Shown here: positions 1 to 64,000 of the stretch, piece after piece
Numbering within the stretch: the first letter of the stretch is position 1
Layout: each line of letters begins with the position of its first letter
From: Macrocystis pyrifera
Lineage: Eukaryota > Sar > Phaeophyceae > Laminariales > Laminariaceae
DNA length: 64,000 bases
Direction: 5' to 3'
NCBI GenBank assembly: GCA_031763025.1
Contig: JASSKH010000020.1
Coordinates: forward strand, 7,442,667-7,506,666
Position numbers and translations under genes: made by a program
Notes under the pieces: model-generated
Seen by the model: only the letters and a program-made list of their open reading frames with translations
Databases searched by the model: none
What the model was told of the DNA's origin: nothing

Positions 1-1345
1 CGAAACGACCGATAAATATAAGCACCTGCAGTAGGTTTGCTTGCGACTGGGTCCCTTGAGAAGCTCCTTTCAGTTGTCCCAATAAGCACCGTGGGACAGG
101 GCAAACCGCTTGATGTTATCGGTTGCACTGGCCGAAAGATTGTTGTTGGTTTGACAGTACTGCATGTTACGGAAATCGCAGCCGAGCCGCTGTTTTTATT
201 CATCGTGAGCTGAATTAAATCTCCACACGTTCTGCGCTCTGCGGGAAGGCGCTCCTCTGCGGTTGCCAAGAGAACTCGTGTCCCCTGCGCGGTCTTCATC
301 ACGTGAAACTGAAAGTGGCCGCATCGCTGTCGACAGCTCCCTCGTTTCAAGCTACGTTCATCCGTAGCCCAAGAGCTTAGTGGCGAATACAATCGCCACT
401 ACACGCAGCGTTGAAACCAGCTGCTGCCGGCATGAACACAATATGAATGCAATGAGTGCAACCGACCCATTTTGTGCGGGACAACGGGCCGAGGCCCTTT
501 CACCATTTCCCTAGTTTTTGTCATGGTAACGTTTGGGGTGGGTTATCAAGTTACACAGTCAGTTTTGCTCAGAACAAAGTTTTAAGTGACTGAATAACAG
601 TATGTAACTCTCAGAACCGTGGGGTGCTCTACCCCCGCCATGGAAGATAAGCTCAGTTGCAGTCAGAACATCTGTGGCAATATCAAGTAACCAATCACGC
701 GTTAAGGTTGAGTGTCGCTGGACCTCTAGGTTATTTCTGGAGGGGGCAAGGTTGAACGAGCGATGATGTCATTTCTGAAAACAAGCCCGGTGAAAATCCG
801 TCACCATTCTCACGATCTCAACGGTCAGCATAATGTATGGACATCTGAGCTGTTGTGTTTGGCAATGATGCATCTAGTTTTACCCAAGCGCGAGGTCACA
901 AGATAGTGTTTTGTAGGGGATTTAGGTCGACCCGTTGGTCCTTTCTGCTGCCCACAGTTATTAGAGAAGGGAATTGTGGCATAAAAGCGTGGCACGGTGT
1001 TTGCCGTCGCACGCTGCTCAGACACACATAATGTGGACCATATCAAAATATCGCCAACGAAATCAGGAGCAAGGTGTCTTCGACCCCGTTCAAAGACAAC
1101 CCTCCACTGCGCCAGGCGGCAGCGCATACTATAATTATAGTGAACTATGTTGACCTGTGTGTACATTCCTCGCATCGACCCTGTTCAACGAGGATAAATG
1201 TTCCTTTCGAGACAACCTCCCGAACGAAAGCTCCTCTCCTATTGCAGCATCGGCGTACATGCCATGCCAAGATGTCCCTCACCATTTCTTCCCAAACCTG
1301 CAAGTCGAATTCCGTTTGCTGCTCTTACCCTTCGCCATAAATTAG
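1..1345. other. No confident gene; region upstream of the first LRR exon
   Basis: I see no ORF with a recognisable family here. The open frames are short and overlap on both strands. The first exons of the LRR gene (start codon, signal peptide) should lie here or left of the window, but I could not identify them. Around 1050-1130 an NEIRSK...STPFKDNPPLRQ-like stretch faintly resembles an LRR, without the 72-nt spacing or clean splice sites. Confidence 0.4.
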
Positions 1346-1417
1346 CGAGGTCAACAACAACCTTCTGGAAACCCTTCCTTCAAACACGTTTGCTGGTTTG
1401 GGCTCGCTGCATGAACT
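1346..1417 (+). CDS. Exon: single leucine-rich repeat (24 residues)
   Basis: The exon is exactly 72 nt, between an acceptor ending ATTAG and a GTGAAT donor. Read in phase 2 it gives EVNNNLLETLPSNTF followed by AGLGSLHE, with Leu codons completed across both junctions. This is a textbook LRR: L..N.L..LP...F.GL.SL..L. It is the first clearly intact exon of the gene in this window. Confidence 0.65.
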
Positions 1418-4400
1418 GTGAATACCCAAGGAAGACGCGCGTGCAGATTTTGTTTAAGCGGCCCTCCGTTGATGTCGGGTGCCTTCACGACTGGCAAAAT
1501 ATTAGAAGTAGGTAGAGCGTGGCTGCACGACTCGGTCGTCTATGAAGTCGCTCAGGGATGAGGGCGAAATGATTGCCTTCGGGATCCGATGATGTGGACA
1601 ATTGTGGATGTAGAGCTCACCCGAGTGGCCACCATCTGTTTTGGGTATACTCAGTAAGCTCTCCCTGTATCTTTGATGGCCTTGGCGAATCAGTGTCTAC
1701 CTGGATCCAGGGGGATCAGGTCTTCGGTCGAAGGAGTTGGTGGGTGTATGTGTATATATCCGAAGGAATTGGTGGGTGTATGTGTCAAATATATTGTACC
1801 GCTTCGCTAGACTTGTTTCGTGTCCAGTTTCCAGCTGGTGGTTTGCCTTTCATGCCTAGCTCACGGGGATATGTAGCATACAAACGTGGGTTGCTTCACT
1901 CCCTCCTACGCCCAGATTGGGTGGGGGTGGGGGGGGGGGGTGGGGGGTGGGTGGGGGGGATGGGGGGGGGGGTGTGGGTGTGGGGGGGGGGGGGGGGGGG
2001 GGGTGGGGGGGTGGGGTGGGGGGGGTGGGGGGGTGGGGGGGGGGGGGGGGGGGTGGGTGGGGGTGGGGGGTGGGGGGGGGGGGGGTGGGGGGGGGGGTGT
2101 TGGGGGGGGGGGGGTTGGGGGGGGGGGGAGTTCAGGCCCGCACACACATAAACCTCGCAACGTAAGTCGAGCAACATCTGCGTGTCGTGATCGATCGAAA
2201 CAGTGCTCGCTTCTGTCGTGCGGCAGAAAATGAGTGGATGATACTTAGTTTTTTGCATTACGCTGGGAGGAGGTATCTGCTGAAGAACCCCTTCTCCAAA
2301 TCGACCCTTTTATACATACCGAACAAACTCACGAAAATGGCTTATATCTCGTACTGCTGTAGTGATGGCACCCCAGAGTATGCGCAGAGCATGTTCCGTA
2401 CGGGACTCTCCTGCGTATCATCCCGTGGTGGGGGTACATCGTTTTTTGGCTCTGTAGTTTCTGACCGGTTGACCTCCACAAGAGAACAACTATCGATTGG
2501 AGTGCTATTATTACTGTTAAAAGCATATTTGTTTTAGGACTAAGCCATAGACTGTTTGTCGGGTTGAGCGAATGCCTTCGAAGCCACGTTTCGAGAGACG
2601 TGTAGAGCTCTTAGTACGAGAAGCCTGGAAATTAAGGCACCCCCCGTCTCAGGCGGCATGTCTCTTTTCCGAAGCCTTTCCCTCGCTTTCCCCTACCGGT
2701 TATTGACCTCTCAGGGAACTCAATGACAACGTGCTGTCTAGCTTGCTCGTGGACTCCTTCACGGGTCTCTCGGCTTTGGAAATTCTGTGAGTGGCGCGAA
2801 CGGTGTTGAGCATATGGTTCAATCGAGAGAGGGCGCATCTAGACGGTTCTTGTGCTGCTTATGTTAGCTGCCCGCCGTCCCATTGATATAGTTGTCATGG
2901 CCTGGCGTTAACCCTTCGAGGACTACAGTCCCGTTTTGTTGACGAACTACGCAGAATTTGAGTAGCTTGTCCCCAAAGCAGGACTGCAGTCCTATGCGAG
3001 GGTTAACCTACAGACCGTATACCAAACAATGGGCAATGTCGTTGGGGGATGATGAATATTCATTTGTCACAGGCCCGTAATACTGTACGGGATGTGACCT
3101 CCCACACTGCAGACGTAGGATGGGGGCTGGAGTGAGTGACGGACATTCGCTGGGAGCGCATAAACGGATTTCGACTGTGAGTAACCTTATATCTTCTTAG
3201 TGCCTTACTTCGACATTTTCTGAGTGGAAACGCTCTCGAGAGAAACTCTCTCAGGATACAGGTGATTCGCTACGGCACAAGATACGGGTCTCAACAGTGA
3301 GTAAAATGTTTAATTTCTCCCTGCCTTACATGTCCGTCCTGTTAGTGGAAACGCTCTAGGGATGAACTCGCTCAGGGTATCGGCTATTCGCTGCGATCGA
3401 TCTCGAAAAAAAAACTGTGTATTTCGTCCGGCAATCACGCTGCACTAGATCGAACATGTTTTGTGACCATTCAAGAAAATAAACACGGATGCGAACATTT
3501 AGCTGGATGGGGTGAACGTCAAGGTTGGTAGCGTAACCCTTTCCTGAGTTGGCGAAACTTATGTCCCCCTTGAACCATCTCTAGTGTAGGCGGTGAAGCG
3601 TGCATCGATAGGGCTGGCACAATCTGACCTAAACAATGTTTTTTGGTTGTCGACGCTCCTTATCCCATTACCGTCGGAATACCATTGCTGTTTTGCTATT
3701 GTACTTGGGAGACCCCTCGGCGTTTGGGATTTCTCGTCAAACGCAGTGTTTGGGTGCCTTCATCTTGACTTAGGTGACGATCCTGCCTCGAAAGGCAACG
3801 ATAGAGCTACCTCTACCCTAGCCCGCGTCAAATTGTGTGTCGCAATACGAGCATCGCGCTACAGCTTGCGGGCCCTATAGAGAAATAGGAATCCATTAAA
3901 GTGAGCAGAGCTGCGCTACATTTTCTATGGAGGAGATCGAAACATACCCAATTCTGCGCCGCCAATATATTTGGCCTTTTTCCTAATTTCCTAATTTCCC
4001 GCGTCAGGACACTTAACAACAACGCTCTGACGACACTTCCTGCCGGGATTTTCGACGATATCGGGTCTGCCTCAGAAATACGAGTTCTGTAAGTGCGCTA
4101 CGATCGGGATATAACAGTTTTTGGGGTAACATTTCTGACTAACGGCCCCCTCGGCTGAAGAGATACCCACCTTCGCTGGTAAATAATTTATGTTTCTGTT
4201 TTTTTTCATGAATCACCTTATGACATGAGACGGTCCCACCGGGTTAAATGTTTCGGGTTTGCTCGAGAACAGGGTTTGGGCGGGGGTTCAGAGCTCTTCA
4301 AAGTGACGGGCTGAATAAAATACTACAGTAGGTGCACCTCTATCGCTGTATGCATCAGTGCCTCTGACTGCACTGCAAACATTGGCAGGCGCCGCGTAGC

Positions 4401-7400
4401 CACCATTGCACTCATTGTAGGGGTGTACTTAGCAAGGCCTCGGGTTAAATCATTTCTCCAGGGGTCGGCGGTTTTCGTTGATTCATGATTGTGCGGGCTA
4501 TAAAGCGGTTCGGAGTGCTACCGACGCACGGCCGTGGACCCAATCCGACCCCTGACCGAGACCCTGATCCAAACTCAGAGCTAATGCGGGTCTCAAACGG
4601 GCAAAGCCAATCGCAGATGCGCCGTTTTTGGCTTCTGTGTAATGTTCTCTCACAGTAGGACACGATGTGCCTTCGTTGTTTTTACAATAGAGAGATAGGG
4701 CTTCCCGCGACATTTCGGTGATAGAACTACTGCGTCACAATATCGCCTGCCGATCAAGGATCACGCAGTGGACCCTGTCGCTGACGGTCTGGGGACATTC
4801 AACGGCGCGTTTCGATGTTTCACAATCAACTGCGTCTCTTCCTGGTCACACGCCAGTCGTGAAAAAGTCGTGGATGGACGCAGTGACTCTTAATCAGCAC
4901 TTCCGGCCGTTCCAGTCTTGGGTGTTATGTCTATCACACCACCATGCCAGTTGTTGGGTTGGCATCCACGTGTTTCAGCTAAATATATCGCCCTCTCTTT
5001 CTGCTGCGTGCCCAACCCGTCGTCTCCTCGCTCAGGAACCTGGATGGAAACCCGAACCTACAATGTGTTCCCACTGTCGTGTAAGTAGTCTGTGTGAGGG
5101 CTTTCATCGTGTTCGTAGTGCCTGAGTATTTTGCCTGCAGCCCGCCAGGTTTTCCCGTTGTTTCCTGGTGTGCATGATATCGTGAGTTTGAGACATAGGA
5201 GACACGTCGAGTCCGTGTTCTTCGGAGTCCGGGTGCGGTTGATACAAACGCATGCTACGGTAGAGGGGTGCATCCGGAAGTTTGTTGCAATTTTCTGAGG
5301 CTCCTCTCATGAGGAGTTCTGTGTACCACCGAAAGCAACTTTGGATAAAATGTGTGCGCTTAACCCTGAGATGTGCAATCCCATTGCCGAGCCCTGTGTC
5401 GAAAGAGTTACTCAAACCAAAATGACACAGGGGAGTTCCTCGATTAAGAAGACCCAGTCGTCAGCACCTTTGTTCGGCCTACACGCGATACTGCTGTTTA
5501 AGCAAAAGAGTCACACGCGCTATGAATTCGACAAACCGTCATGAAAACAAATGTTCACTTTCAACGCCCCCCCCTCCTCCCTCCATGCCTACCGTCAATA
5601 TTGCAGTCATGCTTCTGGCTCTTTGAACGCGGGTTTCCCATCTACCGATGACAATTGCGGTAAGAAATTACGCGGTCCAACAGTGTGCGTCGACGTCGTT
5701 GCCTAGTGGTCGGTGACCATGACAGAAATTTGGTCGTTCCAACGGGAGGTCGATAGTACGCTTCTTCTTCGAGTCGTTCCTCGGTAGGGATTGCATCGTG
5801 GTTTGACCGGCAGAGCCCCCAGAATGTACAACGGTAGCTACCCGTTAGTGTGTTACTGCAACCAGCGTATTAGCTTCAGGGCTATTAAAAAGGTTGGTTG
5901 GGTTGCGTGAACATGCTGCTCTGATGCGGTTTTCCGTGTGAGATGGTGAGTTCCTCTTGTTGTAGATTGCTCAGAATAAGGCATCATCCTTGTAAGGCTT
6001 TATTCTTATACCCTCCGCTTCAAGAATGTATGAGAACGTCACACGCTTCAAAAGCGGCGGTAGACTTCGAACGCTCGATTGTTTTTAACAAATCGAGAGC
6101 GTCGGGAAACACAACACACCCAGAATGGGTCTTTTGTGGTGTCGTTGGCGTGACGTCGCTTGATTGCCAGAAAAGTCCTATTAGCGGGTATATCAATAGT
6201 ATTCTCGGTTTATCGGTCGAGTCATGATGTAATCACGCCCGATGTTTCGCAAACATATATACCACATAATTTATGCAATAAATTCAAATTTTGTCTATGT
6301 ACCTGTGCACTGCCCCACAGAATGTACCCCAGCCGCCGCTGTTTCGTGTGGTGCGGATGAAGTGTGTACATCTGGGGATGTGGGCTACAACTGCCTTACT
6401 GGTAAGGACAGACCTGATACAATCAATGGAACACCTAGCTTCTTCCTTGGAGGTGCATTTCCGTTACTTCACGTGGGACTAACGCCCATTATACACGGAA
6501 CACGAGCTTCAGGTTTTGGCGTTGTGCTCAGATGATAAACATATATAAGCCTGTAGGCTCGTTCCTACGGACCGTCTACGCACGGTACGCCGCAAGACGT
6601 CAAGGTACGGCAATGAAAATATTAATTATGTGCTCCCACCGAACGTTCAACAAGTCCGGCGGGCGGCCAGACCACAGCAGACGTACCCTTCAGCTGTTGT
6701 TCTTATTCAGATATGTAACCACACGAAACGAAATGGTTGGAGTACTCACACAGCGACTGCAGTGGTGTGCAATTCTTCCTGGGTCCTCTTGATTTGCGAC
6801 GATTTACGGCTGAGGCTGCTGTTTAAAAACTCAATGGCTCGTTGGTGTGAATAGTTCATATGCTGCAGGGCACGTACAGTAGGCAACGTATGTCGAACAA
6901 GCCTATGTAATCCGACATGGGACCCGTTCTAAATATGCTTGCAACGATAGCACGTACCCCGCATTCAATGGTGAGATCCATTCTCTCAAGTTCGTTATAT
7001 TTCCCACGGCGACACGTAAATGTACGTGAATTGCATTCGAGATCAAGCAATAAAACGTCTTTGTTTGTTCGGGACCGAGGGAAGGCATGTTTCCCCAACG
7101 AGGGAAGCCCATTCATTCATGATGGTTTGTGTGTTGTCCGTCACATCAAACAGGTTTTCTTACCCAACGACATAAGAAAACACACCCAGTGTCCGCCCTG
7201 ATTCTTCATGTTACAGAGATACTATGTAAACAGTCCGTGCACTAAATGAAGACGGATCAAAAGAAAATAATACTCGAAACTCAATCGAGGTACGGAAGAA
7301 ATGCAAATCCCAATGCCCCGGGTACAAACACAAACCGAAACAAGCCAAACAAGAAAGTAAACAATTGAACGAACCACATATGATGTCTGCAGGAAAACGT

Positions 7401-10027
7401 CGTGGAAACCGTCTACGTATTCTGTCACATCCGAACAAACCCCTCCCCCCACGAGCAATGAGGAAAATAGACGAATGTGACATGGAGGAGTTGGACACAA
7501 TGAATAGCAGCTAGGAAATGATCGCTATCGTAAACGATAAATGGCGGCCACAGGTGGCCAGACAGAAAGCGGATACGTTTATCGAAACAAATCTATGTAA
7601 TATATAAAAACAACGTAATAAGCGCCCAATTGTTAGAGGTGTCTCTATTAGGAGTAGGAACAGCGCTCCATCTTGAAAGGGATGCGCGGTCAATCGTCCA
7701 CTGGCTAAGCCAAGCAACAAATGAGTGCGCCCGCTCCCCCCCCCCCACGCCGCTACGCCTGCCGAGGTCTATCCCGATCAATCTACGTCAGCAATATCAT
7801 AATTGTCGACTCTGCTTCCTAGTTTATAGCGTCTGTCATTCAGGGTAGGTAAGTGTGTGTTCCCAAGCACCACAACCGCTTGAACAAGAATATGCTCTGT
7901 TGTGTCTCTGGCGTACATGCGCACATCGTTGAAGACGGAGTGGACTCTTGGCCGCAAGGGAGGAATGTTTCTGTGTCCAACCCTTGCCCATCTCCGCCCA
8001 TTACCACGACTATGACACGCGCCGAATCGGTGGATGTCCTCAACCAACCACGCTGTGAAGCATTTTGGCTTCGTTGGTGTTGTCGATGGCCTTCATTCGC
8101 ACAACGAGAATATGGCCCGCGCGATAGACATTTGCTCGGCGTGAATGCGTATACCATTGTATCGTCTTGCCTTCTCGGCAATTTAAGGTTATGGTATTGT
8201 TATTATATACATGTCATATTTATACTGTTCAAGCTCCGTCCGCTCCATCTAGGAATATTCCAGTTCACGCCACAATAGGTACAGACCGTTAAGTCTGTGG
8301 GAACCAGTAGGCGTCAGCGCAAGAATGGTTCACTTCAAAATCTACGACGAGTGCTCTTCGTCTCTCCAGATCTGGTGCATACGTCACTAGGTTGCTCTAT
8401 CCGCGTGCTCTATCACAAATTCACTCTATGTTTAACGCAGCTTGCACGGACGACAGCGATTGCGAAACGGGCATTGGCGAAGAATGCTGCCCTTTGAAGA
8501 ACGCCTGCGAAATTCCCCAGGTCGATCCTGGCGCTTGCGGTGAGGAATGGTTAGACCATTCGTACTGTGTATGTGCACGTTATACCAGATACTTAGTAAC
8601 CTTGTAGGTGAGTTTAGCCGTTTCTCCGACAAGTACACAGCATGTTTGCAGTTCGTCGGATTTTGATATGTAAAACAGGGCTGAACATATATATCATTGC
8701 AAGTGGTGTTCCCGTATATTGTGTGGTGGGTGGCGACGCAAGCGTCACCCAGTCCTAACAACGCACGAAGCGAAGCGAGACGGACGGCGAACGGCGATAG
8801 GGTAGGAAGATGGACTATATGGATATATTGTTCGATAGGCAGGTGTATGGGTATACCAGCGTAACGTCGGAATCGTAGCGAGGCGTTCATGCCCTGATCC
8901 CGGCCCTGTAATCCTGATGCGTCCCTCCTTTCAAGGTGACCCGCACATGACAGGCTTCCGCGGACAGAAGTTCGACTTCACTGGCGAAGACAACGGGTGG
9001 TACGCTGTCGTCTCGGACCTTCCATCGATGCACCTAAACATGCGCATTACCTCTCCTGTTTCCTCTCTACCCGAAATCACCTACATCACCGGCGTATCCA
9101 TCATCACCACGGATGCCGACGGCCTGCACCACAGCATTGTCATCTCTGTGGCCGACCCTAACAGTCTGGAGAGCTCGTGTCCCGTCGGGATGTCACAATG
9201 TCTTGCTGACGGTGCTCTGCGGGTGGTCGTGAACGGGGAAGAGGTTCTTCTAGCGCCCGGGCAGGTCACGGTGTCCCCAGGCGTTGCCATCGCCGCTGCC
9301 AATCTTCCCGGGGCGTGCCGCAGCTTCGGGTTCGAGAAGTACTGGGAGCGGAAGAAGCTCGAGCTTCGTGCTCAATCCGGTCGAACGCTCAGAGTGATGA
9401 ACACGCTGCAGGACATGTCGGACTGGGTTCTCGCCGACCCAACGGCGACTAACATGGTGGAATGCACCGAGTACGTGACTCGCGCAACGGCGGTGGATGA
9501 AGGTGGTATGTTCACACACCAGTCCGAACACGCTTCCTTCCAAATCGTGACCCCGACCGCCAGCATCCGTTTGAGCCATGGCAGGCTGCACCAACTCCCC
9601 ATGCGCGACCCCACAGATCAGTTCGACCTACCTGACCACCTGACCTGGCAAATGAACATGGCTATCGACCATCACGACCTGAGCATTGACGCTACGGGAA
9701 TCCTTGGCGAGACGCTGGTGCCCACAGTAAACAACAACGGCATCCCCATCATGCAGGGCATGGACGCCATTCGCGGGGTGCAGGAAGACTGTGAGTACGG
9801 CGAATGGCCGGTTAATGGCACCGGCAAGCACCGTATTGTAGTACACTCGACAGCAATAGACTGGCGAGGTTAACATTGGCTGTTTCCCTTACCATACGTT
9901 ATGCTCGATATTGCTGAATGTGTAGAATACATACATTTGTCTTCCTTTTCAAGGGCGCGCATTGGGGTCTGAAAGCAATCACGTTCTGTCCGCATATATG
10001 AAGGTGATACCCTCAACTCTCTTCTAG
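1346..10027 (+). CDS. Multi-exon LRR / EGF-like / Cys-rich / GDPH-domain protein gene (composite model, 5' incomplete)
   Basis: The model joins exons 1346-1417, 2715-2786, 4008-4088, 5036-5080, 5607-5659, 6321-6401, 8441-8539, 8936-9790 and tentatively 9954-10027. Phases agree throughout: the LRR and cap exons are joined by phase-2 introns (each LRR ends in CT and the next exon supplies G, giving Leu), and all later introns are phase 1. The protein order is LRR, LRR, LRR, LRR cap, linker, EGF-like, Cys-rich, then a domain opening with GDPHMTGF. The Cys pattern and LRR-EGF order suggest a secreted or cell-surface protein, possibly a recognition or matrix protein; that role is inference. One LRR per exon is known from brown-algal LRR receptors. 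Missing: N-terminus, any membrane segment, and certainty about the 3' end. Introns run from about 160 bp to 2 kb, so further exons may be hidden. Confidence 0.6.
1640..1710 (+). pseudogene. Decayed LRR exon (possible)
   Basis: One frame reads VSSPCIFDGLGESVSTW, which matches the second half of an LRR (LP.xIFDGL.S...L). The asparagine half is eroded, and no GT donor follows the expected end. It could be a dead LRR exon within an intron of the same gene, or coincidence. Confidence 0.3.
1917..2131. repeat. G-rich low-complexity tract (about 215 bp)
   Basis: Almost pure G interrupted by single T residues, with many runs of 5 to more than 20 G. On the plus strand it could form multiple G-quadruplexes. 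If the LRR gene model is right, the tract lies in an intron on the coding strand. Apparent Gly-, Val-, Trp- or Pro-rich frames across it are compositional artefacts. Confidence 0.9.
2715..2786 (+). CDS. Exon: single leucine-rich repeat (24 residues)
   Basis: Exactly 72 nt, with acceptor CCTCTCAG and donor GTGAGT. In phase 2 it reads ELNDNVLSSLLVDSF then TGLSALEI, flanked by Leu codons split across the introns. The LRR consensus positions are conserved (L, N, L, L, F, L, L, L). Length and phase equal those of exon 1346-1417, the signature of LRR exon duplication. Confidence 0.65.
2907..3007. mobile_element. 101-bp MITE-like inverted repeat flanked by TTAA
   Basis: The ends form an imperfect inverted repeat: TTAACCCTTCGAGGACT on the left, and on the right the complement of TTAACCCTCGCATAGGACT, both followed by a CAGTCC core. 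TTAA followed by CCC at both ends is the layout of piggyBac-class elements. No coding capacity. A related fold-back element lies at 15706-15798. It sits within the inferred intron between the second and third LRR exons. Confidence 0.5.
3100..3412 (+). repeat. 120-bp tandem repeat, about 2.5 units, possible decayed exon+intron units
   Basis: GTGAGTAA recurs at 3177 and 3297, and TGGAAACGCTCT recurs at about 3225 and 3347. Each unit can be divided into 72 nt ending at GTGAGT plus a 48-49 nt spacer ending in AG. The 72-nt part gives GNALERNSLRIQVI-type sequence, only weakly LRR-like. The 72-nt length matches the true LRR exons, so this may be a short-range duplication of an LRR exon with its intron, now decayed. 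Confidence 0.5.
3700..3775 (+). pseudogene. Decayed LRR exon (possible)
   Basis: One frame reads SSNAVFGCLHLDL, resembling the C-terminal half of an LRR (SNTF.GL..L..L in the intact exons), and is followed by GGTGAC. The N-terminal half is not convincing and the phase is wrong. Interpreted as a relic exon inside an intron. Confidence 0.3.
4008..4088 (+). CDS. Exon: single leucine-rich repeat (27 residues)
   Basis: 81 nt between acceptor GCGTCAG and donor GTAAGT. In phase 2 it reads TLNNNALTTLPAGIF then DDIGSASEIRV, with the split Leu codon at the end. It matches the LRR consensus closely but has three extra residues near the end compared with the 24-residue repeats. The frame is preserved. 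It is the last LRR before the cap exon. Confidence 0.65.
5036..5080 (+). CDS. Exon: LRR C-terminal cap
   Basis: 45 nt between acceptor TCGCTCAG and donor GTAAGT. In phase 2 it encodes NLDGNPNLQCVPTV, the classic LRR-CT opening (L..NP..C). It follows the LRR exons in order and keeps phase 2, which strongly supports one gene rather than scattered fragments. Confidence 0.6.
5607..5659 (+). CDS. Exon: linker between LRR cap and EGF-like module
   Basis: 53 nt between acceptor ATATTGCAG and donor GTAAGA. It enters in phase 2 and leaves in phase 1, the only phase change in the model. It encodes HASGSLNAGFPSTDDNC, a Ser/Gly linker ending in Cys. Support comes from splice signals and phase only. Confidence 0.45.
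6321..6401 (+). CDS. Exon: EGF-like module
   Basis: 81 nt between acceptor TGCCCCACAG and donor GTAAGG, phase 1 on both sides. It encodes CTPAAAVSCGADEVC then TSGDVGYNCLT: Cys-x7-Cys-x5-Cys with the Gly-Tyr-x-Cys signature of EGF-like domains. The last disulphide partner would come from the next exon. A symmetric phase-1 exon is the usual form of shuffled extracellular modules. Confidence 0.55.
6402..8440 (+). other. Inferred long intron (2.0 kb); no clear exon
   Basis: No reading frame with recognisable family or convincing paired splice sites was found. A stretch at about 7121-7205 resembles the dispersed repeat seen at 42-54 kb (CACCCAGTGTCCGCCCTGATTCTTC). Another Cys-rich exon could be hidden here. 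Confidence 0.4.
8441..8539 (+). CDS. Exon: Cys-rich module
   Basis: 99 nt between acceptor TTTAACGCAG and donor GTGAGG, phase 1 on both sides. It encodes CTDDSDCETGIGEECC then PLKNACEIPQVDPGAC, six cysteines in 32 residues, so probably a disulphide-stabilised extracellular module. Joining to the next exon completes a Gly codon and yields GAC-G-DPHMTGF. I do not recognise a named family. Confidence 0.6.
8936..9790 (+). CDS. Exon: large GDPH domain (vWD / root-cap-like)
   Basis: 855 nt open from acceptor TCCTTTCAAG at phase 1; the frame also contains an upstream ATG at 8917, which I take as intronic. It encodes about 285 residues opening GDPHMTGFRGQKFDFTGEDN, resembling the GDPH(F/M)xGfxGqkFdf start of von Willebrand D-like and plant root-cap/LEA-type domains. 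Further features are FGFEKYWERKK and MNMAIDHHDLS. Codon use is visibly GC-richer and more regular than in the flanks, the best coding signal in the window. A strong GTGAGT donor follows at 9791; reading through instead would add 27 codons to a TAA at 9871-9873. Likely extracellular; the molecular role is unknown to me. Confidence 0.75.
9954..10027 (+). CDS. Possible terminal exon of the GDPH gene
   Basis: Acceptor CTTCCTTTTCAAG is followed by a phase-1 frame giving W/RALGSESNHVLSAYMKV and a TAG at 10025-10027. It would close the gene after a 163-bp intron. Support is only the pyrimidine tract and phase match; the alternative is read-through of the previous exon to 9873. Confidence 0.3.
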
Positions 10028-11415
10028 TCTCGAGGAATAGTAAACACTGTTCGAGTTACTCACTACAACCAGCGCGGATGACGGAAACGTTGTCAACAAA
10101 GTCTTCATGTGGTAGGTTGAAACAGTGTTGTGTCCTTTCTCCCAGAATGTCTGTAAGGCTATTTACACCCGACATGATGTGCCTACTGTGCCTTTTGTTT
10201 ACTAGTGCATGCAATCGCCTGTCACTGATTTAGTAGTTCCACACTATACGTCTGTACCTCTGTGCCTTAGGAGCCCTACACCGCACAATACCAGTTTCAA
10301 AATAATTTTAACCGAATTGTCGCTCTCTGTCTCGCCAACTCGGTGCCCCCTCCCTTTGTCCGATATTTTATCAGATCGCGTGAACGGCCCCCTCGGAGAA
10401 ATGTTTGCGCAGGGGCAGCGTCACGAGTAGGTGCACACGCTTGCTCCGACCCCCAACGGACCTACTTGGCTTTGTCCAGACCGGTCGAGCAAATGTCGAC
10501 CTAATTCGTACATCGTCACCAAAGAATCCGTTGTGTCCATCCCTTGCAGGTTCTGGTTTGATTTAGGGTGGCTTACCGTATTCTACGGTGTATACCACAA
10601 CCCCAATGTAAACAATTGGGGCTCTGAAAATATTATTACTCGGTGTAATATACTCACGGGGGTGTGATATACAGCGTACCCCGCTCAAGGTATCGGTGTG
10701 TATCTGGCGATTTATAGAAGCGTATCACCGAGGTGGTATACTTTAGGGGGGGTGATATAACGGGTGTGGTAATAGTGGTTGCGAACGAGCTTGGCTGCCA
10801 CGCTCGAAGCAGTTGGGTGTGATAGCAGATAGTGGTGGGAGGTAAGAGTATTTGCTGCCACACTTGTAGCAGGAAGGTGCAGATGTTGTGCGCTGCAAAA
10901 CGCACATGATCGAGCCTTGGGTACCAGTAGAAGCAGTCACTGGCGCGTAAGAAGAGCTTTTCCCACTGCGGTGGGCCACGCGTCCACAGGGCCATTGTGC
11001 CTCCTGCACCTCCATGTTGTTGGTCTCCTTGCACAGTGATACACTCGCACACCTTCAGATCGATACTGCGTGTTTTCTCACATATTTGCTCACACCACGG
11101 TATCACCCAAGTGGTATTATTGTGGTGTCTCAGTGATTATGAGGCATGATACCGCAGGGAGTGTAGGAACCAACGTACCCCGGTGAGGAATCGTGTTGTT
11201 ATCTTGGATTTATATTCAATTTATCACGCAAGTGTTGTACTCCGGGGAGGTGTGGTCTACAACACGTAGGATGATATACACCGTCGTATACGGTACTACT
11301 GACTTACTTTTAGTGTAAAGGTTCTCCAGGGTGGAGCCTCGAAAAGTTGAAGGCCACGCCGAACACACTGAACACACTGAACAAGGACGTTTTCCGCCTT
11401 AACTTATTCATTCTT
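10028..11415. other. No gene recognised
   Basis: No ORF of convincing composition. The segment 10640-11280 has scattered degenerate copies of GGTGTGATATAC-like and GTGGTATTA-like words, suggesting an old tandem or dispersed repeat. At 10389-10430 a VNGPLGEMFAQ-type reading faintly resembles the LRR exons. Confidence 0.4.
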
Positions 11416-11417
11416 AC

Positions 11418-11500
11418 GGCCGACCATCAATACTGTCTAATCAGTATACCACCACGTTGTGGCTATGGAAACCCGAGTTCGATTCCCGGATTGCACATGC
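11418..11500 (+). tRNA. tRNA-His(GTG)-like relic, probably a pseudogene
   Basis: An anticodon-arm-like stretch CCACG-TTGTGGC-TATGG places GTG in a seven-base loop followed by G37. It is followed by a T-arm-like CCGAG-TTCGATT-CCCGG with one mismatch. The D-arm lacks the GG pair, spacing before the anticodon arm is too long, and the 3' ATTGCAC has no matching 5' acceptor strand. I therefore read it as a tRNA-His-derived pseudogene or SINE head. Confidence 0.35.
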
Positions 11501-12289
11501 CGCAATGAATTTATTGATTCGCTTTCTTTTTGTCTGGTGGTACGCAAGAAGCATCTCCCTAGGCTCGTGGACAACACAACTAAGACGGATATTTTTCGTG
11601 GTAGAGACTCATTTGTTTGAGGGATGTTTTTCACTTTAGTGTAGACACTTGGGGTACTGCTTCGCTGAGCTACTACGGGCTGTCCGCGTTTCGAGACGAC
11701 AGCATCGTTTTTTAAGACGACAGCATTCCACTGGCGCTTCTACAAACCGGTATAGGGTGTGATCTGCCCGGTAAGCCGGTTACCGGATGTATATCGTTTG
11801 TGTACGTATCTAATCCTCTGTTGGACCAGCGAGAAAATCTGAAAGGGCTCAAATGTTGAACTCCTGCCGTTGCTGCTGGAGCCTGAGACAGATTACCGCA
11901 GGTTTGGCAGTGCAGTCCCCGCAGGACATATATACGTTGTATAGCATGAGTATGCACTCACTTTAACATGCGTACGTGTAAAGATAACAAAGTGGGCAAC
12001 AATGAAAACGGCAGAGGCTCACATTTCACAGAGCAACGAGAAACCCGAGGGGTCGTTAAACGGAACTTGTGATGGTGAAGACCTATTTCTGAACCAGAAA
12101 TTCAGCCTAGCAGCTGGGGAAAATATTCGGAGTGCTCACGTACTCTGTGCGGGGATACAACTGTGTAGTGGTATTTGGGAACTCCGCACAGGTCATACGC
12201 GTTTTTTTCTGTGTCGAGCATCCAACGCTGTGCCTCTTTTTGCGTTGATATGTCGAAGTGTTTAACGAGGAGGAGCCCAGTGGTGATTA

Positions 12290-12905
12290 GTCCTATCGCG
12301 AATTGGTAGAAACATTTGCTGTGGCCTTCTTACCAGACGATACCTGACATCTCGAAGGCCGTGAGGGCGGTCGCGAGGTATATGCCTCCCGCCAAACACA
12401 AGCGCTGGCTGGCTGCGAGAGATGTGTTTCGGTCTTTTCGGAGGCGACAAGTAGCTACGGTATTACGTTCAAGAGGGCAGTGGCTTAGAGTTGGTAGTTT
12501 ATGCAGACGCAGCTTTTGCCCCCGGGCCACTAGGAGGGCATCTGTTTCGTGTGGAGCCGTGACGTGTGGGTTGCTGCCATTCAATAGATTTCTAGGACGC
12601 AGAAGACTTCCACACTCTCCACGCGTGAATCAGAGTACGTTGCGAAGGCAGAGGAGTTCCAGGAGGCCCTCTTCCTGCGGTCTGTGTGGCGTCGTAGTAT
12701 CCTGGTTGTTGAGGGCAACAAGGGTGCGATCCAGATAAAGTTAACCCCGTGACGAACTCTAACTGGGAGCAAACAGGTATCCGCCACCACTTCCAGCGTT
12801 GTCGAGCAGGGAGAGTTTTTGACCACGCATGCCGAAGTAGGTACACCGGCATGCCAACGTCTGGACGATATCTCTTCCGAAAGATGCTTTCCGCTTCCAC
12901 AGGGA
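12290..12905 (+). pseudogene. Ty1/copia retrotransposon relic (end of RT and RNase H)
   Basis: Pieces in shifting frames match the 3' end of copia pol in order: LLWPSYQTIPDISKAVRAVARYM (split here as LLWPSYQT + IPDISKAVRAVARYM), LELVVYADAAFA, STLSTRESEYVAKAEEF, an NKGAIQI block, and GEFLTTHAEVGTPA. These correspond to the RPDI..AV..L.RY motif, the first RNase H aspartate block (YADA), the ESEY block and the terminal EDN/H-x-x block. Several stops and frameshifts break it, and no LTR or upstream pol was found. It is an old 3' fragment. Confidence 0.65.
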
Positions 12906-13630
12906 CTGTTGAGTTTTTTTTCTGGGATATGATGTCTAATTTTCTATCTTTCTGACTTTGATATTTCTATTGCCGAGGTTTGAGGTGCTGAATTCTTTAT
13001 TCCTGTGATTTTTCTATTGTGAACCCAAGATCTCGTTATATTTTCGTATGCTCACTACATTTTTGTATGCAGTAAGATAAAGCTTGAGAGACCTTTCTTG
13101 AAATTGTTCTTCCAGTTGGCAATTCTTTCTGATTGATACCTGGTACCAGGTATACATTAGGAAACTCATTTTTTTTTGGTTTCTTGAGTATGGATTGGGA
13201 TTGTTTGGTGATATCGGCGTACCATATTATTATGCGCGATGTTTTAATATCGCGTTCACTACGTAATTAGAGAGCACAGAGTTTGTTCCGAGTGCTCACG
13301 TACACAGTGCAGGCATACATGTGTATCGATATTCGGAAGATCCATACAGGAAATATGCATGCATCTGTGTTTACCATTCAACGCGTTGTGACATGCTTCG
13401 TCCGCCACTCACTTCCATATTTTGTGTTCTACTTGGATAACATATATATATATACACAGCGGGGATTCACTATTACGGGTGTTTCCTGTGTATATGAACC
13501 GCCTCAGGCTCGGCCCATCATATTATATCAGTGGGTGATATTGATAATTATCCTTGCATGTGGCAGAGGCAAGCACTTCAATCGATGTTAACCGACTGGT
13601 AAAGCATGAGCTTCGAGCTCGAAAGAGCTG
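12906..13630. other. AT-rich, no gene recognised
   Basis: No coding signal. Short T-rich runs and a TATATATATATA run near 13441. Nothing further seen. Confidence 0.5.
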
Positions 13631-14017
13631 ATGATGAAAGAGATGGCACTCCAAGGCCTTGTCGTTGATTATTGCGGTCTCGCAGAGGAGACAGGTGGGG
13701 AGAGAAGGAGAGTGAACAAGTGGGCGTGCAAACGCTCCTCTTGGCTGTTTCCGATCTTGACGATCTTTAACAGATACATAACAGATACATATACCTCCTA
13801 CGATGACGGTCGTCAGGTGATGACACACCCGAATCCGATTACGGCCTATGACAACGTTCGTCAGGTGATGACACACCCGTACCCGATTACGGTCTATGAC
13901 AACGGTCGTCAGGTGGTGACACACCCAAAATCGATCTATTATGGATCCCTTGTACCGTATACTACCAGATATTCCGTGGTATCCAGTGACGACAAAATGA
14001 TAGCTACTGTCAAGTAA
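13631..14017 (+). CDS. Hypothetical ORF with 16-residue repeats (doubtful)
   Basis: A 128-codon ORF from ATG to TAA whose middle holds about three copies of a YDNGRQVMTHPNPITV-type unit, from a 48-bp DNA repeat. The opposite strand is also open across the same interval (13523-14107), as expected when a 48-bp unit lacks stops in several frames. No family recognised. The repeat multiple of three could reflect coding constraint or chance. Confidence 0.25.
   Translation: MMKEMALQGLVVDYCGLAEETGGERRRVNKWACKRSSWLFPILTIFNRYITDTYTSYDDGRQVMTHPNPITAYDNVRQVMTHPYPITVYDNGRQVVTHPKSIYYGSLVPYTTRYSVVSSDDKMIATVK
13805..13945. repeat. 48-bp tandem minisatellite, about 3 units
   Basis: CGTCAGGTGATGACACACCC recurs with starts at 13811, 13859 and 13907 (third copy with GTGGTG), giving an exact 48-bp period. 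Units are about 90% alike by eye and contiguous, with no spacer, so this is not a CRISPR array. Confidence 0.85.
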
Positions 14018-15278
14018 CATCTCCAATAGACTAGCTATGTCCCGACAGCGAACCGATAAGCTACTGACTACTGTTATTGTTGTTGTGTAGCAACTGACTA
14101 CTGCCAACGCTGCTGTTGGGTAACAACGTAGCTATCTTTAATAGGTGCCTCAAAGAAAGAATCAACACGCCATTAAGGCGGAGGCAGCCGACCCCTCTCT
14201 CGACCAGCTTTCCTGTGTACACTTTCACAGCAGTGAGTGGTGATACTCGATACTATCTGACGTGAAACTACTCAGGCCCTCGATGCAGCTGTTCACGCCA
14301 AAGGGGTACTCATGCAAACAGAGTGCCTGGACAGGTTTTTTCGAGCCTCCTACTTGTTTTTCTCCACTATTAATAGTATGAGATGTGTACAGTAGATAGA
14401 AACCCCGTACAAGGCACTCATCAAAATCGAAAAGAAAAGGTACGGACATATTTAGACAGCAGTGTAAGTTGTAGTGTGTGCGTTACCAGATATCTAGTAC
14501 GTTTATTTCCACACCAACAATAGGTTGCGAGGCCTTCCCGCTGGACTTGGTCCAGTTACGGTCCACCTACTTGTTGGGGCGTACGTATATGTACCAGGAT
14601 TTTCTTGTGTCGTCCAGTGCCCCAGGGCTCCAGTTTGTTTTTTTCGATATGACCTTTGACTGGTACTACGGAAGAGGGGGCGCTTGTTTTTCCTATATTT
14701 CAGTCGACGGGAGCCACTCGGCCGAGTAGACATCTTATTTCTTGGTATCGTGAGTGTTTGTGAGCTTAATGCTTTAACGATGTCCAACGATAGGTGATCG
14801 TTTTGTTACTTTTGTGACGACAAACTATGTTCGGACTTCGCGTCTTACTTCGAACGAAATACAGAGCCACTCGTCCAAGCAACGTAAACGCGGTGGTGAT
14901 ATTGGGGGGTTTCCCCCTGCCGTACTCGTACCACCAGTCCTTTGGTTTATGCGGGTGGGATACGGAGCTCCTCAAGTACGGAAGCTCAGAAATGGTTGGG
15001 TACACCCCGACCGCCGTAGTATGCGTCGAAAGGTGTTGTCGCGCCCCCCTCACCCGGTATGACGTGCGCGTTCATCTTCAAGGACGCAAAAGCTCCATTC
15101 GGCATTCCGACGTGACCGCTCGTTGATTCATTTTGCACAGTTTTCGCGCACTCGAGCTCCCTCTCGCTCCTTCGGCGACGTACTTGTGATGGAAGAAAAA
15201 CTAAAATGTACTGGAAAAAAAGTCTTGTAAAACATCAGCAGGGACTATAGCTGTAGTGCATTACATGTTTGTACTAGG
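14018..15278. other. No gene recognised
   Basis: Several frames of 80-95 codons overlap on both strands between 14225 and 15126, none with a recognisable motif or clear codon bias. Confidence 0.4.
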
Positions 15279-15387
15279 TATTTAGGGGGACCATAGTAAA
15301 TAGGACCAACATTTGTTAATATAAAGAGGGAAATATATAGGTTTTTATGTTTACCGTAGGTCCTATTTACTATGGCCCTCCGTAATA
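15279..15387. mobile_element. MITE family A, copy 1 (109 bp)
   Basis: Terminal inverted repeats of about 27 bp surround an AT-rich centre with AAATATATAGGTTTTTATG. The left end reads TTTAGGGGGACCATAGTAAA, and the right end is the complement of TTACGGAGGGCCATAGTAAA. It is flanked by TA on both sides. Related copies are at 25147, 28526 and 45061. Confidence 0.75.
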
Positions 15388-15705
15388 GTACACTTCGTGA
15401 CAGAGATTCAAAGTCCATTGTAATACACCAGCAGGGCGTGGCACATACGACTACTAATAGTCGACCGCTTACACATGCTCGCAGTCACATATAATCATGG
15501 CGCACGCCACGACGGGGGTATGATACAAGGGAGTTTCCTAAATTTAATGAGGCGTCACATGTTTGAAGAACTCTCTGCCGCTATCACCGAATCAAACCCC
15601 GACGGGGTCGATATCGATATGGGCAATCAGGGGTAGAAGTGATAGCAGTAAACACATGGTATTTCGTAAGGGTTTTGCGGTTGTTTTTGGTCTACTGCTG
15701 CAGTT

Positions 15706-15798
15706 CTCTTTTAGTACCACAGTCCCGTTTTGGGGACAAATAACTTAGAATTTGACTGGTTTGTCCCCGAAACGGAACTGCAGTCCAAAAAGATTTAA
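15706..15798. mobile_element. Fold-back MITE related to the 2907 element
   Basis: Long inverted halves: CACAGTCCCGTTTTGGGGAC on the left, and the complement of GCAGTTCCGTTTCGGGGAC on the right. The core TTAGAATTTGACTGGTTTGT matches GCAGAATTTGAGTAGCTTGT of the 2907-3007 element, so both belong to one family. The right edge has TTAA; the left edge is eroded. Confidence 0.5.
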
Positions 15799-16518
15799 GT
15801 ATATGTGTCTGATTGGTACAACGTCTACCATGGTATGCCTGACGCCATTGGACCCCCTTTAGTTTGTCGATGATGACGTGATTGTAACGAGCACTAATTA
15901 TTACCGATAATCGTAGAGAAGGGAAAGGGTTGCCCTGCTGTTTCCTAGGTGTTACCATTAAATAAAATGTTAAACGGGAGTACGGAAATTATCTTGGGAC
16001 ATAGATATTTGTCAGGTAGATTTTTACTTGTTTAAAGATGCTGCTGTCGCCGCTATTTATTTTTCCTCGCGTGGGTTTTCAGAGTAAGTGATAGCAGCAG
16101 GAGGAGATACCAGGCATGCTTATGCAGTAGACTCTGACCACCCGACCCGAACCCTAACCCTATCCCGAACGGTATGGGGTGACCTGTGCTTGGATGCCAA
16201 ACTTAGGACGCGGGTTTTAGGTATGGAGAAGTCAGTAGCTTCACTGTTGTCTTGTTTCGACCTGCTATAGAAAGGTAGATTGTCTGTCGTCCTGTGTTAT
16301 TATAGGCCATTGTTGTCGTGGGCCGTTCCTCTCTTCTGTCGCAGTCGGCCATTTTTTTCTTGGAAATAATATTGTTTCCCTTTAGCCTTTCTTCCTGGGG
16401 AATTTTTATTAGCGATGGACGACGAAATTCTTCCTTCATGCCGCACATTGTCGGACGGGAAATTGCTGGCCTTACCATATGGACGCTGTGGACACTTAAT
16501 TGCTGTATTTTACTACCT
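15799..16518. other. No gene recognised; short dispersed repeat at 16164-16200
   Basis: CGAACGGTATGGGGTGACC followed by TGTGCTTGGATGC is also found near 46103-46135 with few changes, marking an old dispersed repeat. ACCCTAACCCT at about 16151 is only two units, so it is not telomeric. Confidence 0.4.
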
Positions 16519-16695
16519 GTTGTCTCAACGCAAGATAGCACTACACGTACAACACCCTACACAAATCTTTCGTATGTTTACGTGCGTGTATACTTGTTCT
16601 ATCTGTTCTGTTGTCTCAACATAAGACAGCACTACATGTACAACACCCTACACGAAACTTGCATGACGTACATACACGTGCGTGTGCACGTAGAA
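16519..16695. repeat. 90-bp tandem duplication
   Basis: TGTTGTCTCAAC starts at 16519 and again at 16609. Each is followed by similar GCACTACANGTACAACACCC and CGTGCGTGT segments. Two diverged units. Confidence 0.75.
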
Positions 16696-18394
16696 CATTT
16701 ACACCTACAGCAGTAGCCGTGGTCACAATGTTTACCCCCTTTTCTGCTATTTTTTCATCGTTTTTATTCGTTTTTTGCAATTATCTCGCTCAGTTTGAAG
16801 TATTTTCCATTTTTTTCTGCAGTTTTGATCAATCAAATATTTCGTTATTTTCGCGTGTTTCTTTTTCATTTTCGTATATTTTGGTATTTTTTTGCCGATT
16901 CTTGACTTTATTCCGTAAACCTGGTCCTGCGTTTGTGATTGTTCGTATGCGAGCTTGCAGTACGCAGTTCCCCCACTATCTTGACCGCTCCCCACAGCCC
17001 GACCAGCTGTGTCCGAGCTTCCCCATGACAACTTCATATGCGCGAGGAGTAGCTGATGCTGTACAGGCGCACCTGTGTCGCAGATAGGGCGTAGATTAGG
17101 CCTGTGTCGCGGAGAGGGGTGTAGACGAGGGCGGGAAGGAAGAGGGTAAATCTGAGTGTAGCACTGGAGGGGCGCTGGGCGTTACGGTTACGTATTGCAG
17201 TGACGACATGTTCGATGATAGAATTTTCACCAGCCACCGTATTTCCTCGATACATATAAAAACGGGCGGCAGGTCGTCAGGTTCAGGGAGCGCAAAGGCG
17301 AGGCGACGGCGCACTTGGAGTAGACCATCAGTTTGCACAGAACGCCCGAGTTGAAGGTATCATATAACCGCTGTCCCGTTCTGTGTCGATAAGACGAGCG
17401 CTCGTGCAGCGGGAGAACGGAATGGCGCTGTTCGGCAACTGCTTCTCCAGCAGGCATCCCGTCATGGCGTGTTGTCGAGACGAGTATGCTACCAATTTCA
17501 ACTTAGCGAGCGGGTGCAAGTGCATGGTATCCGCCGTTCCGCCGCAATTGTTGAAAGCCTGCGCAGCATCCGTTTAGGTGGCGATACTAGTCAGCGCCGG
17601 GGGTCCATCGAGAAGATCGCCGTGCAACTTGGCGCAAAGACAAAACAAAATCGCAGGTATCCTCCCACATCAAAAGGGACACAGGAAAAAATGTACCTAG
17701 ATGAATTTTTCATGGCACTCGTGGTTGGCTACGCTCCCCTTGGTTGACCCTCGAGAGCATAAGTGAACGTCTCCCTCGTAAACCCAGAAGGGACCCTCTA
17801 CAAGTGGAAGAGGAAGGGCGTGCCGGTATGGGGGGGTGCACTGATCGTCGTCTCTTTTTGCCCCCCGAATCGACCGTCTCCCACTCGCGTCCACACCCAA
17901 AAACCTCTTCCTTTTCCACTCGGTTGGTCGCTCTTACGAAGGACATGGACAACAGCGGCGGCGGCGGGGGGGCGAACACGATACTCGGCAGGGACTCCAT
18001 CTCCAGCGTTTGGAGAAGGAGAGCCGGCTGGATCACGGCGATGAGCTCGTTCTCCATGTACGAGCTGATACCCTTTTCCTCCTGAAACATTGGGCGGCCG
18101 GCACAGGCGTCATCTGGGGATAGATTCAACAAGCGAAACGGACGACGGACGACAAGTCAAGGTGATGCCGAGTCGTGATGAAAAAAAAACTTCGTAACTC
18201 GTTTTGACGCAACAGGCAAGTCTGCTCTTGACCAGCGTCATAAAATAGCCAAGTTCGTAGTTGTGCTGTGCTCTGGATCAAGCGCGTATCATAACAACAG
18301 AGTAATACAACCCGCAGTTCACCTGTGAGCAAAACAGAATGGGCGGCTTCAAGCCGTTGCCCCCGTAGATCCTTAGCCTGGTCTCGTGGGGAAG

Positions 18395-18740
18395 CTCGAG
18401 CTGCCTGGTCAGCTGCTTCCTGCTGCTGCTGCTACTGCCTGGTGTGCTGCTGTTGCCTCTACTGCTGCTGCTGCTGATGTGGTGATAGTTGTTGCTGCTT
18501 GCTGCTTGCTGTTGATGGTGCTGGCATTGGTGCTTCTGTCTCCAGCATTAATATTAGCCACGGCGTTCCCATTGAAGTCGGCTGCTTTGCGGGTGCTGCT
18601 GCTGGAGGCTGTTGGTACTCCTCCTGGCATTACTCCACCTCTTCGGCGTCTGGAGCCTGACACGGAGAGCTCTGACTGCCTGGTCTGCTGCTGCTGCAGC
18701 TACTTCTGTGCTGCTGTGCCACTACTGCTCTGCTGCAGAA
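18395..18740. repeat. Imperfect CTG/CAG trinucleotide tract
   Basis: Dense CTGCTG runs, for example 18421-18475 and 18681-18735, interrupted by CCTGGT and TGTT. Both blocks share a CTGACTGCCTGGT-like lead-in, indicating an internal duplication about 270 bp apart. Leu-, Ala- or Cys-rich frames across it are compositional. Confidence 0.75.
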
Positions 18741-19581
18741 AATGTGTGGGCGCCGCGCGGAAGATACCGCTCGTTCACGAAACTTGACAGTCCAGCGAGC
18801 GTGATTCGAATTTCGGGATGAAATCGGGGTGATTTTGGCCTCTTGGCCAACAGAAAAAAAATCCCCGTCCCCTCTCGCGTAATAATTTTCTGCCTGATTG
18901 GAACGTCTTGCACCGGTCAAAAAGAAAAAAGTCAATGAGAATGACACAAATCGAACAGCAGAGCTTGTCTCTCAGCCTCGTACGCCGCCCGCCCGTCTCG
19001 CGACCACCTCACCAGCGATTCGGTAGGGGCAAAGCTTTCATCACCCTCTGCCACAGTGAGCCCCGTCGCCCGTGTCGCGTGAAGCCCGGTGCTCACCGTG
19101 GCCCCCGTTCGCGGGCTCGGCAAAATTGGCGCTCAGACGGCGTCGCTCTCTCTGTCAAGTTTAGTTTGGTCGCAAAAAAAAAAGCACTTCTTGAATTAAT
19201 TTTTGCATATCAAAACGATCCTTATAAATTCGTACATGGTATAAGCGGAGCCTCACAAGGAGGCCAGACAGACCCCATTCGTGCTTCCCTCGTGTCTCGA
19301 GGCACACGCGACGCTTAGCCACGAAAACGGCGACCGCGCTCCTCGCAACCCCCCTTCTGCCCACCAGCACCCGCTGACACCCGCGAAGGGCGCCGGGCTC
19401 GCCCGCAGTGCCGTGGTCTGAGCACACGCGCGCGCACGAAGCGAAATAAACTTTCTTCAGAATATAAGCTACGCTTGACTCGTACGTGGTATCTTCGTAT
19501 GAATACGAGTACAAGAAGGCGCTTGTATTCATGATCGCGGAATTTGTTCGTAACTATAAGCTACACCAGATATTGCTTTTA

Positions 19582-19860
19582 TACCAGAAAACTGTATACC
19601 TTGACAAAAGTCGTCATCTAACTTGGGTCTGGTGTGACCTGATGACCTCGTTTTATTTTTTCATACCGTAAACTGGCAAAATGGCACTGGTGCACCGTTT
19701 TTTCTGTCATTTTTGTGACTTTGACGGACATGGACTTTTTACCAGAAAACCTCATCAAACTTGGTTTAGTGTACCCTGATTTGCCTGTGTTCATGGTTTG
19801 TACCGTAACCTAAAAACACAATAACAGGTGTACCGTGTTTTGTCATTTTTTCCGATGGGA
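19582..19860. repeat. Diverged tandem duplication, period about 159 bp
   Basis: TACCAGAAAAC recurs at about 19582 and 19740. In both copies it is followed in order by an ACTTGG block, a TACCGTAA(A/C)CT block, and GTGCACCGT or GTGTACCGT before TGTCATTTTT. Confidence 0.6.
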
Positions 19861-20591
19861 CAAGTTTTAATTTGCTTTTAAATACCACAGGTAAACCTAG
19901 GGAATTATTCTGTACATTGTCAGATGGTAAATGAAATAATAGTAGTGTGGACAGTCCCGTGTTACTGTCGCGCAACGCAGGACACTGATTAGTACGCGAA
20001 TGAGAATCCACCAATATTGATTGGGTCGTACTGTGTTGACGAATACTTGCATATATTTATATAGTCAATCAGGAATGTTTTGGCAAGAACAGACCTACTT
20101 GCCGCTGTTATGATGTAGCACGCGCCTTCACATTTTCTCAAGGAATGAGTGGTCGGCGATATTGTTTGGGCGAATCGTATTGTCCGGCGAATATTATCGG
20201 AAGCATGTGACTATTCGGGCAGTTGGTTTTGGACTCTTTACACCTGCCGTTCGTATAGGTTATTATTGATTCAGGTCGTGATACTGCTTTGAAGGAGGCT
20301 GAAAGCCAAGTAATTATCTGGGCTCAAGTATTAGGATCATGTTTGTAGTACTTTGGAGGTGTATCGTAGATGGAAAACCAGGTGTTTTCCCAGCGAGGCA
20401 CGAATTCGGTTCTTAGTATCCGCGTGCACGAAAGGAACAAAACTGATGTTGTACCTCTAACCAACCACACACGTGCGTACCAACGAGTACCGACTTAAAA
20501 GGCAAACCTGTCCGGGGGTACGAAGTGTGACACCTCCTGCAACTGCTGGCCCCTAGAAGAACAAAACGACGCTGAAGTTCACGCTGTTTGC

Positions 20592-21110
20592 ATGTCCATC
20601 CAGACCGAAGACCCTCCCCTCTGGAGCGACCTACTTTCATCGTCTGCTCGCGGGGCAGTCCGCAGCGAACATCGGGGTCATTGCTTGAGCTGCCACGAAG
20701 CCTCACACTCCCTCAGACAGTGTAGACACCCCTTTCAAAACCTTAGCGGTATTTTGAACGCCGATCTCGGAACGCTCGGCGACGACGGCGCGGCGTCCCG
20801 CCGTTGGCAAGAACGCAGGATCAGACACGGCCGCGAGCACAAATCACGCCGAACAAACACTATAAGAGGAAACAAAAGGGTCGTTCCGGCCACTAGCGTG
20901 GGCAGCACGACGGCCAAGGTCAACAGCGCAGACAAAAAGACGACTACATTACTCACGCAGAACGAGGACATCAACAGTCTCACTCCGGCCTCCGGTGGTG
21001 GTTCGACCGCCCTTTCCTCTTCCGCCCCGGGGTTCCGCTATGGTGCTTCGTATAACTCGGGCGGAAACCCGAACGGACGCCAGCCAGACACCTTCCGCGC
21101 CGGTAGCTGA
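20592..21110 (+). pseudogene. Gag-type fragment with CCHC zinc knuckle (copy 1)
   Basis: Open frame of 172 codons. A canonical nucleocapsid knuckle, CLSCHEASHSLRQC (CX2CX4HX4C), is encoded at 20682-20723 and would bind element RNA. It continues with LGTLGDDG and ERRIRHGR blocks and a Gly/Ser/Asn-rich tail. The same order (DDPPLW, RGHCLSC, LGTLGDDGE) occurs in copy 2 at 38016-39038, where the final Cys of the knuckle is His. The ATG at 20592 is internal to the homologous stretch, so it is not a real start. Confidence 0.65.
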
Positions 21111-21460
21111 CAGGTCGACGGCGGTTCGGCCCCTCCTGCCCGTCCGCCAGTATTGCCGGGAAAACAACATGTAAATTTCACAAGATGCTCGAGTCCCAGG
21201 CTCGCTCAGCGCTCAGTGCCGACCTGCCCCGTTCCTGCCACGCAGCCGCTCAGCTTCACTTGCTTCAATCGGGGAGCGCCCGGACGTCTTCCTCGGCATC
21301 GGAAGCCCGCGCCTCAAACGCCGATCCCCTCAACTTGGCCAGAACCCGCGCGACAAACGCCGCTCTCCCGAACCACGCACCACGCAGCCCACGAGTGTCG
21401 CGCCGTCGCGTCGTTGGTTTTAGCGAGGGTATCGCCTCCCTTTGCCTCTAAGGCCATGCG

Positions 21461-21859
21461 GTGGCGGTCGGTTTGAGGTGCGGGAAGGCCAACACCGAAA
21501 CCCCGAGATCTGGGTTGAAGCCCGACTCGGCGTTTCCTCGCAATAACGGTGGCTGCTCCACCCGTTTTCCTATCAAGGAGGAGTCGACAAGATTAGCTAC
21601 CACGTCCCCCTTCCCGACCAGGTCTACAGGACGGAAGCCCTCTCCGGTGGATCCTTTGCTGCCCCCCACCCGAGCACCGTTCTTGAAGTCGTCGGCAGGG
21701 TCTGCTAGCCCTCTTTCGTCTTCACGCACGCCAGTCCACGTGCGCAGCGCTCCTTCGGCTCCAGTCCAACAGGAGCAACCGGACACTGCCCGTCGAGCCA
21801 GTGGTGACTCCACGGCCTCCGATCGGTTCAACCGGACAGCATACCCGTTAAATTCGTAA
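21461..21859 (+). pseudogene. Polyprotein linker (copy 1)
   Basis: Pro/Ser-rich frame sharing RCGKANTETP, FPIKEESTR and RSTGRKPSPVDPLLP blocks with copy 2 (37446-37916). No known fold. It connects the zinc-knuckle region to the NADAR domain. Confidence 0.5.
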
Positions 21860-22137
21860 GAATCGTCGCTCTCGTCGAGCAGAACGGGCTCAGAGCCCCT
21901 TGCTCCTCTTGATCAAGGGGCGAGACCATCGGGCGCAGCAAGAGAACCTTCCGGCGATTTATTGCTTACGGGCAATGGTGACACAGAGCCAGTATAGGTG
22001 GAACCAGTCTCGCCTCGTGCACCAGGGGCTCGGTGTTCTCAGAGAAGCACACTCTCTCCCCTTTTCACTGCAACTGCGGCCACTGACGACTCGGCACCTC
22101 CAGTCTATGACCCTACTCTCGTGTATTCAACGGAGCG

Positions 22138-22590
22138 AGCGCTACTGGTTTGGCAGTCCCCATCCTATTTTTCGCAGTGGTCACCCTCGTGTTTTGTCGT
22201 TGAGGATTTGTCATATTCCTGGGCGGAGCAGTACATGATGGCGGAAAAGGCTCGCAATGTTCAGGACTACGACGCAGCGGATCGGATCATGGCCTCGCCA
22301 GATCCGTTCGAGCACAACGCCTCGGTCGAGGCGTGCGTAACGTATCTGGGATCGCGTTCTGGAAGACGCCGTCCTTGCTGGTATTTTTGCCAAATTCACG
22401 CAAACCCCGACCATGAAGCAGCACCTATTGAGCACCGGAATCAAACGTTTGGCTGAAGCAAGCCCTTTCGACCCCGTGTGGGGCATCGGTCCCCGGGCAG
22501 ACGACTCCCAGGCGAAAGACCCCTCTCGGTGGTGTTGGAAAAACAATCTTGGAAAAGCTCTTTCCGTCGTTCGTGACAGCCTCCGTTCAA
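22138..22590 (+). pseudogene. NADAR (YbiA-like) domain inside retroelement polyprotein, copy 1
   Basis: Read across three frames, the order matches NADAR proteins: FSQWSPSCFVVEDLSYSWA, then EQYMMAEKARNVQDYDAADR, IMASPDPFEHN, LGRGV, VLAGIFAKFTQTPTMKQHLL, STGIKRLAEASPFDPVWGIG, and W..KNNLGKALSVVRDSL. The EQYM Glu, the Asp of SPFD and the WGIG block are present. NADAR enzymes cleave N-glycosidic bonds (YbiA on riboflavin-pathway intermediates; others remove ADP-ribose from guanine). Frameshifts near 22316 and 22345 break it. Its placement between Gag and protease is the same as in copy 2. Substrate in a retroelement is unknown. Confidence 0.7.
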
Positions 22591-22789
22591 GCGAGGCCGG
22601 GTTGGCACACCCTGCCCCCTCCCATCAATTTTGCACTCCGACCACGCATGACAGAATTCATGAGGTTTCACCAGCGCCGCCCCGCCCTTTGGCCGTGGAC
22701 CGCGCATGCTCTGGTCCTCCGTTGGAGTTTCGACCTGTTTCCTGACGCGCCCGCTGATCAAAGCCCCGAGGTTTTGGGTGTCGCCCCCG

Positions 22790-23314
22790 GTGTTGACCCC
22801 TCCCTCGCGCTGCGAGAACGGCCCCTGCCTCGTCGGGGGCACCATTACTCTCGACGACGCCTCTTTCACAACTAAAATTGCTGTTCACAGCGGAGCTGGC
22901 GTTCTTGCACCTTCTGGTTGGGTGGCGCTTCTTGACACTGGCTCCCGACATACTTTTATTCATCGAGTTCTTTTGGACGGCATGCTTGCGGTTGGTGCGA
23001 CATCCATCGCGTGCGAACTGAAATGCTCCCCTCGTTCTTGGGGGGGATTTGACGAATGGCCGCTTCTGAATACTTCAACAAATTTGCGCCTGAGCGTCAA
23101 ATTGATTCGAGCAAATGAGCCTCGGTGCTCCCTGGCAGTGAGGGCCTGCGCGGTTTCCTCCTCAGTGATGCAGCATGCAGTACCGCTGGGACCCGACAAC
23201 TGGATACGTTTTAATAGCCGCTCCTATCGCTCCCTACCACCTCGGCGGTCAGACCAACGCGTTTTTGTTGAGCTGAAGTTAGTTCACCACGCCTCGAAAG
23301 GCAAGTATCCATAA
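22790..23314 (+). pseudogene. Retropepsin (aspartic protease) domain, copy 1
   Basis: Frame with VALLDTGSRHTFI (catalytic DTGS at about 22933-22944) preceded by a GPCLVGGTITLDDASF block and followed by SLAVRACAV and SDQRV. The retropepsin would process Gag-Pol. The homologous DTGS at 36410-36421 in copy 2 confirms the assignment. The reading frame is long (open from 22706), but the element around it is truncated. Confidence 0.7.
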
Positions 23315-23315
23315 T

Positions 23316-24460
23316 ATATAGATCCTCCAGGTCATACAGATCCTGCAAATCGTGCAGACCGCATCCCGGTTATGATGTACAGATCAAACAGATCACAAAT
23401 ATTCCACTCAGGTAGATCATACAGATCCTGCAGATCATACAGAATCCGAAGATCTTGCATATTCCACCCGGTTAAGATATACACATCGCACAGATCCCAC
23501 TCAGGTATACACCTATGAAAGATCTACCTCATACAAATCCTATCCCGGCCCAACATGCGGTAAAAAAGTGTGAAGTATACAGATTTTACAGATCCTCCAG
23601 ATCATACAGAAATACCGCAGATCATATAGATCCTGCAGATCGTGCAGATACTGAATATCATGCAGACCCACGAATAAACATGTGAATATAATGCAGATCG
23701 TACATACCCTAGCCCGGTGTACAGGTCATACAGGTCACACAGATTCCACTACGGTAGATCATACGGATCCTGCAGATTACACAGATCTTGCAGATCAATG
23801 ACATCCACCGATAAACCGTGCAGAGTATTTAGATCGTACAGACCCTATCTCGCTCAAGATATGCAGATCAGGCAGATCGGACAGATCCCATCCCGATCGA
23901 AATGTACTGATTGTAGAGATCACACAGATTCTACTCAGGTACACATCTATGAAACTTGTAACCACACAGATCCCCTTCAGACTAAACATGTGCCTGTCAT
24001 TGAGATCAACCAGATCCCACCTGGCACACAAGTGCAAACGATACGGAACGTACATATCTCCCGAGGCAAAAACTACTTGGAATGGGTAGATAATAGACCC
24101 TTCATATCATGAAGATACATCCTCCACATAATGCACACATTCCATTCAGATCATCCCACTCGGCACGCAAGTGCAATCGTAAAGACCAAGCAGATCTCAC
24201 CGCCAAAACAATGGATGATACATCTACATTATAAAAATCTGCAGATCGCACATATGCTTGAGGTCGTGGAGACCCACCCACGCAAAGCTATTCATCGGTT
24301 AATCACGGTACATGCATGTTCGGTTAACATTTGTACTTCATGCAGATCGTGCAGACCCCACCCGGTAGAGGTGTTAAGATCATCAAGGATCACACATATA
24401 TCGATGACTCAGATGACTCAGATCCCACCCAGGCGATAAATACCTGGATGATACAAATCA
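23316..24460. repeat. Degenerate minisatellite built on ATACAGATC / CTGCAGATC words
   Basis: About 1.15 kb of near-continuous 9-11 bp words (ACAGATCCTGCAGATC and variants). Larger modules such as ACTCAGGTANACANCTATGAAA recur at about 23491 and 23934. It begins exactly where retroelement copy 1 loses homology. The long Tyr/Arg-rich frame 23717-24112 is a repeat artefact. Confidence 0.8.
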
Positions 24461-24479
24461 CGTCAATTTCCTTCTGAGT

Positions 24480-24725
24480 GCTACACTTTTCCTTTTTAGC
24501 AATACAGTAGTCCATGCCTCCTATACGCCAACGTATGCGAGAGCATCGAAGAATAGACTACTACTCTTCGCTTTTAGCAATATTACAGTACTACCGTAAC
24601 CCATGAAACTTTTTTCTCCGACATCATTTTTACTGCAACCAGAGGTGCAATGTTTCTACCTGTGTCTTTCTTTTCAACTTGCGACACCCCCAGGATTTCA
24701 TGTCTCCCACCTCCCGAAGGGGAAC
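24480..24725 (+). repeat. Dispersed repeat B, copy 1
   Basis: Shares with 28665-28882 the ordered blocks AGCAATACAGTAG, CATGC.TCCTAT.CGCCAA, ATGCGAGAGCATC, AGAGGTGCAA, TTTCAACTTG and TCCCGAAGGGGAA. Direct orientation; roughly 70-75% alike by eye. Confidence 0.65.
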
Positions 24726-25146
24726 CTTGTACTTTGTACCACATGGCCGTTTTTTCCGGAATAGTTCACTCTTCTCGATTGGCCGCGGGTTTTTTTCTCG
24801 TGCTTGCTGCAGCGGAGCCCGCAGGGGGGCGGCGTGGAATGTGCTTTGCAAGCGTTTGCCCCGGATGACCGCCGTGGGGCGTGCTGTAGACCTTCAAAGT
24901 CGCGAAATCTGGCAAATAATAACGGGAACCTGTTCCGGCCTGCTAGAGCCGAGCAGGCCTATGGGAAACCCCGAGCTGTGAATGGTCCGAATTGCATAAA
25001 TTTGCACTTCTCTACTGATGGATTGTGATTCTGATGTACCGCAGCAAGCAGCCCACAAAGGCCAGGCAGCCAAGGTATAACAGCCGCGCTTCAAGCGTTT
25101 CCCTTCGTGAGAGCCACGCATATGTGTGAACGTGTGTGCGTGTGTC

Positions 25147-25257
25147 TATTACGGGGGTCCATAGTTAACGGGACCAAATTCTTTTAGTAAAAATAGGTAA
25201 ATATATAAGTTTTTTTATGTTTACCATAGGTCCTATTAACTATGGAGCCCCGTAATA
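25147..25257. mobile_element. MITE family A, copy 2 (111 bp)
   Basis: TTACGGGGGTCCATAGTTAA at the left and the complement of TTACGGGGCTCCATAGTTAA at the right, flanked by TA. It lies in a TTCGTGAGAGC...GTGTGCGTGT sequence that recurs without the MITE at about 25527-25585. Confidence 0.8.
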
Positions 25258-26149
25258 GTGTTCTTCGAGCTCGAGCAATCGAGTGACCGTGATCTCATCT
25301 TGTTGTTTTGCGGTGCAATAGACTTGGAAACCTACCCCATTCTTCGTATTGTTAGCTGGAAGAATATTATTCGTCTCGCTTTCCGCTGCAACCGCAGCAG
25401 AACACAGTGCTGCTCGAGCTCGTGCGGCTCCACCGGTACACAGGAGAACACAACAACAGGCGTACGAGTGCTGCTGGAGTCGAGTTCTCGTGTGCTCGTG
25501 ACTGCTTGGCCAATCTCAAGGTATTCCCTTCGTGAGAGCTACGGACGGTGCTACTGCATGTGTGTGCGTGTATCTCGAGCTTGTCGTGCTCAGGCAATCG
25601 AATAGGAACAACCGCACGCCAAACAGAGACGACTCGGACGACGACAGTTAGCTGTGCGCCTGAGGTCCGTATCGACCAGAAAAAAGTGGCATGTGAAATT
25701 TTATGATTTTTTTCCCAAACGTAGCAACCAACAGACTGGACAAAAAGAACGATTCCGAACTGTCATGGCGCTCCAAAATAACTTGAATATAGTATACCGG
25801 AAGGTCAGCCTTGCATCGCTTTTACCTCCTAATGCTCACGAATTGGCTGTCCACAGTGTGCCCAGACGTATAAAAACATAAATTTGGCAACCGGAATGTT
25901 TTTCGGTTTGATGCTGGTATCCAAAACAGGATATTTCGGCATTATTTACCTGTCTGCAGAGCGCGTCGACTGATATGAAAAGTCGAGTCTACAGAAGCCT
26001 AGTTTATAGTATGCCGCACACGGATGAACAAAAATCACCCCAATCGTGCTTCTGAGTAAGCAGACACACCCCGTCAAAAAAGAGTAGTTTTTTTATATAC
26101 ATCATACAATGAGAAACACGACACGACAAAAGAAAAATAACAACAAGCA

Positions 26150-27895
26150 ATTACAGCAGGCCTTGAACAAAAAAAAACGAGGAGTTCTTTGCCCACACGG
26201 GGAAAACGGAGAAGCGGGGAGAGAGAAGCGCGCCAAGAACATAGCGGAGCTCCGCGACTATCGTGCGTTGGAGCGACGCCATGACGGTGATGCCCGCGCA
26301 CGCGACGATGCTGTCGCCATATATGTTCTTAGAGCGCAGCTCGCCAATCGGCCGAGAGTCAAGCCGAAGACCGAAAAAAGGCAATGGAAATCGAGGAGCG
26401 GCTGCGACTTGACACAGCAGAAACGTTGTCCACGGAGCGTCAACAGCGACTGCACTCGGAGGCAGGAACGCGTGCAGCACTAGTGGCGCTGGCAGTCGAG
26501 GACGGGCGGACAAGGGCAGAGGTGGTGAGGGTGGCGAGGCTTTCGGAGGAGATGGATCGCCTTTCGTTTGTCACGGGTAGTCTCATCGAGGAGAGGAATC
26601 AGCTCGTGCCGGGGTTTTGGCGGTCAATTTTTGGCGCAGAAGGAGAGCCAGCCCGGATGCACCTTCGAGAGCGGCTAGGCTTCGAGAAGCTCAAGCTCAA
26701 GCAGACGGAAAGGGAGGTGGAGAACGATAAAGCTTGGGGGAAGCAGCAGCTAGTAAACAACGCCAATGTGAGGGAGAGGGTGAGCAGCAGCGCAAGCAGT
26801 CGTTTTGTTGTTCATGGCATGCTCGGCCTGGGGTAGCCTCGACAGATTTTGACGTTGTGCTATATTTTCTTTCGACATGATGCATCTGCTGCAGGAAACA
26901 CTATTAATAGTATTATTTAAATTCACTTGTTTTTTACTGACTTTTGTTCTTCTGATTAACGTATATTTGTATAACTTGTTATTTGAGTAAAAATAAAGTT
27001 CACATCCAACCAATACGGAGCACTTAATATTAAGAGCTGCCTCTTTGTTCTTGTCGATGCTCTGTTGTCATGCCGCGACCCTCCTGGTTTTGACGACAAC
27101 AGAACAGACGCCAACGCAAACAGATCGAGGCCTCGGCAGCAGCTGCAGCAGCTATGGCCGGTGGGACCGGCAGCAGGCGCACGCCTGTCCCTGTCCAGAC
27201 AAGGTCACCCCTGCAGGAAGACACAGGAAAAAATTTCGAGAATATAGTTTAGGACAATCTGCGCCCGTATGGCGAGACTGCGGGGGAGGATGATGAGGAG
27301 GGGGGCGGTGGAAAAGGCAAGAGGTGCGCGCACGGTATGGCGTCGGCGCGTCTATGTCAGGACACCCTTGAGATCGGGACCCCGCTCAAACACGCGGTCC
27401 CATTATCATGAAAGTTCTGTACGCGAGAACCGGTGCGCAGTTCGACGATGTGTTGCTTCGACCATTCGTGCCAAGAACCCGAACCCAAGGGAGCCATAAA
27501 GAATACGTTCTCCATCCCCACGTTGACGGCAAGGTGGGGGACATGCAAGAAGCACCCAATGCGGAACGCATATATGATTTCTTCGGCGAGAACGGCAACG
27601 GACCGCGCTGCATCGCCATCTTCCACCTCCTCTTTCTCCCGCTGCTGCGCTGCCTGTTGCTGATGCTGACCCTGGCTTACATATGACTGCTATTTTCTAA
27701 AAATTCCTGGTCTCCAGAAATTGTCCAAGCTTTTGGGCTTTGGTCTCTAATGAAAAGATATGATGACGGCTGCTGTCAATTTTCGTTGTGGTTGGTAAAA
27801 AAAAAGCGAAATTCATCTTTGCGCACAACGACTGATATTGCTGGTACCAGCAATAAAAGGGACCTCAGGCGCACTCCTAGCAGTAGAGACAGCCA
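26150..27895 (+). repeat. Dispersed repeat C, longer copy, containing a coiled-coil ORF
   Basis: The blocks 26160-26380 and 27600-27895 reappear in inverted orientation, in the same order, at 53895-54610, with the middle about 1.2 kb missing there. It therefore behaves as a dispersed element of at least 1.7 kb. No terminal repeats or transposase were identified. Confidence 0.55.
26384..26836 (+). CDS. Coiled-coil ORF within repeat C, function unknown
   Basis: 150 codons from ATG to TAG; the frame is open from 26333. Composition is Glu/Arg/Ala/Leu-rich with few helix breakers (for example EERLRLDTAETLSTERQQRL), strongly suggesting a coiled coil. An overlapping frame, 26109-26483, reads KRAKNIAELRDYRALERR upstream, so a frameshift near 26330 probably divides one longer protein. 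A SIFGAEGEPAR loop separates two helical parts. Part of the upstream half recurs at 54380-54600. No family recognised. It could be a transposon or captured gene. Confidence 0.4.
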   Translation: MEIEERLRLDTAETLSTERQQRLHSEAGTRAALVALAVEDGRTRAEVVRVARLSEEMDRLSFVTGSLIEERNQLVPGFWRSIFGAEGEPARMHLRERLGFEKLKLKQTEREVENDKAWGKQQLVNNANVRERVSSSASSRFVVHGMLGLG

Positions 27896-28525
27896 CAACT
27901 CGAACTCAAGCGAATCTAACAACGGTAGTCTCAACAGTCATGGGCATTGGTTCATCGTCAACGAAGTGAGAGTTGGCGCATACTTGCACAGATGCATTGC
28001 CCGTCATCGCTTCGACAACTCTCTATTTTATTTCATTATGTGATACCAACTACTTTCTCTCATGTCTCAACACATGCAAGACGAACTGCCCGGTTCCGGG
28101 GGAACCTTTTCCCAACAAGTTCTTGCCTCCTGGATAAACGAAACAAACACCAAGATTTATGGGTCGCCTCAAACACAGTACTAAAGCGATATAAATTACC
28201 TTCAGCTCATGGCAAATCCGACCGCATCTGCAACGAAATCGTAGCCGCCAGCCAATTATGCAATATCCAAACCAACATAACGTTCGCTGGCCATCTATAT
28301 CTGATACGTCTGATGCAAAACACGTGAGGCGTTCTATATAGAATCGATCATTGTTCCACCGTACAGTACAACAGGCCTTGATCACTGATCGCCAAATTAG
28401 CCCACCACTCGCTGCAAATATCAATACTTCGTCCTTTTGTACTACAACAGGTTTTATAACAGCCTCGCAATTGTTCTTGGAATATATAGGATGCACTGCC
28501 TACTGTATTGCTGAAAGGAAAGCGA
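27896..28525. other. No gene recognised
   Basis: Short overlapping frames only (27947-28327 plus, 28050-28496 minus), without recognisable motifs. Confidence 0.4.
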
Positions 28526-28632
28526 ATTACGGGGGTCCATAGTAAACAGGACCAAATGTTGTTAGTAAAATAGTTAAATATATAGGTTTTTGTGTGTACC
28601 GTGGGTCCTGTTTACTATGGTCCCCCGTAATA
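28526..28632. mobile_element. MITE family A, copy 3 (107 bp)
   Basis: TTACGGGGGTCCATAGTAAA and the complement of TTACGGGGGACCATAGTAAA, the best-matched inverted ends of the family. The right flank is TA, the left flank AA. The centre has the same TTAGTAAAA...AAATATATAGGTTTTT sequence as other copies. Confidence 0.8.
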
Positions 28633-28664
28633 GTACACAGCAGCAGAGTACTTCGCTTTTCTTT

Positions 28665-28882
28665 GAGCAATACAGTAGTTCATGCTTCCTATTCGCCAAA
28701 ACATGCGAGAGCATCCATGGCTACACGACTACTTATCGTCTTTAGCTAAAAAGTGTCCCTTTACTCATCCAAAATCATTTTCACTTCCATAAGAGGTGCA
28801 AGGGCTTTACCTGCGTCTCTCGTTTCAACTTGTGACCGCCCCCCGGATTTCACGCCGCCCACATCCCGAAGGGGAAATTTGC
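28665..28882 (+). repeat. Dispersed repeat B, copy 2
   Basis: Second copy of the 24480-24725 sequence (see shared blocks there). Both copies are close to a family A MITE, but the MITE lies downstream of copy 1 and upstream of copy 2. Confidence 0.65.
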
Positions 28883-30200
28883 ATATATGTACCGAATGAT
28901 TAGACAGTTGACATCGGAACAACCCATTTCAGGAGAAATACAAACAACAGCACGACCCCCGGGAAACGTCGCGAGCATGGCCATGGCTGTCGATGGCAGA
29001 GACAGGGGGGGTGGGCAAAGTGAGGCGCAAACAGGAAAAAGCGCACCGATTGATGAACCGCGTTGCGAGCTAGCTCTTAAACAACTAAAAACACAGGTCT
29101 TAAAAATATGTTGCGATCTCTCGCACCCGATCTCAATCAACTTGATATGGGCCAGTCTAATAATGGATAAACCATCCAAATACCGTATCTCGTGAGCGAC
29201 GGCCAATTGGGATTTGAAATTTGGAACCATTCACTCCGACGAAACACTCATGTGACATGTGCAAAACAAGAGTATATAGAAAATGACGTGTAAATTGTTG
29301 GACTCGATCTCGACGAGATATCGGCAAAACACAAAACTACCAACTTTAGAACATGAACTTCGTGTTGCAATCGTCTATCTCGATCAGGGCAAAAATAGAT
29401 GTGCACATACGCAGATACACCGAAAGCAAGTTATATTTTATTTTAGACGAGTTACGGTCGCCTTTGTGTTTTTTTTTTATCATCGTATCGGTCATACCTC
29501 TCGAACAAGATAAAAGGGCTTGCTTCAATTTTTGGGGTGGCGCATGATCAACACCGTTGAAAACAAATACATCCCAATATCAATAGTACACATTCCAGGC
29601 AGTATGGAGCGGGACGTCTACCACTTTGGCTCGTATGTAATGCGTGCGTGATGAAAACATCACGCACAATAAGAGCACATGAAACTTGGTAGGTAAATGG
29701 TATGATAACATGGCACCCGTCACCGTGTACGCCGCAGAGCGGCAGGACCTATGCACCTCGTGGTAGAGACGTTGTGAGGCTTGAGACGCGAATCATCCAG
29801 GGTCTCCTGTCGATCACTCGACGACAACAAAAAAAGTGAAATGGGCGGGCTTTTTTTTTTTTCGGGCTCGTTTTCCGCCGGTTTTTACTTCCATTTTCGT
29901 TATCGTTATCGTTATCGTTATCGACCTTCAGGGGTTTTCTGTACGGTGAAGATCATTATCGTTATATATTCCGTTATCGAAGTCATTTCGGCCTTATCGT
30001 ACCGAAACGTTCCTGGTTTCGATATCCAACACTACAGTAGCATGGACACTGGTTGTGCTGGGTGTCGATGGGTAGAAAGAACGGTTTAATGTGAAACCAC
30101 ACACACACAGGTTCGTGACCGCAGGCAGCTAGGTAGTAGGTGGTCCGCATGCCTACCAGGATCAATTTCGTCGACACGAATCTCACCGAGTTGTTAAGAT
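28883..30200. other. No gene recognised; small (CGTTAT)n run
   Basis: Contains a CGTTAT microsatellite of about five units at 29898-29923. At 30025-30110 there is a reverse-oriented copy of dispersed repeat D (GGACACTGGTTGTGCTGG followed by TGTCGATGGGTAGAAAGAACGG). Confidence 0.4.
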
Positions 30201-30209
30201 CAGAGCTCG

Positions 30210-30350
30210 GGACACTTTGTATCCCTGGACATGTTTGCCAATTATGTCGGTACTCGTTGGTACTCACATGTGTTGATTGCTAAGATCAGCTTTATTCATT
30301 TCGTGCACGCCGACACTAAGAGCCGAGCTCATGCCTCGCTGGGAGAACTC
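30210..30350 (-). repeat. Putative LTR remnant, 3' side of element
   Basis: GGACACTTTGTATCCCTGG, then TCGGTACTCGTTGG, CAGCTTTATTC.TTTCGT and GACTAAGAGC.GAGCTC. The same blocks in the same order and orientation occur at 41800-41955. Roughly 70-75% alike by eye; exact termini not found. Confidence 0.5.
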
Positions 30351-31280
30351 CTGGTTTTCCATCTACGAAACGCCTCCCAATTGCTACAAATACGATCCCA
30401 ACACTTGAACCTCGGTAATCACCGGGCTGGCCGCCTCATTCAAGGCAGTGTCACAACACTAACCCACTCTGATGAGCCGCTTATGCAGAATCATGAACAT
30501 TTCGTGGAATCCCCAATTCCACAACTAGAACATGAGTCGAAGAAGCGGCTCCTCCAAACTCACTCCCACACCTCTGAATGGCGAGGCAACGATGTCGAAA
30601 AGGAGCGAACACAATTAGGAAAGGAAGACTTAACCCTATGGGGCAGGAACAAATCGTCAACGCAAGCAATCGCAATGCCACCTGCAACGGGGGGGGGGGG
30701 TGCGAGGAAGTTTCGTGGGAAAGCGAACAGTGAATACCAAAAACGACAAACCAAATTAACACGGAATACGACAAGAACCACCTAAACCCAGCCCACAACT
30801 CTGGAAATGCGTCCTGTTCCATAAATGAGTGGACCGACTACCCAGACGAGCGCTGACACTGGGCGAGGGGGGTAGGACGGACAAAACATGCAAGAAGCAT
30901 CGCCAATTCAGCCTAAGAAAAAATATACCAGAAACACACCGAATAGAAAACCCCTCGACCCGAAAACTCGGGAAACGTCCAGAGGTAGAAAACCTCTCCC
31001 CAACGTCCAGGAAAACGAGAAGAAAAATATATCGAGTGCAGCCGAGAAGCAAACGTCAGCCATCCACGGCGTCGCCTCAGTATTCATCTACGTTACGCTG
31101 GACCCGCCGCTTAAACGCGCTAGACAAGTGAATTTGCAGACACTAATAACCTCGTACAGCTCTCGTCGAAGCCGTGTAGCGCGTCGGAGAAAGAGGAAGC
31201 CTGATCGGTCTCGGGTCGTCAAAACATCGAACCCAATATACTCCCCCGTTAGCGTTGTGGCGCCCATTTTCCCGATCTAC
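30351..31280. other. Between the LTR remnant and pol; no domain recognised
   Basis: Long plus-strand frames (30231-30785, 30888-31439) have no recognisable motif. Probably the 3' untranslated part of the element, or sequence inserted into it. Includes a run of G near 30690. Confidence 0.35.
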
Positions 31281-32053
31281 AACAGACCGTCATCGCCGTT
31301 GGGCCCAAAATGGGCCCCGTTGGGAAGCACAGTGTTGCAATATCGGCGAAGCCAATCGGCGTGCGATACGAAGCCTTTGCCGGGTGAAACCGGATACGCA
31401 GCACTAGCCGGGTGCCAGAAACCGCCCGCTGTACTCTGAGAAAGCTCCCGTTGTGCAGCGTTGATTCTCATTCGGAGGTACAGGTGGTTGGTGTGGCGGT
31501 GCTGGGTCCGAGTGCCGGCCAGGTAGCGCGAAACGTCGAGGCGAGAAAGCTGAAGGTCCTTTTCCCCTCCCCAGGATAGACGGGATAGTCCTGTTCAGTG
31601 CGTCTCGTATATCACCACGATGACGCCGTCCACCTCTTACGGATTGTTTTCCGGTGATCGTTTCCACTTCGAGTGGTTGAAGAGGCGTCGAAACATCATC
31701 CTCGGTGACATGGTACCGGGGAATTTCTTGGAGAAGTTGTTGAGCACGTATTGCGTCAACCCCGCCGGCAAATACTTCAGCATGTCAGAACGGTCGTGGA
31801 GGTTGGCACAAGGCTTGCAGCGTTGAACTGATAGACGCCGGCGAGCATCAGCGCCGGGCATATCAGAACGAAGATCCAGATAGAGGAGCTTTGCCTGGAG
31901 AGGAGATCCGTCCGGGGTGTCCGCTGAGGAGCAGGGGCCAAGGGCGAGGACGTTGTAGGGGGGCGTCCACTTGAGTGAGAGTTTGGCCTGGAGCGTCTTG
32001 GCGTCCGTGTCGGGCTTCGCGCCCTGGCCGATAGTGGCCGCCGTATTGTACAC
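31281..32053 (-). pseudogene. C-terminal tail of pol beyond integrase
   Basis: Frames read VYNTAATIGQGAKPDTDAKTL (split here as VYNTAATIGQ + GAKPDTDAKTL), LSLKWTPPYNVLALGPC, LLYLDLRSDMPGADARRR and LPAGLTQYVLNNFSKK. WTPPYNVLALGPC corresponds to the GPY/F-type module of gypsy integrases. Shift from one frame to the next occurs near 31640. Further downstream pieces (GTVLPNGAHFGPNGDDGL) end at about 31281. Confidence 0.55.
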
Positions 32054-32099
32054 CCACGCCCAGCGGCCAACGTCAAATTTGGGGACTGGACGCAGAGCC

Positions 32100-33030
32100 T
32101 CGAAAAGTGGGGAGTTGCGACGATTTACACGAGCAACAGTGAGGGTGTGGTGTTCGCGAACGATGTCGTACGATCGCTGCTAGCGGTCCGTCGCAAAGTC
32201 GCAGTAAGCGAGGTGGTCGCCGGCCAAGCTCTGGTGGGCGGCGACTCCAGCACTCTTGAAAATCGTGAGAACATGGCGTGCCAGCAAACCCATATACACC
32301 GCGTCAGGAGCCAAACTCGTGGCGGCGCTGACGGACTTGTTGTACGCGAATTCGACATGAGGTAGCTGATCATCCCAGTTGGTTTGGAGCTCGTTGGCGG
32401 CATTGCCAGCACGTTCCACGACGCCGTTTGTCGATTGGGTGGAAGGATCTGGTGGCATTTTCCGAACCTCCAAAAGCTAATAAACTTCGTGCGAAAGCTT
32501 GGAGCCGAACTCGGGGCCGTTGTCCTAGGGGATGCTGCGCGGGCATTCCCAGAAGGGAATTCATCGGTTGATGAGAATGATAGCCGTGTCCTCTGCGGTA
32601 AACGTTGCCCCTGTGACGGCGAATATCTAGGCTCGGCGGCTGAAACGATCAGTGAAAAGCCATATGTACGTATTTCCTCGAGGTGTCGCCGGGAAAGGGC
32701 GGTAATAGTCGCTGCTGACGGCGATGCCGGGTCCGTCTGTCAAGGGCAACATGCCGGTGGGCCACCGGATCGTCTGCCGCGACGCTTTCTGTGGTTATCA
32801 CTTCAAGCAGTTGCATAATCATCACCGGTTGCCGATGCTCGTACCGATCCACCAGTAGATGCGTTCGAGCGTACGGGGGATGCGCGCGGTTCCTAGGTGG
32901 CAAGAATCTGTTGAATGGCAAGCCTGCATGACTCAGGGGCGCATGCGCAGCGGCACATAAATGCGAGTAGGCTCGTCGTTCAATAACAAGGCCGTATGAC
33001 AGACCGGGCGTTGCGTGACGCAAGGGGGAG
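32100..33030 (-). pseudogene. Integrase domain (DDE) of gypsy-like element
   Basis: In the reverse complement: ERIYWWIG (end of the zinc-binding part), VSSDYYRPFPATPRGNTYI with the first Asp, DNGPEFGSKL with the second Asp, and QSTNGVVERA with the Glu, followed by LPHVEFAYNKSVSAAT. All three catalytic residues are readable, but a TAG just before DNGPEF and frame changes inactivate the ORF. Integrase inserts the cDNA into the host chromosome. Confidence 0.65.
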
Positions 33031-34120
33031 GGGTGGCTGTCGCACTAGTAGAACGATGCCCGCGTCGGTGGTGTACAAGCGGCCTTTGTTGGCCAGCTCC
33101 TGAACCTCCGAAGAGAAAGGGCGTTGATGGGAAGGCCAACACAAATATATGTCCACGGGCAAAACGTCCGACCAGCCAAGGGGTATGTAGCGCATGGAGG
33201 CGTTGCACGCGGGCTCGGCCTGTTGTTTCCGAGCCCAGTCGGCGTGCGTGCGAATAACGCGCTCAACTTCAGCAGCTGCGCTTAGAGCGTCCAAATCGGT
33301 CTTGGTGACGGGAACTGCGTCAGTTGGCGGCGGACGTCATGAAAGGGTAATTTCCAAGGGCTCGATGCGGTCGTGGTCGGACGGGATGGGTACGGTCGGG
33401 GTCAACGAGGCGACAGGAGCCAGGGCCATAACGACGGGGTCGGGCGATCGCCGTGGTAGGGCTCGCGGTGGAGTGATAGCGCGCCGGACGGATGATATAG
33501 GGGCCTCGCGGGGCCCAATGGCATAATCAAGAGCGGGCGGTGCTCTACCAGCGGCAGCGGCTGTTCGTCGGCGCGTTCGAATGGACATGCGGCCTGAAGG
33601 CGGCAAAGATGTGGAGAGGCGCCGGGTTGCCAGGCGGCAAAGAGGCAGATGCAGCTAAATCAGTGATCACCGCCATGTCATCTCCCTGTAAAGTGCTAGT
33701 CAGGAGAAGAGCCAGTTGATCGATAATCGGCGCTGCAACGGGGGCTTCTGTACATCCCTGGTCGCCCCTAGAGGGTAGGACAAACACCGAAGCGAAAGCG
33801 GGGTTGTCGGTGGGGGGGGAAAACCCTCAAGCCAGGAGGGCGATCGACGGTGGCGACGGAAGTAGATACACGAGCGGCGGATGTCCCCGAAGGAGCCCAG
33901 AGCTCGTCAATCCTCATACGTGGTCCGTGTGGGCAGAATTCGCGAAACTCCGAGGAGGTGAAATTCAGCCCACCTAAGACGGTACGTTTAGTGTGGGGCA
34001 CCAGCCCACTCAAATCGATACCGGGGGTCGGCGAAGAGCGAGTGCAAAGCCCGCAGACTCGGATAAGGAAGATACCACCATCATCGACGGGGGTGAGGCT
34101 GCTAGACCCACTGCGGTCGC
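33031..34120 (-). other. Region between RNase H and integrase of the element
   Basis: Fragmented frames; 32980-33294 reads AADVERVIRTHADWARKQQ-like sequence (as EVERVIRTHADWARKQQ) of the kind found just before integrase in gypsy pol. No independent gene. Confidence 0.45.
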
Positions 34121-34121
34121 A

Positions 34122-34749
34122 TTATGTGATGGGCTCCGGCAAACGGGATAGAAAATCAGCATTTCCGTTGGCGCTGCCCTTGCGGTACTCGAGGATGTAG
34201 GCGTACGCGGTGAGGAACTCGAGCCACCGCTGGACTCGCGCATTGTGGTCGCCTACCTTGCGGATGCTCTCAAGTGCTTTGTGGTACGAAAACATGTAAA
34301 ACTTCGTGACCCACAGGTAACCTCGGGGTCTTTTAATGCCCCAGATAATGATGCCAGCTTCCAGGTCCAACGGGGTCCGGTTCCTCTCTGAATCGAGGGT
34401 AGCGCTGCTGGTATAAGCAATGGGTCGGACTAAACCTCCCGGTTGTTCGTGTTCGAGCGCGGCGCACCGTCGATGAAGGCTTTGCTGTACACATGAAAGG
34501 GGTGGGAGTCGTCGGCTACGGTGTCCCTGTCAAGGAAGACCAAACCGGTGGGGCAACAAGCTCGGCGGGAATCTGGCGGACGATATCTTCCAAAGACGGC
34601 GGAACGACGTACTTAGCCCCCTTCCGGAGAAGGGCGGTGGGAGAGCGGATCCTGTTAGACAGGTCGGGCAGGAATTTGCAGTAATATTTCACGCCGCCCA
34701 TCAGTGCACGGACCTGCTTGAGGTTCTTGGGCACGGGCATGTCCATCAA
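34122..34749 (-). pseudogene. RT connection and RNase H domains
   Basis: MDMPVPKNLKQVRALMGGVK then YYCKFLPDLS is the post-RT connection (P.NLKQVR.F.G...YY..F.P). The frame 34122-34370 reads YHKALESIRKVGDHNARVQR then WLEFLTAYAYILEYRKGSAN and ADFLSRLP, the end of the RNase H of gypsy elements (R..RW...L..Y...I.Y..G..N..AD.LSR). Interrupted between the blocks. RNase H removes the RNA strand during cDNA synthesis. Confidence 0.7.
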
Positions 34750-34768
34750 AACCGAAATTTTGTCCGCA

Positions 34769-35433
34769 TTAGGGCGCGTACCCGCGGGCGAAATGGAGTG
34801 ACCCAGACAAATTGTCCTTGGTGCCGAGGCGAGCCTTTGAGGGGGAGAACTTGAGGTTGTGTTTGCGCAGGCGTTCGAGGAAGGTTCGTATTATCTTGAC
34901 GTGGGCCGTCGGATCAGATTCGAAAACGATCACATCATCGAGGTATGCCGTCACCTATGCCAGACCTTTAATGACTTCGTTACTCACCTTGACGAATCAA
35001 AAAGCGTAGCACTGATGCCCTGGGGCATGACGAGCCACTCGTAGAGGCCCGTGAGAGTGTAAAACACCGTGAGAGGCACGGTGTCGTTGTGCAGTAGTCT
35101 AGTGGAACGGGGAGACCAAATCGAAGACGGAAGACACCCTGTCCCTTCCCCAGAGCGTCGAGGACTTTGGTCCACGCGAGGAAGAGGCATCTTAGTGAGT
35201 CTGCTGATCTGGCTGTGTTTCTCGTAGTTCACGGTGATCTGAAAGCTTCCAGACTTCGTCGGGGTGACCACCAGCGGGATCGCGTACGGAGAGATTGCGT
35301 GTTGGATCAGGCCTGCCGCAAGGCAATGGTCCAAGGTGGCTTCCACTCCCTTGGCCACTATGCGATTGATGCGGTGGGGCCTGGACGTGACAAGAGTGCT
35401 TCCTCCCGGGACCGAAACCAGGAAAGACATCAA
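34769..35433 (-). pseudogene. Reverse transcriptase domain
   Basis: The frame 34984-35433 reads PHRINRIVAKGVEATLDHCL, LIQHAISPYAIPLVVTPTKS (S.Y..P.V.V.KK-type block) and LTGLYEWLVMPQGISATLF (YEW..MPFGL block). The next frame, 34769-34954, has AYLDDVIVF, the catalytic YxDD motif, intact at about 34934-34945, then FLERLRKHNLKFSPSKA. A frameshift separates the two, and MPFG(L) has become MPQGI. Confidence 0.7.
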
Positions 35434-36073
35434 CGAGCAGGAACCAAAATTCTACATGGATTTCGCGAAAACGTCAGGAAATTCGCAGAGAACATCCCCT
35501 GGCTGTTCGATGTCCTCAGGGGTCCAGCCCGAACCGTGAAAGTCAAACGCTACCGCTTGTGGATGTAATGGCAAACGCGCCAGACGCGCAGGAACGAAGC
35601 GCTCTGTTCTGGGCCCTAACCCTCAAGAAGCAAAGGTAAGGGCGACGCTGGAGCTGCGAGGGGGCAAGCTATAACTTCTGAGACCGTAGACACCTCAGAT
35701 AGTCTGGAGGGAGGGCTGGAGCCTTTGTTGTTTGGCTGCAATTCGCCCGGCGGGACGTTGAGTAGTGGGTCGTGGGCGACACCAAGAATATCTCCCGACT
35801 CGAGGTCCACCATTGCACGACGTCAAGAACCTGTCGTCCGGAGGCGACAAAGTGTTCCTCGACCGAGGGTAGGTCGGGCGGGAGCATCATTTCGACTAAG
35901 TGGTGTCCAGCGAGAGCCGGGGAGTCATCGCGGCAACCCACGTTGACAGCAAGGAGTGGGGCATCGTCGGACAGGGTGACGCCTGCAGCACCCTCGTAGC
36001 ATAAATGGAAGCCTTCACCTGAAGCGGTGGGGTCGATGGCGTACAGGGACGTGCGTATCGCGGCGTGGTGAAC
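35434..36073 (-). pseudogene. Pol linker between protease and RT
   Basis: Frame 35669-35941 reads AVNVGCRDDS-like to EMMLPPDLPSVEEHFVASGR and continues the element; it is disrupted by stops near 36064 and 35640. No distinct domain recognised. Confidence 0.45.
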
Positions 36074-36577
36074 TCACTCCAGCTCGTCATCTACGCGTTG
36101 GTCTGACGGCCAAGGTAGCAGAGAGCGTTGCAAACGGCTATCAAAACGCATCCAGCTGTCACGTCCCATCACTACTGCATGCTGCATCACTGAGGAGGGA
36201 ACCACGCAGGCCCAAATGGCCAGGGAGCACATAGGTTCATTTTCTCTAAACGATGGGACGCTCAGGCGCACATTCGTCGACGTCTTCGCCGGGGGCGATT
36301 CGCCAACTACCCCCGAGAACGAGGGCTGCAAGGTTTGCTCGCACTCGATGGATGCCGCACCAACCGAAACCATGCGGTCCAAAACATCTTGTCGAATAAA
36401 CGTCTGTGGGGAGCCAGTGTCAATAAGCGCCACGCAACCGAAAGGTGCAAGAACGCCGCGTCCGCTGCGAATCGTGATTTCGGTTGTGAAACAGGCATCG
36501 TCGAGAGTACTAGTGCCCCGGACGAGGCAGGGGCCGTCTTCTGGGAGCGCGAGGGAAGGATCGATGCTAAGGGCCAC
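36074..36577 (-). pseudogene. Retropepsin (aspartic protease) domain, copy 2
   Basis: 167-codon frame containing GPCLVRGTSTLDDACF and VALIDTGSPQTFI, with the catalytic DTGS encoded at about 36410-36421. Later MCSLAIWACVVPSSVMQHAV matches SLAVRACAVSSSVMQHAV of copy 1. Its reading frame is one of the best preserved in the element. Confidence 0.7.
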
Positions 36578-36767
36578 AGCTAAAACCTCGGGGCTGTGAC
36601 AGCGGACGCGTCAGCAAAACATGTTGATACCTCTAGGGCAGGACCTGGGCATGCGTGGGGCACGACCAAAGGGCGGGGCGGTGCTGTTGAAATCTCATGG
36701 ATGCTGTCAGGCGTGGTCGGAGTGCAAAGTTGATCAGAGGAGGCGGGGTGTGCCAACTCGGACTCAC

Positions 36768-37230
36768 TTGAGCGCCGGGTGTCGCGAACGGCGGAAAGAG
36801 CTTTCCCGAGTTTGTTTTTTCCACACCAGCGGGGTCTTGAGCTTCGAAGTCGTCTGCCTGGAGACCGATGGCCTACATGGGGTCAAACGTGCTGGCTTCA
36901 GGCAAACGTTTGATGCAAGTGCATAATAGGTGCGGCTTCATGGCCGGGTTCTGCGTGAATTCTGGTAAAGCTCCAGCAAGGACGGCGCCTCCCTGAACGT
37001 GGTCCCAGATAGCGCAGTCGAATTGGTGCACGCCTCGACCGAGGCGTTTGTGCTGGCGTGGGCCTGGCGAGGACATAAACCGCTCCGTTGCGTCGTGGTC
37101 ATGAAAAATGCCAGCCTTTTCAGCGATCATGTACTGCTCCGCGCAGGAATATAACACATCGTCAACGACAAACGACGAGGGTGACCACTACGAAAAATAG
37201 TAGGCAGAATGCCAGAACAGTAGCACCCGC
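36768..37230 (-). pseudogene. NADAR (YbiA-like) domain inside retroelement polyprotein, copy 2
   Basis: Reverse complement, mostly one frame: VLLFWHSAYYFS-stop-WSPSSF, VVDDVLYSCAEQYMIAEKA, LGRGVHQFDCAIWDHV, AVLAGALPEFTQNPAMKPHLL, CTCIKRLPEASTFDPM-stop-AIGL, then after a frameshift WCGKNKLGKALSAVRD. This follows the NADAR pattern (W.PS.F..D...Y...EQYM...KA; LGR.V..F....W; F.QNP.MK..LL; EAS.FD..W.IG; W.GKN.LG.AL..VR). The two TAG codons (37188-37190 and 36873-36875) replace what are Gln and Trp codons in copy 1. Located between linker and retropepsin as in copy 1. Activity of an intact version is inferred only. Confidence 0.7.
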
Positions 37231-37445
37231 TCCATTGAATACTCGAGAGTAGGGTCAAAGACCGACGGTTCTGAGTCGTCAGTGGCCGCAGCTGCGGTGC
37301 GTCGGGGGGGGAGGGGGTGTTCTTCTCCGAACACATTGAGCCCCTGGTGCACGAGGCGAGTCCGGTTCCACGCATACTGGCTCTGTGTTACCCGTAGGTA
37401 AAAAATCGCCAGAACGTTCTCGTGCTGCGCCCAATGCTCTCTGTT

Positions 37446-37916
37446 CTAGATCAAGGGGGGCAGGCGGCTCTGAGTCCGTTCTGCTTGACGAAAGCTGTGA
37501 TTATCTCGAAATTGACGTGTGTGTTGTCCGGTTGATCGGACCGGTGGCCGCGGAGTCACCACTGGTTCGACGGGCAGTGTCATGTTTCTTCTGTTCCACT
37601 GGAGCCGAAGGAGCGTGCGCGAAGACGAAAGATGGCCTACAGACCCTGTAGACGACTTCAAGAACGATGCTCGGATGGCGGGCAGCAAAGAGTTCACCGC
37701 AGAGGGCTTCCGTCCTGTATGCCTGGTGGGCAAGGGGGGCGAGGTAGCTGATATTGTCGACTCCTCCTCGATCGGAAAAAAACTGTGGAGTGGCCTCCTT
37801 TTTTGCGAGGAAACGCCGAGTCTAGCTTCAACCGAGGTCTCGGGGTTTCGATGTTGGCCTTTCCATACCTCGAACCGACCGCCACCGCATAGACGGAGGA
37901 TGCAGGTGGGGGACAC
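37446..37916 (-). pseudogene. Polyprotein linker, copy 2
   Basis: 156-codon frame sharing FPIEEESTISA and RHTGRKPSAVNSLLP-type blocks with copy 1 (21461-21859). Pro/Ser/Arg-rich, probably unstructured. Confidence 0.5.
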
Positions 37917-38015
37917 CCTCGCTGAAAAATTCGACGCGATAGCGCGACACTCGTGGTGCTGCGCGGTGCGTGGTTCGGGAGATGGGCGTTTGACACGCCT
38001 GATCTGGTACCCAGG

Positions 38016-39038
38016 TTAATGGAAGCGTCGTTTGAGGCGTGGACTCCCGACGCCGGGGAAGACGGCAGGGGGCTCCCGGGTGAAGTAAGTAGAGCCACGT
38101 CGCGGTGTCGGGCAGAAGTACGGGACAAAACGTGGCAGGAGCGAAGCAGATGGGCGCTCTGCGATGAGCAATCCTGGGACGCGAGTATCTTGTTGAATCA
38201 ACGTGTTTTCTCCCCGCAATTCTGGCGGCGGATGGGCAGGAGGGGCCGAACGGCCGTCGACCTGTCCGTTACCGGCGCGGACAGTTCCTGGCGGGCGTCC
38301 ATTCGGGTTTGCGCCCGAGTTACGCGAAGCACCGCAGCGAATCCCCGAGGCGGGAGCTGGGGTTAAAGCAGCAGAGGCGGTCGAACCACCGCCGTGATGC
38401 TCGGCGTGAGACTGTTGGTATCCTCGTTCCGCGTGCGTGTTGTAGTCGTCACCTTGTCTGTGCTGTTGACCTAGGCCGTAGTGCTTCACCCGCGAGCGGT
38501 CGGAACGACACCCTTGTTTTTTCTCGTTGTGTTTGGTCGGTCTTGATTTGTACCCGCGGTGTCTGATTATGCGTTCTTGCCAACGGCGGAACGCCTCACC
38601 GTCGTCACCGAGCGTTCCGAGGTCGGAGTTCAAACTGCTGCTAAGGGTTTGAAACGGGTGTTTATGCTGCCTGGGTGAGTGTGAGTCTTCGTAGCAGCTC
38701 AAGCAGTGACCTCGGATTTTGCTGAGGTCGGCGACGCGAGCGGACAATGAACGGAGGCCGCTCCAGAGGGGAGGGTCATCGGTCCTAAACGGCATGCAAA
38801 CAGCGTGAACGTCAGCGTCATGGTGGTCTGCAAGGGACCAGCAGTTGAAAGAGGTGTCAAACCACGGGTCGAGGCAGTCAGCGATGGATTTGTTGATTTT
38901 CTTCACAAGCGGATTATTCCGCGATCCCGTTTGCCAAGCAGGCGACTCGAGGGGCGTTAAGCCCTGGCCGCGACCATTGCTGGCGAGCCGGGACCCAGCC
39001 GGCGCGGATGACCGTACACCCGTCCAAGAAGCAGGCAA
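38016..39038 (-). pseudogene. Gag-like region with altered zinc knuckle, copy 2
   Basis: 340-codon frame, the longest uninterrupted frame of this element. It contains INKSIADCLDPWFDTSFNCW, then GHCLSCYEDSHSPRQH: the CX2CX4HX4C knuckle with the last Cys replaced by His. LGTLGDDGEAFRRWQERIIR and a Gly/Asn/Pro-rich tail follow, matching copy 1. The nucleocapsid would bind element RNA. Confidence 0.65.
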
Positions 39039-39223
39039 ACAAAATTGGTTTTCGATGTTGATGGCAAGTGTCTAATATTCGCGAGAGTCGCAAACGTCAA
39101 CCACATTGAATAAAGAAATGCCCAACGGCCTCGATACCGTAGTCAAAACACCAGGGTATAGCGTGGGCATCAAGCTGGGGTACTGCTCGTTAACTGCCAT
39201 CCAAACTACTTCAGAACAAAACT

Positions 39224-41640
39224 CTACCCCCGGTGCCAAACCACGCTCAGTTCCCGTTGCTGCCGACACCACCCCTTGGAAAATACACGAATAAAATCGC
39301 AGAAGGAGGTCCTTTTAAGCACGACGAATTTAGGCACCTTGGTGTAGCTAGTCCCCATGTCGGTGAGATCGACGTGGTTGCTTAGAAACCTCAAGACGAG
39401 TGTAATCGCGTCTGGTCCCGTCGCTCCGGCTGCGAGGGCGCGCGACACATATCCAAACCCAGCATCCATCAAGGTAGTTAAGAAGGCTGTCGTGGGCTTG
39501 TCAGGGGTGATGGCAAGCGCGAAGGATTTCTGGAGGGGGTATTCTCAACCGGGGATCCAATCGGTAGAACTATGGCCCTTGCGTCTGCCATCGTTGCACG
39601 TCATGATAATATCAGACGCGGAAGCCTTGACCGAACGAGTGAGTTGTTGCGCGGCATCGGAAGGGTTAATCGGAGAGGGGAAAAGTAGGACAGAAATGCG
39701 AGAGGTGTCTTTGAGTCCCAGGTGTTTGTACGCCCGATTAACGTCGGCGGTGTGCTTTTTCCCGGCGGCTGCGGCGGCACAGTCGATCACCGATGTTCGG
39801 GCGTCAACAAGATTAGACGACACGGGCACTGCGGCGGCACAGTCGATCACCGATGTTCGGGCGTCAACAAGATTAGACGACACGGGCATGGCGCAGTCAT
39901 CGGACTTGGTCAAGCGACAAAGCAGCTCGGCGGAAGAAGCAACATCGGCGAGGAACCTAGTTGCCTCCTGAAGCGGCCTTGATCTCGGGAACGGGGCGTT
40001 TGCCGCTGACATCCGTGGAAGCGCTGGAAGGGATGGCAGGAGCTGGAAGAACTAGCATAAGAAGCTTCTCCTCGTGGCCGGTATATGCTGGACCACCCGT
40101 CGTTCGAACTCTCCTTCCCCTGGCCGCACTGTTTCCGACGTTCAGCCCTGTTTCGCCTAGACGTGGCCCCGGCTCGATCTGTACCCTGCTCACGGCAGGA
40201 GCTGCCGTTATGGCCGGCCGAGTCCCCTCCTCCGCTCGGGCGCCCGGTGTTTCGTCACGATCTCCGTGGAGGGCACCAAAATGGCGGACCAATACTGGAC
40301 AATGGCTGCCTTGTCCGTGGGAGTGAGGGGGGTTCATGCCCCAGGCAGCCGGGGGGGCGAGGCGTTGGGCACTATCGGGCTCCGCGACCGCCAGCCGTGC
40401 GTATTCCACAGCAGCCAGCGGTTCGTCCTCTGCGGCCGACATCGGCTCGTCCGCCGAGTAAGTGTACTCGTAGTCCACCGCGTTCTCCAGAGAGGTGGGG
40501 TCCGGGAGCTTGAGTGTCCGCTCTCCCGACAAGGGAAGGGAACCGTACGTCCTCAGCCCGCTGGTAGACCTGGAGGGGTTGGACGCCCTATCCCGAGTTT
40601 TTTGCCGTCCGCGACATGCGGTCGAGGGGGCGGGCGAACGATATTGGAGCTGGGTACGGTGCCGGGGCAGGGGAGGGCGGGATTCGGCGGTTGTCAGGGT
40701 CGTGGAGCGCAGAAGCAGCGGAGTCATTAGTCGCGTATTGTGCCTTAGCGACTTGTACAGCAGTGAAGAAGGCGTAGCACTCCATGCGGCGAGCGTTACG
40801 AGCGTTGGGGAAGCGATCATCGGCCACAGAGGTGTCGCAATAGAAGAGCGGTTGTCTGGCTCTTTGCCACAGTTCATACGCGTGGACACAGCAAGTGTGG
40901 TTGGTTTTGAAACGACTGCGGTACTGGGTGGCCTATTGAAATCATCGTCCCCTTCTAACAGTAGTAAAAATACTTGTGGTAGCACGAGAATCCCCGGCAG
41001 AATTGTCGTGGGTGGCTACAGCACCGAGAAAAGCAGGTCCAATACTAAACTCCAGTCTGCCACCTTGCGGCCGGGGTACGGGAAAACTGCCACGAGCAGC
41101 ACGCTCGTTTCTGGCCTTCATGCGAGTACGAGCAGGGTCGGACAGAAGTAGAATACAAGGCGGAAAATCATGCTCAAACACTCTCTCGTCTGGCCCAGGA
41201 GCAGGTAGACCCGATGGCGAAGCGCGCAGCTGCGTCGGAGTCTTCCAGGTGACTTGGACGGCAGAAGGCACGAGTGGGGGGTCAAAGCTACACAAACCAA
41301 GGCCGCGTTGGTCACGCGCGTCAGGTGCTCTAAAGGGCGAAGGCATCCAGTTGTCTTGGACGGCAGAACTCAATCACCCGAGCGAGGAGGCACGGAAGGG
41401 GTCTTTAACAAGGTCCGTCTGTCGGAGGCTGCTCGGGCTTCGCCTTGTAGCTCCGACCGAGGCTCTTGCTCCTCTCGTTGGTCTGGTGTACCGGGCGCTC
41501 GATCCACGTCGTCGTAATGGGGCTCCTGCGTAGACTTGTGCTCCTCTGGTTGGTCTGTTGTTCAAGGGGCTCGATCCCTATCGACGAGCCTTGGGCGGTG
41601 GGGCGCTGAGAGACACTGGTTCTCAGTGGCTCGGCCACCG
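39224..41640 (-). pseudogene. Gag-like N-terminal region of the element, fragmented
   Basis: Frames 39957-40985, 39545-40012 and 40942-41373 on the minus strand are Pro/Arg/Ser-rich and without a domain I recognise. Position between the right LTR remnant and the zinc-knuckle region suggests Gag or 5' leader. It contains a perfect 60-bp tandem duplication (39771-39888) and a diverged 71-bp duplication near 41467/41538. Both strands are open over long stretches because of high GC. Confidence 0.4.
39771..39888. repeat. Perfect 60-bp tandem duplication
   Basis: GCGGCGGCACAGTCGATCAC through GACGACACGGGCA occurs twice back to back with no mismatch seen. In the minus frame it doubles a VSSNLVDARTSVIDCAAA unit (20 residues), keeping frame. 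The identity suggests a recent event in an otherwise old element. Confidence 0.9.
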
Positions 41641-41799
41641 TGAGGGGACGTAGACCCTCCCACTCATGAGCCTCTATCGTGCAGTGTGCGGAGCGAACTT
41701 ACTCTAGGAAAGCAAAGTGAAAAGAAATAGCGACCAAAGGCGAGCCACCAACGAAAAGGCGAAAACATCCGAAGCCGAAGATGCCACATGGTATGGGTC

Positions 41800-41955
41800 C
41801 GGACACTATGTATCCCTGGGCAGGTTTGTCTATATAATCGGTACTCGTTGGAGCTCACGTGTGTCTTTGGCTTTTGGAGATAGAAGAAGAGCAGCTTTAT
41901 TCCTTTCGTACGCGCGGCGACTAAGAGCGGAGCTCGTGTTTTGGTGGGAAAAGCG
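41800..41955 (-). repeat. Putative LTR remnant, 5' side of element
   Basis: CCGGACACTATGTATCCCTGG, TCGGTACTCGTTGG, GCAGCTTTATTCCTTTCGT and GACTAAGAGCGGAGCTCGTG, colinear with 30210-30350. In this copy a GGCTTTTGGAGATAGAAGAA-type insertion separates two blocks. Confidence 0.5.
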
Positions 41956-42237
41956 TACTCGTACAACAGTATGGACCTTTTGTTGCGTCTAAACTGATTC
42001 GCGAAAAAGGCGAGAGCGTGAGTTAGCAGCAGTCGATGCAAATGACGAGCAGTGGGAATGCTGAACCCTTTTCGCGAGAAACCAACATGAAGAAGGGCAT
42101 CACCTACCTGTGACCACGGCTTGTCCAGATGATTGGTGAGGGTAAAACCTCCAGGAAAGTGAAAGCGATGAGAAAAAAATTATAGTATTATATATTAAAT
42201 AAAGCTTGATTGAATCTTTCCAGGCCTCTTGGTTTTG

Positions 42238-42305
42238 GGAGTTTTTCCGACCGGTCGATATCCAGCATACTCCAGTGTTCGTGCCTACTCCTCAGTCCTA
42301 GACAT
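42238..42305 (+). repeat. Dispersed repeat D fragment
   Basis: GGTCGATATCCAGCATACTC then CAGTGTTCGTGCC and TCAGTCCTAG match the core of repeat D (CGTCGACATCCAGCACAACC, then AGTGTCCGTGCC). Confidence 0.5.
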
Positions 42306-44080
42306 ATGCACAAACAAGCTCGGTGAGCAAAGGAGCTCTGTGGTCACAAACCCACGACAAAGATATACTTCTTTGAGCAGTAGGCAGAGAAAAATAATAA
42401 TCCATGTATGCAACTATGGGCTAGGATTTAATATTAGGGTTTAAACTCGTACACATGCAGGATGTGATTATTTTCATGTACTGAGGCTGAATCTTATGGC
42501 AGCCAAACCCGGAACACAATTACGATTTACCCTTCATGGTGTTCAAACCACAAGCTAATGGGAGATTTTATCTCGTATGCCGCAGCACGAAAAAGCTGCG
42601 CTTTGAAGAAACAACCTCTACCACCGCCGGTGATTCCCCGCCTCACAGGGCACAACATGATGCCAAACCTTCAAGGCTGTCTGCTCCACTCCCCTGAGAG
42701 TGCTCGCTACCAAGTTGATGCTGTGTGGGCGGAGTCTCGCTTGAGACGTGAGAGTTTGATCCATTTCTGCCCTTTTTTTCAGACGAAACTAAGCTACCCA
42801 CAAACTTGGTATCGAATACTCTCAGAGCAGCCGTGGAACATACGGCCTCCAAGTGTTGACTTCATCTCGCGCCCTGTGAGGAGCGGAATTGACGGCGGCG
42901 GCGGTGGCAGGCGCTGTGTATTGAAAGCAAACATTTTTATGTTTGCGGAGTGATTGGCAATGGCTCATGTCTACCGACGGCACTACCCTGGGGTTGCTAC
43001 GGGATGAAGTGAAATCTTGATTTGTTTTGCTGTCTCGGTCTCCCCTAAGATTCAGCCTGACATTTTGTTTTTCCGATTTTTTCCCCCTTGTTTTGATCGA
43101 AACTTCCTACTTGTGCAATATTATTTTGGGTGATATATTAATGTTCAATGATGTTTCGTGGTATTCGGTCCCAGCTATTATCGAAACTGATCAGAAATAT
43201 CTGCTTATTATAGGGCCTGGTTTTTGAGAAAAAAGACGTCTCCCTTGATATTACCGATGATAAGATCTGATCATTATTTTTTGGCGGCCTTTTTCACAAC
43301 TTGAGAATATTTCAGGAGGCGATTAAAAACGCTTTTGCACGAGACCTCAGAGGCAGTGTACGATGTTGTATGGGTTCTAAACTGGGCTTATGACGGGTCA
43401 CGATGGTTCGTGCTCGGATGCGATTTAACAGGCAGGGACACAGCACCCGTGCATCGACCACCACGGGGAGGGAGGGTACCAGTACCTCGACCACCATCGC
43501 GTGCGTTGTAGCTGCCCAGCTGCATGCAGCTGCTCTAGGCTAAACAACGTCGGGGATGAATAGGACGAGACTACAGCCATTTTTTTGAATTTTCTGGCTA
43601 CGCCCGCCGCAAGCAGCTCATATTCCAAGAGAACGAGAACGCCTTGCTGGTTCAGCGACTAGATCGTCCGTTACGCAGAACCGAAGGAGATTCCGCATGT
43701 CCTTCCCATTCTTCGAAGAACTGGTGGTGAAGGTTAATCGCCCAAGCCGGCGTGAATGACACATTCGTGCCATGAAGTTCGAAATCTAGGTATAGCGTGT
43801 TTTTGTTATTCCCCCATGAAATAAATCAAAAATCACGATCAGATGGCACTTCGAAAGACAATGTTGCCCGCGAAAACCCCGACTTCCTTCCGTTTCAATC
43901 ACAAAAGACGTATGGCGTAATATCTGGCCTCATAAAGTCTTTGTCGTGGCTGGTGTAGCCTTTACGATTACACGGCGTTGCATTGTCTCCACAGTGATCT
44001 GCATTATATTGTACCGTAGTTTCGTGACCGCAGACCCTCTGTCTCCCTATACGTAGGCCTCTACTTGTCTGTGAGTTTTT
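42306..44080. other. No confident gene
   Basis: A 131-codon plus ORF at 42558-42953 (ATG to TGA, with PLPPPVIPRLTGHN and SGIDGGGGGRR) has no recognisable family. An ORF at 43425-43628 (-) is short. The sequence at about 43930-44040 (ACACGGCGTTGCATTGTCT.CACAGTGATCTGCAT) resembles the right-hand part of repeat D in reverse. Confidence 0.35.
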
Positions 44081-44087
44081 CCTATCC

Positions 44088-44500
44088 GTGAACATCCAGT
44101 ACACCCGGTGTCCGTGCCGATTCTTCAAGGTACTAAAAACGATGAACAAGCTATTTCTTGGCTAAAACGCGCTTTGGCTTCCAAAACCACAACACAGAGA
44201 CACTGCAATACATCACCTGGTTCTGTAAGTTGTGATGAAATAGGCAAAGAAAGATCATATGGGTTACGTAGGGTTGGGGTTTTTACTACGTATATATTTG
44301 CAGGTTGTCTTGTTCTTGTTTTACGGATTTGCTTTCATTAGTTTCTTTCGGCTTTTTTGTCTCATGTGCACAACAAAAATGCCTGTCGTTTGTTTGCGCG
44401 TATTCTTCATAACAAAGAGTTCTTCTTGCCCGTCGGTATCCCCAACACAACCAGTGTCGTTTACGACGGTTCTTCAATCCTAGCGACACAAGCTCTCTGG
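44088..44500 (+). repeat. Dispersed repeat D, two fragments
   Basis: GAACATCCAGTACACCCGGTG then TCCGTGCCGATTCTTCAA at about 44092-44130, and CCCGTCGGTATCCCCAACAC then AACCAGTGTCG and TTCTTCAATCCTAG at about 44429-44482. Confidence 0.5.
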
Positions 44501-45004
44501 CCACGAAACCTCGACACAGCAGAGATTATAATAGCTTGTTTGAACCGATTTAGGGCAAATGCCAAAATATGTTAGACTTGGTCCGTTTTAACCAAAATCA
44601 GGTACATTCTAAAAACAAGTAAAAAACGCGCGCCACGAGCGATGTTATGTCCATAGAAATCCCGTAAAGAAAGAATGCTCCTGAAGCACTAAGCGTGCAA
44701 CATGGCCTCCAAAATATACGCCTCCAAAATATGAGTTGTTCTGTTTGCTTCAGGGTGTAGGTACCACGGGCTCCACTTGGACCTGAAAAAGTCACTATTA
44801 TTATGCTTCGTTTACTTCAACACGGCGGGAGCGCCGAGAGTATTCACTCTGGCGCCGCCCCCCCATTGACAGCTTTAAAGCGTCTTGACCGTCTTGGCGG
44901 AACCGCCTGTACGGCACGAAATTGTTTTGCCGCACCATACCGGAGACCACATCGCCGCGGGGTGGCGCAGACGAAATGCGGTGTTGCCATGCATGGTGCT
45001 GTAC

Positions 45005-45210
45005 GCGTGTGCATTCTTCACATTAAACCGTTTTTTTCTGCCCGTCGACATCCAGCGCAACTATTACGGGGGCCCATAGTAAGTAGGACCAAAAATTGTT
45101 AGTAAAGATAGGTGAATATATATAGTTTTCTTATGTATATCATTGGTCCTATAAACTTTGGACCCCCGTATTAGCGTCCGTGTCGATTCTTCAATCTTAG
45201 AGAGACACAA
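45005..45210 (+). repeat. Dispersed repeat D copy interrupted by a MITE
   Basis: TGTGCATTCTTCACATTAAA then CCCGTCGACATCCAGCGCAAC are on the left of the MITE, and GCGTCCGTGTCGATTCTTC on the right. Uninterrupted copies read CAACCAGTGTCCGTGCCGATT, so the junction defines the empty site CAAC(TA)GCGTCCG. Confidence 0.7.
45061..45173. mobile_element. MITE family A, copy 4, nested in repeat D
   Basis: TTACGGGGGCCCATAGTAAG at the left and the complement of a GGACCCCCGTA end at the right, flanked by TA, with the family-typical TTAGTAAAGATAGGTGAATATATA centre (split TTAGTAAAGATAGG / TGAATATATA). The right end is diverged. The nested position shows insertion after repeat D had spread. Confidence 0.8.
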
Positions 45211-45324
45211 GGTATCGACAGCTGCGACCACAGAAAACACCAGAGTACAACACATCAAAACAACTACTAATAACAACTGAAGCACATCGCACACCCCAAA
45301 GGAGACAAAGTGAAACCAGCGTAC

Positions 45325-45540
45325 GTATGTGTGTGTTCTTCACACTAAACCGTTCTTTCTACCCGTCGACATCCAGCACAACCAGTGTCCGTACCAATTT
45401 TTCAATCCTAGAAGAGACACAAGTTCTGCGGTCACAAAGCTACGCCACAGAGATACTACGTTGCCACGTATGCAGTAAGCATAGTGGGCAATGCAATGTC
45501 ATGTCATCACACTGGATACGGCAGGAACGACATACAAATA
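45325..45540 (+). repeat. Dispersed repeat D, long copy
   Basis: TGTGTGTTCTTCACACTAAA, CCCGTCGACATCCAGCACAA, TTCAATCCTAGAAGAGACAC, GCCACAGAGATACTACGTTG and GGCAATGCAATGTCATGTCA in order; matches 46460-46745 closely. Confidence 0.7.
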
Positions 45541-46090
45541 CCATGAAATAGTGAAACAAAACGAAACAAAGAAGACAAATCGAAAGTGAAAAACAATCAA
45601 GACAAAAATATAAGAAACACACTGTCCTGCCCCCCCCCGCAGGCGATGTGGCAGACCCTTGAAAAAGCGAGCTGGAATAACAACGAAAAATAAGAAAAAC
45701 GCCACTACTCGTCGAAGACAGAGTAAGACTAAGAACCAAGGGGAAGTAACAGGCAAAACAAAGCACAAAGCATTCTCCAAGAAGCGGAAGCAATTTGTGG
45801 TATGAATAGAGTCGCCAGATTCTCCCTTCTAGTCCGCTTGATACCTGGCTGCCCTGCCTGCCGCCTCCGTCTACTGCCTGCATATATAAATACGTAATTT
45901 ACGTACGACGTACAAGTGCAGAATTTATACGTCACTACAGAACAATTTCAACAGGGGGGGGGCAGACGAATAGGGAGAGAAAAAACAGTATACGTATATC
46001 GTCCCTGATTGATTCAAAGTTGGAAAAAAATCCACTGAAAGCCAGACAGATACTGGAGCCGTGGATGCACCCTGATGGTGAATATTTTAG

Positions 46091-46140
46091 CGGTACCCTA
46101 ACCCGAACGCTATGGGGTGACCAGTGCTTGGATGCTGTGG
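46091..46140 (+). repeat. Short dispersed repeat shared with 16164-16200
   Basis: CCCTAACCCGAACGCTATGG then GGTGACCAGTGCTTGGATGC; the other copy has CGAACGGTATGG and GTGACCTGTGCTTGGATGC. Confidence 0.5.
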
Positions 46141-46459
46141 CTTGTGAAATCTCTATTAATAGGTTGATTGGGCCGGCTTGGCTTAGATGCTGTACTTGTA
46201 AAGGCTCTAGGCCGATTTGGCCGGCTCCGGATGCTGTGGCTCGGAAAAGCTCTAGGTTGGTTGCGCCGCTTGCAAAACACACCTTAGCCAATCAGAGTGC
46301 GTAGATAGCCTAGCTTAGGAAGATCAACTATCTGGGGTATCCACTACAGGTAATAAAAGTCAGGTATACCTTGGCCGTTTCGAGCCAAAATCAGTAACGA
46401 TGTGAGCCTGGCCAAAAGCAGGGCTCATGCGGTGCGTTTGTACTTGTTTTTAGTATGTC

Positions 46460-46745
46460 AGGAGTGTGTGCTCTTCACAACAAACCGCTCTTCCCCCCCG
46501 TCGACATTCAGCACACCCGGTGCCTGTGTGTGTTCTACACAATAAACACTTTTTTTGTACCCGTCGAGATCCAGCACAACCAGTGTTCGTGCCGATTCTT
46601 CAATCTTAAAAAGATACAAGTTCTGTGGTCGCAAAACTACGCCACAGAGATAATACGTTGCCACGTATGCAGCAAGCACAGTCAGTGCACCCAGAAGTGG
46701 ACAATGCAATGTCATGTCATCGTACTAGATGCAACAGGCTCACAA
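46460..46745 (+). repeat. Dispersed repeat D, long copy with internal duplication
   Basis: The left block (TGTGTTCT.CACA.TAAAC, CCCGTCGACATTCAGCACA) occurs twice (about 46466 and 46526) before the right block (GCCACAGAGATAATACGTTG, CACGTATGCAGCAAGCACAG, CAATGCAATGTCATGTCATC). Confidence 0.7.
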
Positions 46746-46894
46746 TACACATTCTATAAAATAGAGAAACGAACGAAAACAAAGAAAAAGACAGAAACAA
46801 GGAAGACACAGATCGAAAGAGAAAAAAGTGCCGACTCTTCAATCCATGAGTAAAGAGATAGAAGTTCTATAATCTGCAGCCGCAAAACTACGGC

Positions 46895-47205
46895 AAAGAC
46901 TCTTTTTTTTTTTGTGACGGTGCTACCTACTGAGCTACAGGGGTAAGACATCGATCGATTACCCAGCCCAAGGTAATCCTTTTACAGCAGTTTCCCCCCT
47001 CGGAACGGTTTGCTCTTTGGGGCGTCGGAACCGTGTACACCTGTGCGCTGACCTACACGCTTCATTTCATCACCTGGGGAACCAGGGACGTATTCTTTCT
47101 TTTTGGTGCGTCAGAACCGTGCACACCTGTAGGCTGGCCTACCCGCTTCATTTTATTGCCTGGGGAAGCAGGGAGGTATTGTTTTTTGTTTTTTCGGGGA
47201 TGAAC
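46895..47205 (-). repeat. tRNA-derived SINE-like unit 1
   Basis: On the minus strand, TAGCTCAGTAGG (complement of 46926-46937) is a perfect RNA polymerase III box A in a tRNA-like 5' half CCCCTGTAGCTCAGTAGGTA. The T-arm half is replaced by a T-rich run. The segment GGGGCGTCGGAACCGTGTAC and a second similar GTGCGTCAGAACCGTGCAC block (47021 and 47106) are the body repeat shared with the other units. Confidence 0.6.
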
Positions 47206-47910
47206 GCGCAACTACAGCGCGGTCTAGCCACTAGTCCACTGGGGGCGCGGGTCAGGTTCGTCCCGTCCATGTCTCTGCACTGATTCTGCGGGTCCAAGAC
47301 GCGGTGGTTTCATATCGTACATCCACCACTAATCTGGACACGAAAAAAACGAAAAATAGGTGCAGCAGTGTTTTTTATTTCTTTTCTTCCCGTCTATCAT
47401 CTGTCTTGCCCTAAAGCTCTGTCTCCCTCCCGTTTGTAACTCAGATCCGACGTTACAACGCAGGATCCTCTCCCTCCTCCCCACTGCGGTACGAGCCTTG
47501 CATTTTCATCGCGCGCAGATTTCAGCAGTTTCTTCCCTAGTCGACTTGCGTCGAATTTAGCTTGCCCACGCTATTAACCTTTTTAGTGTCCCAAAACCCA
47601 TCCTGGTACTATAAGTGATTATGTACCCAACCCCGGTTTTCCAGTTGCGAAGGGGTAAAGCGCCCTCGGCAGTTGTTGGTGTCACTCAACGAAAAACCGT
47701 GTGCTCGCACCGGGATCCAGACACACGACTATCCGACGTATACGAAGTAATAGGCTATCTCCTACTCCGCAGAAGAAGCGACTTGTTTTATTATCCGACC
47801 GAAAACCTCACCTGCATACGATATATCACACTTCCCTCGTCATAATTCACTATTATTTTGGGTCCTTCGATAGTGTCGGTGTTTGCCAGCACTTTTGACG
47901 AATCATTGCG
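47206..47910. other. No gene recognised
   Basis: Only short frames; nothing identified. Confidence 0.4.
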
Positions 47911-48835
47911 TTTTAGAGTACCGGCATTGTAGCGGGCACCGGCATTGTTCGGGGACAATACCATTATTCGCAATTAGGGACTCTTCTATTATAATGCCGA
48001 GCACAGTTGAAGAACCAATGCACCATACACCACCGTATGCAACAAGCAGCCGAGAATCCGCTGCTGCTGTGATGCGGGGTTGGAATGAGGGACACGGGGA
48101 GGAACCCCTGCGACGTATGACATGTATTCACAGTGAGTGAGCAGCAGAGGCGTGTACGGAACACACAGTAGTGATATGGTGCACTGTACACCACCAGTAG
48201 TGTAATCCAGAAAGTTCTGCGTGTGTACTAAAAATACCACTGCTTTGCACTACTGTTGTACTGCTGTGTTCTGATATTTATACTATACCTGGAACGTACT
48301 CCGACCAATAGTCGTCAAGTATGGAATACTATTCTGCACTACAGCAGAATTGACCTGTCCTGTTCCTGTACTGCTGCACATGTCTTGTGTGCTCGTATCA
48401 TACGAATGGCAATAAAGCCGAGTTCCAGAGCCCACGCTATCAGTGCCGTGCCGTGTTCACGTTTTTTTGTCTGTGTGTCACGTCTTTGTGGCCCCCTACA
48501 TCCCATCCTACTGCTGTACGTCTTGCTCACACAGAAGAGATTCCCACAACAACACAACATGCTGTCATCTACTTCGACAAACCAGCCCAACCCGGAAATA
48601 TAGCAGACACCAAAACGGTTGCACCACCTGCTGTTGCTCTGGTGTTTGTGAGTGTATGCATAGATGTGCACAGCAAAAGTAGGACATCGGGAAAACCGCC
48701 GACCCGGCATTATTGAGGGATACCCAAACGGCGAAACTGGCACTATAGAGGGTGCGTCCCTTACAATGCAGCTTCGGCATTATATCGAGCACTCGCATTA
48801 CTGAGCCGACATTATAGAAGGACCACTAGTACTGT
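47911..48835. mobile_element. Possible TIR element with CGGCATTATA subrepeats
   Basis: The right edge (48705-48835) has repeated CGGCATTAT(T/A)GAGGG-like words in plus orientation. The left edge (47920-48000) has the same words in minus orientation (TATTATAATGCCG, ACAATGCCGGT by complement). This could be subterminal inverted repeats of a 0.9-kb non-autonomous DNA transposon. No target duplication established. Confidence 0.3.
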
Positions 48836-49726
48836 ACCATGATATTTCCCGTCACTTGTCCAGCCAAGTACCTGACCCTTGAGAATATGAACGCCTCCTT
48901 ACCCGATCCTACTCGCTAGGCTCCGCATAATACGTGAGGTGTAGGTCTGGTCTTATTGGTGCGCTTTTCAGATGGCCGTTCGAATTTTTGTTTTTGTGAT
49001 TTCTGTTAATTACCAAAGTTCCTTGTTTCCACGTACGCTTCCCTTGCTGCGACCCTCTAGGGGACTAATGCCTACGCCAGGTATTTTGGTTCTGTGTTCT
49101 CAATGCCCACGCGTGTCTTTCGCGCTTCCCTCTGGCTCTGCTGTGCTTACATAACAGGCGGTTTAAAGGCGAGGGTGACCAAGACAAGAGCGACAATGGC
49201 GAGAAAGACGACGACGACGACAACAAAGGCCACGGCAACCAACAACGGCGACAAAGACGACGTCGAACTCATTACGGATGGATCCAGCTCTTAGAACGGC
49301 AGCGGCGAGGGGGCAGGCTACGCCGAAAAGGGCGACGTCCCCGGCAACATGCGAGGGCGTGGGCATTCCGGATACGGACAGCGCTAGACCGGGCCCCACT
49401 CTGGAATAGTTTTTTTTTGTCGCGAACGTCGATAGCAAATAGACGTCTCCACGTAGTTCGCGTTGCTGCGTCTGTATATCTTGCCTATGAGTTGAAGGTC
49501 TCTGTAGACCTGCACACATGTCGCATGCACCTGTAGCAAAGAGTAGGTGTTGATACACCAAAGATGAAGCGAAATGGATCATTTTGATTTTCGGGTGTGG
49601 GGGGGAGAGGATATGCAGCTTTGACGAAAAGTACGCGGCCAACGTATGTGTTTTCCCCCCGCACGTTTGTGCACCAATGGGGTGTCTCTTTCAGCTCTTT
49701 CGTTTGGTACTGACTCCGCCCATCTT
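48836..49726. other. No confident gene
   Basis: 49150-49300 is GAC/ACG-rich, giving Asp/Asn/Gly or Thr/Lys-rich frames. A 159-codon minus ORF (49163-49642) overlaps it and looks compositional. Confidence 0.35.
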
Positions 49727-49822
49727 CAAGTACTCAAGATATATTGGTACTATTAATATTAATTGTTGACGTTTTGCAAGTACTCAAGATATATTAGTAC
49801 TATTAATTGTTGACGTTTCAGT
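49727..49822. repeat. 50-bp tandem duplication
   Basis: CAAGTACTCAAGATATATT(G/A) then GTACTATTAAT and TGTTGACGTTT occurs at 49727 and 49777; the first unit has an extra ATTAAT. Confidence 0.9.
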
Positions 49823-50225
49823 CGTTGTACTCGTGGTATAGTAGGGGTAGTGGTTTAGTAGCATGTTAGACGTGAATATTTAGTGGAATATTACATCTAG
49901 AAACCAAGGGAGGCATGTCTGATACGGAGATGCACACGAGCAGATAGAGCGAAATAGGACTGATATTGAACCTTTTCTTTTAAGAGAGAGAGCAAGGCCA
50001 GACGGGAATAGACTTGAGCGTACCGAAATCTGGTTGGGAACCGAACGGCCGGCAACAGTCATAGACTGCTGCTGTGATCTGTTGTAAAATGTTTAAACTT
50101 GTTTTGCTTCCCGCCCGCCTTAGAGCTTTGAACACAGATGGCAGCCTGTAAGCGTCGGCGAGGTATGGAGGCAGATTGTCACCATTAAGAATATTTACGA
50201 GTATAATGGTCTAGTGATGCCGCAA
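49823..50225. other. No gene recognised
   Basis: Nothing identified before the satellite array starts. Confidence 0.4.
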
Positions 50226-51030
50226 AAGGAGCAGAGTGATCAAATTCTGCAGAGGGATAACAACTTTACCCAATAGGTTTGGTCTACAGGGTTCGACATA
50301 CGAAATCCTGAAGAGGGATAACAAGGCCATGCCATATTGGGGTGTTTGTGCTGATTTAAAATCCCCGAGAGGGTCTTCGATAATTTAAATACATTTCACA
50401 GGATAGTCTGCCGAAGCCCTCTCGGGGGTCGAGTAAAAACTTGGGTCCTGCACAGCAGTGTTTCGGTCGGTACAAAATCCTGCTCATGCTTTTCTCATTA
50501 GCATGCTGGGGGATTATTGCCACCGTGGCACCCACCAGAGGGCCGTCGATTCTTTGAATACCCTCCACAGGATTGCTCTAAAAAAACGTCCAAGTGGCAG
50601 AGTTAAGATTTATGTCCTGTACACAGGGTTTCATAGATAAACAATCCTGCACAGGATTTTCACATTACCATACTGGGGGGTTATTTTCATCGCCACACCC
50701 CCTAGAGGGCCGTCGATTATTTGAATACCCTCCGCAGGAATGTCATAAATAAACGTCCAGGGGGGCGAGCTGACATTTGTTTCCTGTACAGGGTTTCATG
50801 CGGACGAAATCCTGCGCGGCGTTTTCTCACTACCATGCTGGGGGATGATTTCCATGACGGCACGCCCCAGAGGGCCATCGATAATGGCAATAGCCTCCAC
50901 AGAAGTGTCAGCAGAAATCCTCTAGAGAGAGAACGAGTCGGGTTTTGTTTCCTCCGCGAGATTTAGCGGGGTACGAAATCCTACACAGGATTTTCTCCTC
51001 ACCATGCTGGGGGATTGCTTTTTTCTAGGA
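50226..51030. repeat. Satellite array, period about 167 bp, about 5 units
   Basis: The marker CCAT(G/A)CTGGGGG (first copy CCATATTGGGG) starts at about 50333, 50502, 50669, 50834 and 51003, spacings 169, 167, 165 and 169. Each unit also carries AGAGGGCCGTCGAT, GAATACCCTCC.CAGGA and ACAGGGTTTCAT...AATCCTGC. Units diverge by perhaps 15-30%. The length is close to a nucleosome repeat. Confidence 0.85.
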
Positions 51031-51039
51031 ACGAATCCT

Positions 51040-51250
51040 CTGGAAGATTTTGGGGCGCTTGTGTGAAGCGTTTCTTTAAAAGAAGCGTTCGAAGTGAGGT
51101 TCGAACCCGTGACCTGGACGACGTAAAATGTGAAAGTGTTACCTACGGAGGTAAAATATTGATCGGCTACCCAGCCCAGGGTAATCCTTGTAACACTCTC
51201 CCCCTCTGTTGAACTGCGGGGTCTTTCGGGCGTCGGAACCGTATACAACT
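51040..51250 (-). repeat. tRNA-derived SINE-like unit 2
   Basis: On the minus strand, CAGGTCACGGGTTCGAACCT resembles a tRNA T-arm with a box B (GGTTCGAACC at 51097-51106). It is preceded by an ACCTCCGTAGGTAACAC D-arm-like block and GGATTACCCTGGGCTGGGTA. The 3' body ends with GGTTCCGACGCCCGAA-type sequence. Confidence 0.55.
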
Positions 51251-51490
51251 GTACGCTAACCTACTCGGTGCGTTTCAATACCCGGGAGATGTTTTATTAT
51301 ATTTAATATTCAATTCGTTTCTATTTTTTTTCCGGGATGCACGCGGAAGTGTTTCTATAAAAGAAACGTTAAAAGTGAGGTTCGAACCCCGTGACCTGGA
51401 CGACATCAAATACGGAGGTGTTACCTACTGAGGTGATAGGAGTAATAGATCGATCGGTTACCCAGCCCAGGGTAATCCTAAAAACACCCC
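51228..51490 (-). repeat. tRNA-derived SINE-like unit 3
   Basis: Same architecture as unit 2: box B at 51379-51388 (GGTTCGAACC), D-arm-like CACCTCAGTAGGTAACACC, then the GGATTACCCTGGGCTGGGTA leader, and a body with CGTGCATCCCGG and GGTTCCGACGCC. Confidence 0.6.
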
Positions 51491-51499
51491 CCCAAAATT

Positions 51500-51750
51500 A
51501 GACCAACTCATTGAAGCTGTCATCCATATGCAAGTCCGCCCTACAAGCGGTTTTTAGTAGGATGCAGCTCACCCTTCATGCCACCTCACGGCGATTCGCG
51601 CTTGGTGCAAGCAATATCTGCCTGGTGGGTGAAAATCCAGCATGCCCCGTCCCGGCACTGTAGTGATGCGAGGGTTTATGGTCATACGACCACGGCCATG
51701 CATGAGATCGAATACGTATCTCCTATCGAGTACACCCCCCCCCCTCTGAA
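51500..51750 (+). repeat. Direct repeat E, copy 1 (about 250 bp)
   Basis: AACTCATTGAAGCTGTCATC, CATATGCAAGTCCGCC, GCTCACCCTTCATGC, ACCTCACGGCG, ATGCGAGGGTTTATGGTCAT and ATCGAGTACACCCCCCC recur in order at 52320-52580, about 85% alike by eye. Confidence 0.85.
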
Positions 51751-51762
51751 TGGAGGGATCGT

Positions 51763-52020
51763 TGGGGCGTCAGAACCCTGTACATCTGTACGTCGACCTA
51801 CCCGCTTCGTTCCAATACCTAGGGAACGACAGAGATGTGTGTTTGTGTTTTGTTTCAGGGATTCACGCTCATGCCTTTCGATAAATGAACGTTCGAAGTG
51901 AGGCTCGAGTCCGTGACCTGGACGACGTCAAATATGAAGGTGTTGCCTACTGAGGTGTTATAGGGGTAAAAGACCCGATCGTTTACCCAGCCCAGGGTAA
52001 TCCTTAATAATCTCCCCCCC
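51763..52020 (-). repeat. tRNA-derived SINE-like unit 4
   Basis: TTGGGGCGTCAGAACCCTGT at one end, then GTGAGGCTCGAGTCCGTGAC (box B altered), CTACTGAGGTG and TACCCAGCCCAGGGTAATCC. It abuts direct repeat E copy 1. Confidence 0.6.
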
Positions 52021-52319
52021 CCACTTATAAAAAATATATATGTACTATATATGGGTTGGGCTGGCGTCGGTTGGCAACGACACTGTAAAACATGCCGCTC
52101 ACTACGTGAGCTAGACACCCAAGGTACCGTTTCTTTCTTTTTGCTTTTGTTTTGTCGGTCGCCCACAGCTGGTCGTCGGAATAGATTATTTATGGGAGGT
52201 AAATGATCTTTACTCTGCACAAGAGAATTGATCGTATCACGTAGGGTTCAAGGTAAGGCACCCAAGAGGCAGCTACACAGTACTCCTATTGCTGTCTCTG
52301 GAAGTGGCTACACCGGAAA

Positions 52320-52580
52320 TTTAAACAACTCATTGAAGCCGTCATCCATATGCAAGTCCGCCTCACAAGCGGTTCTTGGTAGGATGAAGCTCACCCTTCA
52401 TGCGACGCACCCGACACCTCACGGCGCTGCGCGCTTGATGCAAGCAATGTCGGCCTGGTCGGTGGAAACCCGATATTGCTCCGTCCCGTAATTGTAGGGA
52501 TGCGAGGGTCTATGATCATACGACTACGACCATGCATGAAATCGAGTACATATTTCCCATCGAGTACACCCCCCCTGTTA
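52320..52580 (+). repeat. Direct repeat E, copy 2 (about 260 bp)
   Basis: See copy 1 at 51500-51750. This copy has an extra GACGCACCC-type insertion before ACACCTCACGGCG. Confidence 0.85.
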
Positions 52581-52949
52581 TGGTATCCCCTCTCCCCTGT
52601 TGCGGCGATATGGTTTTGAGCAAGCGTCCCCTCATCATACATGGCAAGCGTTGTCGCCTGCTTTTCTGATGAGCTCCTCGCCCCTTCGTTCATAAGGCAT
52701 CTGGCGAGACAAACCGCAACTAATGCAAGAGCTTATACCATCATCAAGCACCTCGTGTGAGTGACCAGAACAGAGCCAAAGGCATCAACCGGCTAGCAGT
52801 AGTCGGTCCCTAGGTCTTTACTGCCTTACTCTTAACACTGGCATCGCCGGCAGGACGCTTTTCGTATCTGTTCGAGGTCTGTTTTTTTTTCCGCCGATAA
52901 TCTGGCTTTTCGCTATTGTAGTCTGTTTTTAAGGCTTAGACGGCGGAAT

Positions 52950-53200
52950 CGTTGGGGCGTCGGAACCGTATACGTCTGTACGCTGACCTACCCGCTTCGT
53001 TCCATTACCACCTAGGGAACCAGAGAGACGGGTGTTCGTTTTTATTTGCAGGGATGCACGCGCAAGGGTTCCTATAAATGAAACGTTCGAAGTGAGGTTC
53101 GAGCCCGCGACCTGGACGACGTCAAGTATGAAGGTCTTACCTACTGAGCAATAATATGGGTAAAAGATCCGATCGGTTACCCAGCCCAGGGTATTCGTTA
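52950..53200 (-). repeat. tRNA-derived SINE-like unit 5
   Basis: CGTTGGGGCGTCGGAACCGT, then CGTTCGAAGTGAGGTTCGAG (box B GGTTCGAGCC at 53096-53105), CTTACCTACTGAGCAA and GGTTACCCAGCCCAGGGTA. Best-preserved body of the family. Confidence 0.6.
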
Positions 53201-53284
53201 CTACATTTTACTTTCTCTTTCGATTTGTTGTCTCTGATTTATGTTTCTCAGAAGTTTTTCTTTTGTTCTTGGTTTGGTTTATAT

Positions 53285-53880
53285 ATTGCATAGAATGTGA
53301 AAGTTGTGGCTGTCGTATCCAATATGATGACATGGCGTTGCATTGTCTACTCTGCTCACTGCATAACGATGTACTGTAGTATCTCTGTGTGTTCTTGACA
53401 TTGAAACATCATTTCTACCTGTCGACATCCAGCACAACCAGTAACCGCCGAGACGCAGTAATCTTAAAGATACACGAGCTCTAGAATCTGTGATCACAGA
53501 ACTACACAGATCGTTATTTATTTTTTTCCTTTTTCTCTTTCGATTTGTTTTTTGTTTTTCGAGTTGAGATAATAATTACTAATAGTGTTTGCCTTGTTTT
53601 CTCTCTACAGTATCGCATAATAGGTATGTCGTGCCTGTTACATCCAGTACGAAGGCATGGCATTGCATTGTCTACTCTTGTTTCTGTATAACAAAGTTGT
53701 ATCTGGTTGCTGTATACGAGTGTCATGCCTTTTGTATCCAGTATGTGTGGCGTAGTTTTTGTGATCACAGAACTTCTATCTATCTACCATATAGGGTTGA
53801 ATCACGGACACTGGTTTTTATGCTGGATGTCGACGGGTTGAAATAATGGTTTAATGTGAATATCACACACAGATACCTAA
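53285..53880. repeat. Dispersed repeat D, several fragments in both orientations
   Basis: Plus-oriented core at 53425-53445 (TGTCGACATCCAGCACAACC). Reverse core at 53805-53850 (GGACACTGGTTTTTATGCTGG, then GATGTCGACGGG). Reverse right-hand parts at 53330-53400 and 53650-53700 (ATGGCGTTGCATTGTCTACT, ATGGCATTGCATTGTCTACT). The inverted layout suggests a fold-back arrangement. Confidence 0.5.
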
Positions 53881-53894
53881 TTGTTGTGCAGTAA

Positions 53895-54610
53895 GCACGA
53901 GGAGCTCTGCGCGTGAGGTCCCTCTTATAGCAGGTACCAGCAATATCGGTGTCCATTGACCGTTGTGTGCAGAGATGAACTGGTTTGTTTTCGACCAACC
54001 ACAGCGAACAAAATTGACAGCAGCCGTCATCATTTATTTCATTAGAGACCAACAACCAACAAAGCTCAGAAGCATTTCAGGCGGCCAAGAAATACAAAAA
54101 AGGGAAAAACCTTCGTATGGAATATACAAAAGCAGGATGAGCACCAGCAACAGGCAGCGCAGCAGCCAGAGGAGGAGGAGATAGAAGGTGGCGATCCATC
54201 TGCCGACAACCTCGCCATCGTCGCCCACCTCTGCTTACCTCCGCCCCTCCTCGGCTGTCAGCGCCGCTAGTGATTCACGCGTTTCTGCCTCCGCGTGCAG
54301 CCACTCTTGACGATCGTCGGATATTTTTGCTGCCTGCCGTGTCAAGTAGAAGTCACTCCTCGGTTTTCACTGACAATGTTTGCTCGTAGGCTACACTCTC
54401 GGCCGATTGAGGAGCTTTGGTCTCAGCAGTACATTTCGCCACCGCCTCGTCGCGTGCACGGGTAGCACCGTCATGGCGTCGCTCCAATGTACTATAGTCG
54501 CGGCGCTCCGCTTGTTCTCGGCGCGCTTATCTCTCCCCACTTATCCTATTGGTTTTCCCATGCGAGCGAAGAACTCTTCGTGTTCCTTTTCCAAAGCTTC
54601 CCGTGAACGT
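53895..54610 (-). repeat. Dispersed repeat C, inverted and internally deleted copy
   Basis: Read on the minus strand it is colinear with 26160-26380 (GAGTTCTTCGCTCGCATGGG vs GAGTTCTTTGCCCACACGGG; GACGCCATGACGG identical) and with 27600-27895 (ATGATGACGGCTGCTGTCAA identical). About 1.2 kb present in the 26-28 kb copy is absent. Confidence 0.7.
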
Positions 54611-55529
54611 ACGTAGTATTTGTTTGGACAGGGCAAGTTTTATTCGTCACGGGACAGCTTACGCGGACTTTGATTGCGCGCCGCGCAATGTATGTAAAAC
54701 CCCTGTTCTGGCAGATACTGGAGCAATGTATAGTCATTCCCATTGACTAGAGCCAACTTTTATGATTATCCTCGGCAGACATCGATCGACAAAACCAACG
54801 ACACCGTCACGAAATCTGAACGGAATGCGCTGGGTAAGGTCTCCGACCCAGCCTAGTGTCACAGTGCTCACACCTCGGTCGGGGATATGTGGCGTGGGTG
54901 GGCCAGGCGGCTACTAGAAACCTAATTGGCAGCTGGTGTGTAGAAAAAAGACGACAACAACTCTCGATTCCTCTCTGTTGGCACGAAACCGAACTTTTTT
55001 AGAGCTCTGACGAAGGGCATAGGACGCCGCGGCCAACCTCTCGCCCCCTAGACGACGGAGTCCAATTGTACCTCCCAGGCCACAATTTACACTCATTGGC
55101 CTTGCCCGGTACTAAGCTCATTGACCGTGGGTGGATTATATGTCGAAATCGCAGGTCAATCGTCGCGTGACTGCGGGTGTGCGAGCTGCGAGTTGTGTCT
55201 TTCTTCTTCTAATTTTTGTGCGGCGTGATTTGACGTGGTTCCCTTGGTTCCCGTTAATACAGCGATTTTATTGGGAGATGGCTCCCGTCGTTCACGTTAT
55301 TTCAGCCATTTGATTGGAAGATAGCTGGCGTCAACTGCCCCGTGTTATTATAGACTTGCCGTTCTTTTCTTGCTACGTGTCGTGTTTCCCTTGTTTGATG
55401 GTATACGAAAAAAATGACAGATGCTTTTTTTGTACGTCTGAGCACGCAATGGGCGGCCGATTCGTAACGTATCAAGAGTTACAGCCGATGCAATCAATTC
55501 TGACCTCCCTGTATTCTACACCTGGTATC
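54611..55529. other. No gene recognised
   Basis: Short frames only. CTCATTGGCCTTGCCCGGTA and CTCATTGACCGTGGG near 55090-55130 form a small imperfect direct repeat. Confidence 0.4.
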
Positions 55530-56266
<737 letters not shown>

Positions 56267-56267
<1 letters not shown>

Positions 56268-56284
56268 GGCGTCGACGGCAGTTG
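56267..56284 (+). other. Primer-binding-site candidate
   Basis: TGGCGTCGACGGCAGTTG directly after the 5' LTR starts with TGG, as tRNA-primed PBS do. The priming tRNA was not identified. Confidence 0.45.
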
Positions 56285-56322
56285 ATAAACCAACTTGTCA
56301 CTTGTCACCTACGTTCAGAGTG

Positions 56323-57462
56323 ATGTCGGAATACGAGCAGTCCCAGTACCCCACCCCACCCCCCTACCGTGAGACCCCTGTTGATCTTGTCGAGTATAAA
56401 AGCCTATCAGAAGGGAATCGTTTTATTTTGTCGGTCATCGACCATCTCACTCGATTTGTCATCTTGATCCCCATCAAAGACAAGGCAGCTCGCACGATCG
56501 CCCGTCATTTAATCGAACGTGTGTTCTCAGTGTTTGGCCCTCCAGAAACGCTGCATTCTGATCAGGGGACGGAATTTCAAAACCAGCTAGTCCTAGAATT
56601 GCAGTCAGTATTTGGATATAAGAAAACGCGTACAGCCGCCTTCCGCCCCCAGGGCAACTCCGTCTTAGAGCGTGTCCACAGCACTGTCCACGGTATGTTA
56701 GCTATGTATAGCAATATGTCATTCGATAACTGGGCAGAGCTGTTGCCGTTTGTCCAGCTAGCTCATAACACGGCCTATTCGTCAACGCTCCAGGAAGCAC
56801 CTCATTTCCTGATGTTTGGACGCGCAGCTGTACTGCCTGTCGATCTCATTCTAGGTACGCCCTCCACCTCAGCGCCGCAATCACAGCTCGACTATTCCAA
56901 ACAAACTGTCGAAAATTTGCAATTTGCATACGAGCTGGCCCGCCGATATCTTAAAGAGCGAGCGGATAAGCAAGCGGTCGCTAATGAGACACTGTCATTT
57001 CCCAGGTTCAAACCTGGTGAACAAGTACTGATCCACCGCCCGTACAATGTCGCTGACGGTCCCAACCCCAAACTTATCAGCCCATGGCGTGGACCGTACT
57101 CTGTCCGAGCGCAATTGTCACCTGTCATTTATCGCGTCACGAAAGACGGGAACCCAGCCGAGATTACTGTTCATCTCGGCCGAATGAAAAAATACTTTGT
57201 CCCCCTGTCGTCCCATGTCCCCGACCTCGATGCGCTCGATGATATTTTTCTAGGGACCAAACTTCCCGTGCCCGATCTAGAAGGCTCCTTGTCAAAAGTA
57301 ACGATCGGTGCGTTCACGGTAGAGAGTATTGATGGACATAAAAGAGGAGTAGGCGCAGCATCTCTGACGAACTTTCAATACCATTTAAAAAACTGGAAGG
57401 ATATCCAACTCAGATGGGCGTTTGGAGGCATGTCAACGCCCTTCCCCAGTGCAGAGAAATGA
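56323..57462 (+). CDS. Ty3/gypsy integrase, intact ORF, N-terminally truncated
   Basis: 379 codons from the first ATG; the frame is open from about 56248, in the LTR edge. The catalytic triad is present: Asp21 (PVDLVEYKS), Asp80 (HSDQGTEF) and Glu116 (NSVLERVHS), with exactly 35 residues between the last two (DX35E). RFILSVIDHLTRFVILIPIK (residues 33-52) and LLPFVQLAHNTAYSSTLQEA are typical gypsy core blocks. A GPY/F-like module (PKLISPWRGPYSV) follows, then a tail past LGRMKKYF. The N-terminal HHCC zinc domain is missing; the first 15 residues (MSEYEQSQYPTPPPY) may be the fused start of Gag. Chromosomal integration of cDNA is the family function; whether this truncated form works is unknown. 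Confidence 0.85.
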   Translation: MSEYEQSQYPTPPPYRETPVDLVEYKSLSEGNRFILSVIDHLTRFVILIPIKDKAARTIARHLIERVFSVFGPPETLHSDQGTEFQNQLVLELQSVFGYKKTRTAAFRPQGNSVLERVHSTVHGMLAMYSNMSFDNWAELLPFVQLAHNTAYSSTLQEAPHFLMFGRAAVLPVDLILGTPSTSAPQSQLDYSKQTVENLQFAYELARRYLKERADKQAVANETLSFPRFKPGEQVLIHRPYNVADGPNPKLISPWRGPYSVRAQLSPVIYRVTKDGNPAEITVHLGRMKKYFVPLSSHVPDLDALDDIFLGTKLPVPDLEGSLSKVTIGAFTVESIDGHKRGVGAASLTNFQYHLKNWKDIQLRWAFGGMSTPFPSAEK

Positions 57463-59319
57463 TTGCGTCCTATCGCGCTGTTGTGTTGTCGACGGACCCC
57501 TCAGCATTTAACCCTCCTCCGCGGAAATCTAGTCTTGTTACCGCGTCTGTCACGTAGCACATTTCAATGGGCTTGTCTTGTCTTGTTTTAGCGCTTTATG
57601 TTGTCACATCAGACTGAGCAACCACTGATGATGTATGCCCGGTGCTATCGTTTCCATCAAATTATTTGTCTTGGACTGCTTTCCTATAGGAGTAGGTCTG
57701 ACTTTTCTGTCTTAAGAGGTGTTGTCACCCCATGGCTTGTTTTGTCGAGTGTTTGTACCGTGCACTCTTGTTTGATGTCCTCACCCCTAGTGGTGAGCGC
57801 TGTTCTAGTCTTTTAGTTGGCTGGTGCTTGGTGTCCAGGTTCGACGGTGCAAGCCTGACTTGCACAGTAGATTTGTTGCTGCGATCACTTGTCAACCCAG
57901 TTTTATGGGGTGATCAGCAATATTTTAATTACCGTCGACCAAGCATGTGTAAGAGTGTGTGCCTACGTGTCCTGTGTCCTTCGCAAAATGTCGTTTGTCA
58001 CCAACCACAGTGCCCTTGTGGAAAGCTTGTTTAGCGCTTCCAAGAATTGTTGTCTTATTTTCCTCAGCCTATAGATCTGAACCGAAGTTGCCATTTAGGA
58101 TGTCGTCTATTATAGTCGTAGTCACGGATCGTGCCTTTAGAGGTCATCACTCACTGGCTAACGATCCATCAAGAACCCGATTCCCATCGATTTGGGGGGT
58201 CGCTTTTATACTAGGTTTGATTAACTGTCGGGCACGAGGTTTCAGAGACTAACGATAACATACGTGCGATAGTCGGCACGTGGGACACCACCGGGAAAGT
58301 TATGTGATAATAATATCAAGCGCTCGCGCATACCATCTGTCTCTACCAAAATGCCTGACGTTCCGCATGGATCACGGCATACATAATGCGTCCGTTTTTG
58401 TCTCTACGCTTGTACCGGTTACCCATTACACACCTTCCAACCGCCACACCCTCGAGGCCTCCTCATCGGAGCCCAGGCGCGAGACGATTGACAGTCAACA
58501 ATGATAGCCGCGTTTGTCTGACACGTTTTTATTTCGTCAGTATTTTTTCGTGTTGGACCGCGTCTACCATAATGGCATACTGTAGGCGGCTGTCACTTCG
58601 TATCTCCGCCAAGGCAATTCTATTGCGAAGAATTTGATCCGGTTTCGAACACCCATCAGATGCCAAAGCAACCAATTTAGCCATGTCGATGTCCAGTATG
58701 TCATGTCCGGAACACTGTCATTGTCGCCGTCAGGTATGTCATCGTGTTGCTTTTAAGCATAACACGTGCCTTGACAGTGATTGAGCCTTCAGCCATGTGT
58801 CGAACGACGGGTGTTCACACTCAGTCGTCTAGCGTGCTTGTCACTAGCAAACCTTCTGCTAGAATATCCCGGGATAATTGTCACAGTTGCTCTAGCACGC
58901 TCTTGTCAAGGATCATTCTGTCATAATCCACAGCTGGCCAGCCGCAAATACACATATTACATATGTTTTTGTGAAAACGGATTACTCTCTTGTCTTCGCT
59001 CACTTTTTATTGTCTGATCCTGAATGGACCGTCCCAATATTTTAATATTGGCCGTCCAGATGTCCACGGTACGACAGCAGTCTGTCAACTTGTCCTCTGC
59101 TGTCACTGTCCTGTCTACAACAGCGCATATATCACTGTTGTACAGTCCGGCAATTTTTGTCTTGTCTTGCCGTAAAATTGAGTGAGGTAACTCAAGGCGT
59201 CGATTGAGCGAATCGCCTTTAAAGTTACGATGTCAACTATTAATAGACGTGTTGTAAACCTTTTTGTCCCTGTTTTCCATTACTTTCGAGTTTTGGTGGA
59301 GTGCGAGCTCTAACACCAC
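57463..59319 (+). other. Internal non-coding part of the LTR element
   Basis: About 1.86 kb between the integrase stop and the polypurine tract without recognisable coding sequence. TGTC/CTTGTC words are unusually common. Possible 3' UTR or packaging region. Confidence 0.6.
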
Positions 59320-59320
59320 C

Positions 59321-59335
59321 AAAACTGGGGGGTGA
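59321..59335 (+). other. Polypurine tract
   Basis: AAAACTGGGGGGTGA directly before the 3' LTR start TGTGGATACC, the position of the plus-strand primer in LTR elements. Confidence 0.65.
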
Positions 59336-59950
<615 letters not shown>

Positions 59951-61332
59951 CTAGTATGCTGGCCTTCCGACAATATAGCGTAGACGCCGTACCTACGTAA
60001 ACCGAATATATCCTTCCGTAAAATGCTCAAGTTTTCTTGGAGCGCCGCGACATTATTTTTTTTGTGACAATCGTCCAGTCCGTTGGTCGTTACGTTTAGG
60101 AACAAATTCGTAAAAGTTATAACTGCAGTGCTCCCCATTGTCAATTTTCGACCTTCCGGGGGCTCAAGTAGCGCCGGAGGAGACACGAACCACGAGGGTT
60201 AATCATTTCTGCTCTGGGCAGATACATGTATCGGGCTTCCTTGTAGTTGCTTTCAAGAATTCGGTGTTTTATGACCAACTACTATGCAGTACGTGATATA
60301 CCGGTATGAACGATGTTTCAATAGCAGGATCCGTAGCTTGGTACTGCTGTGATATGAAAATCCAGATACAACATGCCAAATAATCCTAATCATACGTTCT
60401 TGATCATTCTTTACTGTAGGTACATTCATGCACTAGCAAGGATCTACAAAATCCTCCAATCAAGATCCGGACCATATTCAAGGACCGGACTTCGTTGAGA
60501 TTCGGAATGATCAACACGACAGGAGGCTGTAGAGTGACGCTCGCGTTCAGTTTTAGCCTTTGTTTCCATCTTCTTGGCATCGTGTGCAGGGCGAGCTTTG
60601 GGATCCAGCTCTCGTGATCGTATTGCCTGGTAGAACGTCTGAGATGGAACAAGGAGCTGTAGGATCGAAATGCGCCACTCGCTAGCCTGCCTGCAGAAAA
60701 CACGAACATCACCTCCTGTGCTGTTGGATCACCTTCTGCTATTTTATAGGTGTGTGCTTGCTGTGATTTTTCATATACCAAGAGCAGAAGAGGCCAAGAA
60801 CATGTACGATAGTGAGATTCATCAAAAACACGTACTTGTACGTCAAGACCTGCTGCAACATTTACGGGGAGTACTAAGAAATTTCCGATGTCTTGGTGTG
60901 TATGCCACGTGTGAACTGCTGTAAACCAACTTTCGACTGTCTTGTGTACCCCGGCCCTCACGGGTCGATCTGCTGTTTCAGTGCGCGAAATGGTACTGGC
61001 CGAAATCAATTGGCAATCGAACCAGCTGTATGTATTATCGTCTCGTCGACCCTGGTGGCATCCAGGGGAGTCTCTGGCCAGTAGTCAATCGCGAGGGAAA
61101 TAATGAAAAACGCGCGCGGTTCACGCAGCTTGCAAAGTTGAGTATCGATCTGCCGATCGGTTGAACTCACAGTTGACGTGCTTTCTTAGTTTCTTATGAA
61201 ATAAAAAAATCCACCGATTTCTGGTTGATGCGGACCTCACGGGCTGACCTTTGTAGGAGATAATGCAATCCAATGCCATCAAATTAGATCCGAGAGGCAC
61301 GACATAGATATTCCACTCCTCGATCCAGCATC
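59951..61332. other. No recognised gene; one long minus-strand frame
   Basis: The minus strand is open at 60404-61009 (201 codons, ATG to stop), containing RPVRAGVHKTVESWFTAVHT and HTMPRRWKQRLKLNASVTL, with no motif I recognise. It may be an unknown protein or a relic. On the minus strand 60000-60186 reads DDCHKKNNVAALQENLSILR before the microsatellite. Neither is supported by neighbours. Confidence 0.3.
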
Positions 61333-62112
61333 GTGCCGGCCCAGATAGATACACAGCAGTATCTGCTGGATGCACTACCTCGTTCACTCTCCGGCCTGCC
61401 CCGTCCTTGGGGTGGGCCGAGGAAGCCCGCATGGACTTACAGCGGTCTAGCAGCAGCCACACGGGCATCGAGCCTCGGGCTGGGTAGAGAGGGAACCTCG
61501 CGCGGTCTGGCGAGTGAACTGTTCACTCTAAGGACCGCTCGGGGTGGTGGTGATGAGTTTTTCATTTTTAACCCGGATGCCGAGGAGTTCATCCCCGAGG
61601 CAGGACGGGTACATCACCACAACAGAGAGCGCTGCGTGGGTAACCTGGGGAGAGGAGAGGCTGCCCACCGCGTGGGTACGCAAGCGCGACAGGAAGGATG
61701 GGGGTGTCGGAGTTGGCTGGGACGGCTGCACCCAACCAACGGAAACCAAGGCGCGAACCGGGCTACAAAGCGGAGAGCCAATATTATCATAGAGGAAAAG
61801 AAGAGACAAAAAAAGCAAAAAAGGAGGAGGGGACGAGCCTCTCGTCGGCTGGCAAAAAAAGCAGCACGCGAGGCTCGTAAGAGGCGGAAGGCGGCACTTG
61901 TGGTGGTAGCGACCTACAATGTGTGTACCCTGGCCGTAAAGGGGAAGAACGGGTACGGGCATGACGAGTGCGTACTTGCGAAAGGACGCCAACTCGCATT
62001 GGTCTGCAGGAAACCCGACGGTCCGGCAACACGAGATTTCGTGCAGCTGGATACCAAGTATTTTGTTCAGGTCAGGAAAAAACAGCAGCGAGATAAGGGT
62101 TGTATGGGGTAG
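61333..62112 (+). pseudogene. LINE ORF part 1: basic leader and start of endonuclease
   Basis: 259-codon frame. A strongly basic block (about residues 148-190, with KKRQKKQKRRRGRASRRLAK) is followed by VVATYNVCTLAVKGKNGYGH, matching the N-terminal TYNV(R)TL motif of LINE endonucleases with its catalytic Asn. Past YFVQVRKKQQRDKG the frame is lost; the endonuclease continues in another frame. The usual LQET(R) block containing the metal-binding Glu is not visible, replaced by VCRKPDGPA. Confidence 0.65.
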
Positions 62113-62680
62113 GTTTAGCAGTAGAAGACTCAATATGCCGTACGTCTAAGTTCACTCAGCAGTTTATTGACGAACGACTTATGTCTATGCGCTTTGAGTT
62201 GGACGGTCGGTGCGATGCGGTTAATTTCGTCGTTGCGTACGCCCCAACTGATTGTACCAAAGACTCCAGGCAGAAAGGCATGTTCTGGCGAAAGTTGGAG
62301 GACCTGGCTGAGCAGATTCCTGCTAAAGAGTGTTTGTTTGTGCTTATAGATGCCAATGGGCGAACTGGGGGGAGGATAGAAGGGTGCGGTGATGATGAAT
62401 GTAGGGTGCTCGGAGCATACGGACGAGATGTTCGTAGTGATAACGGCAAACGGCTTTTGTCGTTCGCTACCAGTTGCAAGCTAGCGCTCACCAACACATT
62501 TTTCAGCACGCGCAAGGGCGGAATATCGCATACATACAACGGCACCAGCCTGAATGATCGTAAGCGAATCGACTACATCCTAACTCGTCAAGTCCACCGA
62601 CCCTAGAGTACATAATTTTACAGTCGTCCCACAGCCCCCACCACCTGCTAAGGCTGAGTCAGACCATAACATCGTGTACA
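62100..62680 (+). pseudogene. LINE ORF part 2: APE-like endonuclease core
   Basis: Reads YGVGLAVEDSICRTS, FIDERLMSMRFEL, VNFVVAYAPTD, ECLFVLIDANGRTG (the G/D-N catalytic block), [30 protein letters not shown] and, after a frameshift near 62590, [11 protein letters not shown] (the terminal SDH catalytic block). These blocks define the apurinic-type endonuclease that nicks target DNA for priming. Confidence 0.75.
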
Positions 62681-64000
62681 TCAAGGCCCGACTTAGTTGT
62701 CACTTTTCGTCTAACCGAAGATTGCTGAAACCCCCAAAACGTCGAGAATTCGACAGGCAGCTTTTCTTATCCGATGGAGAGCGTCGACACCGAATAGTCG
62801 AGAGGGTTGTTTCCACTCTTAACCAACCTACCCAGCCTCGTAACACGTCTGGCATGGTTGAGTTTTTCACCACAACTGTCATGAATGCTGTTGAGAAAGA
62901 GGTGCCACCTCCACCACGTCGCCACCACCGAAACGGTTGGTGTGAGACCCCCGAAACGGTGGCCGCTTTCAAAGTAGCATGGACAGCGAGGGAAGATGCG
63001 AGACAGCTCTTGCGTGTCTACCCCCGAGATAGTACAGCGTGGAAGAAGTTGAGATCCGCCTGTGCGAATCTGCAGGAAGTGGTCGCCGCAGGAGTCAATG
63101 CGTATTTTGAAGAGTACCTCGCTGAAACCGAGAAATTCCTCGCGAGTTCCGATCAACGAGGGTTCTACAAGCACCTGAAGAGTACGGTAGGGTTGCAAGG
63201 TACCAAAGCGAGGAGTGAACAGTTTATCATGGACGAGGATGGCACGCTGTTGCGGGATCAAGCGCGAATTCGTGAAAGATGGGCGGGGCACTACCACAAA
63301 CTATTGAACACGAAATCGCTGAAACTTGACCCCACGATCATCGACCTAGTGCCACCACGACCGCTGAAACTATCCCTTGGAATTGAACCATCCATTGACG
63401 AGATGATGGAAGCAGTGAAGGGTATGTCAAACTGGAAAGCCGTTGGACCAGATGGTCTCCCGGTTGAAGTACTGAAACTTGACCACCCCGCTTTCGTGCA
63501 GTATTTTCACAGTATCCTTGTTAACGTTTGGGTAACGGGAGAAGTCCCCCAGCAATGGAAAGATGCGATCATAAAAACCCTTCATAAAAAGAAGGACAGA
63601 ACTGATTGCAACAACTACAGAGGTATTTCGCTTGTTGCTCACGCAGGCAAGGTGTTGCTGAAAATCGTTGCGTCCCGTCTACTACTGCGAGACCGAGCAT
63701 ATACTCCCTGAAGAACAGTGCGGCTTCCGCCCCGCACGGTCAACAGTCGATATGCTGTTTGTCGTGCGCCGGTTGCAGCAGCTCGGGCGGCAAAAGAAAA
63801 TCCCCCTGTACATGTGCTTCATCGGCTTGCAGAAAGCGTACGACTCTGTCGACCGAGAACTGTTGTGGGAGGTACTCACACGCCTTGGTGTACCAACCAA
63901 GATGCTCACAATCATTCGCAATTTTCACGAAGGCATGCGGGCCCGCGTGCGTGCGGATGACGGTGAACACTCGGACTGGTTCAATGTAACCCAGGGACTG
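62674..64000 (+). pseudogene. LINE ORF part 3: reverse transcriptase (partial)
   Basis: 345-codon frame 62674-63711 with [19 protein letters not shown] and [20 protein letters not shown] then [20 protein letters not shown], the RT N-terminal motifs 0-2a. After a +1 frameshift near 63680 it continues [39 protein letters not shown] and [19 protein letters not shown]. Motif A is F-I-G-L where F-I-D-L is expected; the GGC codon at 63824-63826 replaces the metal-binding Asp. Confidence 0.8.

Follow-up and report, generated by a model that had tools for sequence, protein, structure and literature searches.

The NADAR domain at 36768–37226 of the 64-kb window (the whole stretch of DNA analysed here) almost certainly belongs to a decayed Ty3/Gypsy-type long terminal repeat (LTR) retrotransposon of the NADAR-bearing kind, whose host, to go by its relatives and the published lineage, is most likely a brown alga. 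A preliminary description, made from the letters alone, had placed a NADAR domain at 36768–37230, and this was borne out. The profile search suggested there gave a significant match to Pfam PF08719 over an open piece of 104 amino acids at 36873–37187 on the minus strand (E = 7.3e-20; 72.3 bits, cut-off 35.1), covering profile positions 19–127 of 163. The motifs AEQYM (37142–37128), LGRGV (37043–37029), PEAS (36902–36891), and WCGKNKLGKALSAVRD (36828–36781) were all located within 37226–36768 on the minus strand. The full order of motifs claimed earlier needs one correction: the motifs are present, but the domain is divided between two frames, and a stop codon replaces the W of “DPVWGIG” (the conserved W133 position). 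The C-terminal motif is encoded in a different frame (36580–36882, minus), where its profile match remains below the cut-off (E = 0.0084; profile positions 139–161), and a 4-nt gap relative to a second copy of the element shifts the frame ahead of it. With its stop and frameshifts, the copy surrounding this domain (copy 1) is dead.

We then laid out the element around copy 1 (Table 1). Its parts follow each other on the minus strand in the order zinc knuckle, NADAR, protease DTGS motif, reverse transcriptase YLDD motif (34945–34934), and RNase H. Related direct repeats, recognizable as LTR relics, lie on either side, and a further relic lies beside the second copy. Because the two relics of copy 1 are only 71% identical, its insertion is old. 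The preliminary description had read this region as a Gypsy-type element carrying the domain between Gag and protease; the position holds, as do reverse transcriptase and RNase H, which Pfam places in the order expected of Ty3/Gypsy elements, but the protease is weak and the integrase was recognized by eye only. Pfam scans gave no match for the Gag region, for the integrase remnant, or for 34987–35451 (minus), which resembles upstream reverse transcriptase by eye. Comparison of a neighbor's integrase with the region gave a best E of 0.28, placed elsewhere and not convincing, and a scan of the heavily broken stretch after the integrase (31407–31784) for a chromodomain yielded no Pfam match. No intact element was seen within the 64-kb window. 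Upstream of the gag open reading frame (ORF) of copy 1 lies a perfect 60-bp tandem duplication (39769–39888).

Table 1 Features of the two NADAR-bearing copies in the window.
Feature	Position	Strand	Basis
Copy 1, 5′ LTR relic	41798–41952	minus	71% identity to 3′ relic over 155 columns
Copy 1, Gag C-terminal region ORF with decayed zinc knuckle (38705–38664)	38016–39071	minus	Motif by eye
Copy 1, NADAR (YbiA-type) domain, broken	37226–36768	minus	Pfam PF08719 and motif positions
Copy 1, retropepsin-like protease remnant, ALIDTGS (36430–36410)	36074–36610	minus	Motif by eye; Asp_protease_2 E = 0.1, below cut-off
Copy 1, reverse transcriptase piece with YLDD	34772–34954	minus	Pfam RVT_1, E = 3.7e-7
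Copy 1, RNase H domain (RT_RNaseH)	34122–34529	minus	Pfam PF17917, E = 6.3e-16
Copy 1, integrase remnant, split over frames	32183–32794	minus	By eye only; NGVVERAG (32428–32405)
Copy 1, 3′ LTR relic	30212–30457	minus	78% identity to 20275–20528 beside copy 2; match to 5′ relic
Copy 2, LTR relic abutting Gag C-terminal region	20275–20528	plus	Repeat comparison
Copy 2, NADAR, open pieces 21998–22453 and 22341–22742 in different frames	22148–22577	plus	Pfam
Copy 2, protease remnant, ALLDTGS (22925–22945)	22664–23314	plus	DNA alignment to copy 1

The second copy (copy 2; 20275–23306, plus strand) is likewise decayed and likewise carries NADAR. BLAST aligned 20525–23306 with the reversed 38862–36049 at 78% identity over 2855 columns, and 2204 of 2747 ungapped positions are identical between the copies. 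The LTR relic stands immediately ahead of the Gag C-terminal region, so copy 2 lacks the 5′ portion of gag; a zinc knuckle of the form CX2CX4HX4C, recognized by eye, is intact at 20682–20723. The NADAR domain of copy 2 matched Pfam over profile positions 8–73 (E = 1e-8) and 84–163 (E = 2.4e-21), which places it in PF08719 together with that of copy 1, and it retains the W of DPVWGIG. Its protease remnant had no match in a Pfam scan. Because copy 2 also carries NADAR, the gag–NADAR–protease fusion is ancestral, older than both copies.

Elsewhere in the window, a 485-bp direct repeat (55783–56267 and 59336–59820) is 99.8% identical between its two units, and an integrase ORF (56236–57462, plus; rve E = 3.9e-10) starts at the end of the first unit; repeat and ORF together are perhaps a young second LTR element. 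ORFs at 61288–63711 (plus) resemble a non-LTR retrotransposon by eye (endonuclease and the start of a reverse transcriptase), and a Pfam scan of the ORF at 62584–63711 gave no match.

Next, we searched for database relatives of the element domain. A single-fragment query returned two proteins and had no match among viral contigs. A search with alignment A1, seeded with element rows, gave 5838 matches among 7996 candidates scored; relatives were drawn from 19 of the best 120 of these 5838, and the matches beyond the 19 inspected may include additional rows of element type or eukaryotic NADARs that are closer. Thirteen relatives were classed as element-type by shared sequence (P0002, P0008, P0009, P0011, P0012, P0015, P0023, P0026, P0030, P0031, P0036, P0043, and P0087), P0002 coming from the single-fragment search rather than from A1. 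Among viral contigs, nine loci were found with alignment A1, and 80 of 86 were kept with alignment A3. At polyprotein length, a read-through single-frame query (stops as X, residues 1–139 scored) matched 0 of 407 candidates at E ≤ 0.001, and no gag–NADAR–Pol protein was present among those 407.

We then compared the flanking sequence of the relatives alone, with the NADAR domain removed, with the window. The flanks of 7 of the 13 element-type relatives matched the linkers of the element in place at E ≤ 1e-3 (P0012, 1e-18; P0036, 2e-6; P0009, 1e-5; P0008, 3e-5; P0015, 6e-5; P0011, 3e-4; P0002, 5e-4), and eight control proteins, half of them bacterial and half algal or EukProt entries, all failed to reach this threshold at the linker position. 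Matches were weak for P0030, P0031, and P0043 (0.007–0.022); P0023 and P0026 gave no flank match to the element linkers, and P0087 has no flank. By this test, P0012, in which NADAR is readable in one frame with the upstream linker of the element, certainly belongs to the same element; for several other rows, the element-type label comes from the tree alone.

Four further relatives are stand-alone NADARs: P0039 from Pylaiella littoralis, P0050 and P0060 from Ectocarpus, and P0042, a EukProt entry. All four match Pfam NADAR at E = 1.1e-50 or better and share the FWQPPS domain start with the element domain; unlike the latter, they are ORFs without retroelement parts by Pfam, whose one further match in the four proteins scanned, to a phage family in P0039, was below threshold. 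A phage search with P0060 retrieved 698 records, all below 60% identity. P0039, P0050, and P0060 also have a Cys/His-rich N-terminal extension with no Pfam name, which follows the pattern LPGCS.PC...YC in P0039 and P0060 and a similar one in P0050.

Phylogenetic analysis identified these four proteins, three of them named as brown-algal, as the sister group of the element NADARs. A quick tree built on 212 rows grouped the 15 element rows into one clade and the four algal-type rows into another (support 99 in both cases); a branch with an unstarred support of 90 separated the two clades together from the remaining rows. We then built a more careful tree from 89 rows, of which 14 were element-type, 4 were algal-type, and 71 were others (the quick tree's 40 nearest rows and every fifth of the remainder). 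It recovered the joint clade at 100/97; P0002, only 49% filled, was excluded from the careful trees. When 50 viral loci were included (the first 50 of the 80, duplicates dropped), the resulting 97-row tree again gave the joint clade, at 100/95 with a bootstrap short of full settling, and no viral row fell between the element and algal domains. Approximately unbiased (AU) tests gave p = 0.352 for the element domain joined to 26 bacterial rows with the algal rows outside, and p = 0.348 for the algal proteins joined to the 26 bacterial rows; by these alignments, a direct bacterial source of the element domain may also be considered, as it is not rejected (p = 0.35). The joint clade favors an exchange between host gene and element, in either direction. 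It likewise favors common descent for the element NADARs and those of the brown algae. A more specific version, in which the retroelement and a gene of its brown-algal host exchanged NADAR, by capture or the reverse, instead of the element receiving it directly from bacteria, and in which the domain was kept to undo a host ADP-ribosylation defense aimed at retroelement nucleic acid, would amount to an ADP-ribose-based arms race within a eukaryotic genome; we consider it doubtful.

To see how far the ADP-ribose site is preserved, we counted its residues, numbered after the Phytophthora NADAR (PMC11543638), in 15 element-type rows (13 from databases, 2 from the window), considering at each position only those rows whose alignment has a letter there. 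E43 was found in 15 of 15 rows, K50 in 14 of 15, R79 in 13 of 14, W89 in 10 of 14, E125 in 13 of 13, D130 in 11 of 14, and W133 in 12 of 13, letters in the second half of P0002 and near W133 in P0011 and P0031 (out of frame) being of little meaning. The R93 site holds R in 2 of 14 rows and K in 10 of 14. E43, K50, and E125 hold ADP-ribose in solved NADARs, and W89 contacts the pyrophosphate; the four rows in which W89 is replaced by G (P0023, P0026, P0030, and P0043) form a clade of their own in the 89-row tree (100/98). A Glu at position 125 in the last strand, rather than Asp or His, was present in both window copies too and therefore places the element domain, which has the YbiA fold, in the YbiA subfamily. 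Across the element-type rows, mean conservation was 0.90 at the seven site positions versus 0.77 at the 98 others (p = 0.013).

We also compared substitutions between the two copies by codon position. In NADAR, third codon positions differ at 39 of 148 and first and second positions at 47 of 300 (p = 0.006); the corresponding figures are 47 of 178 versus 72 of 357 in the protease (p = 0.065) and 57 of 267 versus 109 of 538 in gag (p = 0.39). This weakly suggests selection on NADAR before the copies died, although one such value among three tests may arise by chance. At the C-terminus, all six relatives that read past WRGK (P0008, P0015, P0023, P0026, P0030, and P0043) abandon the canonical NADAR end there, and in the five scanned (P0008, P0015, P0023, P0030, and P0043) the Pfam match stops at 148 or 149 of 163. 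These six are an unfair sample, because gene callers prefer open frames. Copy 2 has the canonical end up to 163, with the protease-side linker open in another frame. Either a one-base shift replaced the last helix in a sub-lineage, or the frame change at this point may be part of Pol production.

What might the domain have done for an active ancestor? We infer that a YbiA-type NADAR would have opened Pol, lying between the Gag zinc knuckle and the protease. In Gypsy elements, a domain in this position is expected to be packaged with Gag–Pol; because of its position, NADAR would thus have been made with Gag–Pol and carried into the particle. There, the predicted ADP-ribosyl hydrolase could strip ADP-ribose from guanine in element RNA or cDNA, or from proteins of the particle, and would thereby shield the element from a host ADP-ribosylating defense. 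Tested NADARs of several subfamilies are reported to hydrolyze guanine-linked ADP-ribose (PMC11125620, PMC11543638), and a use against host defense is suggested by analogy with RNA viruses, as presented in PMC9503650. Conservation of the ADP-ribose-site residues makes such protection plausible; the loss of W89 in 4 of 14 rows, the presence of R at the R93 site in only 2 of 14, and the departure of the C-terminus in 6 of 6 speak against it, and the sub-clade lacking W89 would argue against a universal need for the role. Taken as a whole, the protective mechanism is tentative and falls somewhat short of an even chance, while a NADAR-bearing Gypsy element with a packaged protective hydrolase is the best explanation overall, which we regard as evenly poised.

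Alternatively, NADAR might serve the RNA metabolism of the element, such as processing of its RNA intermediate, or act on a small-molecule NAD derivative, and have no part in defense. Dinatale et al. proposed RNA processing for the Ectocarpus and oyster elements (PMC12477816), and an association of NADARs with RNA-repair systems has been described (PMC9503650); however, the guanine-ADP-ribose hydrolysis reported for tested NADARs, together with the retention of E43, K50, and E125 here, makes this reading rather unlikely, even though an RNA substrate would still be compatible with both. Slightly less probable again is a structural or nucleic-acid-binding module of which the fold alone matters, catalysis being lost or fading. 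The W89-less clade and the changed C-terminus of the six relatives fit such a module, but E43 and E125 are invariant wherever a letter is present, and the seven site positions are more conserved than the rest of the domain. Finally, chance insertion of a host or bacterial NADAR fragment beside a dead element, for which the decay of both copies might speak, is highly improbable and was ruled out by copy 2, given that the copies are ~78–80% alike across gag, NADAR, and protease, that relatives share the linkers (best 1e-18), and that a NADAR-bearing Gypsy lineage has been published (PMC12477816).

Should the domain of the preferred reading, a packaged protective hydrolase, prove active, brown-algal retroelements would provide evidence for eukaryotic ADP-ribosylation directed against mobile elements; so far, the papers concerned have made such an argument for bacteria and their phages and in the case of RNA viruses (PMC11125620, PMC11543638, PMC9503650). 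The link to algal genes also makes the origin of the domain testable with existing brown-algal genomes.

The gag–NADAR–Pol architecture itself is already known, and the window element is a further, decayed member. Among the open-licence PMC papers listed, assessed from their titles, the openings of their abstracts, and counts, PMC12477816 was the one dealing with NADAR in retroelements. There, Dinatale et al. (2025) describe NADAR at the Pol N-terminus in one Ectocarpus Gypsy lineage out of four, where every family carries it (Gypsy-12_Ec32 is an example); they also report NADAR from several oyster Tx1 LINE families. Absence of NADAR between gag and protease in other family members, which the preliminary description had named as decisive against its claim, is contrary to that account, in which the domain is lineage-wide as far as the paper goes. 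The window element likewise has NADAR at the Pol N-terminus, a likeness to the Gypsy-12_Ec32 lineage drawn from the published description only; in contrast to that lineage, the window copies are old and broken. Dinatale et al. proposed transfer, on the grounds that blastp with Ectocarpus excluded gave, by their account, almost only bacterial matches, whereas our analysis adds brown-algal stand-alone NADARs as the sister group of the element domain. The two views would be compatible if bacteria had supplied algae first. Among solved structures, the Phytophthora nicotianae NADAR (8bau) and E. coli YbiA (2b3w) share the fold and most ADP-ribose-site residues with the element domain but are stand-alone rather than embedded in a retroelement, at 18–25% identity in structural alignments. 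RNA-virus polyproteins and ORF1 of the oyster Tx1 LINEs, as known from the papers, resemble the present case in that NADAR is embedded in a polyprotein or a retroelement protein, although they represent other classes of virus and element than Gypsy.
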